NCBI GenBank assembly: GCA_900320055.1
Contig: ONQS01000007.1
Coordinates: 1 to 64,000, forward strand
Source: an uncultured Prevotellaceae bacterium
GTDB lineage: Bacteria; Bacteroidota; Bacteroidia; Bacteroidales; Muribaculaceae
DNA length: 64,000 nt
Direction of reading: 5' to 3'
Shown here: positions 1 to 64,000 of the stretch, one piece after another
Layout of the letters: each line of letters opens with the position of its first letter
Position numbering within the stretch: position 1 is the first letter of the stretch
Translations under genes and position numbers: made by a program
Notes under the pieces: model-generated
Databases searched by the model: none
What the model was told of the DNA's origin: nothing
What the model saw: only the letters and a program-made list of their open reading frames with translations

Positions 1-275
1 GGGTCGCAGCCCTGGAAGCGGGCGACATAGGCCTCCCACTCGGCTTGACGGGGCAGCGTCGCCAAGCGGGCATTGTCGGCCTCCCAGTCAAACTCGTCGG
101 TCGTGTCACAGATCATGAACAGGCGGTTGTCATGAATGTAGATCTGCATATCCAGGATGCCCACACTGCGTATGCCAGCCTGGATTTCGGGCCACACATG
201 GGCATGCGCCTCTACATATTTCTCAATCATCTCACGGTCGTCCCGCAATTCAAGGGTTTGGCAATAGCGTTTCAT
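1..275 (-). CDS. L-rhamnose mutarotase family protein (partial)
   Basis: The reading frame starts at ATG 273-275 and runs off the left edge after about 91 codons; the family is about 104 residues, so only the C-terminal tail is missing. The N-terminal part has the family pattern of a Tyr and a His just before a Trp-Pro-Glu: Tyr20, His24 and WPE 28-30 line up by eye with Tyr18 and His22 of E. coli RhaM. Members interconvert the alpha and beta anomers of L-rhamnose or related 6-deoxy sugars in the cytoplasm so that isomerases and kinases get the right form. The next gene downstream of its start, on the same strand, is a cytidylyltransferase-GHMP kinase fusion, which fits a sugar-activation locus. 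The exact sugar cannot be told from the sequence. Confidence 0.8.
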   Translation of the reverse strand, partial: MKRYCQTLELRDDREMIEKYVEAHAHVWPEIQAGIRSVGILDMQIYIHDNRLFMICDTTDEFDWEADNARLATLPRQAEWEAYVARFQGCD

Positions 276-277
276 GT

Positions 278-339
278 TTTAGTTGTTAGTTCTTAGTTGT
301 TAGTTGCTAGTTGCTAGTTGTTAGTTCTTAGTTGTTAGT
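278..339. repeat. Tandem 7-nt repeat, TTAGTTG-like
   Basis: About nine head-to-tail copies of a 7-nt unit (TTAGTTG, TTAGTTC, CTAGTTG) fill the gap between the mutarotase start and the next gene. Related 7-nt-period tracts lie at 9229-9318, 41119-41149 and 46191-46238. No function is known to me. Confidence 0.85.
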
Positions 340-344
340 GGGCA

Positions 345-1514
345 TTATGTTCTTATAACCAATGGGATGGCTCCATCGGGAAAACTCTGGCGGTCACGGC
401 AGACGAGCGCCAGGTAACCGCCACCGCCCGCACCGGGCATCTTCCAGGCCAGCACGCCTGGCATGGCACTGTAACGGTCGATGTAGTCCTGCACACCTGG
501 CTGGATCATGGCGGGGAACATGGCTACCTGAGCCTCGAATGAGTCCTTGTAGGCCTGGGCAAACGCATCTATATCCATCTGTTGGATAGCGTTCCAGCAT
601 CGGTCGGCTGCAGCAGCCAGGGCCTTGACTTTGGCGACAGTGATGTCTTTGCCATCAACGACACTGCAACCTGGACGTCGAGGGAACATGGATATGAGGC
701 ACAAATGGTCCTCGAGCCATCCAAGCAGGGCCGGATCACGCGTATATTCAATGGTTTTGGGCCAGTAACTGCCGTTATAGTAATGACGGGCGAGACCGGG
801 TACACAGATGCCTATGGCATCTTGGGCACCGCTCACGATGCCATCGCTGCGCTCGGGATCATTCTCAAGACAAAACACCAGCCGGGCAAGCATCTCGGGG
901 TCCATGTCGGGCAGGCGGTAGGGCCACACCCGCTTGATGGTGTTACGCGTGCTTGTGGACAAGCCGCAACGCTCCCTGATCTCGAAGGTGGGTTCCAACG
1001 AGATGGTCAACGCCCATCCAGGGGCATGGCACGATACATAGGGCTGGTCAATCCATGTTCCAGCCAAGTCCAATCGTGTGGGCAACTGACTGACAGTCTG
1101 CTTCAACGCCGTGCTGCTACGGGCCTGCAGCCCCTGACTGGGCACTCGCTTGAGCACGATATACTCCATGCCGCGCTCACGGCACAACCGGCGCTTGTCG
1201 TCACGGTCACCATCCTCATTGACCACCAAGCAATCGGGGTGCACGATGTCGAGCGTGGGCAGGAAATCCAGAAAGCCCTCACCTTGGTTAATATAAGCCT
1301 CCTTGACATACCTGATTGCCCGAACCATGAACAGGCGCTCCTGCTCGCTGTACATGGTCTTGTGCCCCTTGAGGGCCTCGATGGTCTTGTCGCTGCCTAT
1401 GCCCACATACAAGTCGCCATACTGCGATGCCTGCCTGAAGAACTCCACGTGGCCCGAGTGCAACAGGTCGTAGCATCCCGAGACAAAAACTTTCTTGTTG
1501 CTCACAATCGTCAA
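345..1514 (-). CDS. Cytidylyltransferase-GHMP kinase fusion protein
   Basis: Two enzymes are joined in 389 residues. Residues 8-140 are a cytidylyltransferase-like Rossmann domain with the nucleotide-binding HSGH motif (19-22) and an RSST motif near 132-135. Residues 145-389 look like a GHMP sugar kinase: RLDLAGTWIDQP at 147-158, a degenerate ATP-binding loop GLSTST at 184-189, GAQD at 229-232 and the C-terminal GAGGGG at 361-366. Together these could phosphorylate a sugar and transfer it to a nucleotide, like bifunctional fucokinase/pyrophosphorylases, but the substrate is unknown. Motif 2 is unusual and the spacing after motif 1 is short, so kinase activity is not certain. The longest frame begins with TTG (1514); GTG at 1503-1505 is an equally plausible start. 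Confidence 0.7.
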   Translation of the reverse strand: MTIVSNKKVFVSGCYDLLHSGHVEFFRQASQYGDLYVGIGSDKTIEALKGHKTMYSEQERLFMVRAIRYVKEAYINQGEGFLDFLPTLDIVHPDCLVVNEDGDRDDKRRLCRERGMEYIVLKRVPSQGLQARSSTALKQTVSQLPTRLDLAGTWIDQPYVSCHAPGWALTISLEPTFEIRERCGLSTSTRNTIKRVWPYRLPDMDPEMLARLVFCLENDPERSDGIVSGAQDAIGICVPGLARHYYNGSYWPKTIEYTRDPALLGWLEDHLCLISMFPRRPGCSVVDGKDITVAKVKALAAAADRCWNAIQQMDIDAFAQAYKDSFEAQVAMFPAMIQPGVQDYIDRYSAMPGVLAWKMPGAGGGGYLALVCRDRQSFPDGAIPLVIRT

Positions 1515-1650
1515 AACTATTTTATGGTTTCAACGACAAAGGTACAATTTCCAGCCCACAAGAGCACCATGATGAGCCGAAAAGTCACTTACCGGCGAGG
1601 TTTTATTTGCAAGTAGGGCTGTCGGTTAGGGAACATTTTGCCCTCAATAA

Positions 1651-1682
1651 TTTGGATTTATGGCAAAATAAGTCTAACTTTG
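1651..1682 (+). promoter_or_regulatory. Bacteroidota-type promoter for the DUF853 gene
   Basis: TTTG at 1651-1654, a 20-bp spacer and TAACTTTG at 1675-1682 match the Bacteroidota sigma-ABfr consensus. The start codon is at 1738. Confidence 0.75.
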
Positions 1683-1737
1683 TAACCATCAAACATCAAT
1701 GACACAATCCACTATAGAATAACCAACCACATCGATC

Positions 1738-3318
1738 ATGTACACTCAAGAGAACGGATTCTACATCGCCCACGGGCCCAATGGTCCCATTAGCATCCTG
1801 GGCAATATGGCCAACCGCCACGGCCTCATCGCTGGCGCGACAGGTACCGGTAAGACCGTGACGCTGCAAGTGATTGCCGAAAGTTTCTGCAAGGCAGGCG
1901 TGCCCTGCTTCATGGCCGACATGAAGGGGGACCTCTCTGGTGTGAGCCAACCCGGCAAGATGTCGGGATTTATCGAGAAGAGGTTACCCGAATTTGGCAT
2001 CGACCCGTCGAGCATCACCTTTGAGGGCTGCCCCGTGAGGTTCTATGACGTCTATGGCGAGCAAGGCATCTCGATGCGTGCCACCATCGGCGAGATGGGT
2101 CCCGACCTGATGGCACGCATCCTGGGGCTGAACGAGACCCAGACCGGCGTGCTCAACATCCTGTACCGCATCCTTGACGAGAAGGGCATTCTGCTCGACG
2201 ACATCAAGGACCTGCGTTCGGCGCTGGACTGGCTGTCCAAGCATGCCAAGGACTACACCACCCAATATGGCAACATCTCGCCAGCCTCGGTAGGCGCTAT
2301 ACAGCGGTCGCTGCTTCATCTTGAGAATCAAGGTGCGGACAAATTCTTCGGCATCCCATCGTTTGACATCATGGATCTGCTGGCCACCCGCGACGGCAAG
2401 GGCGTGCTGAGTGTGCTGGCCGCCGACAAGTTGATGCTGCAACCCAAACTGTACTCCACCTTCCTGCTATGGCTACTGAGCGAACTCTACAGCACCCTGC
2501 CCGAAGTGGGCGACCTGGAGAAGCCTAAACTGGTCTTCTTCTTTGACGAGGCCCACATGCTGTTTGAAGACACCAGCAAGGCGCTGACCGACAAAATCGA
2601 ACAAGTCATCCGCCTCATCCGCAGCAAGGGTGTGGGCATCTTCTTTATCTCACAACTGCCCACCGACATTCCCGACGTGATCTTGGGCCAACTGGGTAAC
2701 CGTGTTCAGCACGCCCTGCGCGCCTACACCCCGCGCGACCAGAAGGCCATCAAAGCCGCAGCCGAGACCTTCCGCACCAACCCTGACTTCAAGACCGACG
2801 AGGCTATCATAGGCCTTGAGACTGGCGAAGCGCTCGTGTCGTTCCTTGACGAGAAGGGCGCTCCCAGCATGGTTGAGAGAGCCAAGGTGCTCTTCCCGCT
2901 GAGCCAAATTGGCGCTATTACCGACGGCCAACGCCTCGACATCATGAACGCCAACAGCGACATCAACGCCAAGTACAAGGAGGCAAAGGACAGGGAGAGC
3001 GTGTTTGAAGTGTTTGCGCGCGAGGCCGAGGCCGAAGCCAAGGCCGCCGAAGAAGAGGCTGCTGCCAAGGAGGCCGAAAAACAAGAGAAGTCCAAGAAGA
3101 AGGAGAAAACCATCTGGGACAAGGTGTGGAAAGCCGTGGTTACCGCCATAACAGGCACACTGGCCACCATTCTGGGCAAAACCGTTTCCGACACCATTAC
3201 AGGCAAAAAGAAAAAAGGCACCAGTGCTAAGGACGCCGCAGGCAGGGCAGTGAAAAACGCCACCAGCGCCGCCACACGCCAGATCGTGCGTGACATACTC
3301 GGCAATGTGACCAAGTGA
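1738..3318 (+). CDS. DUF853 / HerA-like P-loop ATPase
   Basis: This 526-residue protein is a HerA/FtsK-superfamily ATPase of the DUF853 (YjgR-like) type. Walker A GATGTGKT is at residues 33-40, and Walker B LVFFFDEAH is at 265-273; the stretch just after Walker A (MADMKGDLSG) is characteristic of DUF853. Such proteins are predicted DNA-translocating or helicase-like motors, but the cellular role of DUF853 is not established. From about residue 420 the ATPase gives way to an Ala/Glu/Lys-rich coiled coil, then a hydrophobic, glycine-spaced stretch (about 460-490) and a basic tail, which could help it oligomerise or touch the membrane. It has its own promoter and no operon partners. Confidence 0.85.
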   Translation: MYTQENGFYIAHGPNGPISILGNMANRHGLIAGATGTGKTVTLQVIAESFCKAGVPCFMADMKGDLSGVSQPGKMSGFIEKRLPEFGIDPSSITFEGCPVRFYDVYGEQGISMRATIGEMGPDLMARILGLNETQTGVLNILYRILDEKGILLDDIKDLRSALDWLSKHAKDYTTQYGNISPASVGAIQRSLLHLENQGADKFFGIPSFDIMDLLATRDGKGVLSVLAADKLMLQPKLYSTFLLWLLSELYSTLPEVGDLEKPKLVFFFDEAHMLFEDTSKALTDKIEQVIRLIRSKGVGIFFISQLPTDIPDVILGQLGNRVQHALRAYTPRDQKAIKAAAETFRTNPDFKTDEAIIGLETGEALVSFLDEKGAPSMVERAKVLFPLSQIGAITDGQRLDIMNANSDINAKYKEAKDRESVFEVFAREAEAEAKAAEEEAAAKEAEKQEKSKKKEKTIWDKVWKAVVTAITGTLATILGKTVSDTITGKKKKGTSAKDAAGRAVKNATSAATRQIVRDILGNVTK

Positions 3319-3368
3319 TCAACGGCGCCACACGGGCACCGACAAAGCCTCACACGGCAATAATATGA

Positions 3369-3411
3369 CAAGCCGCCGGCAGGAGTAGACTGCACTCCTG
3401 TCGGCGGCTTG
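3369..3411. terminator. Strong hairpin after the DUF853 gene
   Basis: An almost perfect 18-bp stem (3369-3386 with 3394-3411, one G-T pair) and a 7-nt loop begin 51 nt after the stop codon. No T-run follows, so it may terminate weakly, or protect the 3' end. Confidence 0.6.
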
Positions 3412-3489
3412 CCTGTTGAATAATGCTTAGTTGCTGGTTTGTCTGTTTAAGTGCTATGATATAATGGTCGTTTAATAATCTCTCTCTCG

Positions 3490-3626
3490 TCACTCACAAG
3501 GCTTGCCGGCCGCATCGATAGCAATGGTTCATTTATATAGGTATGGTCTGTTTTATTAATATTAATGTGCGGCAAAAGTCGTTGTTTTAAGTGTGTTTGT
3601 CGCGACCGGCCAAGCCTAACGAGTGA
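3490..3626. repeat. 137-bp element bounded by imperfect inverted repeats
   Basis: Arm 3490-3513 and arm 3602-3626 are inverted copies sharing TCACTC, AGGCTTG and CCGG(C/T)CGC blocks in order, with small differences. The 88-nt interior is AT-rich and has no open frame. It lies between two convergent genes. It could be a MITE-like remnant or a structured RNA; no convincing target duplication is visible. Confidence 0.5.
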
Positions 3627-3648
3627 ATTAACATTATTATTAAATCAT

Positions 3649-4179
3649 TTATTTCAAGGGTCCAAATTGCTCAAATCGGCCATCGTTGTAGAAAACCACG
3701 ATATTGACCACACGGCGAGCGTCGGGCGATGCTGAGCCGCGAGGTGCCATACGGCCGACCGTGCTGTTGCGCATGATGGTCTGGATGGTCTCGTTCATCG
3801 ATGTGGCCGCCGACAGTCGCTGTGACGACTTGGCAGATGAACGATAACCCATGGGTTCATCATCATCAAACGAGATGGCACGCTGGCCCAGGTCGTCGAC
3901 ATGACTGTCGGCCGACTTGTCCGCTTCAGCATCCGACTTTGACAGGGTACCATCAGAAGCCGACATCAACATTTCGCCGTCGCCAAACATGAGCCACATT
4001 ACGTTCAGGGATGGATATGCACGATGAATCTTACCGATGACCTCATCACTCACTTTCTTGTTGCGGCCATTGAGCAACTGAGAGAGTGTGGGACGAGGAA
4101 TCTCACAGGTATCGGCAAATTGGGAATTGGAAATTCCGGTTTGCTCAAGAAACATTTTTAATCTCGTTACAATATCCAT
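3649..4179 (-). CDS. XRE-family helix-turn-helix regulator
   Basis: A Cro/C1-type helix-turn-helix fills residues 1-70 (FADTCEIPRPTLSQLLNGR is the recognition region), followed by a low-complexity Ser/Asp/Lys linker and a short conserved-looking C-terminal block ending NIVVFYNDGRFEQF (about 159-172). Single-domain regulators of this layout are common in Bacteroidales; the targets are unknown. No phage or toxin-antitoxin partner is adjacent. The ATG at 4179 is the only reasonable start. A -7-like TACTTTTG on the minus strand at 4430-4437 would give a leader of about 245 nt. The gene opens into an AT-rich gap of 1.2 kb, so it may control itself. Confidence 0.85.
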   Translation of the reverse strand: MDIVTRLKMFLEQTGISNSQFADTCEIPRPTLSQLLNGRNKKVSDEVIGKIHRAYPSLNVMWLMFGDGEMLMSASDGTLSKSDAEADKSADSHVDDLGQRAISFDDDEPMGYRSSAKSSQRLSAATSMNETIQTIMRNSTVGRMAPRGSASPDARRVVNIVVFYNDGRFEQFGPLK

Positions 4180-5388
4180 TTAAGAACAATTTTTAGTACG
4201 CATTCAAGTGCGTGAGAATCTCATAAAACTGAACCAAAAATTATCTGGTCCGTAACGGCGAGTTGGGAACCCCCCAAAAATCGCCGTCAAAACCCAAAAT
4301 TCGCTGTTTGCGTTTTTTAATTTTGGGATTGCAAATTTATAGCGAATAATTGAAACCACCAAATTTAAAAACGAAAATTTTAAAATTTGCAATTATACTT
4401 TCCAAAAAATGACAATTTTCAACAGGTCGCAAAAGTAAACGAATTTATTTCTATTTATACTTTAGATTATATGCCTTAATTTACTATTATTCAGTAGTTT
4501 GCCTAATGCAGATGACAACTTCAGCAAGGGCCAAACAGCAATATACTCAAAACATGTAGCAATACTCGAGGTTTTTGTTGTATTATACTGATTTTCAATA
4601 TATTGTAGTTATTGTAAAAAATAGTTAATCGATATTTTTAATGATTTTGCAAACTTTACGGGTGCAAATTTTCGTTTTTTAAGTGATTGGCGCAATTGCA
4701 AACTGGAATCCCGGCTCGAAAATCGCCAATTTTGCTCCCCACCCTACCATTTGAAAACGCAAACCAGCGGGGATTCACAAACCAGAATTTGCCGTTGGTA
4801 AAATACCAATTTTGGTTTTTCTGGCGCTCAACTCGATTTCCTTGCGATATTTTCCAGCACTGCCTAAATCTGGTCGAAAAAACGAAGTTTAACAAACTCC
4901 TACCCTACATACAACTTGTCAAATAATTACAATTTTCCACTTATTTAGGTGCTTTATGAGTTGTTTTAAGAGTTTTAAAACCTACATTTTTGAGCGGTCA
5001 GAAAACTCAACAAAAGACGATCAAGGGCCCATTTTGGACCTTTCCGCTCATTTTAGGCAGAAACAGGGCAAAAAGCGACTTTTAGACCAATTTTGAGACA
5101 CTGGTTGAGCATCCAGAATGAGGTCTATCTCTCCCACCCTACAAGTGTTTAGCACCAAAAAAATGATTCCGATGACATGATATTTTATCGTTTTTTCTAC
5201 CACCCAAAAGGGGGTATCAGGTCATCTTGATAGGGGTAAAAATTGAAATTATCTGAACTCGAATTCGTGCTATTTTCTGCTTGGTGGCCTTCATCCCCAC
5301 CCTGGGGGCACTAAAACAACGGGCCATCGTGCTCCACGATGACCCTGATGATTAGGTTCGAAAAAATGATCCGGAAAGTTGACGTCAA
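4180..5388. other. AT-rich intergenic region, no gene recognised
   Basis: About 1.2 kb without a credible gene, much lower in GC than its surroundings. Short open frames exist on both strands (for example 4656-4895 minus and 4687-4926 plus), but they overlap one another, have no start signals and encode nothing recognisable. A stretch around 4365-4391 recurs inverted around 4662-4683, with an AACGAAAATTT core. I see no DnaA-box cluster, tRNA or transposase. It may be a decayed insertion or a long regulatory region. Confidence 0.6.
5321..5345 (-). terminator. Possible uvrA terminator
   Basis: CATCGTG and CACGATG pair around a 3-nt loop and are extended by GGG/CCC across one mismatch. Read on the minus strand it follows the uvrA stop by about 43 nt and is followed by GTTGTTTTAG, a poor T-run. 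Confidence 0.4.
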
Positions 5389-8223
5389 CTACCCGTTCAA
5401 CTCCTGCTTGATAAACTTGCCAGTAACTGACAAGGGAGCCTCGGCAACTTGCTCAGGAGTGCCGCTGGCGACAACCTCTCCTCCTCCCCGTCCACCTTCG
5501 GGACCCATGTCGATGATGTAGTCGGCACACTTGATGACATCCAGATTGTGCTCGATGACGATGACCGTGTTGCCCTTCTCGACTAGACGGTTGAGTACAC
5601 CAAGCAAGACCTTGATATCCTCGAAATGCAAACCAGTGGTGGGCTCATCCAGGATATACACAGTTTTGCCCGTATCCTTCTTGGCCAGTTCACACGCCAG
5701 TTTCACGCGCTGGCACTCACCACCAGAGAGTGTGCTTGAAGGCTGTCCCAACTTGATATATCCCAATCCCACATCCTGTAGAACTTTGATTTTTCTCAAA
5801 ATCGAAGGCACAGCATCAAAAAACTCCACAGCCTGGTTGATGGTCATGTCCAGAACGTCGGCAATGGACTTGCCCTTGAACTTGACCTCTAGTGTCTCAC
5901 GATTGTATCGCTTGCCCCCACACTCCTGGCAAGGGACCAGCACATCGGGCAGGAAATTCATCTCGACAGCCTTGTAGCCATTGCCACCGCAAGCCTCGCA
6001 ACGCCCCCCACCTGTGTTGAACGAAAAGCGGCCAGGCTTGTAGGCGCGTATCTTGGACTCGGGCAAGTTGACGAACAAGTTGCGTATGTCGGTAAACACA
6101 CCCGTATAGGTCGCAGCATTAGATCGCGGTGTGCGCCCCAGCGGTGCCTGGTCCACGGTGACCACCTTGTCGACATGCTCCAGCCCCAGAACAGAGTCAT
6201 AAGGCATCGGGGCCGTATGGGACCGATACAGGCGCTGGCTCAAAATGGGCTGCAACGTGGCATTGATCAGTGTGGACTTGCCACTACCACTCACGCCGGT
6301 AACACAGATGAAGGCACCTAGGGGAATCTCGACATCCACGCCCTTGAGGTTATTGCCTCGGCAACCTTTCAAGACCAGTCTCTTGCCATTGCCTGTCCTG
6401 CGCTTGGCGGGAACTTCGATGGCGAGTGTGCCGTTCAGGTAATCGGCCGTGAGCGTGTGCTCTTGCAGCAGTTGCTCAGGCGTCCCTTCAAAAACGACAT
6501 GGCCTCCCTTACGTCCAGCCTTAGGCCCGATATCAATAACATAGTCGGCCTGGAGCATCATCTCCTTGTCATGCTCGACCACCAGAATGGTGTTGCCATC
6601 GTCACGCAAGGTTTTTAACGAATTGATGAGTCGCTGGTTGTCGCGCTGGTGCAAGCCGATCGACGGCTCATCGAGAATATACAGCACGTTGACCAATCGC
6701 GATCCGATCTGCGTTGCCAGTCTGATGCGCTGGCTCTCACCGCCAGAGAGCGATGCCGAGTTACGGTTCAGCGACATGTAGTCCAGGCCCACCTCGATGA
6801 GGAAGTCGAGCCTTGACCCGATTTCCTTGACGATTTCGCGGGCGATTTCCCATTGGGTAGGCGTTACGTGATTGTGCAGGTCTTTAATCCAATCGCGCAA
6901 CTCACTGATATCCATAGCCGCCAGTTGGGCTATATTCTTGTCATTCAGCCTGAAATGCAAAGCCTCCCGGTTCAAGCGCGCGCCTCCGCACTCGGGACAC
7001 ACGGCGCGCGAGAAAAATTGCCCGGCCCACTTCTGAGCCTTGCTGGTAGCCGTGTCGTCCTGCTGCATCTCGATGTACTTGATGAGTCCATCATAGGTCA
7101 GGAAATAATTGCTTGTGCTCAAGGTCTCGGTGCGTAGGCTCAGGCGCTCGTTGGTACCGTTGAGGATGTCGCTCAATGCCTCCTCGGGCAACTCGCCCAG
7201 CGGAGTGTCGAGCGTGCATCCATATTTCTCACAGATGGCTGAGATCTGCCAGAAAATCTGCACATTCTTGAATTTGCCCAGGGGTAGAATGCCTCCGTTG
7301 CGTATGCTCAGGCTCAGGTCGGGAATGATTTTGTCACGGTCGATGATATTGACATAGCCCAAACCCTTGCAATGGGGGCAAGCGCCCAGTGGAGAGTTGA
7401 ATGAGAAGTTATGCGGCGCGGGCTCCATGTAGGACAAACCTGTCGCGGGATCCATGAGCGAGCGGCTATAGTAGCCGATTTGCTCACTCTCGGCATCCAG
7501 TATCATCAACTGCCCGTTACCCTGCTTGAAAGCCAGGTCTACTGTCTCGGCCACACGCTTGCTATCCTTGTCTGACACTTTGAGGCGATCCACCACCAGT
7601 TCCACGCTGTGGTTGACGTATCGGTCCAGTTTCATGCCGAAGGTGATTTCACGTAGTACACCATCGACTCTCACGTTGATATACCCCTTTTTGCGGAGGT
7701 TCTCAAACAGGTCCTTGTAATGTCCCTTGCGATTCTTGACCAGCGGAGCCAGAACATAGATCCTGCGTCCCCGATAACGGTCGAGTATCATGGCCAGAAT
7801 CTTCTCGGTCGTGTACTTAACCATGCGCTGCCCCGACGCATAGGAGTAGGCATCGGCAGCACGGGCATACAGCAATCGCAGGTAGTCATAGACCTCGGTC
7901 GTCGTTCCCACGGTGCTGCGGGGATTGCGGTTTACGGTCTTCTGCCCTATCGAAATGACGGGACACAGACCGGATATCTTATCCACATTGGGTCGCTCTA
8001 GCATTCCCAGCATGTTGCGCGCATAGGAGGAGAAGGTTTCGAGATAACGCCTCTGACCCTCGGCAAAGATGGTATCAAACGCCAGCGAAGATTTTCCGCT
8101 ACCGCTCAATCCAGTCACCACTGTCAGCCTATGGTGTGGTATTTCCACATCAATGTTCTTGAGGTTATGCACGCGAGCGCCCAGCACCTCGACACACTCT
8201 ATGTCTTTCCCGTTCAGTTTCAT
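5389..8223 (-). CDS. uvrA: UvrABC system protein A (UvrA)
   Basis: UvrA is the damage-sensing ATPase of nucleotide excision repair; a dimer scans DNA and loads UvrB. At 944 residues it is full length. It carries two ABC ATPase modules: Walker [10 protein letters not shown] at 38-46 and GVSGSGKST near 640-650, and signature motifs LSGGESQR near 489 and LSGGECQR near 829. The zinc-finger cysteines are present (CPHC/CPEC in the first half, CEAC/CQEC in the second). It is followed after 17 nt upstream, on the same strand, by the lytic transglycosylase gene, so the two are probably co-transcribed from beyond 9212. No LexA-type box is apparent. Confidence 0.98.
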
Positions 8224-8240
8224 TATTCTGATTCAACGAT

Positions 8241-9212
8241 TTAGTCAATCACCCATTCCTTGTTATAGGCACTGAATGAACGCTTGCTGCGATACAGGTC
8301 GGCCTGTTTGGGAACGCGCACCTGGTAGGTCTTGCCACTGGCATTGGTCAGTTTGGTCGAGCGAATCCACGGATTAGCCTCACGCAACTGGGCATAGGTA
8401 ATCCCCTTGCCCTTGGCCCAATCGACCCAATTTGCAACAGGCCCCGTCACGGCGACGGTGGTATAGGACACCGGCTGATACAGATGATTGCGGGAGAAGC
8501 GGTAACCATAGCGCTTGGGCGACTCCATCACCAGTTTGTAGGCGATGATGCGGAAGACATAGCGGGATGTTTCCTGCACCAGATACAGGTCAAACGAGTT
8601 AGACACCTGTTGCTTGGACAACTCATTGGTCAAGCGTTGCATACCGGCATTATAACTGGCTGCCACGGTAGGCCAGTGGCCATATTTCTTGTAAGCCGCC
8701 TTCAGGTATTTGCAGGCGGCCACCGTCGATTTCTCGGGATCGAAACGCTCATCCACCTCGTCGCTCACCTCCAGGCCATAGTCGCGGGCAGTGCCTGCAA
8801 GCAACTGCCACATGCCAGCAGCCTTGGCGCTTGAGTAGGCGTTATAGTCCATAGAACTCTCGGTAACAGCGAGATAGAGAAAATCAAGAGGCACACCCTG
8901 TTCCTTAAGAATCTTGGCCAACGCGGGGAAGTAACGATTGGCTCGCTTGAAGCAAAGTTCGGTCGTTGTCTGGCCATAGATAATGCCCGTCAATTCACGA
9001 TCGAGCCGCTCGGCCATGTCCAAACGGTCAAAACTCACCTTCTCGCCAGCGAAAGTCACACTGGCGGGAATGTCGGGGCTAGCCGTCGTGCCAAATACCG
9101 TGGATGCGGTAGAACTTGTTTTTGGCTTGGTATACTCTCTCTTGAGTTGTGCCTCGAGCGTGATGGAAGATCCTGCTATCAGCACAGCCATGATCAATAT
9201 GATTCTCTTCAT
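8241..9212 (-). CDS. Lytic transglycosylase (SLT/MltD-like)
   Basis: A 323-residue exported enzyme that cleaves the MurNAc-GlcNAc bond of peptidoglycan to form 1,6-anhydro ends. An N-terminal signal peptide (1-20, ending before AQLKREY) has no lipobox cysteine. The SLT domain spans about 105-230, with catalytic Glu118 in AVTESSMD and the family blocks [10 protein letters not shown] and VAASYNAG. The C-terminal part (about 245-315) contains a segment like the LysM-type region of MltD ([14 protein letters not shown]), probably for wall binding. It is encoded just before uvrA, 17 nt apart, a pairing that looks like shared transcription and not shared function. Confidence 0.9.
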
Positions 9213-9228
9213 GATATATCGTTTCTTT

Positions 9229-9318
9229 AGATATTAGTTTTTAGTTGTTAGTTCTTAGTTTTTTGTTCTGTTAACAACTAACTAACGACTAAAAACTAGC
9301 GACCAGCAACTACACAAG
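9229..9318. repeat. 7-nt-period repeat in both orientations
   Basis: TTAGTTG-type units (about 9233-9257) are followed by their inverted form, ACTAACG/ACTAAAA-type units (about 9274-9298), so the tract can fold into a stem of roughly 20 bp. It lies between two genes on the minus strand. Confidence 0.7.
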
Positions 9319-9351
9319 GGCCGGTACGGGCTGCAATATCGTTCACTTTGT

Positions 9352-10713
9352 TTACAATCCACCACTGTCGGTAGAACTACCTGAGTTTCCCTTATAGAGC
9401 AAAATGTTGATATCGCCACGTCTCTTATACTTCACTCCGTCACTGCCCGTAGCCGTCACCACATAATAATAAACTCCAGTGTCGACAAGCCGGCCATGAT
9501 AGGTTCCATCCCATCCACCGTTAGGGTCGGTAAACTCATACAGCAGCGTACCCCAGCGATTATAGATCCAGCAATGGAACTCTACGAGCGATTTGTGCGG
9601 CACTGTCCACACGTCGTTCACGTCTTTGGTCGAACCCGGAGAGAATATGTTAGGTAAGCGTTCGGGAATATAACTCTCACTGACCATGATCGTATAGATG
9701 GTATCGCCATAGACTTGACAGGAACCCGACTCATTAGCAACCATGTAGCGCATGTAATAGGTGCCCGTGTCGTTGAAGGTATAGTCCACCACATCTTGAT
9801 TGAATTGCAGGATAGTCTCTTCAAAGGCCTCATCTTTAGCCATTTCCCACAAGCGATAGGCAACATTAGGCGTCGGGAATCCGGTAAACAGGACACGTAT
9901 CGGGGCTGAACCGCTGATCACATCCCCCTGCTTGCTCACTTCATTCTCGTCGTTATCGAGCAGTTCAGCGAGGGTGGCACAGCCAACGGCCATTGTAGAT
10001 TCATCAAAGTCTGGCCAAATGGTTACCGAATCCGTCAGATTCCACTGCCGCAGAAATCGGTCACCGCTCAAGGTGAATTCGGTTTTGCAAAGCGGTGGTG
10101 TTGATATCTTGATTTGCTCATTCAGCGATGAGTATTCGTTGACAACCGTCTTAGGCTTCCACTCGGCGATGGTGTCATTCCACTCCAGCGTGCTGTAAGT
10201 GAATTTCAGATTGCGGTCCAACGTCTGAGGCACACCGTGTATTGAACAGTAAGGGATGGCTTCCCCTTGTCCATCGACGGTGAACACGATGGGGCCATTG
10301 GGTGAGACCACATTCATGAACATGTCGTTCAGTTCCAGGTAATGCTTAGCATAGTCGACCACCCAGAAGAAATGAGGGGTTGTCCCATCATAAATGATGT
10401 AGCCCATATCGGGAATGACCTCACGAAGCGTGGTCTTCGTACCATCCCAAGAGATATTAGTAATTTCCCTGGGAGAGCCCCAACTGTTGGCGTCAAAAGT
10501 GAACCATGTCGCTTTCTGTCCAGTCGATGAGGTGAAAGACATCTCCACCGAATCGGTATCGTACACGACAAATATCTTATGCAAGCCGGTTTCAGACAAA
10601 CTGGGGGTTTCCTCGATAACACGCTTATTACCCAAAAGGGTAAACGTCACTTGGCCGCTAGCCGACAACAAAGCCAGCGCGGCCGCCATGAGCGAAATCA
10701 ATCTCTTGTTCAT
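9352..10713 (-). CDS. Type IX secretion cargo with CHU_C C-terminal domain
   Basis: A 453-residue secreted protein. ATG at 10711-10713 is preferred to the upstream GTG (10722) because a normal signal peptide follows (MNKRLISLMAAALALLSASG). Residues 350-445 form a gliding-motility-associated (CHU_C, type B) sorting domain: it starts with IFSPG, has NRWGTLLYE in the middle and ends with GVYYYVVTA. Such domains direct export through the type IX secretion system and are a Bacteroidota feature. The region before it (about 20-340) resembles PKD/Ig-like modules, with no enzymatic motif that I can see. A Gly/Ser tail ends the protein. It probably sits on the cell surface or is released; its ligand is unknown. 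Confidence 0.85.
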   Translation of the reverse strand: MNKRLISLMAAALALLSASGQVTFTLLGNKRVIEETPSLSETGLHKIFVVYDTDSVEMSFTSSTGQKATWFTFDANSWGSPREITNISWDGTKTTLREVIPDMGYIIYDGTTPHFFWVVDYAKHYLELNDMFMNVVSPNGPIVFTVDGQGEAIPYCSIHGVPQTLDRNLKFTYSTLEWNDTIAEWKPKTVVNEYSSLNEQIKISTPPLCKTEFTLSGDRFLRQWNLTDSVTIWPDFDESTMAVGCATLAELLDNDENEVSKQGDVISGSAPIRVLFTGFPTPNVAYRLWEMAKDEAFEETILQFNQDVVDYTFNDTGTYYMRYMVANESGSCQVYGDTIYTIMVSESYIPERLPNIFSPGSTKDVNDVWTVPHKSLVEFHCWIYNRWGTLLYEFTDPNGGWDGTYHGRLVDTGVYYYVVTATGSDGVKYKRRGDINILLYKGNSGSSTDSGGL

Positions 10714-10788
10714 AGTGCGCACTTGAAATCTCTTATTTTGATGTTATATATAACGTGAAAATCGCTCCGCTTATTGCACAAAATTCAC

Positions 10789-10796
10789 TACCTTTG
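10789..10796 (+). promoter_or_regulatory. -7 element before the C_GCAxxG_C_C gene
   Basis: TACCTTTG followed by C matches the Bacteroidota -7 consensus, 36 nt before the ATG. No clear TTTG is seen at the usual distance. Confidence 0.55.
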
Positions 10797-10832
10797 CACA
10801 AAATTATATACATTATTAATATAGAATAAGAG

Positions 10833-11231
10833 ATGGAGCAAAATGAGATGATGACAGGCATGCCGCGCCGTGAGCGCGCCGTGATGTACAAGCGCAACTA
10901 TAACTGCTGCCAGGCGGTGCTGATGGCTTTTGCCCCCGAACTGGGCATGACCGACGATCGGTTGCTGGCCATAGGAGCCTGCTTCGGCAGTGGCATGGGA
11001 TGTATGGAGGAGACTTGTGGCGCCCTGTGCGGAGCACAGATCGCGCAAGGGTTGTTGAAATTTGACGGCCGCCGCATGAATCCGCAGGCCAGCCAGTTAC
11101 GCGCACAGTTTGAGCAACGTTGCGGCGCCACCCGGTGCAAGGACCTAAAGGGCGTGGGCACAGGACAGGTGCTATGCTCCTGTGAGGACTGCGTGCGCCA
11201 TGCTGTCGACGCCCTTGACGAAATGCTCTGA
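10833..11231 (+). CDS. C_GCAxxG_C_C family redox-type protein
   Basis: A small cytoplasmic protein of 132 residues from the family named for its cysteine spacing. The pattern is visible: a Cys pair in YNCCQAV (about 28-29), then GACFGSGMGCMEETCGALCG (about 49-67) and further cysteines near the C terminus (CSCEDC, about 113-118). The family is predicted to be redox-active or to bind a metal cluster, but no function is proven. It stands alone on the plus strand just before the mre operon, which has a separate promoter, so the link to cell shape may be only positional. Confidence 0.85.
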   Translation: MEQNEMMTGMPRRERAVMYKRNYNCCQAVLMAFAPELGMTDDRLLAIGACFGSGMGCMEETCGALCGAQIAQGLLKFDGRRMNPQASQLRAQFEQRCGATRCKDLKGVGTGQVLCSCEDCVRHAVDALDEML

Positions 11232-11321
11232 TTCTCGCTCTGATGCCGCATCGCTTTTATTGGTTATTAAAAATCAAAAAAAACTACATTAAAACATAGC
11301 GGCAGATTGACGAGAATTCTG

Positions 11322-11329
11322 TAATTTTG
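11322..11329 (+). promoter_or_regulatory. -7 element of the mre operon
   Basis: TAATTTTG followed by C, 64 nt before the mreB ATG, matches the -7 consensus. The -33 element is not clear. Confidence 0.55.
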
Positions 11330-11393
11330 CAGTCCAAATCTAGAGATTATTTTCAGCATTTATATCTAACAATCTAACATACAGACAACAATC

Positions 11394-12416
11394 ATGGGAT
11401 GGTTTTCATTCACACAAGAAATCGCTGTCGATTTAGGAACAGCCAACACCATTATCATCCATAACGACCGCATCGTCATCGACGAGCCCTCGGTCGTGGC
11501 CCTCGATTCCAAGACCAACAAGCCCATTGCAGTGGGTGAGCGTGCCCGCGAGATGCACGGCAAGGTGCACGAGGGTATCCGCACCGTGCGTCCCCTGAGC
11601 GACGGTGTTATCGCCGACTTTAACGCTGCCGAGCACATGATTCGCGGCATGATCAAGAAAGTGAGCGCCAAGAACCACTGGTTCTCCCCCTCGCTGCGCA
11701 TGGTCGTGTGTGTTCCCTCCGGCTCGACCGAGGTCGAGATCCGTGCCGTCCGCGACTCGAGTGAGCATGCCGGCGGTCGAGACGTCTACATGATCTACGA
11801 GCCCATGGCTGCTGCCCTGGGTATTGGCCTTGATGTGCTGGCTCCTGAGGGCAACATGATTGTTGACATCGGTGGCGGTACGACTGAGATCGCAGTCATC
11901 TCGCTGGGTGGTATCGTGAGCAACAAGAGCATCCGCACCGCTGGCGACGACCTCACCGAGGACATCCAGGAGCACATGCGCCGCGCCCACAACGTACGCG
12001 TGGGCGAGCGCACCGCCGAGGCCATCAAGATCAACGTCGGCTCGGCGCTGACCGATCTGGGTCCCGATGCTCCCGAAGACTTCATCATCCATGGTCCCAA
12101 CCAGGTCAACTCACTGCCCCTGGAAGTGCCTGTCACTTATCAGGAGGTGTGCCACTGCATCGAGAAGTCTATCTCTAAAATCGAGGCAGCCGTGCTGAGC
12201 GCCCTGGAGCAGACGCCACCCGAGTTGTATCAGGATATCGTCCACAACGGTATCTTCCTGACGGGTGGTGGCGCGCTGCTGCGCGGACTTGACCGCCGCT
12301 TGACCGACAAAATCGGTATCGAGTTCCACGTTGCCGAGGATCCCCTGCACGCCGTGGCCAAGGGTACTGGCATCGCACTGAAGAACATCAAGCACTTCAA
12401 GTTCCTCATGCGCTGA
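11394..12416 (+). CDS. mreB: Rod shape-determining protein MreB
   Basis: MreB is the bacterial actin homologue that forms membrane-bound filaments and steers the elongasome. The 340-residue length is normal. The actin-fold nucleotide-binding motifs are present: phosphate 1 DLGTANTIIIHND near 13-25, phosphate 2 VDIGGGTTEIAVISLGG near 157-173, and the adenosine motif LTGGGALLRGLD near 288-299. It heads a five-gene run, mreB-mreC-mreD-mrdA-rodA, in which later genes overlap, so MreB, the MreCD scaffold, the transpeptidase and the glycosyltransferase are expressed together. Confidence 0.98.
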   Translation: MGWFSFTQEIAVDLGTANTIIIHNDRIVIDEPSVVALDSKTNKPIAVGERAREMHGKVHEGIRTVRPLSDGVIADFNAAEHMIRGMIKKVSAKNHWFSPSLRMVVCVPSGSTEVEIRAVRDSSEHAGGRDVYMIYEPMAAALGIGLDVLAPEGNMIVDIGGGTTEIAVISLGGIVSNKSIRTAGDDLTEDIQEHMRRAHNVRVGERTAEAIKINVGSALTDLGPDAPEDFIIHGPNQVNSLPLEVPVTYQEVCHCIEKSISKIEAAVLSALEQTPPELYQDIVHNGIFLTGGGALLRGLDRRLTDKIGIEFHVAEDPLHAVAKGTGIALKNIKHFKFLMR

Positions 12417-12444
12417 TAACGGCGCGTGACATCGATCGGGCACG

Positions 12445-13470
12445 ATGAACAATCTGCTCAACTTTTTCGTCAAACACAGTGCGTGGTTCATTTTCGCATT
12501 CTATGTGATATTGAGCCTCGTGCTGCTGTTTAGGGATAACCCCTACCAGCAGAGCGTCTATCTGACATCGGCCAACTCGGTGAGCGCCGCGGTCTACAAG
12601 GCGTTCAACGGCGTCACATCCTACTTCCACCTGCGTGACATCAACGAGAGTCTGCAGGAGCGTAACGCCGCGTTGGAGATGGAACTGATTGAGTTGAGAG
12701 AGCACATCAACGACTTGGCCTTGCAATCTCCCGACTCCCTGCGACAGCCGGCACTCGGGCAGTACACCTTTGTCATGGCTCACGTCATCAGCAACAGCAT
12801 CGCACAGCCCAACAATTACATCACCATCAACCGCGGACACCTGGATGGTGTCAAGCCCGAGATGGGCGTCATCGACCAGAATGGCGTGGTGGGTATCGTC
12901 AACGTGGTTGGCCCCCATGCGGCACGCGTCATCTCGCTGCTTAACCCGCACATGCGCCTCTCCTGCAAGTTAAAGGGCAGCGGCTTCTTTGGCAGTCTGG
13001 TATGGGACGGAAAGAGCCCACAACTGGCTGTGCTTGAAGAACTTCCTAAACACTTGACGTTCCATAGGGGAGACACCATTGTCACCAGTGGCTACTCGGC
13101 TGTCTTCCCCGAGGGTATCATCGTCGGCACCATTGAGGGCCTTGCCAGGGACTTGAGCGACAGTTTCGTGTCGCTCAGGATCAGGCTCACCACCAATTTC
13201 AGCCAGTTGAGCAACGTGCGTGTCATCACCAACAGCATGAGCGCGCAGATCGATGCCCTGCGCCGAGCCGAACAAGGGATTGACACCATCGCGGGCATTC
13301 AGACCCGACCCGAGATCAAACCCGAAATCGTGGATGTGGTACCTGCCCAGGAGGCCAAGCCCGCCAAGCAGAAACAGCCTGCCAAAGAGGCCCCGCAACC
13401 CTCACAACCCGCTCAGCAGGCACTGCCACCCCAACCCGTTGAACCCGAAACACCCGTCGAGCAACCATGA
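12445..13470 (+). CDS. mreC: Rod shape-determining protein MreC
   Basis: MreC is the bitopic scaffold linking MreB to PBP2 in the periplasm. In its 341 residues there is one N-terminal membrane segment (about 12-32), a coiled coil (about 60-90) and the paired beta-barrel domain (about 110-270). From about 290 the protein ends in a Pro/Gln/Glu/Lys-rich tail that is not part of the conserved fold and is likely disordered. It starts 28 nt after mreB and overlaps mreD by 4 nt, which suggests translational coupling. Confidence 0.95.
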   Translation: MNNLLNFFVKHSAWFIFAFYVILSLVLLFRDNPYQQSVYLTSANSVSAAVYKAFNGVTSYFHLRDINESLQERNAALEMELIELREHINDLALQSPDSLRQPALGQYTFVMAHVISNSIAQPNNYITINRGHLDGVKPEMGVIDQNGVVGIVNVVGPHAARVISLLNPHMRLSCKLKGSGFFGSLVWDGKSPQLAVLEELPKHLTFHRGDTIVTSGYSAVFPEGIIVGTIEGLARDLSDSFVSLRIRLTTNFSQLSNVRVITNSMSAQIDALRRAEQGIDTIAGIQTRPEIKPEIVDVVPAQEAKPAKQKQPAKEAPQPSQPAQQALPPQPVEPETPVEQP

Positions 13471-13985
13471 CCAAGACTATCGTACAATTCATATTGCTGT
13501 TTTTGGCACTGATGGTGCTTCAACTGGTTTGCAACAAGATCATCTTGTTCAACGTGGCCATGCCTGTCGTGTTTATCTATCTGATACTGAGGCTGCCAGT
13601 CAACCTGCACACCGGATGGGTGCTGACCATCGCCTTCGTTACCGGGCTGGTCATCGACATCTTTAACAACACACCTGGGATGAACGCTCTGGCATGCACG
13701 ATAGTGGCCGCCATCAGGAGACCCGTGTTCAACACCTTTGTCTCCCGCGAGAACGACATGAACATACCTATCCCCTCGGTCGACTCGATGGGAGTGGGCG
13801 ATTACTTCAAGTATATGGCTACCATCGTGACCATCTACTGTGCGCTCGTTTTCCTCATCCAAGCGTTCACGCTTCACAATATCCTGCTCACGCTCGCGCG
13901 CATCGCTGCAAGCAGTGTATTGTCTATCATTATCATATTTGGTTTGGACACTCTAGTGAGCACCCGACGTGAGAAAAGACTATAA
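13467..13985 (+). CDS. mreD: Rod shape-determining protein MreD
   Basis: A 172-residue polytopic membrane protein with about five or six hydrophobic segments, as expected of MreD. It partners MreC in the elongasome and helps control PBP2-RodA. It has no catalytic motif, and the call rests on size, topology and position between mreC and mrdA. Its ATG overlaps the mreC stop by 4 nt, and its 3' end overlaps the mrdA start by 17 nt. Confidence 0.93.
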   Translation: MTKTIVQFILLFLALMVLQLVCNKIILFNVAMPVVFIYLILRLPVNLHTGWVLTIAFVTGLVIDIFNNTPGMNALACTIVAAIRRPVFNTFVSRENDMNIPIPSVDSMGVGDYFKYMATIVTIYCALVFLIQAFTLHNILLTLARIAASSVLSIIIIFGLDTLVSTRREKRL

Positions 13986-15900
13986 TCTAGAGAAACGCAA
14001 ACTAGTCATCGGCGGCTTTATCGTTGCGATAGTCATCATCTACATCGTTCGCCTCGTGCAGTTGCAGGTGATGGACAGTACTTATAAGGCCAATGCCGAT
14101 AACAATGCGTTTATGGAGAAGGTCCTGTATCCGTCGCGAGGCCTCATCTATGACCGCAACGACTCGCTCGTGGTCTATAATGTGCCGGAATATGACCTGG
14201 TGATGATTCCTAAGGATGTGACGCCATTTGATACGGTCGACTTTTGCAACACGCTGCAGATCAGCCGCGAGGAGTTTGACCTGCGCTGGCAGGAGATGAA
14301 GAGGGGGCGTAGTTACTCCGCCTTCACACAACAGGCCTTCATGCACCATCTCACCCCCGAGGATTATGGTCGACTGCAAGAGAAACTGTACCGTTTCCCG
14401 GGTTTCTATGTCGTGCAGCGCATTCTCAGGCAGTATAATTATCCTGTTGCCGCCAATGTCTTGGGCGACATCAGGGAAGTGAATGCGCGCGATATCGAGA
14501 ACGACGACTATTACCGCCCCGGAGACTACACGGGCGACTTGGGCATCGAGAAGAGTTACGAGACCTGGCTGCGAGGCATCAAGGGTAAGGAGATTCTGAT
14601 ACGCGACGCCACCGGAAAAATCAAGGGACGTTACAATGACGGGGCCGACGATGTCGCACCTGTGGCTGGCAACAACCTGCGCCTGAGCATCGACATCGGG
14701 CTGCAGGCCTATGGCGAAATGCTCATGCAGGGCAAAGTCGGCGCCATCGTGTGCATCGAGCCTAAGACGGGCGAGATATTGGCATTGGTCTCCAGCCCCA
14801 CCTATGACCCGTCGTTGCTGATGGGCAAGGATCGTGGCAAGAATTACCGGGATCTGGTCAATAACAGGCTCAAACCGCTCTATGACCGATCAATCATGGC
14901 CGCCTACCCACCAGGATCTACCTTTAAGCCAACACAGGGTCTGATCTTCCTGGACGAGGGCATCATCACCACGAGCACGGTATTTCCATGCCATCGCGGT
15001 TACGTCAACGCGGGATTGCGTGTGGGATGCCACGGCCACGGCTCCCCTATCCCGCTGAAACCCGCCCTCCAGACCTCCTGCAACGCCTACTTCTGCTGGG
15101 GCTTCAAGTACATGATGGACAAGCGCTCCAAGTATGGCTCAACAGGTAAGGCCTTTGAGGTTTGGAAAAACCACATGGTCTCGATGGGCTATGGGTACAA
15201 GTTGGGCATCGATATGCCAGGCGAGAGCCGAGGCTTCATCCCCAACACGGCATTTTATGACAAAATCTATGGTGAGGGCAAATGGGTGGGCCAGACCATC
15301 ATCAGCGACGCCATCGGCCAGGGCGAAATTCTGGCAACCCCGTTGCAAATTGCCAACCTGAGCGCCACCATCGCTAACCGCGGCTACTACATCACGCCCC
15401 ATGTGGTGAAGCGCATCGAGGGTGTGGGTGTGCTCAAGGCAAGTGTGCAGCGCCACGATACCGACATCGACAAGCGCTACTACAACGACATCGTCCAGGG
15501 CATGCGCATGGCAGTGCTGGGCGGTACCTGCACCGGCGCCAACATACCAGGGCTCGACGTGTGCGGCAAGACGGGTACAGCCCAAAATCCGCACGGCCGC
15601 GACCACTCGGTGTTTATGGGATTCGCACCGATGAATGATCCCAAAATCGCGGTCTGCGTCTATGTCGAGAATGCCGGCTTCGGAGCCACCTATGGCGTGC
15701 CCATAGGGGCACTGATGATACAACGCTATCTGCAGGGCAACTCTCCCGGCCTGCAGGCGCGCGGCCGTGCGATGGCCAGCCGTCACACCATTTCCTATCC
15801 CAAGGCCAAAAAGGCCACATCCAGCGGCAACAAGGCCGACAATCATAAACAGCAATCATCAACTTCCGTCAACAAGGACAGCAATGGAAACAAGGAATGA
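13969..15900 (+). CDS. mrdA: Penicillin-binding protein 2, elongation transpeptidase
   Basis: PBP2 is the class B transpeptidase that crosslinks peptidoglycan during elongation. It has 643 residues: one membrane segment (about 11-31), a pedestal domain and a transpeptidase domain. The active-site motifs are complete: Ser317-x-x-Lys320 in PPGSTFKP, SCN (about 366-368), and Lys534-Thr-Gly-Thr-Ala. Translation starts at GTG 13969, within mreD. The tail after about 600 is Ser/Lys/Asn-rich and likely disordered. Its partner RodA is encoded next and overlaps it by 17 nt. Confidence 0.95.
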   Translation: MRKDYNLEKRKLVIGGFIVAIVIIYIVRLVQLQVMDSTYKANADNNAFMEKVLYPSRGLIYDRNDSLVVYNVPEYDLVMIPKDVTPFDTVDFCNTLQISREEFDLRWQEMKRGRSYSAFTQQAFMHHLTPEDYGRLQEKLYRFPGFYVVQRILRQYNYPVAANVLGDIREVNARDIENDDYYRPGDYTGDLGIEKSYETWLRGIKGKEILIRDATGKIKGRYNDGADDVAPVAGNNLRLSIDIGLQAYGEMLMQGKVGAIVCIEPKTGEILALVSSPTYDPSLLMGKDRGKNYRDLVNNRLKPLYDRSIMAAYPPGSTFKPTQGLIFLDEGIITTSTVFPCHRGYVNAGLRVGCHGHGSPIPLKPALQTSCNAYFCWGFKYMMDKRSKYGSTGKAFEVWKNHMVSMGYGYKLGIDMPGESRGFIPNTAFYDKIYGEGKWVGQTIISDAIGQGEILATPLQIANLSATIANRGYYITPHVVKRIEGVGVLKASVQRHDTDIDKRYYNDIVQGMRMAVLGGTCTGANIPGLDVCGKTGTAQNPHGRDHSVFMGFAPMNDPKIAVCVYVENAGFGATYGVPIGALMIQRYLQGNSPGLQARGRAMASRHTISYPKAKKATSSGNKADNHKQQSSTSVNKDSNGNKE

Positions 15901-17356
15901 AGATGAAAATACCAACCTATTGAGGTCTGTGGACTGGTTCACGATCATCCTGTACCTGATCATGGTCGTGGCCGGAGCGGTGAGCATCTATGCCGCTACC
16001 TATGACTATGATAAGGCCAGCATGTTTGACCTGAGCGAATTCTCGGGCAAGCAATTTCTGTGGGCCGGGCTCTCATTCCTGATCGGCTTCTCGTTGCTGC
16101 TGATCGACAGGCGCATCTATGAGGCCTATGCCTATCCCCTGTATGGCTTCATGATATTAATGCTGATTGTCACTATATTTGTCGCGCCAGACATCAAGGG
16201 CTCCCGCTCATGGCTGGTGTTTGGCCCAGTGAGCCTGCAACCTGCCGAATTTGCCAAGACAGCCACCGCGCTCGCCCTAGCCAAACTGTTCAGCACCTAC
16301 GGGTTCTCGCTGAACGGCTGGCGCAACTATGCCATAGCCATCGGCATCATCGTGCTGCCCATCCTGTGCATCATTCTGGAGAGAGAGACAGGATCGGCCC
16401 TGGTCTATACGTCGCTCATCTTTGTCCTCTACCGCGAGGGCATGTCGGGATTTGTGCTGTTTGCCGCCTTGATGGCAGTGGTCTATTTCGTCGTGGTGCT
16501 GAAGTTTGCGGCCGTGACGTTTATGGGAATCTCGTTGGGCATGGTCATCGCCTTTATCATGGTCATGGCGCTCATCGTGGCCATGCTGCTGGTATATTGC
16601 CGCTCTTGGATACTGGGGCGCAATGTGCTGCTCGGCTATGTGGTTGCCGGCGCCATTGCCGGGGGGCTTGAACTGGCAGGGGTGCACGTCAATGGCTATG
16701 CCTTCTTCTTGACAGTCATTATCTTGTCGCTGCTCTACCTGCTCTACGGCATGTTGCACGAGATCCATCTCAAGAAGGTGCTTGTCACCATCTGCTTTGC
16801 CGCCGCATCGCTACTGTTCCTGTTCACTGTGAGCGTCGCGTTCAACAACGTGCTGGAGCCGCATCAGCAGACGCGCATCAAGGTCACCTTGGGCATCGAG
16901 GAAGATCTGCGCGGCGCTGGTTATAACGTCAACCAGAGCAAAATCGCCATCGGTAGTGGCGGCATCACCGGCAAGGGCTTCCTGAACGGCACGCAGACCA
17001 AACTGAAATATGTGCCCGAACAGCACACCGACTTCATCTTCTGCACCATCGGCGAGGAACAAGGTTTTGTCGGCAGCGTGGCCGTGCTGCTGCTATTTCT
17101 CGTGCTGATATTGCGCATCATCACCCTAGCCGAGCGCAACCACTCGACCTTTGCGCGCGTGTATGCCTACTGCGTCGCCTCCTACCTCATCTTCCATTTG
17201 GCTATCAACATCGGCATGGTCATCGGGCTATGCCCTGTCATTGGCATCCCGCTTCCCTTCTTCAGTTACGGCGGCTCATCGCTGTGGGGATTCACGTTCC
17301 TGCTGTTCATCCTGCTACGCATCGACGCCGACCGCGGCAACTACGGCTCATGGTAA
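15884..17356 (+). CDS. rodA: Peptidoglycan glycosyltransferase RodA
   Basis: RodA is the SEDS-family polymerase that makes glycan strands with PBP2. I choose ATG at 15884, which gives 490 residues beginning METRNEDENTN; the longer open frame upstream overlaps mrdA far more and lacks the character of a protein start. About ten or more membrane segments are seen, with conserved SEDS blocks DIKGSRSWL and QPAEFAKTA (about 105-130), QSKIAIGSGG (about 350) and the C-terminal GIPLPFFSYGGSSL (about 455-468). At 490 residues it is longer than the usual 370-420, mainly from extra hydrophobic segments between about 200 and 290. It closes the operon. Confidence 0.95.
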   Translation: METRNEDENTNLLRSVDWFTIILYLIMVVAGAVSIYAATYDYDKASMFDLSEFSGKQFLWAGLSFLIGFSLLLIDRRIYEAYAYPLYGFMILMLIVTIFVAPDIKGSRSWLVFGPVSLQPAEFAKTATALALAKLFSTYGFSLNGWRNYAIAIGIIVLPILCIILERETGSALVYTSLIFVLYREGMSGFVLFAALMAVVYFVVVLKFAAVTFMGISLGMVIAFIMVMALIVAMLLVYCRSWILGRNVLLGYVVAGAIAGGLELAGVHVNGYAFFLTVIILSLLYLLYGMLHEIHLKKVLVTICFAAASLLFLFTVSVAFNNVLEPHQQTRIKVTLGIEEDLRGAGYNVNQSKIAIGSGGITGKGFLNGTQTKLKYVPEQHTDFIFCTIGEEQGFVGSVAVLLLFLVLILRIITLAERNHSTFARVYAYCVASYLIFHLAINIGMVIGLCPVIGIPLPFFSYGGSSLWGFTFLLFILLRIDADRGNYGSW

Positions 17357-17361
17357 CCCAT

Positions 17362-17412
17362 TGTCGTTTCCACAAAATGTTTTTCACTAAAAAATGTCGT
17401 TTCCGCAAAATG
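17362..17412. repeat. Two 18-nt direct repeats between convergent genes
   Basis: TGTCGTTTCCACAAAATG at 17362-17379 and TGTCGTTTCCGCAAAATG at 17395-17412 differ at one base and are 33 nt apart. The second copy ends 1 nt before the stop codon of the membrane protein gene. Their layout resembles the 32-nt-spaced repeats upstream of the second ATPase (45487-45568). Confidence 0.8.
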
Positions 17413-17413
17413 C

Positions 17414-18298
17414 TTAGTCTTTGCCCTTGGCCATGAGCAGGGCCACGCAGATGAAGAAATGGATGACCAGGTACAAGGTGGTGAACAGGACATTAGGACG
17501 TGCATCAGCACCAAGTCCCACATTGTGAATTTCCTCGATGATGGGCGGCAGGGACTCCACTTGATAGAGCGGGTCGTTCATGTACTGTGACGAGTTTTCT
17601 ACTGCATTGACATACTTGTCATATTTCGCGCGATTGTAGGCAAAGATGCGGCGAAAGGTGTGGCACTGGTTGTCATTGCGGTGATCGGAAACCTTTTGTC
17701 GCAGTTTTTCCTGTGCATCGTCATCGGCCTCTTCAATCTCATCGCTATTTTTCCATCGGGTATTATAGTACACTCTGTCATCAAAGGCCAAATAAACGCC
17801 ATGGCTATCCCTGATTGGGGCAACAACACGGGCTGTATATTTTCTCCGTCCCCTTCTCTCATGGGATAGACTCACATCATAGCCACGGCAATTATCCATC
17901 ACATCGATTTCCTGCTCACTCATTATATACTCAGCATCGCCGATGCTCTCGCGGGTGATGCTCTTGCAGTGATGATAGGACGAGGTGGCCCGGTGGACAT
18001 ATTGATCAATGACAAAAAGCCCGCCGCCAATGCTCATGCCGAAAAAGAAATAGGCCACAAAACGATAGTTGTCCTTTTTAGGTATTGCACTGAACTGTTT
18101 CCTCAAGAGGAAAACCGTCATCACCACCCATGCTAGACCGACAAAGAAACCCATCGAGCGCCTCTGATACTTTAGGTCGGTACAATTCACGCCCCAACAT
18201 AGCAGTGCAAATAAGGCCACCGACAGCAGTGAGCCCACCGTAACAACCAGGACCCTTTGCCACCCCTGTGACCAATCATGTTTCTTTCTTCCCATCAT
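17414..18298 (-). CDS. Membrane protein of unknown function
   Basis: I do not recognise a family. With the start at ATG 18296-18298 (a second ATG follows at once) the product is 294 residues; a longer frame to 18376 would overlap the ATPase gene and is less likely. Three hydrophobic segments lie in the first 110 residues (around 15-38, 48-66 and 78-98), then a charged soluble region of about 150 residues with several Cys and His, and a final membrane segment (about 265-285). It starts 16 nt after the ATPase gene ends, so the two are probably one transcript. The pair could be an ATPase with its membrane effector, but that is inference. Confidence 0.6.
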   Translation of the reverse strand: MMGRKKHDWSQGWQRVLVVTVGSLLSVALFALLCWGVNCTDLKYQRRSMGFFVGLAWVVMTVFLLRKQFSAIPKKDNYRFVAYFFFGMSIGGGLFVIDQYVHRATSSYHHCKSITRESIGDAEYIMSEQEIDVMDNCRGYDVSLSHERRGRRKYTARVVAPIRDSHGVYLAFDDRVYYNTRWKNSDEIEEADDDAQEKLRQKVSDHRNDNQCHTFRRIFAYNRAKYDKYVNAVENSSQYMNDPLYQVESLPPIIEEIHNVGLGADARPNVLFTTLYLVIHFFICVALLMAKGKD

Positions 18299-18314
18299 GA
18301 AAAAACGAATGATA

Positions 18315-19448
18315 TTACTGCCGTTGGAGCCATAGGGCAAAAAAGCGGTCATAAACTTGATAAGCGCCTTGGGCATCTAAAACCAATTCCTTTTCCACAA
18401 GTGTCTTTAGGGCTGACCTTATAGAACTGGTTGCACCTAGATGATGTTTACTGATGAATGATTGGCCTAAGGCTTGCTGTACAGACTTCTCTTTGGCAAT
18501 CGCTCTCAGCAACTTAGCCTGGTTAGAAGTCACCAATCTCATGAATGTCTGGAAAGTAGCTTCATTCTCATCGACAACTCTGTTCAAAGTATCATCAATG
18601 ACATCCAGCGTAATTAAAGGTTCCCCTGACTCATATAAACAGTTCAACAATACTTGCACATACCACGTGTGTCCAGCGAGTTTTTCATATAGATACCCAA
18701 ACGCATCGGTATTCAACGTCTGGCCATGGCCCGACAGTTTCTCTTTTGCAAATTCGTAATAAGACTGTTCCTGAATCTCATTCAGGTTAAGGATTTGTGT
18801 GCTCTGGTAAAATGGGCGGTTGGCAGATGCGAACATGTTTTCCAACACATGACGTTGGCTACCCGAGAAAATGAAATGTACCGACGTGAGATGTTGAATG
18901 TGGGAACGCAGCAATGCTTCCACATTTCTTTCCTTATAATTAACTATTGACTGGAATTCATCCATCGCTATGACACACTGCTGTCCCGACTGCTCCATAT
19001 AAGAGAAAATCTCGGTCAAGGAGTATTCAGCCAATTCTGGTTTCACATCAACGGTAAAGGTTGGCACACCTGACAACGAATCAAAACTGAATAAAGGACG
19101 CAATGACTTAAAAAATGTGGTGACCTGCCTTATAATCTTGTCCTCGGTCGTATCAAGCGAGCCCAGTACAGCATTGGCCAATTGCTCCACCAGCGACGAC
19201 AGGCTATCAGTCTTATATAAATCCACATAATAGCACTTTGCTTGCTTCCCAATATTCATATTATGAAAAGCATGTCGGATAAGACCTGTTTTGCCCATAC
19301 GTCGGGGACTTATCAGGGTTACATTGCGGCCATTCAGCAATGCGGAGATAAGCCGTTTGGTCTCTTCTTCCCTATCACAGAAATAATCAGGTGACACATA
19401 TCCTGTTAACAGGAAGGGATTCAGCGGAGTGGATTTCTTGCTGTTCAT
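18315..19448 (-). CDS. AAA ATPase (PF01637-like) with C-terminal winged helix
   Basis: A solitary P-loop ATPase of 377 residues. Walker A SPRRMGKT is at 47-54, Walker B AMDE with Asp163-Glu164, and a sensor-like FSGSQR near 196-201. The C-terminal 75 residues look like a winged helix (GATSSIRSALKTLVEKELV). Bacteroidales carry many such ATPases, and the role is poorly known. Its base composition differs from the neighbours: 25 of 60 bases are G or C in 18601-18660, against 34 of 60 in secA at 22201-22260, a sign of transfer. Its promoter is near-ideal, with three 14-nt repeats between it and the ATG. It is probably the first gene of a pair with the membrane protein. Confidence 0.8.
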   Translation of the reverse strand: MNSKKSTPLNPFLLTGYVSPDYFCDREEETKRLISALLNGRNVTLISPRRMGKTGLIRHAFHNMNIGKQAKCYYVDLYKTDSLSSLVEQLANAVLGSLDTTEDKIIRQVTTFFKSLRPLFSFDSLSGVPTFTVDVKPELAEYSLTEIFSYMEQSGQQCVIAMDEFQSIVNYKERNVEALLRSHIQHLTSVHFIFSGSQRHVLENMFASANRPFYQSTQILNLNEIQEQSYYEFAKEKLSGHGQTLNTDAFGYLYEKLAGHTWYVQVLLNCLYESGEPLITLDVIDDTLNRVVDENEATFQTFMRLVTSNQAKLLRAIAKEKSVQQALGQSFISKHHLGATSSIRSALKTLVEKELVLDAQGAYQVYDRFFALWLQRQ

Positions 19449-19474
19449 ATATACATCTTATTATTAATTGACCA

Positions 19475-19516
19475 TTGCGAACTTTTCGTTGCGAACTTTT
19501 CGTTGCGAACTTTTCG
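19475..19516. repeat. Three exact 14-nt tandem repeats before the ATPase gene
   Basis: TTGCGAACTTTTCG occurs three times without a change or gap. The outer ends, ATTGCGAA and TTCGCAAT, are inverted copies of each other. The array lies between the -7 box (19522-19529) and the start codon, where a bound protein would block transcription or a leader RNA would form. Confidence 0.9.
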
Positions 19517-19521
19517 CAATG

Positions 19522-19553
19522 CAAAATTATAAGATTAATCTCAAGCAACCAAA
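19522..19553 (-). promoter_or_regulatory. Promoter of the AAA ATPase gene
   Basis: On the minus strand TTTG (19553-19550), a 20-bp spacer and TAATTTTG (19529-19522) match the Bacteroidota consensus exactly. Confidence 0.8.
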
Positions 19554-19661
19554 TTTCAGTTCAAAAAAGTTTCTTTTCCCAATAAGAAATACTATCAGGT
19601 GATGGTTTCACGTTAATTCATTGTGTGTTGGCATTATTCTTGCCACTTTATTGTTTTGTAG

Positions 19662-20906
19662 ATGCAACGTCTATTGAGGACATATTACATGACAGTTTTG
19701 TGTGCCCTGTGTGCAACGGGTACACTCGAGGCTGTGCCCCAACTGCCAGCCAATCCTGCACCGAGCCAGGAGCAACAGGAGGACTCTGTGAGTGTAAGCC
19801 TGGTAACATTCTATCCTGGCAGCGAGCCTCACAACATATTTGGTCACAGCGAGATACGCGTCAAGCAAGGCCCTGTCGACTTGTACTTCAACTACGGGGT
19901 ATTTGACTTTAAGTCGCCTGGTTTCCTATGGCGATTCATGCTTGGCGAGACCGACTACATGTGTCAACCCGTTCCACGGGCCTATGCCACCATCGGCATG
20001 GAAAATCGACGCATGGTCGAGCAGGAACTGAATCTGCCGCAGGACAGGGCTATCATGGTGAGAGACTTTCTTTGGAATAATGCCCAGCCCGAGAACCGTA
20101 CCTACCGCTATAAGTTCTTGAGTGACAACTGTTCTACCCGCCCCCGCGACATCATCGAGATGGCCGCTGGCGACGGGCTACGGTATCCCGCAATGGAGGA
20201 CAGCGCTGTCACCTACCGTGACATTTTGGCACACTATTGCCGCAACTACGCATGGGAACGCTTCGGCATCAACCTGGTACTGGGTTGGGATGTTGACACC
20301 ACCCTCGACCAACGTGCCACCATGTTTATCCCCATGCTGCTGATGGATGCTGTGGCCGGTGCTACCGTTAAGACCGATAGCACCGTCTTGCCGCTGGTCA
20401 AAACGACAACCGTTCCCATCGACAAGAGTACCGACGGCAACGTCAGGCCTCCCACGCCGTGGTACATCTCGCCGATGGCCGTCGCTCTGCTCGTGCTGAC
20501 GCTGACGCTGCTGGTGACGGGCCGCGACTGGCACCGTCGCTCCCTATCCCGCTGGTATGACACCCTGCTGTTCATCGCTGGCGGACTGGCTGGTTGCATT
20601 CTGTTTTTCCTCATCTGCTTCTCGACACACGAGGCCACTTCGCCCAACATCAACATCGTGTGGCTCAACCCCTTGCTGCTCTTGCTCGCCGTGCTCCCGT
20701 GGTTCAAGAAGACTCGCGGCGCTGCCCGCTTGCTGCATGCCCTGAATGCCGTCATCGTGGCCCTGCTGATGCTGGCCTGGCCGTGGCAGCCCCAAGTGGG
20801 TGATTGGGCATTCTTCCCGCTCATGGCAGCACTGGTGATGCGTTCTGGCATCAACGTGCTGTTGGGAGCCCAGACCACCCGCGGTCCCACCCCCGTACAA
20901 GGCTAA
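19662..20906 (+). CDS. Lnb-type lipoprotein N-acyltransferase (DUF4105)
   Basis: The protein belongs to the DUF4105 family, now called Lnb, which N-acylates lipoproteins in Bacteroidota that lack Lnt. It has 414 residues: an N-terminal signal (about 1-24), a periplasmic domain (about 45-240) and several membrane segments in the C-terminal third (about 270-395). Conserved-looking periplasmic elements are GHSEIRV (about 60-66), FNYGVFDF (about 75-82) and DNCSTRPRDI (about 154-163), whose Cys, His and Asp are candidates for the active site. The role is taken from the family; the assignment of residues is inference. Start 19662 is used; ATG at 19689 is possible. It is monocistronic. Confidence 0.75.
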   Translation: MQRLLRTYYMTVLCALCATGTLEAVPQLPANPAPSQEQQEDSVSVSLVTFYPGSEPHNIFGHSEIRVKQGPVDLYFNYGVFDFKSPGFLWRFMLGETDYMCQPVPRAYATIGMENRRMVEQELNLPQDRAIMVRDFLWNNAQPENRTYRYKFLSDNCSTRPRDIIEMAAGDGLRYPAMEDSAVTYRDILAHYCRNYAWERFGINLVLGWDVDTTLDQRATMFIPMLLMDAVAGATVKTDSTVLPLVKTTTVPIDKSTDGNVRPPTPWYISPMAVALLVLTLTLLVTGRDWHRRSLSRWYDTLLFIAGGLAGCILFFLICFSTHEATSPNINIVWLNPLLLLLAVLPWFKKTRGAARLLHALNAVIVALLMLAWPWQPQVGDWAFFPLMAALVMRSGINVLLGAQTTRGPTPVQG

Positions 20907-20975
20907 CCGACTAACTCATCAGCCAAATCAATCAGCCATTTTCCCACAAAGTGGCGATTATTCACCATAATATGG

Positions 20976-21005
20976 TCTGTAGTCGGCTAAAAAATTGTAT
21001 CTTTG
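20976..21005 (+). promoter_or_regulatory. Probable secA promoter
   Basis: TATCTTTG at 20998-21005, followed by C, is a perfect -7 element. TCTG at 20976-20979 is a weak -33 with an 18-bp spacer. The ATG is at 21057. Confidence 0.6.
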
Positions 21006-21056
21006 CATTTTGGACAATAAAAAACAATACATAATATCTACAACAAGAAACCAAAA

Positions 21057-24392
<3,336 letters not shown>

Positions 24393-24410
24393 TGCCCATG
24401 ACTGATAATG

Positions 24411-24458
24411 ACAGCATCACGCCATGCCCGATTGAGGACATGGCGTGATGCTGTTTTT
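24411..24458 (+). terminator. secA terminator
   Basis: A perfect 16-bp stem (24411-24426 with 24439-24454), a 12-nt loop and a run of T follow the secA stop by 18 nt. It may also stop transcripts from the convergent gene on the other side. Confidence 0.9.
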
Positions 24459-24495
24459 AATCCTATATCTTCTGACCGATGAGGACAGGCCAGCG

Positions 24496-25242
24496 TCAGG
24501 GCATCTCGTCGTCAATGATGAGACGCAACCACTGGGCAGTCGTCAATGGAATCGGTCCTGCAGGTTCACTCGACATCAACTGCTCGTTGAGTTCTTGCAG
24601 CAATGGGCGAGCGTCGCTCTCGCCTGCACGGGCAATAATGGCATGGGCTCGGGGCATCGCACGCGCCATCACGGCTTGTGACGATGGGCGCAACAGGTAA
24701 CTGCGCCAGTACAGCCAGTAGGCATAGTCATAGATGCGCTGGGCATCCTGCGGATCATTCAGGTCAACGTCAGCGGCGATGCACAACTGCCGTGGAACCG
24801 GAGCCTGCTCATACTCCTGATCAAGCAGCGTGAAGAATGCAATGGCAAGCGCCTCTAGTTCAGCGCTGTCAGGGGCCAGAGCGTCTTCACGCCCAGCCCC
24901 GGCAACCGTCCACCAGATCACATATCTGACGTCGGCGACATTGAGTTCATAATCCACATATTCCTCGTCACGGCCATAGAAAGGCAGCGGTGAACCATGC
25001 CGGCTATTGTGCAGCCGGGTGAAAGAACGCCACAGTCCCGCGTCGGCCACCACATCCTGGTAATAGCCTGTCACAGCCAACACAACATCGCGGCGCACAT
25101 CGTCATCCAGACCATGCAGCCACGGGGATTCATCCCACACCTTAGCCAGGCGCAGCGCTATCCACAGGTAGAACTGGTCGGTCTCAGCCACCTTGGGATT
25201 GCCAGGCTGGCGTTCCATATAATCCTTAACGGTAATTTCCAT
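24496..25242 (-). CDS. DUF3843 family protein
   Basis: The start MEITVKDYMERQPGN matches the N-terminal pattern of DUF3843 proteins of Bacteroidota as I recall them; no function is known. ATG 25240-25242 is chosen because the frame upstream runs into the tRNA-Thr terminator (25258-25300). It is 248 residues, shorter than many members, rich in Trp, Tyr and Asp, with no signal peptide, membrane segment or catalytic motif. It is monocistronic and convergent with secA. Confidence 0.65.
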   Translation of the reverse strand: MEITVKDYMERQPGNPKVAETDQFYLWIALRLAKVWDESPWLHGLDDDVRRDVVLAVTGYYQDVVADAGLWRSFTRLHNSRHGSPLPFYGRDEEYVDYELNVADVRYVIWWTVAGAGREDALAPDSAELEALAIAFFTLLDQEYEQAPVPRQLCIAADVDLNDPQDAQRIYDYAYWLYWRSYLLRPSSQAVMARAMPRAHAIIARAGESDARPLLQELNEQLMSSEPAGPIPLTTAQWLRLIIDDEMP

Positions 25243-25257
25243 AACTATCGATCTCTG

Positions 25258-25300
25258 AAAAAAAACAAACAAGAACGGGAAAACGATGCTGTTTCCCCGT
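25258..25300 (-). terminator. tRNA-Thr terminator
   Basis: A 10-bp stem (25275-25284 with 25291-25300, including one G-T pair) is followed on the minus strand by a T-rich run, 25274 down to 25258. It lies 7 nt after the tRNA. Confidence 0.8.
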
Positions 25301-25306
25301 CCATTG

Positions 25307-25382
25307 TGGAGCCGCGAGCGGGACTCGAACCCGCGACCTTTTCGTTACGAATGAAATGCTCTACCGACTGAGCTATTGCGGC
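25307..25382 (-). tRNA. tRNA-Thr, anticodon CGT
   Basis: A full cloverleaf can be drawn: D stem GCTC/GAGC, anticodon loop TTCGTAA with CGT, T stem GCGGG/CCCGC around TTCGAGT. CCA appears to be encoded, at 25309-25307. Two A-C mismatches are seen, in the acceptor stem (position 6 with 67) and at the base of the anticodon loop (31 with 39). Confidence 0.92.
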
Positions 25383-25414
25383 TTGGTGCACTGCTGAAAT
25401 CTGCAATGCGGGTG

Positions 25415-25446
25415 CAAAGGTAGCACTATTTTTCTAATCCAGCAAA
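25415..25446 (-). promoter_or_regulatory. tRNA-Thr promoter
   Basis: On the minus strand TTTG (25446-25443), a 20-bp spacer and TACCTTTG (25422-25415) match the consensus. It begins 3 nt beyond the end of the DUF4270 gene. Confidence 0.8.
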
Positions 25447-25448
25447 CT

Positions 25449-26870
25449 TTAATCAACAATTTGTTTGCTATAGGTAATCTTGATCTTGGCCTTGTCCAGC
25501 AACAACCTCACGATGGCCGGACGCGAAACCATGGGCGAAATCTTGGTAACCACCGACGACCCTGATGTCGAATAATTGTAGTATGAGTAGGACTGGGGAT
25601 AGGTATAGGTGGTCACATCAATCGGCGTGATCGTAAATGCGAGATCATCATCGGTCGCAATGCCGCCCTGATTGTTGATGATGTTCAAGACATAGTCGCG
25701 CAGACCCGTGAATTCATAGGTGCGCTCCGACGCATTATACATCGCATAGAAGGAATCCTTGTTATTGGCGAGGCTATCGCCATTGATAAAGTTGTCCTTC
25801 TTAGAGGTCTTGACCATAAGCAGATAGGAGGGTGGCAGGATACCGTATTCGGTGGCCGGCACACTGACGGGCAACGACAGCGACAGCGTGTTGATAATCG
25901 CCTGATTATCGCCGACGTTGGCCTGATACTTGTCGATAATTTCCTGGACAGGGAAACGCACCTGCACCTCATAGCCTGCCGGTGCGACAATAATGGCCTC
26001 GCCCCGATCGACCATCTCAGTCACCTGATTATCGATGTCGAAGTGGAAGATGTTGTTAGAAATCACCTCGGGCGTCGATGCCAGATAAGTCTGACGGAAG
26101 GCCGAATCCACCTCGGCGGTATCGGTGATGATGTGCTTGTGGTAATACACATTCATCTCCGCGGCATTGATATTCAGCACATGGCCACTGCCATAACTGT
26201 TAGTCATATAGATGCCTGGGAAGATGTCGGCAAACGCCTTCGGGCTTGTAAAGCGCGAGGGGTCAGCAACATAGGCATTAAACACTTCACGTGCGGTCTC
26301 AACCGGCATTGGCACAGATATCACCCTCACAGTATCACGTTGGGTGGTAATGGTAGACGTGTAAGCATCAGGCACCTCGATCCACCCCGAAACCGGTGAG
26401 TAGGATTCCGATGCCAACAAGTCGTCACTGTCATAGTAGCCCGTTGGATCAAAATCACTATAGATGGGAGACGGCAACGCCTTATTCAAGCGATACACGT
26501 TGAGCCTCATAGGAGCCAACTTATCACCGGTGAAACCATTACGATAGGGGATGCGCAGTTTCAAGCGGCACGAGTCGATCCATTCGGGCTTGACCCCCGT
26601 GGTGTCGATTTTGGCTGCAGGCATCCACATGGTGACAGCCGAGGCGCTGATGTGGCCAAATCCATCGGCCGTCAGATCGCCCAGCATCTTGGTGGTGGTG
26701 CGCATCTGCACCCGCTGGTTAAGGACCGAGTGTCCGGTAATGACAAACGATGAATCCTCGATGATGGAGGACATGCCGTCGGTGATCGATACACCGATTG
26801 TCTCGTCGGTACATGCCGACAAGCCCACCAGCACAGCCGCTGCCAGTACAACATTTAAGAGTTGCTTCAT
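25449..26870 (-). CDS. DUF4270 lipoprotein
   Basis: A lipoprotein of 473 residues with a signal peptide and lipobox LSAC (Cys20). The remainder has the look of DUF4270 proteins, a Bacteroidota family of secreted beta-rich proteins of unknown function: YRNGFTGDKLAPMRLNVYRL (about 113-132) and regularly spaced aromatic strands up to the C terminus. After Cys20 comes TDET, not the acidic run associated with surface export. Its start is 62 nt past the stop of the GT5 gene, which is the usual neighbour of DUF4270 genes in Bacteroidales, and both are probably on one transcript from 27762. Confidence 0.85.
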   Translation of the reverse strand: MKQLLNVVLAAAVLVGLSACTDETIGVSITDGMSSIIEDSSFVITGHSVLNQRVQMRTTTKMLGDLTADGFGHISASAVTMWMPAAKIDTTGVKPEWIDSCRLKLRIPYRNGFTGDKLAPMRLNVYRLNKALPSPIYSDFDPTGYYDSDDLLASESYSPVSGWIEVPDAYTSTITTQRDTVRVISVPMPVETAREVFNAYVADPSRFTSPKAFADIFPGIYMTNSYGSGHVLNINAAEMNVYYHKHIITDTAEVDSAFRQTYLASTPEVISNNIFHFDIDNQVTEMVDRGEAIIVAPAGYEVQVRFPVQEIIDKYQANVGDNQAIINTLSLSLPVSVPATEYGILPPSYLLMVKTSKKDNFINGDSLANNKDSFYAMYNASERTYEFTGLRDYVLNIINNQGGIATDDDLAFTITPIDVTTYTYPQSYSYYNYSTSGSSVVTKISPMVSRPAIVRLLLDKAKIKITYSKQIVD

Positions 26871-26931
26871 ATTCTCGAAATGAATAAACGATTTAAGAAT
26901 ATAGAAATCAGTTTGAACACCTCACAGAGTT

Positions 26932-27729
26932 TTACAGCGAAGTGTAGAACTCCTTCACCTTGTTGACGTCGTCATCGTCGACAAACTGCAGTTGAGGCAA
27001 TGATGCCGCCGAGTCGAGCACACTCTGGCTGATGCCTTCCTCACACGTGATCACGGCGTCGCTGTACTTGAGCGAATAGCACATCAGGTCATCGTAGGTC
27101 AACTCTTTGCCAGCGATAGGTTTGAGGGCCGCCTTGGGTATGCCATCCTGATGCATCTTCTCACTCAAGCGGGCATCCAGCGGCGATGCGATCTTATCGT
27201 TGAACAGAGCGGTAACAATCTTGGCATCACGGAATGAGGGGTCGTCGCCATAGAGGGCGCGGATGTAGACCGGCGCCAAAGCCGAAATCCATCCCGTGCA
27301 CTGGATGATGTCGGGCACCCAACGCATCTTGCGAATCGACTCAATCACGGCACGCACAAAGAACATGCTGCGCTCATCATTGTCGGCAGGCGAACAGTTC
27401 ATCTCCAACTCGTCGATACGGTTGCTTGCGAAGTAGTCCTCGTTATAGATGAAGTATACCTGAAAATGGGCTTGTTGAAGTGTAGCAACCTTGATAATCA
27501 GCGGGTGATCGGTATCGTCGATGATCACATTCATGCCTGAGAGCCTGATCATCTCATGCAACTGGTTACTGCGCTCGGCGATCATGCCGTACTTAGGCAT
27601 GAACGTGCGCTCCTCGATACCCTGCTCCTTTACACCCTGGGGAAACATGCGGCCTATCAGCGACAAGCGGCGGTCAGGGACATACGGTGATATCTCTTGC
27701 GATATGAATAAGACTTTCTTTACATCCAT
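26932..27729 (-). CDS. Starch/glycogen synthase-like GT5 N-terminal domain
   Basis: ATG at 27727-27729 gives 265 residues starting MDVKKVLFISQEISPYV, the N-terminal Rossmann domain of GT5 starch and glycogen synthases. The full enzyme is about 480 residues and has a C-terminal GT1 domain with the nucleotide-sugar site. Here the protein ends after the first domain and no second domain follows. The GlcNAc- or glucan-transfer function is therefore unlikely in this form; such short versions are, as I recall, common in Bacteroidales next to DUF4270 genes, so this is not a fresh truncation. An acidic stretch DDDD (about 250) lies near the end. Confidence 0.8.
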   Translation of the reverse strand: MDVKKVLFISQEISPYVPDRRLSLIGRMFPQGVKEQGIEERTFMPKYGMIAERSNQLHEMIRLSGMNVIIDDTDHPLIIKVATLQQAHFQVYFIYNEDYFASNRIDELEMNCSPADNDERSMFFVRAVIESIRKMRWVPDIIQCTGWISALAPVYIRALYGDDPSFRDAKIVTALFNDKIASPLDARLSEKMHQDGIPKAALKPIAGKELTYDDLMCYSLKYSDAVITCEEGISQSVLDSAASLPQLQFVDDDDVNKVKEFYTSL

Positions 27730-27754
27730 GTTGAGTTCTGTTGTAGATTTAATG

Positions 27755-27762
27755 CAAAGGTA
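27755..27762 (-). promoter_or_regulatory. -7 element of the GT5-DUF4270 unit
   Basis: On the minus strand TACCTTTG followed by C lies 26 nt before the GT5 ATG. No -33 match is seen. Confidence 0.55.
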
Positions 27763-27970
27763 GCAATTTTTTTTCATTTTTGGGCATAATTTTCATGGGC
27801 TACAGGGCTTTTTTTAATAAAATTCGCTGCTTTTTAACATCTTCTAATCATTTATGATAACAATACCGCCATTATACAGTCACCGCGAAAAAAAAGGAGA
27901 GCGCTTCCTTCAAACAGGAAACACCCTCCACTTTCAAAACACACACACGATTAAGTCTATTTCTTTACTA

Positions 27971-28441
27971 CTATTCACTCTTGTTACACTTGCAGTTCTT
28001 GCAGCCGTCCTGCTTGGGAGACTTCGGTCCTCGCTGATGGCCCTTGAAATCGCCTCGCCCTTGGCCTCTGTCTCTGCCGCGCTGCTTGATCTCGGCATAC
28101 TTGGCAGCCTGCTCGTCGGTCAATACCGATACGACCTTGGCATCGGTGGCCTCACGCTGAGCCTGCATCTGTTGATGCCTAGCCTGGCGTGCTGCAGCAT
28201 CCTCTCCTGTGCCGTCGACTTGCCTCTTAGCCCTCTCGGCGCGGGTCGACTGCATCTCCTCGACAAAAATCTTGGTGATCTCTGTCTTCTGTTCCGCAGT
28301 CAGTGCGAGGGCCTTATCAAGTCGCTCAACACGTTTTTCCACCATCTGCTCGGGAGTCATGTCCGGACGACGGTGTTGCTGTGCATTAGTCACAATACTG
28401 CCCAACAGGGCCACTGTCAAAATCAAAACAATCTTTTTCAT
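27971..28441 (-). CDS. DUF4890 family exported protein
   Basis: A small secreted protein of 156 residues: signal peptide 1-20 (ending TNAQ), then a charged helical region with LTAEQKTEITKIF (about 47-59) and LTDEQAAKYAEI (about 107-118). These are the LTxxQ-type repeats that link DUF4890 to the Spy/CpxP periplasmic chaperone group. The C-terminal 40 residues are Gly/Lys/Arg-rich and end in CKNCKCNKSE, which could bind metal. A role in envelope stress is inference from the CpxP likeness. It is monocistronic. Confidence 0.75.
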   Translation of the reverse strand: MKKIVLILTVALLGSIVTNAQQHRRPDMTPEQMVEKRVERLDKALALTAEQKTEITKIFVEEMQSTRAERAKRQVDGTGEDAAARQARHQQMQAQREATDAKVVSVLTDEQAAKYAEIKQRGRDRGQGRGDFKGHQRGPKSPKQDGCKNCKCNKSE

Positions 28442-28779
28442 CTTTCTTTTTTGTTAATGTGTTGCTTTTAAAACCTGAAAATGCGAATTTATCTCATACG
28501 AACGCGTATCGTAAAACAAATAATATTTCAACTTGTTTCAATGCAAAGAAAAACACTATTTTTCAAATAAAAAAATGGATTTTCGCCACTTCGTGACCAA
28601 TCAACCAATCATCTTGACAAATTGGGGAAAAATCAAGACAAAGAGCCCCAGCCAAATCTCACCGCAACTACCCAAAACCTAAAATTTATGTCAAGAAATC
28701 AAAAAAAATGTAATAGAGCGCTTCAAGTTCTCGAAAAACAACGTATATTTGCAAGTCAAGAAGGATAAAAAAGATTGGT
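28442..28779. other. AT-rich gap before nagA
   Basis: A divergent intergenic region of 338 bp. It holds an inverted repeat ATACG-4 nt-CGTAT (28496-28509), possibly an operator, and the nagA -7 element. I see no gene. Confidence 0.5.
28744..28751 (+). promoter_or_regulatory. -7 element of nagA
   Basis: TATATTTG followed by C, 28 nt before the nagA ATG. The -33 is unclear. Confidence 0.5.
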
Positions 28780-29970
28780 ATGCTAACTCAGATTTACAAC
28801 GGTCACATTCTCACACCAGAGGGATGGATCAATGGCGGATCGGTCGTCATTGAGGATACCCGCATCAAGGAGGTGAGCAAGAGCAGCCGCCTGCTCGATG
28901 GTATGGACAAAACCATCGATGCCCACAGCATGCATGTAGTGCCCGGCGGCATCGACCTGCATTGCCATGGAGGAGGAGGATGTGACTTCCAGGAGTGCAC
29001 ACCACAGGCCTTCTTGACGGCAGCCGGCACCCATCTCAAGCACGGCACCACGGCCATCTATGCCACTCTGTCGTCATCCCCGCTCGACATGATTGAAAAG
29101 GCCTGCGAGACTTGCGACCAACTCATGCAAGACCCGCGTTCGACCATCATGGGTATGCACCTCGAGGGTCCATACTTCAATCCCAGCAAGGCGGGAGCCC
29201 AGATGCCTGAGGTGATCCGCATACCAGATCCAGCGGAATACACCCACATCGTCGAGGATTATGAGTGCATGAGGCGATGGGACACCGCACCGGAATTGCC
29301 TGGCGCTGTCGAGATGGGAAAGTACATCACCAGCAAGGGCATTGTCGCCGCCATAGGCCATACCGCTGCCGAGTATCCCCACGTCAAGGCGGCTTGGGAT
29401 GCCGGCTATACACTGGCCACACACTTCTACAACGCCATGCCGGGCTTCCACAACGTCAGGGAGTTCAAGCATGCGGGCACGGTCGAGAGCGTCTACCTGC
29501 TCAATGACATGGCTGTCGAGGTGATTGCCGACGGCATACATGTGCCATCGACCCTGCTCAACCTCGTCTATCACATCAAGGGCGTAGAGCGGACCGCCCT
29601 CTGCACCGATGCCCTGGCCGTGACCGACAGCGACAGCGAGCACGCTTTTGACCCTCGCGTGATCATTGAGGATGGCGTATGCAAACTCTCGGACCGCAGC
29701 GCCCTGGCCGGAAGCATTGCCACGATGGACCGCCTGATCAAAACCATGGTGCGCGTGGTGAATGTCCCCTTGCAGGATGCCGTGCGCATGGCCAGTGAGA
29801 CACCGGCCAGAATCATGGGCATCTATGACCGTAAGGGATCGATTCAGCGAGGCAAGGATGCCGACATCCTGCTGCTCGACGGCGACATCAACCTGCGCAG
29901 CGTTTACTCGTTGGGAGAGTTTGTCAAGGGCAGCGACCGCATCGCCCCAGCCGAAATCGTTTCGCAATAA
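28780..29970 (+). CDS. nagA: N-acetylglucosamine-6-phosphate deacetylase
   Basis: NagA removes the acetyl group from GlcNAc-6-phosphate, feeding amino sugars into glycolysis or wall synthesis. It is 396 residues long, typical for the family. Amidohydrolase motifs are visible: His61-x-His63 in DLHCHGGGG, Glu129 in MHLEGPYFN, His in AIGHTAAEY (about 194), a second in ATHFYNAM (about 214), and Asp in CTDAL (about 279). It is a single gene with its own -7 element; nagB is not in the window. The inverted repeat upstream may be its operator. Confidence 0.95.
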   Translation: MLTQIYNGHILTPEGWINGGSVVIEDTRIKEVSKSSRLLDGMDKTIDAHSMHVVPGGIDLHCHGGGGCDFQECTPQAFLTAAGTHLKHGTTAIYATLSSSPLDMIEKACETCDQLMQDPRSTIMGMHLEGPYFNPSKAGAQMPEVIRIPDPAEYTHIVEDYECMRRWDTAPELPGAVEMGKYITSKGIVAAIGHTAAEYPHVKAAWDAGYTLATHFYNAMPGFHNVREFKHAGTVESVYLLNDMAVEVIADGIHVPSTLLNLVYHIKGVERTALCTDALAVTDSDSEHAFDPRVIIEDGVCKLSDRSALAGSIATMDRLIKTMVRVVNVPLQDAVRMASETPARIMGIYDRKGSIQRGKDADILLLDGDINLRSVYSLGEFVKGSDRIAPAEIVSQ

Positions 29971-30069
29971 GCCCCTCCCCCCTATACCCCATTACGGCAG
30001 AGAGTGTGCGACCGCATGCAGCCCAAAACCCAAATGATGGCAAAAAATCAAAGTTTTTTTGGCAATATC

Positions 30070-30101
30070 CTTGCACAGAATCAAAATTGGTATTATCTTT
30101 G
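30070..30101 (+). promoter_or_regulatory. tRNA-His promoter
   Basis: CTTG at 30070-30073, a 20-bp spacer and TATCTTTG at 30094-30101. Confidence 0.75.
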
Positions 30102-30131
30102 CACCCGCGTTTGAGAGAAAATGCGATATAT

Positions 30132-30209
<78 letters not shown>

Positions 30210-30220
30210 GAGCGAAAAGA

Positions 30221-30249
30221 AAACCCGCATCGGTTGATGCGGGTTTTTC
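30221..30249 (+). terminator. tRNA-His terminator
   Basis: An 11-bp stem (30221-30231 with 30236-30246), a 4-nt loop and a T-run follow the tRNA by 11 nt. Confidence 0.9.
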
Positions 30250-30311
30250 TATATTCACACTCTAGTTCATTGATGAGATACAGCCTGCTGTCATACCGAC
30301 GCCAGGCATGC

Positions 30312-30818
30312 TCACTCGAGACACAGAAGGGCCTTGACCATGGCGGTGATGTCGGCGGTATTAGGGCCTGTATAGGCCACAGGCGTCACCGCTGTATCAA
30401 GCACCAGGTCGAATCCACCCTGCTCGGCGGCTGTGCGGATTGCTGCCTGCACACGATCAGCGATGGGCTTGGTCAGGGCTGCGCGCTGTGCTGCGATATC
30501 GTCGGCTGCACGACGCTCAAAGTCACGCATCTTCTTGTCGCCATCTTGCAACTCCTGCACTCGGCGCTCCTTGATGGTCTCGGGCATTGCGGCATCGGCG
30601 GCGGCAGTCTGGTAGTCGGCATATTTCTTGTCAAAGTCAGACTGCAGCAACGCATACTCGGCATGATACTTATCGCTCAGTGCCTTGAGTTGGGCCTCGG
30701 CGGCGGCCTTCTCTGGCATGAGGTCAAAGATCTGCTGTGAGTTCACTACCCCGATACGGGCCTGTGCCATGAGCATCAGCGGCAGCAGGGCCATGGCAAA
30801 GATGAGAATCTTTTTCAT
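30312..30818 (-). CDS. OmpH/Skp-like periplasmic chaperone (third copy)
   Basis: A 168-residue exported protein from ATG 30816-30818: signal peptide 1-19 (ending LMAQA), then the OmpH pattern RIGVVNSQQIFDLMPEKA and a long helical coiled coil (about 45-115), which forms the tentacles that hold unfolded outer-membrane proteins. It is the third of three copies. It differs in having a separate -7 element, and a strong hairpin stands between it and the second copy, so it may be regulated independently of the bam operon. Confidence 0.9.
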   Translation of the reverse strand: MKKILIFAMALLPLMLMAQARIGVVNSQQIFDLMPEKAAAEAQLKALSDKYHAEYALLQSDFDKKYADYQTAAADAAMPETIKERRVQELQDGDKKMRDFERRAADDIAAQRAALTKPIADRVQAAIRTAAEQGGFDLVLDTAVTPVAYTGPNTADITAMVKALLCLE

Positions 30819-30867
30819 TGTCATATACGTATTAAACACATTACACATTCATTCATTACTAGGACAA

Positions 30868-30875
30868 CAAAGGTA
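30868..30875 (-). promoter_or_regulatory. -7 element of the third ompH copy
   Basis: On the minus strand TACCTTTG, 49 nt before the ATG. No clear -33. Confidence 0.5.
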
Positions 30876-31002
30876 GCACTTTTTCACGTAACGGCCAGCA
30901 TCGCGAAGCCATCAAAATGTCATTTCACGCTTTTTCGGCAGGTAATCGTGAGCCCTATCGTCGGACGCACGGCCCGCATGACAGCAGCGCCATCAATCAT
31001 CA

Positions 31003-31039
31003 AGGCCCCTAAGTGGTTTATTATACCACTTGGGGGCCT
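31003..31039 (-). terminator. Hairpin after the second ompH copy
   Basis: Arms 31003-31017 and 31025-31039 pair over about 15 bp with one G-T pair around a short AT loop, 41 nt past the stop of the second ompH. No T-run follows. Confidence 0.6.
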
Positions 31040-31079
31040 CGCATCTTAGCATTATCGTGTAGTATGTTTCCAGAATATC

Positions 31080-31592
31080 TTACTTGATACCCAATTTGGC
31101 TTTCACCTTGGCGCTTACGTCCTCGGCATTGGTACCGGTGTAAATGATGGCACCGGCAGCCTGGTCAAAGATAAAGGTGTAACCACCCTCGGCACCAACG
31201 GCCTGAATGGCGTTCTGCAGTTTCTGGGTAATGGGAGCGAGCAGGGTCTCCTGCTGACGCTGCAGGTCCTGAGATGCGGTCTGCTGGAAGTTCTGGATCT
31301 TCACATAGTCGTCCTGTAATTCCTGGTTGTGACGATCCTTGATGGCCTGGGGAGTGCTGGCATCCTTGTCGGCAGCCTCATAGTCAGCCATCTTCTTTTG
31401 GAAAGCATCCTGCAGGTTCTTGAACTCGGTCTCATACTTGTCACTCACCTGCTTGAGGGTGTTCTCGGCGGTAGCCTTCTCGGGCATGACGTTGAAAATC
31501 TCACCGGTGTTGACGTAACCGAATTTCTGAGCCTGTGCTGCAAAGCACATCATAGTAGCCGTAACGGCTAAGAGCATAAATCTTTTAAACAT
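31080..31592 (-). CDS. OmpH/Skp-like periplasmic chaperone (second copy)
   Basis: A 170-residue exported OmpH/Skp homologue: signal peptide 1-21 (CFAAQA end), then KFGYVNTGEIFNVMPEKATA and a coiled-coil region (about 45-115). It resembles the third copy closely (both share the NSQQ/NTGE-IF-MPEKA start and similar length), suggesting duplication. It follows bamA and the first copy in the same run, so it is probably the last gene of that transcript. Confidence 0.93.
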   Translation of the reverse strand: MFKRFMLLAVTATMMCFAAQAQKFGYVNTGEIFNVMPEKATAENTLKQVSDKYETEFKNLQDAFQKKMADYEAADKDASTPQAIKDRHNQELQDDYVKIQNFQQTASQDLQRQQETLLAPITQKLQNAIQAVGAEGGYTFIFDQAAGAIIYTGTNAEDVSAKVKAKLGIK

Positions 31593-31664
31593 GTCTAAAA
31601 ACTGATTTTCTATTGTTAGTATACTAAATGATTCTGATTTTGTTGATCAAAGTCGACCGAGGGA

Positions 31665-32177
31665 TTACTTGTAGCCCATCTTCTCGAGCACCTCGTTGCT
31701 CACATCGATGCGGGGCGAGGCGAAGATGATGCTCTGGCTGCTAGCGCGGTCAAAGATGACCTGGAAGCCACGCTCGTCACACACCTTCTTGCAGGCGTTG
31801 TAGATATCGTCCTGGATGGGCTTGATGAGCGACTGGCGCTTCTTGAACAATTCACCCTGGGGACCAAAGTACTTGTACTGCAACTGCTGAGCCTCTTTCT
31901 CCTTCTCGGTGATCTCGGCCTCTTTTTTCTTCTTCTGGTCATCGGTCAGGAAGACCATGTCGCTCTGGTAGTTCTTGTACATGGTGTCGGCCTCCTTTTT
32001 GAGTTCGTCGACCTCACGCTGCCAGCGCTGCGACACCTGGTTTAATTGTTCATTAGCCATCTCGTAGGCAGGGATGTTTTTCAGCACATACTCCATGTCG
32101 ACGAGAGCAAACTTCTGCGCGTGAGCAGCCATGAATCCGGCTACCAGCGCCACTGCGATCAAAACTATTCGTTTCAT
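31665..32177 (-). CDS. OmpH/Skp-like periplasmic chaperone (first copy)
   Basis: The ATG at 32175-32177 is used because the signal peptide MKRIVLIAVALVAGFMAAHA begins there; the frame to 32243 has no export signal ahead of it. The 170-residue protein begins KFALVDMEYVLKNIPAYEMA, typical of OmpH, and has a Lys/Glu-rich coiled coil (about 45-125). It is the most diverged of the three copies. It lies 92 nt past the bamA stop and 72 nt before the second copy. Confidence 0.93.
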   Translation of the reverse strand: MKRIVLIAVALVAGFMAAHAQKFALVDMEYVLKNIPAYEMANEQLNQVSQRWQREVDELKKEADTMYKNYQSDMVFLTDDQKKKKEAEITEKEKEAQQLQYKYFGPQGELFKKRQSLIKPIQDDIYNACKKVCDERGFQVIFDRASSQSIIFASPRIDVSNEVLEKMGYK

Positions 32178-32269
32178 TTCTCTGTTTGTATTTTGATGTT
32201 GATGTTTGTTGAAATCTCGACTCTTAGACTCGGTTTGGACCAAATCGTTTATTCATTAACTTAATTTCG

Positions 32270-34939
32270 TTAAAACTCTTGACCCAGCACAAAGTGGAAG
32301 TTGCTGCCACCTTTCTCTCCAAACACCTTGTCAAAGCCATAGCCCCAGTCGATACCCATCATACCGATCATCGGCAGGAAGATGCGGGCACCCACACCAG
32401 CCGAGCGCTTGATGTCGAAGGGGTTGAAGGCCTTGATGTCGGTCCAGGCGTTACCAGCCTCGACAAACACGAGCGGATAGATGGTGGCGCTCTGTGACAG
32501 CATCAGCGGGAAGTGCAACTCCAGCACAAATCGGTCATAGGCGTAACCATCGCTACGCGGTGTGAAGGCACCATTCTCATAGCCACGCAGGGCAATAGCC
32601 TCGGTTGCATAGGTGTAGGAGCCCGACATGCCGTCACCACCCACATAGAAGGTCTCGAACGGGGACTTCAGCCACTTGTTCCAACTGCCCAGCAGACCGA
32701 AGTCGGCACGGGTCATCAGCACCAGTGTCCATCGGCCATCGGGGTCGGTGAGCGGCGTGTAGGTGCGAGCCTGGAATTTCAGTTTCCAGTACTCGATCCA
32801 CTTGTAGAGTTCCCTCTTGGACTCATCGGTATTGCTCTGGCTCAGTGCCTTCCAGTTCTTCTTGCCGAACAGGCTGGCGGGCGGTGTCATGTTCAGGCTC
32901 AAGGTGAAGGTGCTGCCGCGGCGTGTATACAGCGGGTTGTCGATACTGCTGCGTGAGAGGTTCAACCCGAGCACAAATGAGTTGGAGACACCATTGCGCA
33001 TGTTCAAGCCATAGGACAGGTAATCCCAGTTCTTGAGGCTGTACCACTGGTAACTCAGGCTGGCCATGAAGGTGAAGTAGTCGTCAGGCCACTTCAGTCG
33101 CTTACCGAAGCCGATGGTCACACCTGCCATCTGCAGATACTTGTTAGGATCGTATGCGTTCTCATAGTAGTTATACCCGCTACCATAGCCATAGCCATAA
33201 CCATAATTATAGCCAGGATACATGCCAGGATACATGCCCCCATACATGGCGTTGTAGGCGTAGTTCTGCATCTGCTGCTGGTAGTATGACGAGTTGATAC
33301 CGGTCTGACGGCTGTAGAAAGCCGATACCGACAGTGAGTTAGGACGCTTGCCGCCAAACCACGGGTCGAGGAACGACACGCTATAGGCCTGGTAGTACTT
33401 GGCATTGGTCTGAGCACTGATGGTAAATGTCTGGCCCTCGCCCTGCGGTATCAGTCCCTTGTAGGACGACGGGTGCAACAGATTCTGCATCGAGAAGTTG
33501 GTGAACTTTAACGATGCTTTGAGGATAACGCCCGTTTGTCCCCAACCGGCGCTTAACTCCACTTGGTCATTGGCCTTGCTCTCAAGATTGAGGATAATAT
33601 CCACAGTACCGTTGTCGGCATTGGGTTCGGGACGGATGTCCATCTTCTCGGGATCGAAATGTCCCGTCTGGGCAATCTCGCGGGCCGAGCGCATGAGGTC
33701 CTCCTTGGAGAAGAGGTCGCCCGGGCGCACACGCAACTCGCGTCTTACCACCTTTTCATACAGTCGGTCATTACCGTTGATGACCACCCTGTTGATACGG
33801 GCCTGCTTGCCCTCATACATGCGCATCTCCAGATCGATGCTGTCGCCCTCGATCTTGCTCTCGATAGGAATCAGTTGATAGAAGAGGTAGCCATTGTTGA
33901 GATACAGGTTGGCCACAGCATCATCGTCCTCCTGGGTGCGCTTGCTGAGCAATTTCTGGTTATAGACGTCGCCCTTCTTGATACCCAGCACCTCATCCAG
34001 CAGTGGCGCGGGATAGACGGTGTTACCCACCCAAGTGATGTCTGAGATATAGTAGCGCTTGCCCTCATCGATAGTGAGATAGATGTCTACACTCTTTTCG
34101 TCAAACGGCACGACGCTGTCCTTGACGATAACGGCATCGCGATAGCCCTTCTCGTTATACTTGTCGATGATGAGTTGCTTGTCGGCCTCAAAATCACTCT
34201 TGACAAACTTCTTCTGCGAGAAGATCTTCCACAGGCTTTTCTTCTCGTTGGTCTTCTTCATGGTGCGCTTGAGTTTGGTATCGCTCAGCACCTCGTTGCC
34301 GTCGATGTAGATCTTGTGCACTTTGATCTTCTCATGCTTATCGACATTGATATTGACGATCACCTCGTTCTGCTTGCTCAGGTCCGGCACTTGCACAACC
34401 TCGCAGGTGGCCTGGCCGAAGCCCTTGTTAGCATAGTATTTCTCGACCAGCAGTTTGATGCGGTCGGCGATATTGGGCGTCATCTGGCTGCCAGGCTGGA
34501 AACTCAGGCGCTCGATGATGTCCTTCTTCTCACCGCTCTTCATGCCATTATAGTTCACTTGCGAGACACGAGGCTGCTGGCGCAGGTTAAACACCAGCCA
34601 AGCCTGATCCTGATAGATCTTCTCAACAAGGATCTGTACCTTAGAGAACAGGCCTTGACGCCAGAAGCGCTTGGCGGCAGCCTTGAGGTCATCACCAGGT
34701 ATATCGACATGCTGGCCCACAGCCAGGCCTGAATAGCCGATGATGATATTATCGTCATAATTATCAACACCCTCTACCCTGATACCAGCAATCTGGTACT
34801 GAGTGGGGGATGCCGTGAAGACAATCTTGGGGTTATAGATCGTGTCATTTGCCGTGTAGGTATCCTGTGCGCTGAGGGCTGCAGGAGACATTGCGGCAAG
34901 GGCTATAACGGACAATAGGGTATGTCTTATTCTTCTCAT
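32270..34939 (-). CDS. bamA: Outer membrane protein assembly factor BamA
   Basis: BamA inserts beta-barrel proteins into the outer membrane. At 889 residues it is somewhat longer than the E. coli protein. A signal peptide (1-24) is followed by POTRA domains (about 45-440), and a C-terminal 16-strand barrel ends in Phe (FHFVLGQEF). The barrel has an unusual Tyr/Gly/Pro-rich insertion at about residues 560-595, with several MYPG and GYGYGYG units, probably an external loop. It lies between uppS (6 nt) and the ompH copies, so the machine and its chaperones are made together. Confidence 0.97.
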   Translation of the reverse strand: MRRIRHTLLSVIALAAMSPAALSAQDTYTANDTIYNPKIVFTASPTQYQIAGIRVEGVDNYDDNIIIGYSGLAVGQHVDIPGDDLKAAAKRFWRQGLFSKVQILVEKIYQDQAWLVFNLRQQPRVSQVNYNGMKSGEKKDIIERLSFQPGSQMTPNIADRIKLLVEKYYANKGFGQATCEVVQVPDLSKQNEVIVNINVDKHEKIKVHKIYIDGNEVLSDTKLKRTMKKTNEKKSLWKIFSQKKFVKSDFEADKQLIIDKYNEKGYRDAVIVKDSVVPFDEKSVDIYLTIDEGKRYYISDITWVGNTVYPAPLLDEVLGIKKGDVYNQKLLSKRTQEDDDAVANLYLNNGYLFYQLIPIESKIEGDSIDLEMRMYEGKQARINRVVINGNDRLYEKVVRRELRVRPGDLFSKEDLMRSAREIAQTGHFDPEKMDIRPEPNADNGTVDIILNLESKANDQVELSAGWGQTGVILKASLKFTNFSMQNLLHPSSYKGLIPQGEGQTFTISAQTNAKYYQAYSVSFLDPWFGGKRPNSLSVSAFYSRQTGINSSYYQQQMQNYAYNAMYGGMYPGMYPGYNYGYGYGYGSGYNYYENAYDPNKYLQMAGVTIGFGKRLKWPDDYFTFMASLSYQWYSLKNWDYLSYGLNMRNGVSNSFVLGLNLSRSSIDNPLYTRRGSTFTLSLNMTPPASLFGKKNWKALSQSNTDESKRELYKWIEYWKLKFQARTYTPLTDPDGRWTLVLMTRADFGLLGSWNKWLKSPFETFYVGGDGMSGSYTYATEAIALRGYENGAFTPRSDGYAYDRFVLELHFPLMLSQSATIYPLVFVEAGNAWTDIKAFNPFDIKRSAGVGARIFLPMIGMMGIDWGYGFDKVFGEKGGSNFHFVLGQEF

Positions 34940-34945
34940 TTATTA

Positions 34946-35713
34946 TTACGCTTCTTTATCGTTGTTTACCTGTTCGCTCGTCTTACCATAGCGGCGCTCA
35001 CGCGACTGGAAGTCGGCAATGGCGTCGACAAAGTCTTCCTTGGTAAAATCGGGCCAATATTTTGAGGTGAAGTAAAGTTCGCTGTATGCTATCTGCCAGA
35101 GCAGATAGTTGCTCACACGCAGGTCACCGCCCGTGCGTATCAGCAAGTCGGGATCGGGCATTCCACTGGTGGCAAGGTGGCGCGAGAGCGTCTCGTCGTC
35201 GATGTCATCGGGATTGAGTGTGCCGCTTGCGGCCTCGCGTGCTATGCTGCGGCAAGCCTCCACGATTTCCCAGCGCGAAGAGTAACTCAAGGCCAGACAC
35301 AGCACCAAGCCGGTGCAGTGGCTGGTATCCTGCATGCACTTGCGCAGACGGCTAGCCGCATACTCAGGCATGCGCTCCATGTTGCCGATGGTTGTCAGCC
35401 TCACGTTATTCTTGATCAAGTCGGGCGTCTGCTGCTCGATGCTCACCACGATCAGATTCATCAGGGCATCGACCTCATCCTGCGGGCGGTTCCAGTTCTC
35501 GGTCGAGAAGGTGTAGAGGGTCAGATATTTCACCCCGACCTCACTGGCAATTTCTGTTGCCTGGCGCACCGTCGAGACACCATTCTCATGGCCGAAAGTG
35601 CGTTCTTGGCCATGCTCCTTGGCCCAACGGCCATTGCCATCCATGATGATGGCAACGTGGCGCGGGATGCGCATCGGGTCCAGTTGATCTATTTTATCGT
35701 TGAGTGATGCCAT
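34946..35713 (-). CDS. uppS: Isoprenyl transferase (undecaprenyl diphosphate synthase)
   Basis: UppS makes the C55 lipid carrier used for peptidoglycan and O-antigen. ATG 35711-35713 gives 255 residues; the longer frame to 35851 overlaps the DUF6089 gene. The family motifs are complete: [13 protein letters not shown] (about 18-30, Asp for magnesium), [10 protein letters not shown] (about 65-74) and the C-terminal [19 protein letters not shown] (about 188-206). The gene is 10 nt past DUF6089 and 6 nt before bamA, an arrangement typical of Bacteroidota. Confidence 0.96.
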
Positions 35714-35723
35714 GATCGTCGTA

Positions 35724-36395
35724 TTATTCAATATAGTTACACTTGATGCAGCGCTTGCCAAACTCGTAGGTTGCCGTGAACATGGCAAACGAGTACCAAT
35801 CGGTGTTCTTGGCAAACGAGTGCTTGATACCAAACAGGTCGCTATGGCCATCGATGCGGTCGCTGAACTCCTTGCGCATGGTGAATTCGAATCCCAAGTT
35901 CAGGCGCTGCTTGAACTTATATTTCACACCGATGCCAATGGGGATCGTGAACGAGGCCTGATTGTGCCCGTTGTTGATAGCGAACACAAAACCCACACCC
36001 GCAACCATATAGGGTGAAATCGGCTTATACTTCTTGTAGGCAGGGCCAGCGCCGAAATTCAGGAAATTGAACTCAGCGGTCATTCCCAAGTCGATAAGAC
36101 TTGCCGAGCACGTGTAGTTCAAGCCATCGGGATACCATGTCTCATCATACATGCTGTTGCCACGTATGTTGGCATAGTTCAGGTTGGCCTTGAATGCCCA
36201 ACGGCTGTTGTGGTTATAACGGAAGATGCCACCGGCAGTGACACTAGGGTGCTTGAACAGGAAACCGTTGTTGCACTCGCCCAAATATCCCGTCACACCC
36301 AAGGCCGGTCCAGCCTCATATTTGTACTGCTGGCCATGCATGTCTGCCACGCCAAGGAGCGTCAGCACCACCACTATGTACCAAACTCTCTTCAT
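35724..36395 (-). CDS. DUF6089 outer-membrane beta-barrel protein
   Basis: An exported protein of 223 residues: signal peptide 1-21, then alternating aromatic and polar strands that suggest a small outer-membrane barrel. It fits DUF6089, the Bacteroidota family usually encoded next to uppS and bamA. It is in the same close run (7 nt after DUF6242, 10 nt before uppS). Its role is unknown; the position suggests an accessory to outer-membrane assembly. The C terminus ([11 protein letters not shown]) has two cysteines, unusual for a barrel end. Confidence 0.85.
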
Positions 36396-36402
36396 CTCGA
36401 TC

Positions 36403-37893
36403 TCAATAAACGGGATAGTTGGTCATGCGGATATACACACCGCGCCACACATTGGACAGCAATTGATTCTGGTCGTTAAAGCCACCAAACAGGTAGATAA
36501 ACGGGCAAGACCAAGTGGTTATAGCCGACGGCATACGGCGCGGAGCGCCATTGGACTGAGTCATATCCATCGACTCGACAAAGGCTTGCGCGCCATAGAA
36601 TGCGGGCATATAGGGAGACTGGGCGATTGTCGAGTCACCGACGGTCCAAGTGATACCCTGAGTGCTCGATAGGTAGATCTTATCGTTGAGCGTGCCATCG
36701 GCAAGACGGCCTCCCATCAGATACCAGGTCTGTGCGCGGCTGTAGCGACGCACTCCGGATTGTCCGGCATAGATATAATAGGGGAAGAGTGTGGCATCGG
36801 TGAGTGCGGGCAACTTGCCGCTGTGGATGTTATTGATCTTGCCCCAGCGCGAGCCGTCATAGCCCCACACGGCGCTCAAGACTTCTCCCTCGCTGTCGAC
36901 ACCGCCCACAATCATGGTCTGCTGCGACGCTGTCCACTGGTTGTCGGTCTCGATCATTCCCGACGAGTGAGCGACGGGGAATCCGTCCTCAACCTCGGTA
37001 GCCACAAAGCCATCGCTGCGGGGATATTCATCATGATAGTAAATGCCATCGCCACCCGTGATACCGAGTGCACGGCCATCATAGGTTCCTATCAAGGTAT
37101 GCCAGACCACACCGCACGAGGTCCACTCCAAGCCATCGGCCGAAGAGAAGAGCGTGCCGTCGTCGGCAAGGATATAGAGCGCGTCGTCGCTAGCGCAGAG
37201 CGATTGCACCTGTGGCGTGAACGGCATGTCTATGGTCTGCTTGTTCCACATCGGCTGGCTGAGAGAGGTAGCGCTCAACAGTTCACACTCCTGTCCATTG
37301 TAGACCATGATGCGATAGATTTCGCCTTGCTTCACTGCCTTGTGGCCGATAGCATCGCTGCGATAACCCGGCAGGTCACGGCGCCACTGCTGCGGCCAAG
37401 CCAGTGAATCGGGATTGACCTTGTGAACGAGCACCTGTATGTTATAGTCCTTAACTCGTGACTTATCGGCCGAGGTCACGGTGAGCACCGTCTTGCCCGA
37501 GAAGTCAAGTTTCTTGGTCATGGAAGACGTGTACTCGATGGTGGTGTCGGCCTGGGTGCTGGCACCACTGATGTTGAAGATTGCCGAGGATACGGTATTG
37601 AGAAACTCCACCGTCACCTTCAGGCCAGTGATATCTGTGCCCTTGGGCAGGGAGTCGGCATTGTAGATCATGCCCTTGTCATAATCTATCGTGAAATGCA
37701 CCGAATCCAGATTGGACAGGACATCGGCGTCGGCCTGTAGACCAAAAGCCTTGATGAGCGTGGTCTGTTCACTATCACTGTATGAAAAAGTATCGTCGTC
37801 GTCCTTGTCCTTGTTGCAAGATACCAGCACCGGCAGCGATGAGAGCATCATTGCCATCGCCAGCATCAGATATAGCGGAGTTGTTCTTCTCAT
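36403..37893 (-). CDS. DUF6242 lipoprotein
   Basis: ATG at 37891-37893 gives 496 residues with a signal peptide and lipobox LVSC (Cys26). Cys is followed by NKDKDDDD; acidic stretches at this place resemble the lipoprotein export signal that brings Bacteroidota lipoproteins to the surface, so surface exposure is likely by inference. Residues 30-140 look like an Ig-like beta domain, and residues 150-490 like a beta-propeller with repeated Trp/Gly/Asp blocks. I take it for DUF6242, whose function is not known. It opens the outer-membrane assembly run. Confidence 0.8.
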   Translation of the reverse strand: MRRTTPLYLMLAMAMMLSSLPVLVSCNKDKDDDDTFSYSDSEQTTLIKAFGLQADADVLSNLDSVHFTIDYDKGMIYNADSLPKGTDITGLKVTVEFLNTVSSAIFNISGASTQADTTIEYTSSMTKKLDFSGKTVLTVTSADKSRVKDYNIQVLVHKVNPDSLAWPQQWRRDLPGYRSDAIGHKAVKQGEIYRIMVYNGQECELLSATSLSQPMWNKQTIDMPFTPQVQSLCASDDALYILADDGTLFSSADGLEWTSCGVVWHTLIGTYDGRALGITGGDGIYYHDEYPRSDGFVATEVEDGFPVAHSSGMIETDNQWTASQQTMIVGGVDSEGEVLSAVWGYDGSRWGKINNIHSGKLPALTDATLFPYYIYAGQSGVRRYSRAQTWYLMGGRLADGTLNDKIYLSSTQGITWTVGDSTIAQSPYMPAFYGAQAFVESMDMTQSNGAPRRMPSAITTWSCPFIYLFGGFNDQNQLLSNVWRGVYIRMTNYPVY

Positions 37894-37930
37894 TATCGTC
37901 AATTGATTCACTTTGCTTTTATACAAACGG

Positions 37931-37938
37931 CAAAATTA
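37931..37938 (-). promoter_or_regulatory. -7 element of the bam/ompH operon
   Basis: On the minus strand TAATTTTG, followed by CC, lies 38 nt before the DUF6242 ATG. No good -33 is seen. Confidence 0.55.
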
Positions 37939-38137
37939 TAAAAAAATTCGGTCACACACTGGATTTTTCCAATTAATAATGTCACCAAAGGCCATTTTCG
38001 GGGCTAAAGATACTACTTAACGGGCATACAAGACACGTCCGTTAAAGATAATAAACGGTAATCACCAGTTTTTTACACCTTTTTAACGTAGATTTCACGG
38101 TTTGCCGCCATTCTGCCAGTGCCTCGGCCAGCGGTGA

Positions 38138-38983
38138 CTAGTGCTGCCTGGCTGCCGCAAAGCGCACATGGCCGAAACTGTCCTCGATGATGCGCACATC
38201 GTCGAGCCCGCACGACTCTAGCAAATGCTTCACCTCGTTGCCAAACCGCTGGTTGATCTCCAGATACAACTTTCCGCCATGCTCCAGCGATTGGGAGGCA
38301 TAGTGAGCGATGGCCTTGTAATACAGCAACGGGTCGCTGTCGGGGACAAACAATGCCTGCCCGGGCTCAAAGTCCTTCACATTGCGGTCCATCGATTCGC
38401 GCTCACTCCAGCAGATATAGGGGGGATTGCTCACGATAATGTCGTAGCAGGCAGATGGTTGGGGTGCGAGCATGTCACTCTCAAAGAATCGCACCCCTGG
38501 GGTCTTGAGCAGGGCAGCGTTTTGACGAGCCACAGCCAGTGCGTCGCGCGAGACGTCGAGGGCATCGACCTGAGCAAACTTCAGTGCCCTCGCCAGCGCA
38601 ATCGCAATGCAACCGCTGCCAGTGCCCATGTCGAGCACCTTGAGGTCGGCATCGGGATTCTCATCAATGATGAGATCAACCAGTTGCTCCGTCTCGGGGC
38701 GAGGAATCAGCACGGCAGGCGTGACCTTGAAGCGATGTCCATGGAAGCGGGCACAGCCCACCACATACTGCAACGGCTCATGACGCTTCAGGCGCGCAAT
38801 GATCTCGGCAATGCGCTCTGGCGCGAAATCGGGCAACTCATGGTCCTGACGCAAGGCCACGTCGACCTGATCATAGTTGAACACATCCTCGCAGATGACA
38901 CGTATCATAGCCTGTAACTCACCGGCTTCAATTACGGGTGACAGGCTTTCCCTTAATTGTTGTATCGCTTCTTTAACTTTCAT
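38138..38983 (-). CDS. prmC: Release factor glutamine methyltransferase PrmC
   Basis: PrmC methylates the GGQ glutamine of release factors RF1 and RF2. It has 281 residues. The SAM-binding motif DMGTGSGCIAIALA is at about 118-131, and the catalytic NPPY at about 187-190. The N-terminal helical domain that contacts the release factor is present. A -7-like TAAATTTG on the minus strand (38998-38991) ends only 8 nt before the ATG, which would give an almost leaderless mRNA if used. The gene is monocistronic. Confidence 0.95.
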   Translation of the reverse strand: MKVKEAIQQLRESLSPVIEAGELQAMIRVICEDVFNYDQVDVALRQDHELPDFAPERIAEIIARLKRHEPLQYVVGCARFHGHRFKVTPAVLIPRPETEQLVDLIIDENPDADLKVLDMGTGSGCIAIALARALKFAQVDALDVSRDALAVARQNAALLKTPGVRFFESDMLAPQPSACYDIIVSNPPYICWSERESMDRNVKDFEPGQALFVPDSDPLLYYKAIAHYASQSLEHGGKLYLEINQRFGNEVKHLLESCGLDDVRIIEDSFGHVRFAAARQH

Positions 38984-39069
38984 GATGGCGCAAATTTAGC
39001 AATAATTTCGGAATCATCCCACCACCGACCGGGAAATCAACACTACAGGGCCACGTGACAAGCGGGCTG

Positions 39070-39597
39070 TCATCGCTGCCGATAAACGTCGTGACGCAAT
39101 ATTTCTATCACAGCCCTCACGTCATCCTCCCCCATTTCGGGAGAGGTCATGATGCACATGGGCACTGACGGCAGCCCAGGCGCATAGGGCGGTTGCAGAT
39201 AGTCGATGCCGCTGTGCAGCACCAGGCCGTGCCTACGGTAGAAGTCCACCCGCCGGCGAGTCACCTCGTCGTGAGGGGGTTCCACTTCCAGCAAGACGGG
39301 CCTACCCTGACTGGCTACCCGTTCCAGCAATTGCCCGCCGATACCCTTGCAGCGCCACGATTTGGCCACAGCCAGATGCTCGATGTAGGAGCAGGCATCA
39401 AAGGACCAATAGGTAACAAAACCCACCAGCCGCCCATCGTCACAGGCCTGCATCGCATGGAAACGGGGCTCTGATGCCATCAGCGACAATTCGTCATACC
39501 ACTCACGGCGCTCACAATCCGGAAAACTGTCCCCGTATAATTGATAAAAATCTGCGATATGGGAAGATTTTTCAGAAAATTTATTATAATTTGTCAC
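39070..39597 (-). CDS. GNAT-family acetyltransferase
   Basis: A 175-residue cytoplasmic protein with a GNAT fold: strands LVGFVTYWSF and CSYIEHLAVA (about 57-79) and the acetyl-CoA loop WRCKGIGGQLLERV (about 82-95). The substrate cannot be deduced. The start is GTG at 39595-39597. Its start lies inside the promoter region of the divergent Lrp gene, so the two may influence each other. Confidence 0.85.
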   Translation of the reverse strand: MTNYNKFSEKSSHIADFYQLYGDSFPDCERREWYDELSLMASEPRFHAMQACDDGRLVGFVTYWSFDACSYIEHLAVAKSWRCKGIGGQLLERVASQGRPVLLEVEPPHDEVTRRRVDFYRRHGLVLHSGIDYLQPPYAPGLPSVPMCIMTSPEMGEDDVRAVIEILRHDVYRQR

Positions 39598-39624
39598 TAT
39601 TTTAAGAAATAATTTGTATTTTTG
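39590..39624 (+). promoter_or_regulatory. Probable lrp promoter
   Basis: TATTTTTG at 39617-39624, followed by C, is a good -7. TTTG at 39590-39593 is 23 bp upstream, slightly too far. The ATG is at 39733, leaving a leader of about 100 nt. Confidence 0.5.
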
Positions 39625-39732
39625 CAGCCGTATCTGGTGGCAAACTCAAAACGGCTATCAATTACGCTTTAGAAATGAACGTTTTAAAATGCATATTTAT
39701 TATAAGAATTCATCACTAAAAACTATAAACCT

Positions 39733-40212
39733 ATGGCTACGAAACTAGACTCACTCGATTACAAGATTTTAAAAATGCTGTCGTTAAATGCTCGCAAACC
39801 CTATCTGGAGATTGCTAGAGCATGCAACGTATCTGGAGCAGCCATCCACCAGCGCATCCAGAAGTTATATAATATGGGCGTAATCAAGGGAAGCATCTCG
39901 CTAATTAACCCGGCGTCGGTAGGTTACCAGACCTGTGCCTACATCGGCTTCTTCCTGAACGACCCCTCAAAGTTTGACGAGGTGGTGGCCAGACTCAAAA
40001 CGGTGCCCGAGGTGGTAGAGTGCTACTTCACCACCGGCAAGTATGACCTGTTCATCAAGTTGTACGCGCAGAACAACGACCACCTGCTGCAAGTCATCCA
40101 CGACCGCTTCATGAAGATGGGCCTGGGCCGCAGCGAGACGCTCATCACCTTCAAGGAAGTGTTCAAGCGCCAGATTCCCATCGACCCCGATGGCGAAGAG
40201 GTGACTGCATAA
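39733..40212 (+). CDS. Lrp/AsnC-family transcriptional regulator
   Basis: A 159-residue regulator with an N-terminal winged helix-turn-helix (LDSLDYKILKMLSLNARKPY, about 6-25; AAIHQRIQKL recognition helix, about 36-45) and a C-terminal RAM domain (about 70-150), which binds small ligands, usually amino acids, and forms octamers. Lrp-type proteins control amino-acid metabolism, often including their own gene; the long leader here allows for it. The exact ligand is unknown. Confidence 0.93.
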   Translation: MATKLDSLDYKILKMLSLNARKPYLEIARACNVSGAAIHQRIQKLYNMGVIKGSISLINPASVGYQTCAYIGFFLNDPSKFDEVVARLKTVPEVVECYFTTGKYDLFIKLYAQNNDHLLQVIHDRFMKMGLGRSETLITFKEVFKRQIPIDPDGEEVTA

Positions 40213-40221
40213 CAACGATTT

Positions 40222-40251
40222 AAAGGGGGCGCGACAATCGCTCCCTTTTTT
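40222..40251 (+). terminator. Terminator after the Lrp gene
   Basis: A 10-bp stem (40222-40231 with 40239-40248, one G-T pair) and a T-run follow the stop codon by 9 nt. Confidence 0.85.
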
Positions 40252-40284
40252 ATAAGATTATTCAAGTTTCAGGTTTCAAATTCT

Positions 40285-40293
40285 AAAGGAGGT
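40285..40293 (+). promoter_or_regulatory. Perfect Shine-Dalgarno before the IMPase gene
   Basis: AAAGGAGGT with a 6-nt gap to ATG 40300. Complete Shine-Dalgarno sequences are rare in Bacteroidota; this fixes the start. Confidence 0.85.
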
Positions 40294-40299
40294 AAAAAG

Positions 40300-41097
40300 A
40301 TGAAAAACATTGCGACAGACAACTTCACGCCCCTAGAACTCGACTGGCTCGACAGCGCCAGAGACATGGGGCACCAAGCCGGCAAGATACTGAGGAGTTA
40401 CTTTCGCCGGCAGGACCTCAACATTATGGACAAGGGCAATGCCTATGACATCGTCACCGAGGCCGACAAAGCCAGTGAGCGGCTCATTCTCGACTATCTG
40501 CACAGCCGCTATCCCGACCATGCCATCCTCAGCGAGGAAAGCGGCGACGATCACCGCCATGCACGTTGCCAGTGGATTATCGATCCGCTGGACGGCACCG
40601 TCAATTACAGCGCCGGCCTTGCCACATACTGCATATCCATCGGCCTGATGGTCGCAGGCGAGACACGCATGGGATATGTGTATGCGCCCACACTTGATGA
40701 GGAGTTCTATGCCATCAAGGGCAAGGGCGCTTATGGGCCTAATGGCATCCTGCAGGTCAAGGGCACAACCGACCTGCAACGCGCCGTCGTCTCCACAGGT
40801 TTCCCCTATGACAAAGCGACCAACCCCGACAACAACCTCGACCGGGTGGCCCGCGTGATGCCCCGCGTGAGAGGGCTGAGGAGACTCGGCTCGGCGGCGA
40901 TGGACTTGTGCTATGTCGCCGCAGGCTGGCTCGACGGCTACTGGGAATTAAACCTCAAGGAATGGGACGCTTGTGCCGGTGAACTCATTGCCCAAGAAGC
41001 CGGTGCCACCGTAACACGTTACCGTAACGACCATGGCATCTGCATCCTTGCGGCCTGTCCCGGCATCGCTCAGCAACTGTTGGAGATGGTGGTATAA
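40300..41097 (+). CDS. Inositol monophosphatase family protein
   Basis: A 265-residue magnesium-dependent phosphatase of the IMPase/SuhB/CysQ group. The metal-binding motifs are complete: Glu79-Glu80 in LSEESG, DPLDGT at 95-100, and WDACAGELIAQEAG (about 226-239). Members hydrolyse inositol phosphates, fructose 1,6-bisphosphate or PAP, and the sequence does not decide which. It has a perfect Shine-Dalgarno. It sits between the Lrp gene's terminator and trpS, and no promoter is clear. Confidence 0.92.
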   Translation: MKNIATDNFTPLELDWLDSARDMGHQAGKILRSYFRRQDLNIMDKGNAYDIVTEADKASERLILDYLHSRYPDHAILSEESGDDHRHARCQWIIDPLDGTVNYSAGLATYCISIGLMVAGETRMGYVYAPTLDEEFYAIKGKGAYGPNGILQVKGTTDLQRAVVSTGFPYDKATNPDNNLDRVARVMPRVRGLRRLGSAAMDLCYVAAGWLDGYWELNLKEWDACAGELIAQEAGATVTRYRNDHGICILAACPGIAQQLLEMVV

Positions 41098-41118
41098 AGT
41101 TCATCCCAATCCAAAAAA

Positions 41119-41149
41119 CTAACGACTAAAAACCAACAACTAAAAACTT
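41119..41149. repeat. 7-nt-period repeat before trpS
   Basis: ACTAACG, ACTAAAA, ACCAACA and ACTAAAA follow one another in a 7-nt register, the inverse of the tract at 278-339. Confidence 0.65.
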
Positions 41150-41196
41150 TATACTACCTTTGCACCCTATAAAATAAAAAATACAAGAAATTGAAT

Positions 41197-42273
41197 ATGG
41201 ATAACAAGAAGATTGTTTTGAGCGGAATACGCCCCACCGGCCAACTGCATTTAGGCAACTACCTAGGCGCCTTGAGTAACTTCGTGAAGATGCAGAATGA
41301 GGGCAATTACGACAGTTACTACTTTATCGCCGACCTGCACGCCCTGACCACCAACCCCGACCCCAAGGAGTTGCACACCAACGTGCGCCACATCCTGGCT
41401 GAGTATCTGGCGGCAGGACTCGACCCGGAGAAGTCCACCATCTTTGTGCAGAGCGATGTGCCTGAGGTGAGCGAGATGTACCTGCTGCTGAACATGCACG
41501 TGGGCATCGGCGAACTGATGCGTACCGCCGCTTTCAAGGATAAAGCCCGCAAGGCCTTGGGTATCACCGCCCCCAATCAGGGCGATGACGACGAGGACGT
41601 GGCCAAGGAGATTATCGGTGCCAGCACCAACAAGCGCGTGAACGCAGGCCTTCTGACCTACCCCACCCTGATGGCTGTTGACATCCTGATCCAGCGTGCC
41701 GACTATGTGCCCGTGGGCAAGGACCAGGAGCAGCACTTGGAACTGACCCGCAGGTTTGCCCGCAGGTTCAACTCATTCTATAAGACCGAATACTTCAAGG
41801 AGCCGCAGAACTTCAACTTCGGCAGCGCGCCCGTCAAGGTGCCTGGCCTGGATGGCAGCGGAAAGATGGGCAAGAGCGAAGGCAACTGCATCTATCTGGT
41901 GGATGAGGAAAAAGCCATACGCAAAAAGGTGATGCGAGCCGTGACCGACGGAGGTCCCACCGAGCCCAATCAGCCGATGGCCGAGCCCGTACAGAACCTG
42001 TTCACCATCCTCAAACTCGTCGGCTCACCCGACAAGGTCGAATACTTTACCGAGGCTTACAACAATTGCTCCATCCGCTATGGCGACCTCAAGAAGGAGA
42101 TTGCCGAGGATATCGTGGCCTTGACCACACCCATCCGCGAACGCATCATCGACATCGAGAACGACAGTGCCTATCTGCACCGAGTGCTTGAGATGGGCGC
42201 TGAGCGTGCCCGTGCCCGTGCCAGCAAGACCCTTGCCGATGTGCGCGAGATCATGGGCATCACCAAGTTCTAA
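41197..42273 (+). CDS. trpS: Tryptophanyl-tRNA synthetase
   Basis: TrpRS charges tRNA-Trp with tryptophan. ATG at 41197 gives 358 residues; a TTG two codons upstream is less likely. The class I signatures are a HIGH-type GQLHLGNYLG (15-24) and KMSKS-type GKMGKSEGN (about 221-229). It is otherwise normal. The upstream gap carries a short 7-nt-period repeat that may influence initiation, but no attenuator is visible. Confidence 0.96.
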   Translation: MDNKKIVLSGIRPTGQLHLGNYLGALSNFVKMQNEGNYDSYYFIADLHALTTNPDPKELHTNVRHILAEYLAAGLDPEKSTIFVQSDVPEVSEMYLLLNMHVGIGELMRTAAFKDKARKALGITAPNQGDDDEDVAKEIIGASTNKRVNAGLLTYPTLMAVDILIQRADYVPVGKDQEQHLELTRRFARRFNSFYKTEYFKEPQNFNFGSAPVKVPGLDGSGKMGKSEGNCIYLVDEEKAIRKKVMRAVTDGGPTEPNQPMAEPVQNLFTILKLVGSPDKVEYFTEAYNNCSIRYGDLKKEIAEDIVALTTPIRERIIDIENDSAYLHRVLEMGAERARARASKTLADVREIMGITKF

Positions 42274-42371
42274 ACGACAATACAAACATAAGGAAAACAA
42301 TAAGTACAATAAATACAAATCATTCATTTTCATCAAATTGTATTTATTGTCTTCTTTGGGGGCATCAGACC

Positions 42372-43082
42372 ATGAGAGGTTATATCGAGGACAAGGAGTT
42401 TGGAAAAGTATATGTGGAACTGCGCCGGGGCATGACCTCGGTGCGGTTCTCTTATCATGCCGATGGCAACCTGCTCATGCGTGCCCCGTTGGGCGCTAGC
42501 GCCGCTGATCTGCAACGCATGATTAACATCAACCGCGAGCAGTTGAGGCGGTTGCCCCAACCCGTGTCTGTATCGTTCCGCATCGGGCAAGTCATCGAGT
42601 GCTACAAGTGCCGTGTCGTCATCGAGTCCCAAAGCCGCATGCCCGGGTACATCCTCAACCATTGGGAAGGAGACACTCTGCACCTGCAGGTGCATGAGAG
42701 TGCCGACCTCGACGACAACGGCATCAAGCGCACCATCTCAAGTGTCATAGGTCGAGCCATGGAGGTAATGGCCAGAGCCGTACTTCTCCCCTATGCACAG
42801 CAGATTGCCGATGAATTGGGCCTCATGCCCGCCGGCCTTGAGGTAGGGCGAGGAATGCGCAAACTGGGTCACTGCACCAAGGGACGAGTCATCCAACTCT
42901 CGCGCAACCTCATGTTCATGCCCGAGCCACTCATCCGCTACATCATCTGCCACGAACTGGCCCACCTCACCCACATGAATCATTCACCTCAGTTTCATGC
43001 CCTTGTCAACCAATACTGCAGCGGCCAGGAAAAACAACTCGAACGCCAACTGCGCCAATTCCGCTTCCCCATCCTCAAATAA
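42372..43082 (+). CDS. YgjP/DUF45-like zinc metalloprotease
   Basis: A 236-residue cytoplasmic protein of the YgjP-like (DUF45) family. The zinc-binding motif HELAH is at 194-198 with a third His at 204 in the characteristic HMNHSPQFH context. Family members are predicted metallopeptidases often found in restriction-modification surroundings, but the substrate is unknown; here no such system is adjacent. It starts 98 nt after trpS and may be co-transcribed. Confidence 0.88.
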   Translation: MRGYIEDKEFGKVYVELRRGMTSVRFSYHADGNLLMRAPLGASAADLQRMININREQLRRLPQPVSVSFRIGQVIECYKCRVVIESQSRMPGYILNHWEGDTLHLQVHESADLDDNGIKRTISSVIGRAMEVMARAVLLPYAQQIADELGLMPAGLEVGRGMRKLGHCTKGRVIQLSRNLMFMPEPLIRYIICHELAHLTHMNHSPQFHALVNQYCSGQEKQLERQLRQFRFPILK

Positions 43083-43133
43083 CAAGTGACTTGCAGGAGG
43101 GTTGTAAGAGTTGTTCTTGTTGTCCTAAAAAAA

Positions 43134-44216
43134 TCAGTGGATGGTGACTTGGGTAGCGCCGAAGCCATACTCGCGGAAACTGGCGTCCTGTGCTGTGCAC
43201 CGAGGATAACGGCGCCTGAGTTCGCCCAGCAAGTGCTGGCGCAGTTTTCCCTCACCCTTGCCGTGAATAAAGACGATGCGCTGGCCATGCTTGTTGATAT
43301 TGGCATCCATCACCTCGCGGAACTTATCCATCTGATACTCAAGTATGGCGGCCGGAGTCATACCTGTAAGGTTATCCATGAGCGAAGCGATGTGCAGGTC
43401 CTGGACGATGATGCCGTTCTGATCGTGTTTCTCATTCTTCTTGACGGGCTTGCGCTGCGGGCGGTCAAGCCGTTTCTTTTCCTTCATGGCACGCTCGAGT
43501 TCACTGCTATCGATATGCATCTGGCGGGCAGGGCGGTCGTTGGTGACAATCTCGATGGCGATCACGGGCACATCATAGTAGGGATTGTCATGGAAACAAT
43601 GCACCTTGTAGAACTTGGTCACATCCAGGCGCTGCTCGATCAGAGCAGGATTCTTGAGTTTGAAACCTTTGCCCTGCTTGAATGCCACATACTGCACAGC
43701 GATGTGGGTCATATCGTTGAGGTCGTCGTGCCCAAACTCCTCTAGTTGCACCTGGATATTGGGCTCGACGATGCCATGATATCGGGTCGTCCATTCGCTG
43801 GTCTCGTCGCCACGGGTCATGTAGGTGAAATACAGATAGTAATTCGAGTCATTGACCAGCGAGGCATAGAATGTGGTGGTGTTAAGATGCTTAATCTCGC
43901 GGGCCTCATAGCCTAGCACGACATTGAGCACCTCGCCCTCGGGTGTCTCCTCGACGGGCAGTACGGGTTCGGGAGCAGGCTGTGCCTTGGGAGCGGGTTT
44001 ATCGGGTTCTACCTGCCGAGCGCGTATGTCGAGCGGGCGCTCATAGGCCGAAGCCTTGGTGCCGGCCTGTCCCACGACAACCAATTCGCGCTCCAGCACA
44101 GGGCGTTCAAATCCATCCTCATCCTCCACATAGATGGTTTTACCGTCAATTCTTGCCACACGTCCGCCTCCCACGTCATTGAGGAAGCGCACGATATCGT
44201 TAATCTTTACATTCAT
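43134..44216 (-). CDS. DUF2027 / Smr-domain protein
   Basis: A 360-residue cytoplasmic protein. Residues 1-60 are a small beta domain (DIVRFLNDVGGGRVARIDG) as in DUF2027, the middle (about 90-220) is a beta-rich domain, and the C terminus (about 285-360) is an Smr domain with the HGKGEGKLRQHLL loop, known from MutS2 for nicking or binding DNA and for acting on ribosomes or mRNA. Between them is a Pro/Lys/Arg-rich linker. It has its own strong promoter. Confidence 0.88.
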   Translation of the reverse strand: MNVKINDIVRFLNDVGGGRVARIDGKTIYVEDEDGFERPVLERELVVVGQAGTKASAYERPLDIRARQVEPDKPAPKAQPAPEPVLPVEETPEGEVLNVVLGYEAREIKHLNTTTFYASLVNDSNYYLYFTYMTRGDETSEWTTRYHGIVEPNIQVQLEEFGHDDLNDMTHIAVQYVAFKQGKGFKLKNPALIEQRLDVTKFYKVHCFHDNPYYDVPVIAIEIVTNDRPARQMHIDSSELERAMKEKKRLDRPQRKPVKKNEKHDQNGIIVQDLHIASLMDNLTGMTPAAILEYQMDKFREVMDANINKHGQRIVFIHGKGEGKLRQHLLGELRRRYPRCTAQDASFREYGFGATQVTIH

Positions 44217-44242
44217 AATCTGATTTCGTTTTTTTTAGGCTG

Positions 44243-44273
44243 CAAAAGTACAATTAATTCTTCTCATGACCAA
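44243..44273 (-). promoter_or_regulatory. Promoter of the DUF2027/Smr gene
   Basis: On the minus strand TTG (44273-44271), a 20-bp spacer and TACTTTTG (44250-44243), 27 nt before the ATG. Confidence 0.75.
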
Positions 44274-44293
44274 TTCTTTCTCTGGGTGTCTTG

Positions 44294-45421
44294 TTATCGG
44301 AACAGGAGCAGTTCCTCGATGTTGTCGTGATGGATGACGGTAAACGAGGCGTTGGGATAGGCGTTGCGGAATGACAAGGGCGCTGAGCATTTGCGTTTGG
44401 GATTCCACTTCAGTTCAAAGGCATTGAGTTGGCCGTCTTTTTCTTCAATATAGTCTATTTCTTGCCGGTTGGTGTTGCGCCAGAACCAACTATTGGCATA
44501 GTCGCCAGTGTACTCCTTGCGCTTGACGCACTCTGCTATAACATAATTCTCAAACAGGGCTCCCACGTCGTCACGGTTCTCCACTTGGGAAAAGTTGCCG
44601 ATGATTGCGTTCCTGATTCCATTGTCATAGAAGAATATCTTGCGGCTGCTTTTCAACTCGTTGCGCAGGTTGCGACTGAACGATCCCAAGCGGAAAATGA
44701 TATAGGCTTGCTCCAGTATGGTCACATAATTGGCAATAGTCTTGGCGTCCAGGTCGCACAGTTGAGCCAATTCGTTAAATGATACCTCTGAGCCTATTTG
44801 GTAGGCTAATGCCTGTAGCAGTTTCGCCAGTTTGTCCGGCTTATGGATTTTATCAAACTCAAGGATGTCTTTATACAGATAACTCTGTGTGAGTTCGCGC
44901 AGAATCGCAATCTCGTCGCCTTGATGCGTCACCACATCGGGATAACTGCCATAGACCATCCTGTGGGGTATCATCCGCTTCTCCTCAAGCAGGTTTGTTT
45001 CGCCGACCAGTTCTGCAAACGAGAGCGGGAACAATTTGTATTCCCATTTTCGGCCAGTGAGCGGTTCATTGATTTTATTGGCAAGGTCAAATGACGAACT
45101 GCCCGACGCCAACAGTTGGACTTCGGGCATCTGGTCGGTAATCAATTTCAATTTGATGCCGATGTCTGTAATCCGCTGAGCCTCGTCAATCACCACAAGA
45201 CGAGCATTCCCAATGATGGCCTTCAAGCGTGTAGAAGTTATGTTTTCAAACAAGCCGCGCACGTCTGGCTCATCACCGCTCATCCACAAGACGTTATCCT
45301 CTGATTCCAGCAGTTGGCGAAACAACGTGGTCTTGCCTACGCGCCTCGCGCCCATGATGACAATAGCCCGGCCGCCAAATAACTGTTTACGGATTCTTTG
45401 TTCAATGCTGCGCGTAATCAT
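44294..45421 (-). CDS. AAA ATPase with DUF4143 domain
   Basis: A solitary ATPase of 375 residues of the AAA_14/DUF4143 type. Walker A is GARRVGKTT (24-32) and Walker B LVVIDE (Asp79-Glu80). A winged-helix-like part lies at about 205-250 (VSFNELAQLCDLDAKTIANY). The C terminus has a nuclease-like signature: Asp323 in EIDYI and Glu336-Leu-Lys338 in FELKW, which resembles a PD-(D/E)XK core. Such genes occur in many copies in Bacteroidales, and their function is unknown. The base composition is like the neighbours'. A perfect promoter and three 32-nt-spaced repeats stand upstream. Confidence 0.85.
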   Translation of the reverse strand: MITRSIEQRIRKQLFGGRAIVIMGARRVGKTTLFRQLLESEDNVLWMSGDEPDVRGLFENITSTRLKAIIGNARLVVIDEAQRITDIGIKLKLITDQMPEVQLLASGSSSFDLANKINEPLTGRKWEYKLFPLSFAELVGETNLLEEKRMIPHRMVYGSYPDVVTHQGDEIAILRELTQSYLYKDILEFDKIHKPDKLAKLLQALAYQIGSEVSFNELAQLCDLDAKTIANYVTILEQAYIIFRLGSFSRNLRNELKSSRKIFFYDNGIRNAIIGNFSQVENRDDVGALFENYVIAECVKRKEYTGDYANSWFWRNTNRQEIDYIEEKDGQLNAFELKWNPKRKCSAPLSFRNAYPNASFTVIHHDNIEELLLFR

Positions 45422-45446
45422 ATCAAAATCAATTGTTTTTCAGGCG

Positions 45447-45478
45447 CAAAGATAAGGTCTTTTCACAATAAATCCAAA
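45447..45478 (-). promoter_or_regulatory. Promoter of the DUF4143 ATPase gene
   Basis: On the minus strand TTTG (45478-45475), a 20-bp spacer and TATCTTTG (45454-45447), 26 nt before the ATG: an exact consensus. Confidence 0.85.
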
Positions 45479-45486
45479 AATATATC

Positions 45487-45568
45487 GATTTTTATGGAAC
45501 GTATTCCTGAAAAATTGTGATTTTCATGGAACGCAATCCATAACAAATGCAATAATCATGGAATTTGC
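45487..45568. repeat. Three phased direct repeats upstream of the ATPase promoter
   Basis: The shared core (T/C)ATGGAA occurs at 45492, 45524 and 45556, exactly 32 nt apart, about three helical turns. The first two copies match over about 21 nt (45487-45507 and 45519-45539), and the third is shorter. They lie just upstream of the -33 box, where a regulator would activate or repress. Confidence 0.85.
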
Positions 45569-45683
45569 TATAAGTGGGCAGGCGGTTTTTGAAGAGTGTA
45601 GTCACAAAATGAGGCGGTATTAAAGAATATCGTGGGAGTGGATTGCGTTATTCAGATAATGAAACCAATAAATTGAGTAAGAC

Positions 45684-46139
45684 ATGAGAAAGATTATCTT
45701 ATTATTTGTATTGATGATGGGTTTGGGCGTTGCCCATGCCCAGGATGTGGTAGAGGTGGCTCCTGCACAGATTACCGAGGTCGAGGGCTTTAATCCAGCC
45801 AGCAAGCGGGTGTATGCCGAGTTGTCGGCTTCGTCCAGGCCATTCAGCACCAAGGTGAACGTAGCCATCGACTTTGGCCAGAGCACCTCATGGTTGGGAG
45901 CCATGAGCGAGTCGATGATTGTGGATGAAAGCGGCAAGGAAATCAAGTTCAACTCGATGATTGACGCGATGAACTACCTCGGCCAGTTCGGCTGGAAGTT
46001 TGCCCAGGCCTATGTGGTGCCCTATGGAGACGATGGCGACATCAGTGGCACCGTTTACTGGATCCTCTACAAGGACGTTGACGACTACAGCCAGATTACT
46101 GAAGGCTTCATGACCAAGCGCCAACAACGCGGCCACTAA
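45684..46139 (+). CDS. Small secreted protein, unknown function
   Basis: I do not recognise the family. The 151 residues begin with a signal peptide (1-19, ending GVAHA), followed by a compact domain with many Ser, Asp and aromatic residues and no cysteine; strands such as VYAELSAS and KVNVAIDFG suggest a beta-rich fold, and the end (WILYKDVDDYSQITEGF) is typical of small periplasmic proteins. It is divergent from the ATPase gene, and its upstream region overlaps that gene's repeats, so they may share control. Confidence 0.6.
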   Translation: MRKIILLFVLMMGLGVAHAQDVVEVAPAQITEVEGFNPASKRVYAELSASSRPFSTKVNVAIDFGQSTSWLGAMSESMIVDESGKEIKFNSMIDAMNYLGQFGWKFAQAYVVPYGDDGDISGTVYWILYKDVDDYSQITEGFMTKRQQRGH

Positions 46140-46190
46140 CCCCACCCGACACAGTAAAATGATAAAGTGGCACCCACCTCGCGGATGCCA

Positions 46191-46238
46191 CTCTAAACTC
46201 TAGACCCTAAACTCTAAACCCTAGATAGACCCTAGACC
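46191..46238. repeat. Telomere-like 7-nt repeat (CCCTAAA variants)
   Basis: Units CTCTAAA, CTCTAGA, CCCTAAA, CTCTAAA, CCCTAGA and CCCTAGA run in a 7-nt register with one short interruption. They lie between the secreted-protein gene and cydB. Confidence 0.8.
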
Positions 46239-46239
46239 T

Positions 46240-46263
46240 CCATTGAGCGCCTGCGCTCAATGG
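46240..46263. terminator. Hairpin between cydB and the secreted-protein gene
   Basis: A nearly perfect palindrome (CCATTGAGCGC with GCGCTCAATGG, a 2-nt centre) begins 1 nt after the cydB stop. No T-run is seen on either side; it may be a bidirectional block. Confidence 0.5.
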
Positions 46264-46264
46264 A

Positions 46265-47404
46265 CTAATACTTGTGGTCGGTGTGGTTGAGTTCGTCGGT
46301 GGTAATTTTCTTGTGATCCATCTTGTACCAGCAGTAAGCGATATAGGCCAGCACAAAAGGTACAAGAATCGAGACCACACTCATCACGGTGAGGGTGAAC
46401 TCACTGGACGAACTGTTGCGCAGCGTGAGCGAACTCTGCACGTCGAGCAGCGAGGGCAAGTAGGCCGTGTTGTTGTAGCCCATGACCCAGAACAGCGTCA
46501 TCACCACCAGCACGGTGCCGATGCCCGCAGGCCAGATACCCTGCTTGTAGTCACCCTTGATGAGCGTCTTGCCGACGCCAAACAGTACCATCACCACGCC
46601 CAGCAGCAGGATCACCAGGGCCCACCACATGGTCAGATAGTTGTGCAGATACTTGTAGGAGATCCACTGCATGTTGCCGCTATCATCATACCCCACACCC
46701 GGCGAGGTGAGAATCACGACCACAACGGCAAGGAACAAGGGCACAAACACGCCCGCGTTGACCAGCAGCAGGTGGCGCTGGCTGGCGTTGACCTCGTCGT
46801 CGTCGATGTTGTTGATAAAATAGAGCGACGCCAAGGTGCGGGCCAGGAAGAAGACCATCACGCCAAACAGCAGGTTCTTCCAGCAGATGATCGCCTCCAG
46901 GCCATGCTGGGGTCCCCACTGCGAAATGGTTGAACCCTGCACATTGAGGATATTGCTCTTGGTCACCGTGAATTCGGCGCCAAAAAACATTGTTGCCACG
47001 GCCACGCCCAGCAGCACGGGACCCACGATGCCGTTGATCAGCAGCAGTGTGTCATAGAAGCGCGAGCCATAGATGTTGCCTGGCTTGGAACGGTACTCGT
47101 AACTGATGGCTTGGATCACAAAACTGAACAGGATGAGCATCCACAACCAATAGGCACCGCCAAAACTTGTGCTATAGAACAGCGGGAACGAGGCAAAGAA
47201 AGCACCGCCAAAGGTTACCAGCGTCGTGTAGGTCAACTCCCACTTGCGGCCCATCGAGTTGATGAGCAGCGCGCGCTTGTCGGGCTTGCCGTAATGAATC
47301 AGCATCGACTGGCCGCCCTGCACCATGAGCAGGAATACCAACAATGCACCCAGCACCGACATGATGAGCCACCAATAATTCTGCAAGATATTATATGTTG
47401 TCAT
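46265..47404 (-). CDS. cydB: Cytochrome bd oxidase subunit II
   Basis: CydB is the second subunit of the bd-type quinol oxidase. At 379 residues with about eight or nine membrane segments it fits the family. It supports growth at low oxygen and detoxifies oxygen and peroxide, as in other intestinal Bacteroidales. The start has a strong Shine-Dalgarno (AAGGAGG, minus strand 47420-47414, 9 nt before ATG). It follows cydA by 22 nt. No extra small CydX gene follows it. Confidence 0.95.
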   Translation of the reverse strand: MTTYNILQNYWWLIMSVLGALLVFLLMVQGGQSMLIHYGKPDKRALLINSMGRKWELTYTTLVTFGGAFFASFPLFYSTSFGGAYWLWMLILFSFVIQAISYEYRSKPGNIYGSRFYDTLLLINGIVGPVLLGVAVATMFFGAEFTVTKSNILNVQGSTISQWGPQHGLEAIICWKNLLFGVMVFFLARTLASLYFINNIDDDEVNASQRHLLLVNAGVFVPLFLAVVVVILTSPGVGYDDSGNMQWISYKYLHNYLTMWWALVILLLGVVMVLFGVGKTLIKGDYKQGIWPAGIGTVLVVMTLFWVMGYNNTAYLPSLLDVQSSLTLRNSSSSEFTLTVMSVVSILVPFVLAYIAYCWYKMDHKKITTDELNHTDHKY

Positions 47405-47413
47405 AACTTGGTT

Positions 47414-47420
47414 CCTCCTT
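47414..47420 (-). promoter_or_regulatory. Shine-Dalgarno of cydB
   Basis: AAGGAGG on the minus strand, 9 nt before the cydB ATG. Strong sites of this kind are uncommon in this lineage. Confidence 0.8.
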
Positions 47421-47426
47421 ACTTGA

Positions 47427-49004
47427 TTAATCGTTAACGGTGTCTAAGTTGGTCTGTGACCTTTTGGAAATCTGCTTGCAGATGATGCCGATGTCGGCTA
47501 TGAGCAGGGCGGTAAACACCACAGCAAAGATCCAGAACGTAATCTGCACATAGCCCGCGCTCAGATCACTGATAGCCACTTTGTTGGGCATCAGATCCTG
47601 AATGGTCCACGGCTGGCGTCCCACCTCGGCCACAATCCAGCCGCTGGCGCTACACAGATAGGTGAGGGGCACCGTGACGATGGCCAGGATATGCCACCAT
47701 TTTGCCCACTTGGCTTTGGCCAGAATCTGAGGCTTATAGACAAAGAACAAAGCCAGCAGCAGGAAGAGCATCAAATAGCCGCCCACGGTCACCATAAAGT
47801 GGAAGGTGTAGAAAGTCAACGGCACATTGGGTATAGCCTCCTCGGGCTTGTCGAGATAGGCATAGCCGAAGTGCTTGAAGTCGGCATTGATGGCCGTCTT
47901 CAGGCTGTCGGCCACCACCTGGTTGCCACTGCGGGCCGCCTGGTCATATTGCGCCATCATCTCCTGCAACTGCTTGCCGCGCTCCATACGCTCGGCATAG
48001 GAGACCGTATTGATCTCGTTACCCTCGTTGTCATAACTCTTGCCGTTGATGATATCCTCGATACCAGGCACAAAGGCATGGAAATCGTGGGTGGCCAGGA
48101 ATGACAAGCCATAAGGGATGCTGATGTCGAACAGATAAGGATCCTGCTCGTCAAAGGCCTGCTTCGACGGGTTCAAGATGCCAAAGGCCACAATCGACTG
48201 CTCGTGGTTGCCCTTGTACAGACCCTCCATGGCAGCCAGTTTCATGGGCTGATACTTGGCTACGGTCACGGCGCTGGTGTCACCAGTGATCATCGTCATC
48301 ACGATACCAATCACGCCCACCCAAGCGCCGACTTTGAGGCTGCGCCAGCAGTGATCCATGTTGCGCTTCTTGAGCATCATCCAGCCACACACGCCACAGA
48401 CAAACACGCCGCCAAGCGTCCATGCGCTCAACACCGTGTGCAGGAACTTGCTCACGGCCATCGGCGACAGTGCCACGGCCGCAAAACTCGTCATCTCGTT
48501 ACGCATGGTAGCGGGGTTGAACTCACAGCCAGTGGGATACTGCATCCAAGCATTGGCCACAAGTATCCACAATGCCGACAGACTGGCGCCGATAGCGGTC
48601 AGCCAGGTGGCTGCCAAGTGGAACTTGGGGCTCACCTTCTTCCATCCGAAGAACATCACGGCGATGAACGTCGACTCCATGAAGAAGGCCAAGATGCCCT
48701 CGACAGCCAACGGAGCGCCAAAGATGTCGCCCACAAACCAACTGTAGTTGGACCAGTTGGTGCCGAACTCAAACTCCAGGATGATGCCAGTGGCGACGCC
48801 GATGGCAAAGTTCACGCCGAAGATGGTCATCCAAAACTTGGTTGTCGCCAGCCATTTCTCGCTCTTGGTCTTCAAGTAAATCGTCTCCATGACGGCAACG
48901 ATGATGCCCAGACCCAGCGTCAATGGCACGAACAGCCAGTGGTAGATTGCCGTGAGCGCAAATTGCGCCCGCGACCAATCAACAACATTGATTAATTCTT
49001 CCAT
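47427..49004 (-). CDS. cydA: Cytochrome bd oxidase subunit I
   Basis: CydA carries the three hemes and the quinol site. It has 525 residues and the typical start: WSRAQFALTAIYHWLFVPLT with His22 (heme ligand, His19 in E. coli). Later blocks GIILEFEFGTNWSNYSW (about 74-90) and the large periplasmic Q-loop (about 250-390) are present. Electrons from menaquinol reduce oxygen to water. The gene is in a row with DUF4492 upstream and cydB downstream, the usual Bacteroidota order. Confidence 0.96.
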   Translation of the reverse strand: MEELINVVDWSRAQFALTAIYHWLFVPLTLGLGIIVAVMETIYLKTKSEKWLATTKFWMTIFGVNFAIGVATGIILEFEFGTNWSNYSWFVGDIFGAPLAVEGILAFFMESTFIAVMFFGWKKVSPKFHLAATWLTAIGASLSALWILVANAWMQYPTGCEFNPATMRNEMTSFAAVALSPMAVSKFLHTVLSAWTLGGVFVCGVCGWMMLKKRNMDHCWRSLKVGAWVGVIGIVMTMITGDTSAVTVAKYQPMKLAAMEGLYKGNHEQSIVAFGILNPSKQAFDEQDPYLFDISIPYGLSFLATHDFHAFVPGIEDIINGKSYDNEGNEINTVSYAERMERGKQLQEMMAQYDQAARSGNQVVADSLKTAINADFKHFGYAYLDKPEEAIPNVPLTFYTFHFMVTVGGYLMLFLLLALFFVYKPQILAKAKWAKWWHILAIVTVPLTYLCSASGWIVAEVGRQPWTIQDLMPNKVAISDLSAGYVQITFWIFAVVFTALLIADIGIICKQISKRSQTNLDTVND

Positions 49005-49095
49005 ATCAGTTTTTTAAGTTTATAGTTAATGATTATTGTTCTATGAAAATCAGATTAAAGTCCCCCATCTAATGAGAAGTGCCTCACTCCACGTG

Positions 49096-49329
49096 CTAGC
49101 GGTCGACCAGTTGATGACGGACATATTCGGTCTTCTGCTCATCGGTATCACACTTGGAACTCAAGAAGTTGGGGAAAAATAACATCTTGATAATGACAAA
49201 GAAGATAAACAACTTGATGCCTATGATGAGCCATAGCGTCTTGCCCACGGTCATGCTGCGGAATCCATCATAATAGAGATGGAAAACCTGCGACCAGAAT
49301 CCTTGTTTAGTGGCTTGATTGTCGCTCAT
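49096..49329 (-). CDS. DUF4492 small membrane protein of the cyd operon
   Basis: A 77-residue protein with one membrane segment (about 31-53) after a short charged N terminus (KQGFWSQVFHLYYDGFRSM, typical of DUF4492). The family is found before cydAB in Bacteroidota and may play the part of the small CydX/CydH subunits, but that is inference from position. It is 91 nt upstream of cydA and has the operon promoter in front of it. Confidence 0.85.
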   Translation of the reverse strand: MSDNQATKQGFWSQVFHLYYDGFRSMTVGKTLWLIIGIKLFIFFVIIKMLFFPNFLSSKCDTDEQKTEYVRHQLVDR

Positions 49330-49361
49330 AGTGTGTAAGGTGTTTTAGTGTTAACAAATCA

Positions 49362-49392
49362 CAAAATTAACTCAATTATTTGAAAATGCAAA
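49362..49392 (-). promoter_or_regulatory. cyd operon promoter
   Basis: On the minus strand TTTG (49392-49389), a 19-bp spacer and TAATTTTG (49369-49362), 32 nt before the DUF4492 ATG. Confidence 0.8.
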
Positions 49393-49450
49393 AACCTGGG
49401 CCCATTTTATTTCAATCTCGTCGAAAATCGGCACAAAATCCGTCAAAAAC

Positions 49451-49481
49451 CTTGTCAGACCCATTATTTTGATTACATTTG
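49451..49481 (+). promoter_or_regulatory. Promoter of the large BspA-like gene
   Basis: CTTG (49451-49454), a 19-bp spacer and TACATTTG (49474-49481), 59 nt before the ATG. Confidence 0.75.
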
Positions 49482-49540
49482 CAGTATCATATCTCCAAAA
49501 TCAGAAAAATAATTATTCACCATATTAAACCTATACGCTT

Positions 49541-52500
49541 ATGAACAAACTTATTTACTTCAAAATCATGGCAGTCCTACTGGCCTGTATGGTCTCGGTC
49601 CAAGCCAGCGGCTACGACTTTGTCCAGGATGGTATCTACTATAACATCAATGGCACAAATGCCTTAGTGACCTACAAGGACAAGAACTTCAATTACTATA
49701 GCGGCAGTGTGACCATTCCCTCGAGCGTGACATTCAACGGCACGACCTACACCGTTACGGGAATTGGCAATTACGCGTTCATGCAATCGCCCGACCTGAC
49801 GGCAATATCCATTCCCAGTACGGTAACGTATCTGGGCTACGCGGCATGCTATAACTGCACGTCACTGACAAGCGTAAACTTTCCCAGCAATGTGACTTCG
49901 CTGGGAGAATACTGTTTCCAGAATTGCTCTGCGTTGACCACTGTAAGACTCAATAACACCCAACTCACCACGATACCCAGACAGTGTTTCATGGCATGTA
50001 CGGCGTTACAGACACTCACATTGCCGTCTACGCTCACACTGATCGACTCGTTTGCTTTTTACCGATGTGAAAGTCTGGCATCGGTCAACCTTCCCGTAGG
50101 TTTACAGACCCTCAATCCATCATCATTTGCCGATTGCTCATCGCTCACTCAAGTTTACATCCCATCCAGTGTTAACCTCATCTATGACAATGTGTTCAAT
50201 GGATGCCAAGCACTGGTTGCGATCACCGTCAACAGTGCCAACAGCAATTATAGTTCCATCGACGGAGTATTGTTCAACAAAACCGGTGATGCGCTTATTG
50301 CCTACCCCAACATGCATGCCCAGAGTTACAGCGTCCCCGACGGAGTATCGGTGATTATGGGTGCTGCTTTTGAGGGTTGTAATAATGTCACCCGTGTCAC
50401 CCTTCCATTGAGTTTAAAGCGCATCGAGGGCAACGCTTTCACCGATTGCATCAACCTTCAATCCATCAGCATTCCCTCTGGTGTTGAATATATCGGTTCT
50501 GCAGCATTCATAGCATGCAAAAAACTCTCATCCGTCACGATTCCACCCTCTGTCACTTATATTGGCGATGCGGCGTTCGCGCTCTGTGATGAGTTGCAAT
50601 CCATCTATGTCGAGTCCACCAATGCCCATTACAAATCAGACCTCGGTGTATTGTACACCAAGGATGGGCTCAAACTGCTGCAGTACCCGTGTGGACGTCC
50701 CGACAAGCATTACTCGGTGGTGAACGGCACCGATACCATCGGTGACCGAGCGTTTGCCTACAGTAATGTTAAATCGGTATACCTGCCCAAGAGTGTGAAA
50801 GCACTGGATTACAGCACATTTATGTACTCAACTGTGGAGCGTGTAGTTATTGACGAGGGATTGACAACCATCCCGATGAACACCTTCTATGAATGTGAGC
50901 ACTTGCAATCGATCTATCTGCCATCTACCATCCAATCAATTGGCAATCAAGCATTTGCATACACCTACAATCTCAGTCAGATCACCATTGCCGTCAACGG
51001 CAATGCTCCTACCTTAGGGAGAAATGTCTTCTATGGCATGGGCTATAATCTGCCCGACCAGACGGTAACCGTCTATGTTCCCAATGGCATGGCCGGGAAA
51101 TACAGCGGCCTTGACGGGTGGCTTGATGGCATTGCTTCCTATTCAGATATTGTGCCCATCGCCGCACAGACCGAATTCACCGTCGACAGTCTCATCTATA
51201 AGACCTCCGACGCGCTCCTGAACGCCACTGTCACCGGTGTCACTAGCAAGACGCTCACCGACCCCGGTATTCCGCCCAAGGTCGCTTATCAGGGCAACCT
51301 GTGCACCGTCAACACGCTGGGTTACAACTCGTTGCAGAATTGCACCAAGATGGTGCGCGCCGAGGTGCCCTTCACGGTAACGTGGATGGATGATTACACT
51401 TTCTATGGGTGCACCAACCTCCAAACAGTCATCCTGCGCAATGGGCTCAAGCAGATCGATCCCTTCTCTTTATCACACATCAATCAGTTGAAAACGCTGC
51501 AGATTCCCGCTAGTGTGGACAGCATCTCCGGCACCTTTGTCAACTATTCCTCAGCATTGAAAAACATCTTTGTCGAGAGTGGCAACACCAAGTACACCAG
51601 CCTGAGTGGTGTGCTCTTCTCCAAGGACAAAACACGTCTGGTCGCCTTCCCAGATGGTAAAACGAGCAGTTACACCGTTCCTGACGGCACGGTCATCATC
51701 GGCTCCAGTTCGTTCCGTGGAGCATTACAGTTGCAGGAGGTAATCCTGCCCAAAACGTTGCGTTCGATTGAGGGCAGCGCGTTCTTTGACGACCAGGGAT
51801 TGACCCATATCGAAGTGCCGACCGGGGTTGAAACCATCGGCAACTCGGCGTTTGGCGGTTGCACAGGCATTACTACTGTTGAACTTCCCTCAACGCTCAC
51901 CTCGCTGGGATACAACGCCTTCTACAACGTTCCCAATCTCACATCCCTGACGGTAAAGAGCACAACGCCTCCCACTTGTGCCACCCACATCGACCCCAGG
52001 ACCCACGATGTGTATATACCGTTTATGGAAGCGCATTTCACAGGTTGCACACTGTATGTGCCACGCGGCTGCAAGGCTGCTTACCAGGCGGCTAACATCT
52101 GGAAGAATTTTACCAACATCGTCGAAATCGACGTCCCCATCGAGGCTGCTCGTGGCGATGTGAACCAAGACGGACAAGTCAATATTAGCGACGTGACATC
52201 ACTCATCGACCTGCTGCTCAGTAGCGATGGCACAACCAGCGAGACTGCCGACGTCAACCTTGACGGCAATGTCAACATCAGCGATGTGACTGCACTTATC
52301 GACTATTTGCTCGGTGGAGAGTGGCCCGCCACAGTCATCGACATGTGGTATCTGATTGGCGATCGTGTTGGCAGTCAGCCCCTTGAAAATCAAGGGCAGA
52401 GCAGCATCGGTCGCGGACTGATCCCGCTGTATCCAGTCGGCTCTTTCGACGAGTATGGCAAGGGACAATTAACCTACGTCGGTTACTTTGGTGCTGACGA

Positions 52501-52996
52501 CGCCGTCATGCTGATCCACCATCCGGGCAGTTATGATGACTGCTGGGGCAAGAAGCCCAACGGCGTGTTTGGTCACGGAGGAGAAGAGATCACACGCATC
52601 AAGACCGGAGCCGACGGCTACTTCGTGATTAGTCTGAACACCCAGACCGACCAGTTCCTTTTTTATCCTTACACCCCGAGTGACCAGACTAGCACATTCG
52701 AGAGCATCAACATCGTGGGTAGCCACTCCTACTGGGCTGTCAGTGACCCCGCCTACAACATGACAAGCCTTAATCCCAACAAGGAGAACCATAACTGGAC
52801 CTTCAAGAACTTCCAGATCAGGAGCGACGGCGAAATGAAATTTGCCGCTAACAATGAATGGAACTTCAACTGGGGCGCCAACGCTTTCCCATGGGGGACG
52901 GGAGAGCGCGATGGGTTGAATGTGCCCGTCAAGGCAGGCACCTACGACGTCTACTTCAACGACCTCACGGGTGACTACCACTTCAGCAAAAAATAA
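49541..52996 (+). CDS. BspA-like LRR protein with dockerin and SusE/F-like region
   Basis: A secreted surface protein of 1151 residues. The signal peptide (1-23) is followed by many BspA-type (LRR_5) leucine-rich repeats in two blocks (about 50-530 and 560-850); these repeats bind host or bacterial ligands in related proteins. Residues 871-926 form a type I dockerin-like module with two nearly identical calcium-loop repeats (DVNQDGQVNISD and DVNLDGNVNISD). The last 220 residues resemble the C-terminal starch-binding domain of SusE/SusF (MWYLIGDRVG at 932, ending GTYDVYFNDLTGDYHFSKK). No type IX sorting domain or lipobox is seen, so how it is attached is unclear. It is monocistronic, with strong promoter and terminator. 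Confidence 0.85.
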   Translation: MNKLIYFKIMAVLLACMVSVQASGYDFVQDGIYYNINGTNALVTYKDKNFNYYSGSVTIPSSVTFNGTTYTVTGIGNYAFMQSPDLTAISIPSTVTYLGYAACYNCTSLTSVNFPSNVTSLGEYCFQNCSALTTVRLNNTQLTTIPRQCFMACTALQTLTLPSTLTLIDSFAFYRCESLASVNLPVGLQTLNPSSFADCSSLTQVYIPSSVNLIYDNVFNGCQALVAITVNSANSNYSSIDGVLFNKTGDALIAYPNMHAQSYSVPDGVSVIMGAAFEGCNNVTRVTLPLSLKRIEGNAFTDCINLQSISIPSGVEYIGSAAFIACKKLSSVTIPPSVTYIGDAAFALCDELQSIYVESTNAHYKSDLGVLYTKDGLKLLQYPCGRPDKHYSVVNGTDTIGDRAFAYSNVKSVYLPKSVKALDYSTFMYSTVERVVIDEGLTTIPMNTFYECEHLQSIYLPSTIQSIGNQAFAYTYNLSQITIAVNGNAPTLGRNVFYGMGYNLPDQTVTVYVPNGMAGKYSGLDGWLDGIASYSDIVPIAAQTEFTVDSLIYKTSDALLNATVTGVTSKTLTDPGIPPKVAYQGNLCTVNTLGYNSLQNCTKMVRAEVPFTVTWMDDYTFYGCTNLQTVILRNGLKQIDPFSLSHINQLKTLQIPASVDSISGTFVNYSSALKNIFVESGNTKYTSLSGVLFSKDKTRLVAFPDGKTSSYTVPDGTVIIGSSSFRGALQLQEVILPKTLRSIEGSAFFDDQGLTHIEVPTGVETIGNSAFGGCTGITTVELPSTLTSLGYNAFYNVPNLTSLTVKSTTPPTCATHIDPRTHDVYIPFMEAHFTGCTLYVPRGCKAAYQAANIWKNFTNIVEIDVPIEAARGDVNQDGQVNISDVTSLIDLLLSSDGTTSETADVNLDGNVNISDVTALIDYLLGGEWPATVIDMWYLIGDRVGSQPLENQGQSSIGRGLIPLYPVGSFDEYGKGQLTYVGYFGADDAVMLIHHPGSYDDCWGKKPNGVFGHGGEEITRIKTGADGYFVISLNTQTDQFLFYPYTPSDQTSTFESINIVGSHSYWAVSDPAYNMTSLNPNKENHNWTFKNFQIRSDGEMKFAANNEWNFNWGANAFPWGTGERDGLNVPVKAGTYDVYFNDLTGDYHFSKK

Positions 52997-53019
52997 GCAA
53001 AAATCCATCTAAATCCACA

Positions 53020-53057
53020 AAAATGAGGGCGTTACTATCCCAGCGCCCTCATTTTTT
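53020..53057 (+). terminator. Terminator of the large BspA-like gene
   Basis: A 12-bp stem (53020-53031 with 53044-53055), a 12-nt loop and a run of T. Confidence 0.9.
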
Positions 53058-53102
53058 GGTCCCTTGAGGTATCACTGCCCTTTAAATAATGTGCCGAGAG
53101 TG

Positions 53103-53133
53103 ACTGCCGTTTGAACAAAAAACATTATCTTTG
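53103..53133 (+). promoter_or_regulatory. Promoter of the GSCFA-murF operon
   Basis: TATCTTTG at 53126-53133, followed by C, is an exact -7. ACTG at 53103-53106 is a poor -33 with a 19-bp spacer. The ATG is at 53165. Confidence 0.6.
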
Positions 53134-53164
53134 CTTTTTAAAACCATTATATTTAGTTTTAATC

Positions 53165-54148
53165 ATGGAGTTCAGGACGACAGTGAAGACGGGCGAGAAC
53201 CGCGGCTGGCTGCACCACAGCGACAAGGTGGTGCTGCTGGGATCGTGCTTCAGCGACAACATGGGGGCCAAAATGCGCGGCGCCCTCATCGACGCCACGG
53301 TCAATCCCATGGGCACGCTCTATAATCCGATGAGCATCGGCCGCGGTGTGCAGCGCCTCATCGAGTGCCGCCCCATGGCTGGCCAGGAACTGTTTATGCA
53401 AGGGGGCGTATGGAATAGTTTTGACTTCCATTCACGCTACAGCATGCCCGACAAGCAGGTGACACTCGATGGCATGAACCGTCGCATCACCGACGGGCAC
53501 CATGCGCTCAAGTCGGCCCGACTGCTCACCGTGACACTCGGAACGGCCATCGTCTATCGTCTGAAATCGACCGGCGATGTCGTCGCCAACTGCCACAAGG
53601 TGCCTCAGCACGAGTTTGAGCGCTCGATGGCAACTGTCGACGAGATGACCTCCCAGTTGGACACGATGCTCACAAGCCTGCATGAGTTCAATCCAGAGTT
53701 GCGCGTGATCATGACGGTAAGCCCCATCCGCCACATTGCTGATGGGCTCGGCATCAACTCACTGAGCAAGGCCACCCTGCGCGTGGCCATAGACCATGCC
53801 CTGGCGCGCCACCAAGACTACTGCGACTATTTCCCTGCCTACGAGATCATGGTCGACGATCTGCGCGACTACCGCTTCTATGCCAGCGACATGGTGCATC
53901 CCAGCGACGTGGCTGTGGAATACATCTGGCAAGCGCTGCAAGCGACCTATCTCGACGACCATAGCGCCCTGGCTGTAGCCCGTTGCGAACGCGTGCACAA
54001 GCGCTTGCAACACAGACCCATGAGCGCCAACCGCGAGGCCGTGGACCGCTTTAATGCCGACACAGCCAGCGTGGTGCGCAACCTGATCAAGGAATATCCC
54101 TACCTGAGTAATAACCCTGAACTGCAACAAGCACTTGACCGACAATGA
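53165..54148 (+). CDS. GSCFA domain protein
   Basis: ATG at 53165 gives 327 residues. The in-frame TTG at 53111 lies inside the promoter and is rejected. The GSCFA motif is VLLGSCFSDNMGAKM (about 23-37), the catalytic Ser block of an SGNH-like hydrolase, with a later VSPIRH and HPSD (about 250) that could complete the triad. The substrate is unknown. It overlaps murF-alr by 4 nt (ATGA), so the two are coupled; a role in wall or polysaccharide metabolism is inference. Confidence 0.85.
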   Translation: MEFRTTVKTGENRGWLHHSDKVVLLGSCFSDNMGAKMRGALIDATVNPMGTLYNPMSIGRGVQRLIECRPMAGQELFMQGGVWNSFDFHSRYSMPDKQVTLDGMNRRITDGHHALKSARLLTVTLGTAIVYRLKSTGDVVANCHKVPQHEFERSMATVDEMTSQLDTMLTSLHEFNPELRVIMTVSPIRHIADGLGINSLSKATLRVAIDHALARHQDYCDYFPAYEIMVDDLRDYRFYASDMVHPSDVAVEYIWQALQATYLDDHSALAVARCERVHKRLQHRPMSANREAVDRFNADTASVVRNLIKEYPYLSNNPELQQALDRQ

Positions 54149-56634
54149 ACTACTCAATCACCGAAATATGCAATGTGCTGGATGTGACCGGCGGACAAAT
54201 CGTTGACGAGGATGCTATCGTGAGCCTGCTGCTCACCGATTCCCGCTCGCTGACCAGTGCCGAAGACACCATCTTTTTTGCCTTGAGGACCGAGGGCAAC
54301 GATGGTCATAACTACATTCCCGACCTGTATGACAAGGGGGTGCGCAACTTTGTCGTCGACAACGACTACTACGCGCTGCCCGAGTGCACAGGGGCCAACT
54401 ACATCGCCGTGGATTCGCCACTGGACGCGTTGCAGGCGCTGGCCACCTACCACCGCAGGCGTTTCCGTGAGTTGCCCGTGATCGGCATCACCGGCAGCCG
54501 TGGCAAGACCACCGTCAAGGAGTGGCTCTACCAGTTGCTCAAGGATGACTACCGCATCGTGAGGTCGCCCCGCAGTTACAACTCACAGATCGGCGTGCCC
54601 TTGTCGCTGTGGGACATCGACAACAACACCGACCTGGCCATTATCGAAGCGGGCATCTCCACCACGGGCGAGATGGACAACCTGCAGGCGATGATCAGGC
54701 CCACCATCGGCATCATCACCAATCTGGGCAGCGAGCATAACGACGGCTTTGCCTCGATGCAGCAGAAGGCTCAGGAGAAGGCCAAAATCCTGTATAACTG
54801 CGAGTGCGTGGTCTATTGTGCCGACGACCCCTTGGTGACCCACACCATTGCACCGCTGGTCGAGAGCGACGTGGCCCTGGCCATGTCCTGGTCGCGCAAC
54901 CACTGCGACGCGCCACTGCAGATCGACCATACCGACCGCACCGAGAGTCACACCACGCTGCACTACACCTGCGACGGCCAACAGGCTCAAGTGACAATTC
55001 CGTTTACCGCCGACCGCGACCTGGACAACGCCATCACCTGCCTGGCAGTGCTGCTGCAACTGGGCCTCGACCGCGACACCATCGCCCAGCGCATGGCAGC
55101 GCTCACGCCAGTGGGCACCCGCCTGAATGTGATCGAGGGCGTGAACAACTGCACCGTGATCGTCGACAGTTACACCAGCGACTATAACTCACTCACGCCA
55201 GCGCTCAACTTCATGACCCGCCGTGCCGGCAACAGGTCGTGCACTGTGATCCTGAGCGACTTGGCCACGGAGAGTTACAGCGGCAGCGAACTCTACATCC
55301 GCGTGAGCGAACTGCTCAAGACCAAACGCGTGGACCGCCTCATCGGCATCGGCAAGGAAATGTGCCGCTACGGCCAGTATTTTGAGGGGTTGCCCATGGC
55401 CAGATTCTACAACGACACACAGGACTTCATCACCGATGTGGCAAAGGGTGATTTCGAAAACGAGACGATCCTGATCAAGGGAGATCCCAGTTACGGATTC
55501 AGCCAGATCATCGACCTGCTTGAGGCCAAGCAGCACATCACCGTCATGGAGGTGGATCTGAATGCGCTGACCCATAACTTCAAATTCTTCAAATCGCTCA
55601 TCAAGCCCAGCACCAAGACCATAGGCATGGTCAAGGCCAGCGGTTACGGAGCAGGCAGTTATGAGATTGCCAAAACGCTACAGGACTGTGGCTGCGACTA
55701 TCTGGCCGTTGCTGTCCAGGACGAGGGAGTGGAACTGCGCAAGGCCAGCATCACAATGCCAGTGATCGTGCTCAATCCCAATGGGGTGAACTATAAGGCC
55801 ATGTTCCAGTATCGCCTGGAACCCGAACTCTACAGCATCGAGATGGCCAAGGACCTCATCAAGGAGGGCAAGCGATATGGCGTGCAGGGATTTCCTGTGC
55901 ACATCAAGATCGACAGCGGCATGCACCGACTGGGTTTCACGCGTGAACAACTGCCCGAGTTGATCGAGTTGCTCAAGAGCCAACAGGTGGTTAAGCCAGC
56001 ATCGGTATTCACCCACTTGAGTGTCGCCGACGAGCCTAATCAAGACGAGTACACCCGAGAGCAGTTTGACTATTACGACGCCTGCAGCGACATGCTGCAA
56101 GAGGCTTTTGACCACCATATCATGCGCCATGCGCTCAACACCAGTGGCATCGTCCGCTTCCCCGAGCGGCAATACGACATGGTGCGCATCGGCATCGGGC
56201 TCTATGGCATCCGCACCCTGTTTGACGGCAGTGAAGACGCTCTGATGCCCGTATCGGCCCTGCGCTCGATCATCATCAGCATCAAGCAATGGCCTGCAGG
56301 CACTACCGTGGGTTACGGCCGCCGTGGCTTGCTGGAACGCGACAGCCGCATCGCTACGGTCAACATCGGCTATGCCGACGGATTTGACCGCCACTTCGGA
56401 GGCGGCAAGGTGAACATGTGGGTTGGCGGCAAGTTGTGTCCCACGGTGGGCAACGTGTGCATGGACGCCGTCATGATCGACGTCACCGACGCCCCGTGCA
56501 AGGTGGGTGACACAGTCGAAATCTTCGGCGAGCATGTTCCTGTCGAGCAACTGAGCGAAGCCCGCGGCACCATCCCCTACGAGATTCTCACCAGCATATC
56601 TCCGAGGGTTAAACGAGTATATTATAGGGAATAA
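54145..56634 (+). CDS. Bifunctional MurF ligase / alanine racemase
   Basis: A fusion of 829 residues that is known in Bacteroidota. The MurF part (1-455) adds D-Ala-D-Ala to the UDP-MurNAc-tripeptide and has the ATP loop GITGSRGKTTVKE (114-126). The alanine racemase part (about 467-829) converts L- to D-alanine with PLP: Lys497 (VKASGYGAGS) holds the cofactor, and Tyr743 (NIGYADG) is the second base. D-Ala is thus made and used by one polypeptide; D-Ala-D-Ala ligase lies elsewhere. It overlaps GSCFA by 4 nt and is followed by BspA after 6 nt. Confidence 0.95.
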   Translation: MNYSITEICNVLDVTGGQIVDEDAIVSLLLTDSRSLTSAEDTIFFALRTEGNDGHNYIPDLYDKGVRNFVVDNDYYALPECTGANYIAVDSPLDALQALATYHRRRFRELPVIGITGSRGKTTVKEWLYQLLKDDYRIVRSPRSYNSQIGVPLSLWDIDNNTDLAIIEAGISTTGEMDNLQAMIRPTIGIITNLGSEHNDGFASMQQKAQEKAKILYNCECVVYCADDPLVTHTIAPLVESDVALAMSWSRNHCDAPLQIDHTDRTESHTTLHYTCDGQQAQVTIPFTADRDLDNAITCLAVLLQLGLDRDTIAQRMAALTPVGTRLNVIEGVNNCTVIVDSYTSDYNSLTPALNFMTRRAGNRSCTVILSDLATESYSGSELYIRVSELLKTKRVDRLIGIGKEMCRYGQYFEGLPMARFYNDTQDFITDVAKGDFENETILIKGDPSYGFSQIIDLLEAKQHITVMEVDLNALTHNFKFFKSLIKPSTKTIGMVKASGYGAGSYEIAKTLQDCGCDYLAVAVQDEGVELRKASITMPVIVLNPNGVNYKAMFQYRLEPELYSIEMAKDLIKEGKRYGVQGFPVHIKIDSGMHRLGFTREQLPELIELLKSQQVVKPASVFTHLSVADEPNQDEYTREQFDYYDACSDMLQEAFDHHIMRHALNTSGIVRFPERQYDMVRIGIGLYGIRTLFDGSEDALMPVSALRSIIISIKQWPAGTTVGYGRRGLLERDSRIATVNIGYADGFDRHFGGGKVNMWVGGKLCPTVGNVCMDAVMIDVTDAPCKVGDTVEIFGEHVPVEQLSEARGTIPYEILTSISPRVKRVYYRE

Positions 56635-56640
56635 GACCAG

Positions 56641-57810
56641 ATGAGGAATTTTTTTCTACACATGATAGCCATCGCAGCCCTGTCTCTAGTCACAGCAGGA
56701 CAGGCAGCAGGACAGGATATTCTGGCCGGCGGCATCTACTATAACATCATCAGCGACACCCAGGTGGCTGTTGCGCCAGCCTATTTCGACGGGGTTAACC
56801 ACTACGAGGGTTGCATCATCCTGCCCGAGAAGGTGTATTGCGACGGTGTGAATTATGATGTGGCCGCCATCGCTCCGAGAGCATTCTGGCAGTCGGCCGT
56901 TACCCAAGTGCAGATTCCCAACAGTGTCACCATGATTGGTGAGGCCGCGTTTGCCGACGCCGAGGGCCTCACCGACATCACACTGCCCCTGGGACTGACT
57001 GCCGTGAGCCGCTACATGCTGGCCGGCACGGGTGTGCGCAACGTGGTCCTGCCCGAGGGCGTTACCTCGATCGGCAAGGGCGCCTTTGAGGACTGCGCCC
57101 AGTTGCACACCGTCTTCCTGCCCCTCACCCTGAGTGAGATCGGCGACCACGCCTTTGCCTACTGTTCCAACCTGATGGAAATCTACAGCGATGCGAGCAC
57201 CCCACCCTACGCGGGACAATCGGCATTTGAGGGATGCTCGGGCATCAACGTGATGGTCAGCAATGCCTCTACCACCCTCCGCTATCAGGACGATGAGGTC
57301 TGGGGCGACGAGCAGGTGTTCTCGATGTGGATCGACGAGGGCTTGGCAATCGTGCCCTCGATGCAGCAGGATTATGCCGGTGAGAATTGGACAGCATTGA
57401 CTCTAGGCAACAGCCTGGCTTACAAGATATATGGCCCGGACGGTTACCTCATGGCCCTCACGGCCGCCGACCGCTACTTCCTGCCCGTGGATGCCTTGAG
57501 CACCGATTATCTGGTGGTACCCACCACGCTGATGTATGACGACGAGGAACTGCAACTGGTAGCGACCTCCGAGCCTGCCGCAATCGAGGACATCGAGCAA
57601 GAGCGTCCCGAGAGCAAATTGACTATCGTGGGCCTTGACGGCACCATCTATATCGGCGGCGACACCCACGGCATGTGGACCTTTATCTATGACGTGTATG
57701 GCAACCTGTGGTATGAGCGGCCATCCGTCAACAACTGGATCAATCTGCCTGGACAGCGAGTATATATTATCAAAGTGGGCAACACCGTTCGCAAAGTTTA
57801 TCTGAACTAA
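56641..57810 (+). CDS. BspA-like LRR protein with type IX sorting-like end
   Basis: A secreted protein of 389 residues: signal peptide 1-24, BspA-type leucine-rich repeats (about 60-200), an unrecognised domain (210-320) and a C-terminal region resembling a type A type IX sorting domain (FIYDVYGNLWYE at about 345-356; a final VYIIKVGNTVRKVYL). The N-terminal part (GIYYNIISDTQVAV) is like the beginning of the large BspA protein at 49541. It lies within the murF operon, 6 nt after murF-alr and 3 nt before tadA. Confidence 0.8.
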   Translation: MRNFFLHMIAIAALSLVTAGQAAGQDILAGGIYYNIISDTQVAVAPAYFDGVNHYEGCIILPEKVYCDGVNYDVAAIAPRAFWQSAVTQVQIPNSVTMIGEAAFADAEGLTDITLPLGLTAVSRYMLAGTGVRNVVLPEGVTSIGKGAFEDCAQLHTVFLPLTLSEIGDHAFAYCSNLMEIYSDASTPPYAGQSAFEGCSGINVMVSNASTTLRYQDDEVWGDEQVFSMWIDEGLAIVPSMQQDYAGENWTALTLGNSLAYKIYGPDGYLMALTAADRYFLPVDALSTDYLVVPTTLMYDDEELQLVATSEPAAIEDIEQERPESKLTIVGLDGTIYIGGDTHGMWTFIYDVYGNLWYERPSVNNWINLPGQRVYIIKVGNTVRKVYLN

Positions 57811-57813
57811 ATC

Positions 57814-58272
57814 ATGTTACAGACCGGAGATATCGACATCAAATATATGCGCATGGCCTTGGACGAGGCACACCGCGCGCTGGAGCGCGACGAGGTGCCT
57901 ATCGGAGCCGTGATCGTGAGCAAGGGGCGCGTCATTGGCCGCGGGCATAACCTGACCGAGGCGCTGACCGACGTCACAGCCCATGCCGAGATGCAGGCCA
58001 TTACCGCCGCAGCCTCGACCCTTGGCGGCAAGTACCTGACCGACTGCACGCTGTATGTCACCGTCGAGCCATGCTTGATGTGCGCCGGAGCGCTGGCCTG
58101 GAGCCAGATTTCGCGCATCGTCTATGGCGCCAGCGACGACAAGCGGGGCTACCACACGATGTGCGCCGCCCCCTTCCATCCTAAGACGGTAGTCACCGGC
58201 GGTGTGCTAGCCGAGGAGTGCGGCAAGTTGATGACCGACTTCTTCAAGAAAAAACGACCCCTCAAAAAATAG
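57814..58272 (+). CDS. tadA: tRNA-specific adenosine deaminase TadA
   Basis: TadA converts A34 to inosine in tRNA-Arg(ACG). At 152 residues it has the cytidine-deaminase zinc signature: HAEMQAI (about 55-61, with the catalytic Glu) and PCLMCAGAL (about 86-94). It is encoded within the six-gene run, 3 nt after the BspA gene and 6 nt before the esterase gene. Confidence 0.95.
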   Translation: MLQTGDIDIKYMRMALDEAHRALERDEVPIGAVIVSKGRVIGRGHNLTEALTDVTAHAEMQAITAAASTLGGKYLTDCTLYVTVEPCLMCAGALAWSQISRIVYGASDDKRGYHTMCAAPFHPKTVVTGGVLAEECGKLMTDFFKKKRPLKK

Positions 58273-58278
58273 AGAGAA

Positions 58279-59235
58279 ATGATGAAACGTACCCTATTGT
58301 TACCGCTATCGCTGGTTGCAGCCATGATGCTCATGGCCACAACGGCATGCGCCCACAACACCGGCAGCAAGCAAGACGACATCGACATGGCCGCGCCCGA
58401 GGAGGGAGCCACCATACAAGTCGACACCATCGAGATCATGAGCCAAGCCATGGGCCGCACTATCAAAAATGTGGTCGTCACCCCGTGGGATTACCATCGC
58501 TATGCCGACGAGATTGCCGACGACGTGAGATACCCCGTGCTGTACCTGCTGCACGGTGCCTACGGCTGCTATGCCGACTGGTCGCGCAAGGCCGACCTGG
58601 CCAGCATGGCGAGCCGGTATGGGTTTATCATCGTGTGCCCCGATGGACAGGACAGTTGGTACTTCGACTCGCCCGTGGATCCCAAGATGCAGTTTGAGAC
58701 CTATGTGAGCCAGGAACTTGTCGCCTATATCGACAGTCACTACCGCACCTATGCCAACCGCTATATGCGGGCCATCACCGGCCTGAGTATGGGAGGCCAC
58801 GGCTCGCTGTTCCTGGCGTTCCGTCATCCCGACGTGTTCTGGTCGTGCGGCAGCATGAGCGGTTGCATGGACATCACCAAGTTCCCCGAGAAGTGGCACA
58901 TCAAGGATCGCCTGGGCGAATATGCCAGCAACAAGCAATCGTGGCAAGACCATGCGGTCTGCAACCAGATCGACAAGGTGAAAGCGTCCACCCTCAAGCC
59001 CGCCCAGAACATCATCATCGATGATGGCACCAAGGACATCTTCTACTCCTATAACGTGGCGATGCACGAGATACTGCTCGAGAACAATATCGACCACGAC
59101 TTCATCGTGAGGCCCGGCGCCCATAGTTGGGACTATTGGGTAAACGCCCTCGACTACCACATGGTATTCTTTTCCAAAGCGTTTAGCCGCGGCTTCACGC
59201 TCATGGACCAACCGCAATCAACCGACAACCAATAA
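58279..59235 (+). CDS. Esterase family lipoprotein (alpha/beta hydrolase)
   Basis: A 318-residue exported hydrolase of the esterase D / Fes family. The signal peptide ends in a lipobox-like TTAC (Cys24), so it is likely a lipoprotein. The nucleophile elbow is GLSMGGHG with Ser170, and the oxyanion loop is LLHGAYG (about 92-98). A C-terminal RPGAHSWDYW (about 277-286) supplies the catalytic His. Members deacylate acetyl-xylan or feruloyl sugars, or act on siderophores; the substrate here is not known. It lies 6 nt after tadA. Confidence 0.88.
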   Translation: MMKRTLLLPLSLVAAMMLMATTACAHNTGSKQDDIDMAAPEEGATIQVDTIEIMSQAMGRTIKNVVVTPWDYHRYADEIADDVRYPVLYLLHGAYGCYADWSRKADLASMASRYGFIIVCPDGQDSWYFDSPVDPKMQFETYVSQELVAYIDSHYRTYANRYMRAITGLSMGGHGSLFLAFRHPDVFWSCGSMSGCMDITKFPEKWHIKDRLGEYASNKQSWQDHAVCNQIDKVKASTLKPAQNIIIDDGTKDIFYSYNVAMHEILLENNIDHDFIVRPGAHSWDYWVNALDYHMVFFSKAFSRGFTLMDQPQSTDNQ

Positions 59236-59254
59236 TATACCATCTGACACGACT

Positions 59255-60286
59255 ATGAAACGACCCAAGATACTCATCATCTACACCGGCGGCACCATCG
59301 GCATGATCGAGAACCCCGAGACCCATGCCCTGCAACCGTTTGACTTCTCCCACCTGATGGACAATGTGCCCAAGGTCAAGAAGTTGCAGTACGACATCGA
59401 CAACATCCAGTTCAATCCGCCCATCGACAGCAGCAATATGGATCCGAGCCACTGGCGTGACATCGCCCTGGCCATCGAGGAGCACTACGACCGCTACGAC
59501 GGCTTCGTGGTGCTGCATGGTACCGACACGATGGCCTTTACGGCATCGGCGCTGAGTTTCATGCTCGAGAACCTGAGCAAACCCGTCATCATCACCGGCT
59601 CGCAACTGCCTATCGGCGAGGTGCGCACCGATGGCGAGGAGAACCTGATCACCGCCCTGCAGGTGGCTGCCGCCATCGACGAGAAGGGACGCCCGCGCGT
59701 CCAGGAGGTCGCCATCCTGTTTGAGAACTACCTGTGGCGCGGCAACCGCGCTACCAAGATGAGCGCCGACAACTTCAACGCCTTCAAGAGTTTTAATTAT
59801 CCCGAACTGGCCGAAATCGGTCTTGACATTGATTATAACGAGGCCAGCCTGAGGAAGATGCCGCCACGCCCGCTGCGGGTATGCACCGACATGGATACCA
59901 ATGTCATGTTCCTGGAACTCAACCCCGGCATGACTGAGCAGACACTCGATTACCTGCTGCACACGCCCGGCATCAAGGGCATCGTCCTGAAGACCTACGG
60001 CGCGGGCAACACCCCGAGCCATCCCTGGTTCATCAAGTGCATCAAGGAGGCCGTGGACCGCGGAGTGGTCATTGTGAACGTGACCCAGTGTGTCAATGGC
60101 GGCGTGAACTGCACGCTCTATGAGACGGGTAACACCATCCTGGGAGCAGGCGTCATCAGCGGATTCGATATGACCAGCGAGGCTGCCATCACCAAGTTGA
60201 TGTTCCTATTCGGCATGCGGTACTCCCCCAGCATGGTCAAGAAATACATGGTGAGCGACCTGTGTGGCGAACTCACCATCCCCTGA
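59255..60286 (+). CDS. ansA: Type I L-asparaginase
   Basis: Hydrolyses L-asparagine to aspartate and ammonia. There is no signal peptide, so it is the cytoplasmic type I enzyme, 343 residues. The N-terminal nucleophile is Thr14 in YTGGTIGM, and the second catalytic block HGTDTMAF (Thr90-Asp91) is intact. It is the last gene of the six-gene run, and a bidirectional terminator follows. Confidence 0.95.
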   Translation: MKRPKILIIYTGGTIGMIENPETHALQPFDFSHLMDNVPKVKKLQYDIDNIQFNPPIDSSNMDPSHWRDIALAIEEHYDRYDGFVVLHGTDTMAFTASALSFMLENLSKPVIITGSQLPIGEVRTDGEENLITALQVAAAIDEKGRPRVQEVAILFENYLWRGNRATKMSADNFNAFKSFNYPELAEIGLDIDYNEASLRKMPPRPLRVCTDMDTNVMFLELNPGMTEQTLDYLLHTPGIKGIVLKTYGAGNTPSHPWFIKCIKEAVDRGVVIVNVTQCVNGGVNCTLYETGNTILGAGVISGFDMTSEAAITKLMFLFGMRYSPSMVKKYMVSDLCGELTIP

Positions 60287-60317
60287 ACCCCACCCATGCC
60301 ATCGCACCCCCATAACA

Positions 60318-60357
60318 CAATAATCCGCCGAGCGGCAGACGCTTCGGCGGATTATTG
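60318..60357. terminator. Bidirectional terminator between ansA and DUF4332
   Basis: A perfect 14-bp stem (60318-60331 with 60344-60357), AT-rich at the base, lies between convergent genes. Confidence 0.9.
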
Positions 60358-60392
60358 TTAATCAGTGGATTATATGACCTTTTTATCGTCGT

Positions 60393-60800
60393 CTAGTAGG
60401 TCATGCGAGGCTCGAGTTCCTTGGCCTGGTCGATCATCTTCTGGATCTCCACCTCGGCGGGCACACGGCCGCACAGGTGTTTCTCCTCATTGACCTCGGC
60501 CACCTTGGCGGCGAGGTTGGCTGCCACACGGTGGCGCAGTTCCTTGACGGTATCCACGCCGGCAGCCTCAAGCAACTCTGCAAACTGCGGGCCGATGCCG
60601 TTGATGCGGAACAGGTCGGCATGGTTGGTCCACTTGAGGATCAATTTCTCACTGATGCCGGTCTTCTCGGCCAGTTCCTTGCGGCCTGCAGGAGCAGCGC
60701 AGCGGTCAAGCAGTTGTGATACAGACGTGATGCCCTCGGCTTGCAACTTAGGAGCATAAGCATCGCCAATGCCCTCGATATCAATAATCTTGTAATCCAT
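60393..60800 (-). CDS. DUF4332 helix-hairpin-helix protein
   Basis: A 135-residue cytoplasmic protein with two helix-hairpin-helix-like units, IEGIGDAYAPKLQAEGI (about 8-24) and INGIGPQFAELLEAAGV (about 65-81), as in DUF4332. Such motifs usually bind DNA without sequence preference; no function is established. It follows aqpZ by 26 nt on the same strand and is probably on the same transcript. Confidence 0.85.
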   Translation of the reverse strand: MDYKIIDIEGIGDAYAPKLQAEGITSVSQLLDRCAAPAGRKELAEKTGISEKLILKWTNHADLFRINGIGPQFAELLEAAGVDTVKELRHRVAANLAAKVAEVNEEKHLCGRVPAEVEIQKMIDQAKELEPRMTY

Positions 60801-60826
60801 AATAAAGTGATTATTAAATGTGATTA

Positions 60827-61516
60827 TTACTCGGCCTTCTTATCGCAGTTGCAGTCGATGATCTTCCAGATGCAGGCTGCAAGGGCGCCGCCAATGAACG
60901 GGCCGACGATGAAGATCCACAGGTTGGCCAGTGCGGTACCACCCTGGAAGATGGCGGGAGCAATGGAGCGAGCGGGGTTCACCGAGGTGCCGGTGTAACG
61001 GATGCAAACCAGGTGCACGAGCACCAGCGACAGACCGATGGCCAGGCCGGCAAAGTTGTTGGTAGCGCCATTGGTCTTGGCTGTTGCACCGAGCACAACA
61101 AGCACAAACACGCAGGTGAAGATGATCTCGGCCAACAGACCGCCCAGGACAGACACGCCCTCCTGCAGGTCGTTAGCGCCCGTGCCATCCATGCCCATCA
61201 CATTGGTGGTGAGCAGGTAGAGCAATGCCGATCCGATAAAGGCACCGATAACCTGGAAGATGATATACATGCCGCAATCCTTGGCGCTCATGCGTCCGCT
61301 CAGGAAGCAACCCAGCGTGATGGCGGGATTGATGTGGCAACCGCTGATGCCGCCGATGGTATAGGCCATGGCAACTACAGCGAGGCCAAAAGCCAATGCC
61401 GTTCCCACAACTGCGGGAATGTTGTTAACGGGGTCACACCCCAGACTAACGGCAACGCCACAGCCCATCAACACGAGGACCATAGTGCCTACCATTTCTG
61501 CTAAATACTTTTTCAT
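60827..61516 (-). CDS. aqpZ: Aquaporin (AqpZ-like)
   Basis: A 229-residue water channel of the MIP family with six membrane segments. Both NPA loops are present: Asn63-Pro64-Ala65 in GCHINPAITL, and SVNPARSIAP near 178. The Arg after the second NPA and the His/Cys-type selectivity positions fit a water-selective channel, not a glycerol facilitator. It has its own promoter, 76 nt before the ATG. Confidence 0.95.
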   Translation of the reverse strand: MKKYLAEMVGTMVLVLMGCGVAVSLGCDPVNNIPAVVGTALAFGLAVVAMAYTIGGISGCHINPAITLGCFLSGRMSAKDCGMYIIFQVIGAFIGSALLYLLTTNVMGMDGTGANDLQEGVSVLGGLLAEIIFTCVFVLVVLGATAKTNGATNNFAGLAIGLSLVLVHLVCIRYTGTSVNPARSIAPAIFQGGTALANLWIFIVGPFIGGALAACIWKIIDCNCDKKAE

Positions 61517-61591
61517 AGTGTAAAGAAAATTATATGGTTAAACAAGTTAGATTCACTCACTAAACAACGACTCAATGTGGTTTAGGAATGG

Positions 61592-61623
61592 CAAACTTAG
61601 CAATTTTTAATGGAAAACACAAG
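61592..61623 (-). promoter_or_regulatory. aqpZ promoter
   Basis: On the minus strand CTTG (61623-61620), a 20-bp spacer and TAAGTTTG (61599-61592). Confidence 0.7.
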
Positions 61624-61643
61624 AATTTCTGATAAAAACTTCT

Positions 61644-61651
61644 TATATTTG
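61644..61651 (+). promoter_or_regulatory. -7 element of the dehydrogenase gene
   Basis: TATATTTG followed by C, 50 nt before the ATG. No clear -33. Confidence 0.5.
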
Positions 61652-61701
61652 CAAATTGATTACACTTGTGAACCCATATATAACTGATAATTTAAGATAA
61701 G

Positions 61702-63015
61702 ATGAATGTTTCGATAGTTGGTACAGGATATGTCGGTCTGGTGAGCGGTACATGCTTTGCCGACCTGGGTGTCAACGTGACCTGTGTGGATCGTGACAGT
61801 CAGAAGATTAACCGCTTGGTCTATGGTGCCATCCCCATCTATGAGCCGGGATTGGACAACATGATCAACCGCAACGTCAACGACAAGCGGCTCACCTTTG
61901 CGAGCGACTACAAGCAGGGATATGTCGACCAGGATTTTGTGTTCTGCGCCATCGACACCACAGCCGATGAAGACGGCTCGACCGATCTGGGTCCCATCCT
62001 CGAGATCGCCAAGGATTTTGGCAACCACATCACGCGATACAGCGTCTTTGTCATCAAGTCGACTGTGCCAGTGGGCACGGCTCAGCACATCCACAAAATC
62101 ATCAGCGAGACGCTGCAGGCCCGTGGAGCCAACATCAAATTTGATGTTGCATCCAACCCCGATTTTCTGACCGAGGGCAACGGCATCAAGGACTTTATGA
62201 AACCCGACCGCATCGTCATCGGTACCGAGACGGCCAGCGCCCGCCAGGCGATGGAGCGTCTGTACCGCACCATCCTGATGCACAACAACCGCAACGTCAT
62301 CTACACCGACACCCGCACGGCCGAGATGATCAAATATGCCGCAACCTCGATGCTCGCCACCCGCGTGAGTTTCATGAACGAGATTGCCAACTTGTGCGAG
62401 ATTGTCGGAGCCGACGTGAATGTGGTGCGCCACGGTGTGGGCACCGATAGCCGCATCGGTCCCAAATACATCTTCCCGGGCTGTGGCTATGGCGGCACGT
62501 TGTTCCCTCAGGACATCAATGACTTGATCAAGATCGGCAACGAGCATAACTTTGACATGGAAATCCTGAAGGCTGTCGAGAATGTCAACACACGGCAGAA
62601 GCGCATCCTGTTCAAGAAACTCAACAATCACTTCAAGGGCGACCTCAAGGGCAAAACCATCGCGCTGTGGGGCCTGAGTTTCAAGCCCGAGACCGACGAT
62701 ATGACCGCTGCTCCTGCTATCGACACCATCAACCTGCTGATGGAGGCTGGCTGCCACGTCCGCGTCTACGACCCTGTGGCCATGAATGCCACCAAGCGCC
62801 GCTGGAGCAATGTGTATTGCGGATTGGACATGTATGATGCCGTCAAGGGTGCCGATGCCGTGATGCTGCTCACGGAGTGGCGCCAGTTCCGCATTCCCGC
62901 CTGGCAGGCCATCAAGAGCCTGATGAACACCCCGCTGGTGATCGACGGCCGCAACGTTTATGACGGCGAGGAACTCGAGGAACTCGGCTTCACCTACTAT
63001 TGCATCGGCCGCTAA
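61702..63015 (+). CDS. UDP-glucose 6-dehydrogenase homologue with altered active site
   Basis: By fold and length (437 residues) this belongs to the UDP-glucose/GDP-mannose dehydrogenase family, which oxidises UDP-glucose to UDP-glucuronate in two NAD-dependent steps. The NAD loop GTGYVGLVSGTCFADLG (7-23) is intact, but the catalytic motif GGSCFPKD reads GGTLFPQD (264-271), so the essential Cys is Leu267 and the Lys is Gln270. The VGTP loop reads AIDTTADEDGS (about 92-102), and NPEFL reads NPDFL (about 153). The rest, including the DSRIGPKY block and a full C-terminal domain, is well kept, with no frameshift. It may be an enzyme with another reaction, a regulatory subunit or a binding protein; it cannot be assumed to make UDP-glucuronate. 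Confidence 0.8.
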   Translation: MNVSIVGTGYVGLVSGTCFADLGVNVTCVDRDSQKINRLVYGAIPIYEPGLDNMINRNVNDKRLTFASDYKQGYVDQDFVFCAIDTTADEDGSTDLGPILEIAKDFGNHITRYSVFVIKSTVPVGTAQHIHKIISETLQARGANIKFDVASNPDFLTEGNGIKDFMKPDRIVIGTETASARQAMERLYRTILMHNNRNVIYTDTRTAEMIKYAATSMLATRVSFMNEIANLCEIVGADVNVVRHGVGTDSRIGPKYIFPGCGYGGTLFPQDINDLIKIGNEHNFDMEILKAVENVNTRQKRILFKKLNNHFKGDLKGKTIALWGLSFKPETDDMTAAPAIDTINLLMEAGCHVRVYDPVAMNATKRRWSNVYCGLDMYDAVKGADAVMLLTEWRQFRIPAWQAIKSLMNTPLVIDGRNVYDGEELEELGFTYYCIGR

Positions 63016-63044
63016 CCCACAACCGGGTCTGAGCGCAGACATAT

Positions 63045-63081
63045 AAAAAACCGCCTGTAAGCATTAAGCAGGCGGTTTTTT
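63045..63081. terminator. Bidirectional terminator after the dehydrogenase gene
   Basis: A 13-bp stem (63045-63057 with 63069-63081) with A-run and T-run ends, between convergent genes. Confidence 0.9.
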
Positions 63082-63103
63082 CTTTTTTGACTTGCTGTCG
63101 TCG

Positions 63104-64000
63104 CTAATATTCGAAACTGGTGTCGATGACCTGGAACTCGGTGCGCCGGTTAATCTGGTCGGCGATTTCCCGATCCTCCTTGCTCAACGTCTTGACATAC
63201 TCCTCGTTGAGCACCACGCCTTCCTCAAACTGCGGATACTGGCTGTTGATGCGCTTGGTCACGGTCTTGGGACGTGTCTTGCCATAGCCAGCGGGCTTGA
63301 GCCGCTCACGCGGAATGCCATTCTCAACCAGATAGTCCACCACACTCTGGGCACGCCTCAGCGAGAGGCCGTTGTTATACTTGTCGCTGCCCACACGGTC
63401 GGTGTGTGATGCCATCTCGATCACAATGTTGGGATGGTCCTTCAAGAGCATCACCATGCTATCGAGTGCCAGTTTGGACTCATCGCGCAGGACGGCTTTG
63501 TCAAAGTCATAGTAGATGTTGTCGATGATCTGTGGCTTGAACATGGCGTTCAGGATAAAGTCCACATTATACTCGGCATCCTCCTCGGCCGAGTCGCTCT
63601 CAAAGGCCTGCTTGGCATTGAGGTAGCCGTCGGCACCAGCCATCATCACATATTTGACACCCCGCTGTAGGTCAAACCTGAACGAACCGTCGGGCTTAGC
63701 GGCAGTCTTCTGATTGCTGCCGTCGTCGCCCACGATACGGATCACGGCATTGGGGACGGGCTCATCGTCCTTATCGACCACATATCCCGAAATCCACACC
63801 TGCAGGTCGGGCTTGATGAAACTGAAGATGTGGTCATAGCCACGGGCATCGCCACGGTTGCTGGAGATGAATCCGCTCTCGCCTGTACCAAATGTGATGC
63901 CAAAGTCATCGCCAGCCGAGTTCATGGGAACGCCCATATTCTCTACCACCCAACGGTCCAGAGAGAACTTATCGTCCTCGTCGCGCGGTTGCAACTTAGC
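63104..64000 (-). CDS. OmpA-family protein (5' end outside the window)
   Basis: The frame stays open to the right edge, so the N terminus is missing; 299 codons are visible. Residues (window numbering from 63994) about 65-125 form a carboxypeptidase-regulatory-like or Ig-like domain (ISGYVVDKDDEPVPNAVIR), and 160-240 the OmpA C-terminal peptidoglycan-binding domain (YYDFDKAVLRDES, SHTDRVGSDKYN, LSLRRAQSVVDYL). A 45-residue tail after this domain is unusual, ending FQVIDTSFEY. Such proteins, often with a WD40-like start, anchor the outer membrane to peptidoglycan and are common in Bacteroidota, including near type IX secretion components. Confidence 0.88.
   Translation of the reverse strand, partial: AKLQPRDEDDKFSLDRWVVENMGVPMNSAGDDFGITFGTGESGFISSNRGDARGYDHIFSFIKPDLQVWISGYVVDKDDEPVPNAVIRIVGDDGSNQKTAAKPDGSFRFDLQRGVKYVMMAGADGYLNAKQAFESDSAEEDAEYNVDFILNAMFKPQIIDNIYYDFDKAVLRDESKLALDSMVMLLKDHPNIVIEMASHTDRVGSDKYNNGLSLRRAQSVVDYLVENGIPRERLKPAGYGKTRPKTVTKRINSQYPQFEEGVVLNEEYVKTLSKEDREIADQINRRTEFQVIDTSFEY

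Follow-up and report, generated by a model that had tools for sequence, protein, structure and literature searches.

Results

An intact UDP-glucose dehydrogenase homolog

The window, which is the whole stretch of 64,000 nt analyzed here (contig ONQS01000007.1, from an uncultured Prevotellaceae bacterium), contains on its plus strand an ORF of 437 codons without internal stops (61702-63015) that encodes a homolog of UDP-glucose dehydrogenase (UGDH). The genes on either side are both on the opposite strand, and were named from sequence reading as aquaporin-like (60827-61516) and OmpA-like (63104-64000). Upstream of the UGDH homolog, TATATTTG at 61644-61651 resembles TAnnTTTG, the Bacteroidetes -7 promoter element. 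Just past the stop codon (63051-63080), visual inspection showed an inverted repeat and, after it, a run of T, which may act as a terminator between this gene and the convergent one. A search of 61400-63200 retrieved no RNA element at the gathering threshold.

The deduced product belongs to the nucleotide-sugar dehydrogenases, scoring 411 bits with TIGR03026 (cut-off 189.8) and containing the three-domain architecture PF03721, PF00984, and PF03720, all above their curated cut-offs. Its best NCBIfam match, nearly full length, is the TuaD-type UGDH model NF047673; at 471.8 bits, against a curated cut-off of 700, the protein falls outside this equivalog, and it lacks the catalytic Cys. Among solved proteins, the nearest in sequence is the Porphyromonas gingivalis UGDH 3gg2 (phmmer E 8.3e-153). 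An AlphaFold model built from 22 sequences (mean pLDDT 90.7, pTM 0.85) superimposes on 3gg2 with a Foldseek TM of 0.95 and an rmsd of 1.5 A, so that the protein is predicted to have the UGDH fold. Besides the fold, both proteins share the domains, the NAD motif, the UDP-sugar residues and the active-site Lys and Asp, whereas NPEFLKEG, KYAAN, and GGSCFPKD from 3gg2 are replaced by NPDFLTEG, KYAAT, and GGTLFPQD in the window protein.

Replaced and retained positions of the active site

We aligned 82 full-length sequences with Leu at the nucleophile position (from here on, the Leu group), from genomes of the same genus and from Bacteroidota assemblies, with 30 canonical sequences from the same genus, family and order. 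Two of the Leu-group sequences have an identical counterpart once the alignment is masked. Twelve loci in which the gene is truncated by the end of a contig or locus were omitted. Sequences obtained by a pattern scan are known by their deposited titles (Muribaculaceae, Prevotellaceae, Porphyromonadaceae, Bacteroidales) and not by genus. The gene and its relevant positions are:

61702..63015, plus strand: Cys-less UGDH paralog, complete ORF of 437 aa plus stop (TIGR03026, three UDPG_MGDP_dh Pfam domains, AlphaFold)
61720..61737, plus strand: GTGYVG (residues 7-12), which holds Tyr10 and the glycine motif for NAD binding, retained in the Leu-group alignment
61951..61962, plus strand: IDTT (residues 84-87) replacing VGTP, in the loop assigned to contact the nicotinamide ribose in the part of PMC4794789 consulted
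62161..62163, plus strand: Asp154 replacing an invariant Glu (Streptococcus pyogenes Glu141, human Glu161); Asp in 82/82, Glu in 30/30 canonical sequences
62332..62334, plus strand: Lys211 (S. pyogenes Lys204, human Lys220), retained in 82/82
62344..62346, plus strand: Thr215 replacing an invariant Asn (S. pyogenes Asn208); Thr in 82/82, Asn in 30/30 canonical sequences
62500..62502, plus strand: Leu267 (TTG) replacing the nucleophile Cys (S. pyogenes Cys260, human Cys276); Leu in 82/82, Cys in 30/30 canonical sequences
62512..62514, plus strand: Asp271 (S. pyogenes Asp264, human Asp280), retained in 82/82 and named as general base in the sections of PMC4794789 and PMC3184952 consulted

An earlier note, made from the window sequence alone, had proposed that the catalytic Cys is replaced by Leu267 in an otherwise intact frame, and this is what we found: GYGGTLFPQD aligns with GYGGSCFPKD from 3gg2 without gaps across the active-site segment, which makes the register of the motif secure and rules out an alignment shift. 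The nucleophilic Cys of the GG-x-C-x-P-K-D motif of UDP-glucose 6-dehydrogenases is absent from all 82 aligned Leu-group sequences. That note had also considered Cys261 as the catalytic residue. Canonical relatives have Cys261 alongside the catalytic Cys (GCGYGGSCFPKD), and the position is not constant in these relatives, being Ile in L049 and Ala in L052; together with the gap-free register, this discards Cys261 as a substitute nucleophile. The departures IDTT and NPDFL, likewise pointed out before, are both real in the window protein. The replacement of Lys by Gln at position 270 is correct for the window (CAG, 62509-62511), although not as a general trait, since 20 of the Leu-group sequences have Lys here and the other 62 have Gln. 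The change of Asn to Thr at position 215 was absent from the earlier note.

In the published alignment of 229 nucleotide-sugar dehydrogenases, 18 residues are invariant according to the text of PMC4794789 available to us; mapped from their motifs, 15 are kept in the window protein and the other three correspond to the Glu141, Asn208, and Cys260 positions. Conservation of the remaining functional positions is high in the Leu group: Glu158, Arg251, Asn296, Lys328, and Arg417 are unchanged in all 82 sequences, as are G7 and G9 of the glycine motif, with G12, Tyr10, and Thr121 unchanged in 81 each and Ser120 in 75. In the IDTT loop, Gly85 is replaced by Asp in 78 sequences and by Glu in four, and Thr86 is unchanged in 74 of the 82; the loop residue discussed as Thr83 in the accessible part of PMC4794789 is kept in the window protein. 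Other fixed differences are Phe256 to Tyr, Ala274 to Asp, and Lys157 to Thr.

Conservation and selection

The exact Leu motif is present in 86 of the 101 genomes of the genus, with the listed matches reading Leu, and in 47 of the 48 high-quality genomes (at least 90% complete and at most 5% contaminated). Among the 15 genomes without the exact motif, G343 reads GGNLFPQD, and G362 and G373 have instead a relative that retains Cys. All six Leu codons are used at position 267 among 79 sequences. The median dN/dS was 0.056 for 36 close Leu sequences and 0.036 for 17 early ones, compared with 0.064 in a set of 13 canonical genes from the genus, values obtained with dS near saturation (medians of 0.87, 1.45, and 1.72) and, for the canonical set, with a finite dS in 67 of 78 pairs.

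A sequencing error, a pseudogene or an alignment shift behind Leu267 is hardly credible. The motif was at first sight known from one assembly only, and one of the Cys-retaining relatives has an internal stop; set against this are its occurrence across the genus, which excludes an error at the Leu motif, the synonymous variation of the Leu codon, the dN/dS of 0.04-0.06, the gap-free alignment with 3gg2 and the universal presence of Lys211 and Asp271. The sequence data thus strongly support the earlier view that this is not decay, and that the Leu-group gene is under selection that keeps it intact.

A pattern scan of the genome collection retrieved 85 stretches, of which five are gammaproteobacterial forms with a change of Cys to Phe; the other 75 titled matches are from Bacteroidota assemblies, many from ruminants. 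A search of the family (297 genomes) yielded 24 matches from other genera past E 1e-170, and the 13 that were read are all canonical.

Origin of the Leu group

In a quick tree of 114 sequences, 79 Leu sequences were on one side of a branch with an SH-aLRT of 100. A more careful tree, with the active-site columns masked, grouped the Leu group and the two Cys-retaining relatives in a clade (support 100/100) nested within the UGDHs of the family. The form exemplified by GGTLFPQD belongs to a conserved clade, as the earlier note had suggested examining, with Leu267, Thr215, and Asp154 present in every full-length Leu-group sequence aligned. The two relatives (G373:C27 and G362:C140) both show NPDF, KYAST, and GGTCFPKD; G362:C140 (L176) contains one in-frame TAA. 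The simplest order of loss is likely Asn and Glu first and Cys last, as judged from these extant sequences. The Leu group excluding these two relatives has a support of 78/53, for which reason the appearance of Asp and Thr before Leu is likely and not proven.

The genes flanking the Leu form differ between subclades. Many loci of the close subclade have the aquaporin-like/OmpA-like gene order, whereas other loci contain glpA- and glpB-like flavoprotein genes and an rluD-like gene, all these names coming from sequence reading. No pathway could be deduced from the neighbors in the Leu-type contexts compared, whose flanking genes are partly annotated.

Other UGDH types in the same genomes

A second copy with an intact Cys, which the earlier note had proposed to look for, was found in the same genome (G000:C37:50140-51456). 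Its product reads GGSCFPKD and is 52% identical to the window protein, and the gene sits behind another read from sequence as encoding a Wzc-like kinase. Of the 101 genomes of the genus, 46 have the TuaD-type Cys motif, among them 22 of the 48 of high quality, and 35 (20 of high quality) have an E. coli-type Ugd, called at E ≤ 1e-60 and in no case above the curated cut-off of its family; the active site read in two of these 35 genomes was GGYCLPKD (L185 and L191).

Of the 47 high-quality genomes that have the Leu motif, 20 also contain the TuaD type, 19 the E. coli type and one has both, so that another UGDH type is kept in 40; neither was found in the remaining seven, which may stem from incomplete assemblies. 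The one other high-quality genome has the TuaD type without the Leu form. Since the Leu form is maintained whether the other UGDH is of one type, of the other or missing, these patterns point to a distinct job. They also disfavor an obligate partnership with the TuaD-type paralog, which by motif is absent from 26 of the 47 genomes.

Parallel losses in gammaproteobacteria

In the family of an Oleispira assembly, 30 of 44 genomes contain a homolog at E ≤ 1e-100, and 30 of the 31 matches were aligned (L208-L237). Cys is kept in 19 of them and replaced in 11 by Phe, Arg, Gln, His, Gly or Ala; Asn is changed to Thr or Ser in 14, and some members also lack the Lys, the Glu or the NAD motif. A tree of 45 sequences with the active-site columns masked, leaving out eleven others (seven distant paralogs, L201-L207, and four duplicates), implied six changes between Cys and non-Cys and six between Asn and non-Asn, counting gains and losses. 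Judging from these alignments and trees, the loss of Cys in the gammaproteobacterial homologs is separate from that of the Leu group.

The usual order at these loci is etfBA, the UGDH-like gene and gspE, with a gspE homolog adjoining the gene in 28 of the 30 loci and an etfA homolog in 27; L228 and L229, both canonical Cys forms, have neither. The most eroded forms (L231-L237) have Arg at the Lys204 position and no STVPVGT motif, and L234-L237 have Cys (GGVCLPGD) but no longer Glu141 or the complete glycine motif for NAD. A weaker paralog with the E. coli-type motif GGYCLPKD is present in four of the five genomes with the Phe form, whereas none was found at E ≤ 1e-10 in the fifth, from Leucothrix. 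The graded sequence variation of the gene in L208-L237 gives it the appearance of a pseudoenzyme evolving in nature, in a neighborhood of type II secretion genes. The replacements of Cys and of Asn in part of these homologs are shared with the Leu group; in contrast, the Lys, Glu and NAD motif lost in some of the homologs are kept in the Leu group.

Discussion

Our results show a UGDH-like gene that selection keeps intact in spite of the loss of the nucleophile Cys and two of its neighbors, which indicates that its product probably has a different job. A duplicated UGDH lineage from one Bacteroidales genus has thus probably changed function, as far as can be read from comparative analyses. The fold and the family were already known; no natural clade of Cys-less UGDHs was described among the literature matches listed, in a search covering mostly papers outside subscription journals. 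Both alternatives of the earlier proposal, a changed reaction and a non-catalytic role, fit the sequence evidence.

In the standard account, UGDH oxidizes its substrate twice without releasing the aldehyde (PMC10538703, as far as its consulted portion goes). For the human enzyme, the excerpts of PMC3184952 describe that the Cys276Ala mutant fails to complete the reaction from UDP-glucose yet oxidizes added aldehyde, that a covalent adduct accumulates in Cys276Ser and that a Glu161 mutant holds the thiohemiacetal, in agreement with the title of 3khu, a Glu161Gln thiohemiacetal complex. The same excerpts assign Lys220 to the second oxidation and the hydrolysis, and the activation of water to Asp280; in their updated mechanism the first oxidation leads directly to the Cys adduct, with no aldehyde. 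For the S. pyogenes enzyme, the available text of PMC4794789 considers Asp264 the base that activates water and starts the first oxidation, to which Asn208 is also assigned with Lys204, and attributes thioester hydrolysis to Tyr10 and positioning to Glu141. The human mutants are changed at positions also changed in the window protein; however, they are single laboratory replacements, whereas in the Leu group the changes occur together in nature, are fixed throughout a clade and include Asn to Thr as well.

With a probability of about 0.38, we favor that the product is a paralog limited to reversible two-electron or redox-neutral chemistry at C6 of a UDP-hexose, a putative reaction on a putative substrate. 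This lineage retains the predicted fold, the residues of the NAD and UDP-sugar sites, with their presumed ligands, and the active-site Lys211 and Asp271, and has lost the nucleophile and its neighbors Glu and Asn in every full-length member aligned; Leu267 would occupy the place of the thiol. UDP-glucuronate would no longer be made through the normal four-electron thioester route, and the enzyme may only carry out a reversible exchange between alcohol and aldehyde or, alternatively, a redox-neutral reaction via a transient aldehyde. This proposal agrees with the fixation of Leu267, Thr215, and Asp154 while Lys211, Asp271, and the binding residues stay, with a median dN/dS of 0.056 and 0.036 against 0.064 in the canonical genes, with the maintenance of the Leu motif in nearly all high-quality genomes beside varying other UGDH types, and with the presence of Asp and Thr already in the two Cys-retaining relatives. 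It is also consistent with the loss of both the nucleophile and the Glu, whose mutation stalls the covalent stage (PMC3184952, as excerpted, and the title of 3khu), and with the conservation of the equivalent of Asp264, starting the first oxidation in the text of PMC4794789 at hand. Against it, Asn208 of the first oxidation is lost and Tyr10 of the hydrolysis is kept, with Glu141 having a positioning role (PMC4794789, same portion); the later-step Lys220 is retained; an aldehyde-free mechanism would leave a Cys-less enzyme with no first step; and Cys276Ala shows aldehyde oxidation and not aldehyde release (the last three from the excerpts of PMC3184952). Additionally, Thr86, contacting the nicotinamide ribose, varies in 8 of the 82 sequences, the gammaproteobacterial relatives with similar changes include some that have lost NAD and Lys residues, and the flanks read show no aldehyde-using partner. 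The published residue roles and the aldehyde-free mechanism weaken in particular the reading of a clean half reaction. A natural half-reaction dehydrogenase, from which the covalent second oxidation was removed stepwise while the first was kept, and with a UDP-hexose 6-aldehyde made or used as a free metabolite, is therefore doubtful; no enzyme of this kind was found in the literature, among the matches listed.

A non-catalytic pseudoenzyme, binding UDP-sugar, NAD(H) or both as a sensor, scaffold or allosteric partner without turnover, is nearly as probable on the same comparisons. Three of the 18 family-invariant residues are lost, the NAD loop is altered to IDTT, and if the mechanism involves no free aldehyde, an enzyme lacking Cys would have no reaction left to catalyze (PMC3184952, excerpts). 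The gammaproteobacterial orthologs, most of them at the locus between etfBA and gspE, have been maintained although some have eroded at Cys, Asn, Lys, and the NAD motif, showing that UGDH-like genes can persist without their usual active site; unlike this eroding set, however, the Leu group preserves Lys211, Asp271, Glu158, and the UDP-sugar residues in all 82 sequences. Moreover, a role dependent on another UGDH as partner is unlikely in the seven high-quality genomes where neither other UGDH was found. These seven genomes, the retention of Lys, Asp, and Tyr10, and the oxidation of aldehyde by Cys276Ala could instead favor the synthesis of UDP-glucuronate independently of Cys, through oxidation of the hydrated aldehyde. 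This is improbable, since that same mutant cannot complete the reaction from UDP-glucose (both results from the excerpts of PMC3184952), Glu and Asn are also gone, and another UGDH type accompanies the Leu motif in 40 of 47 high-quality genomes. It is quite improbable as well that the protein uses NAD to act on a different nucleotide sugar or at a different position: although the fixed changes Gly85 to Asp/Glu, Phe256 to Tyr, Ala274 to Asp, and Lys157 to Thr would suit it, the UDP-sugar residues of the family are retained and the flanking genes read hint at no pathway.

That gammaproteobacterial homologs lost Cys separately suggests that UGDHs can be diverted to other functions repeatedly. Annotation by homology would credit the Leu-group genes with UDP-glucuronate synthesis, which calls for caution. 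Whether a free aldehyde forms at all in the UGDH reaction is disputed. A conserved natural form without thiol, Glu and Asn, together with its Cys-keeping relatives, offers a direct test of the role of each residue, and lets one ask whether the first oxidation can proceed without Cys.
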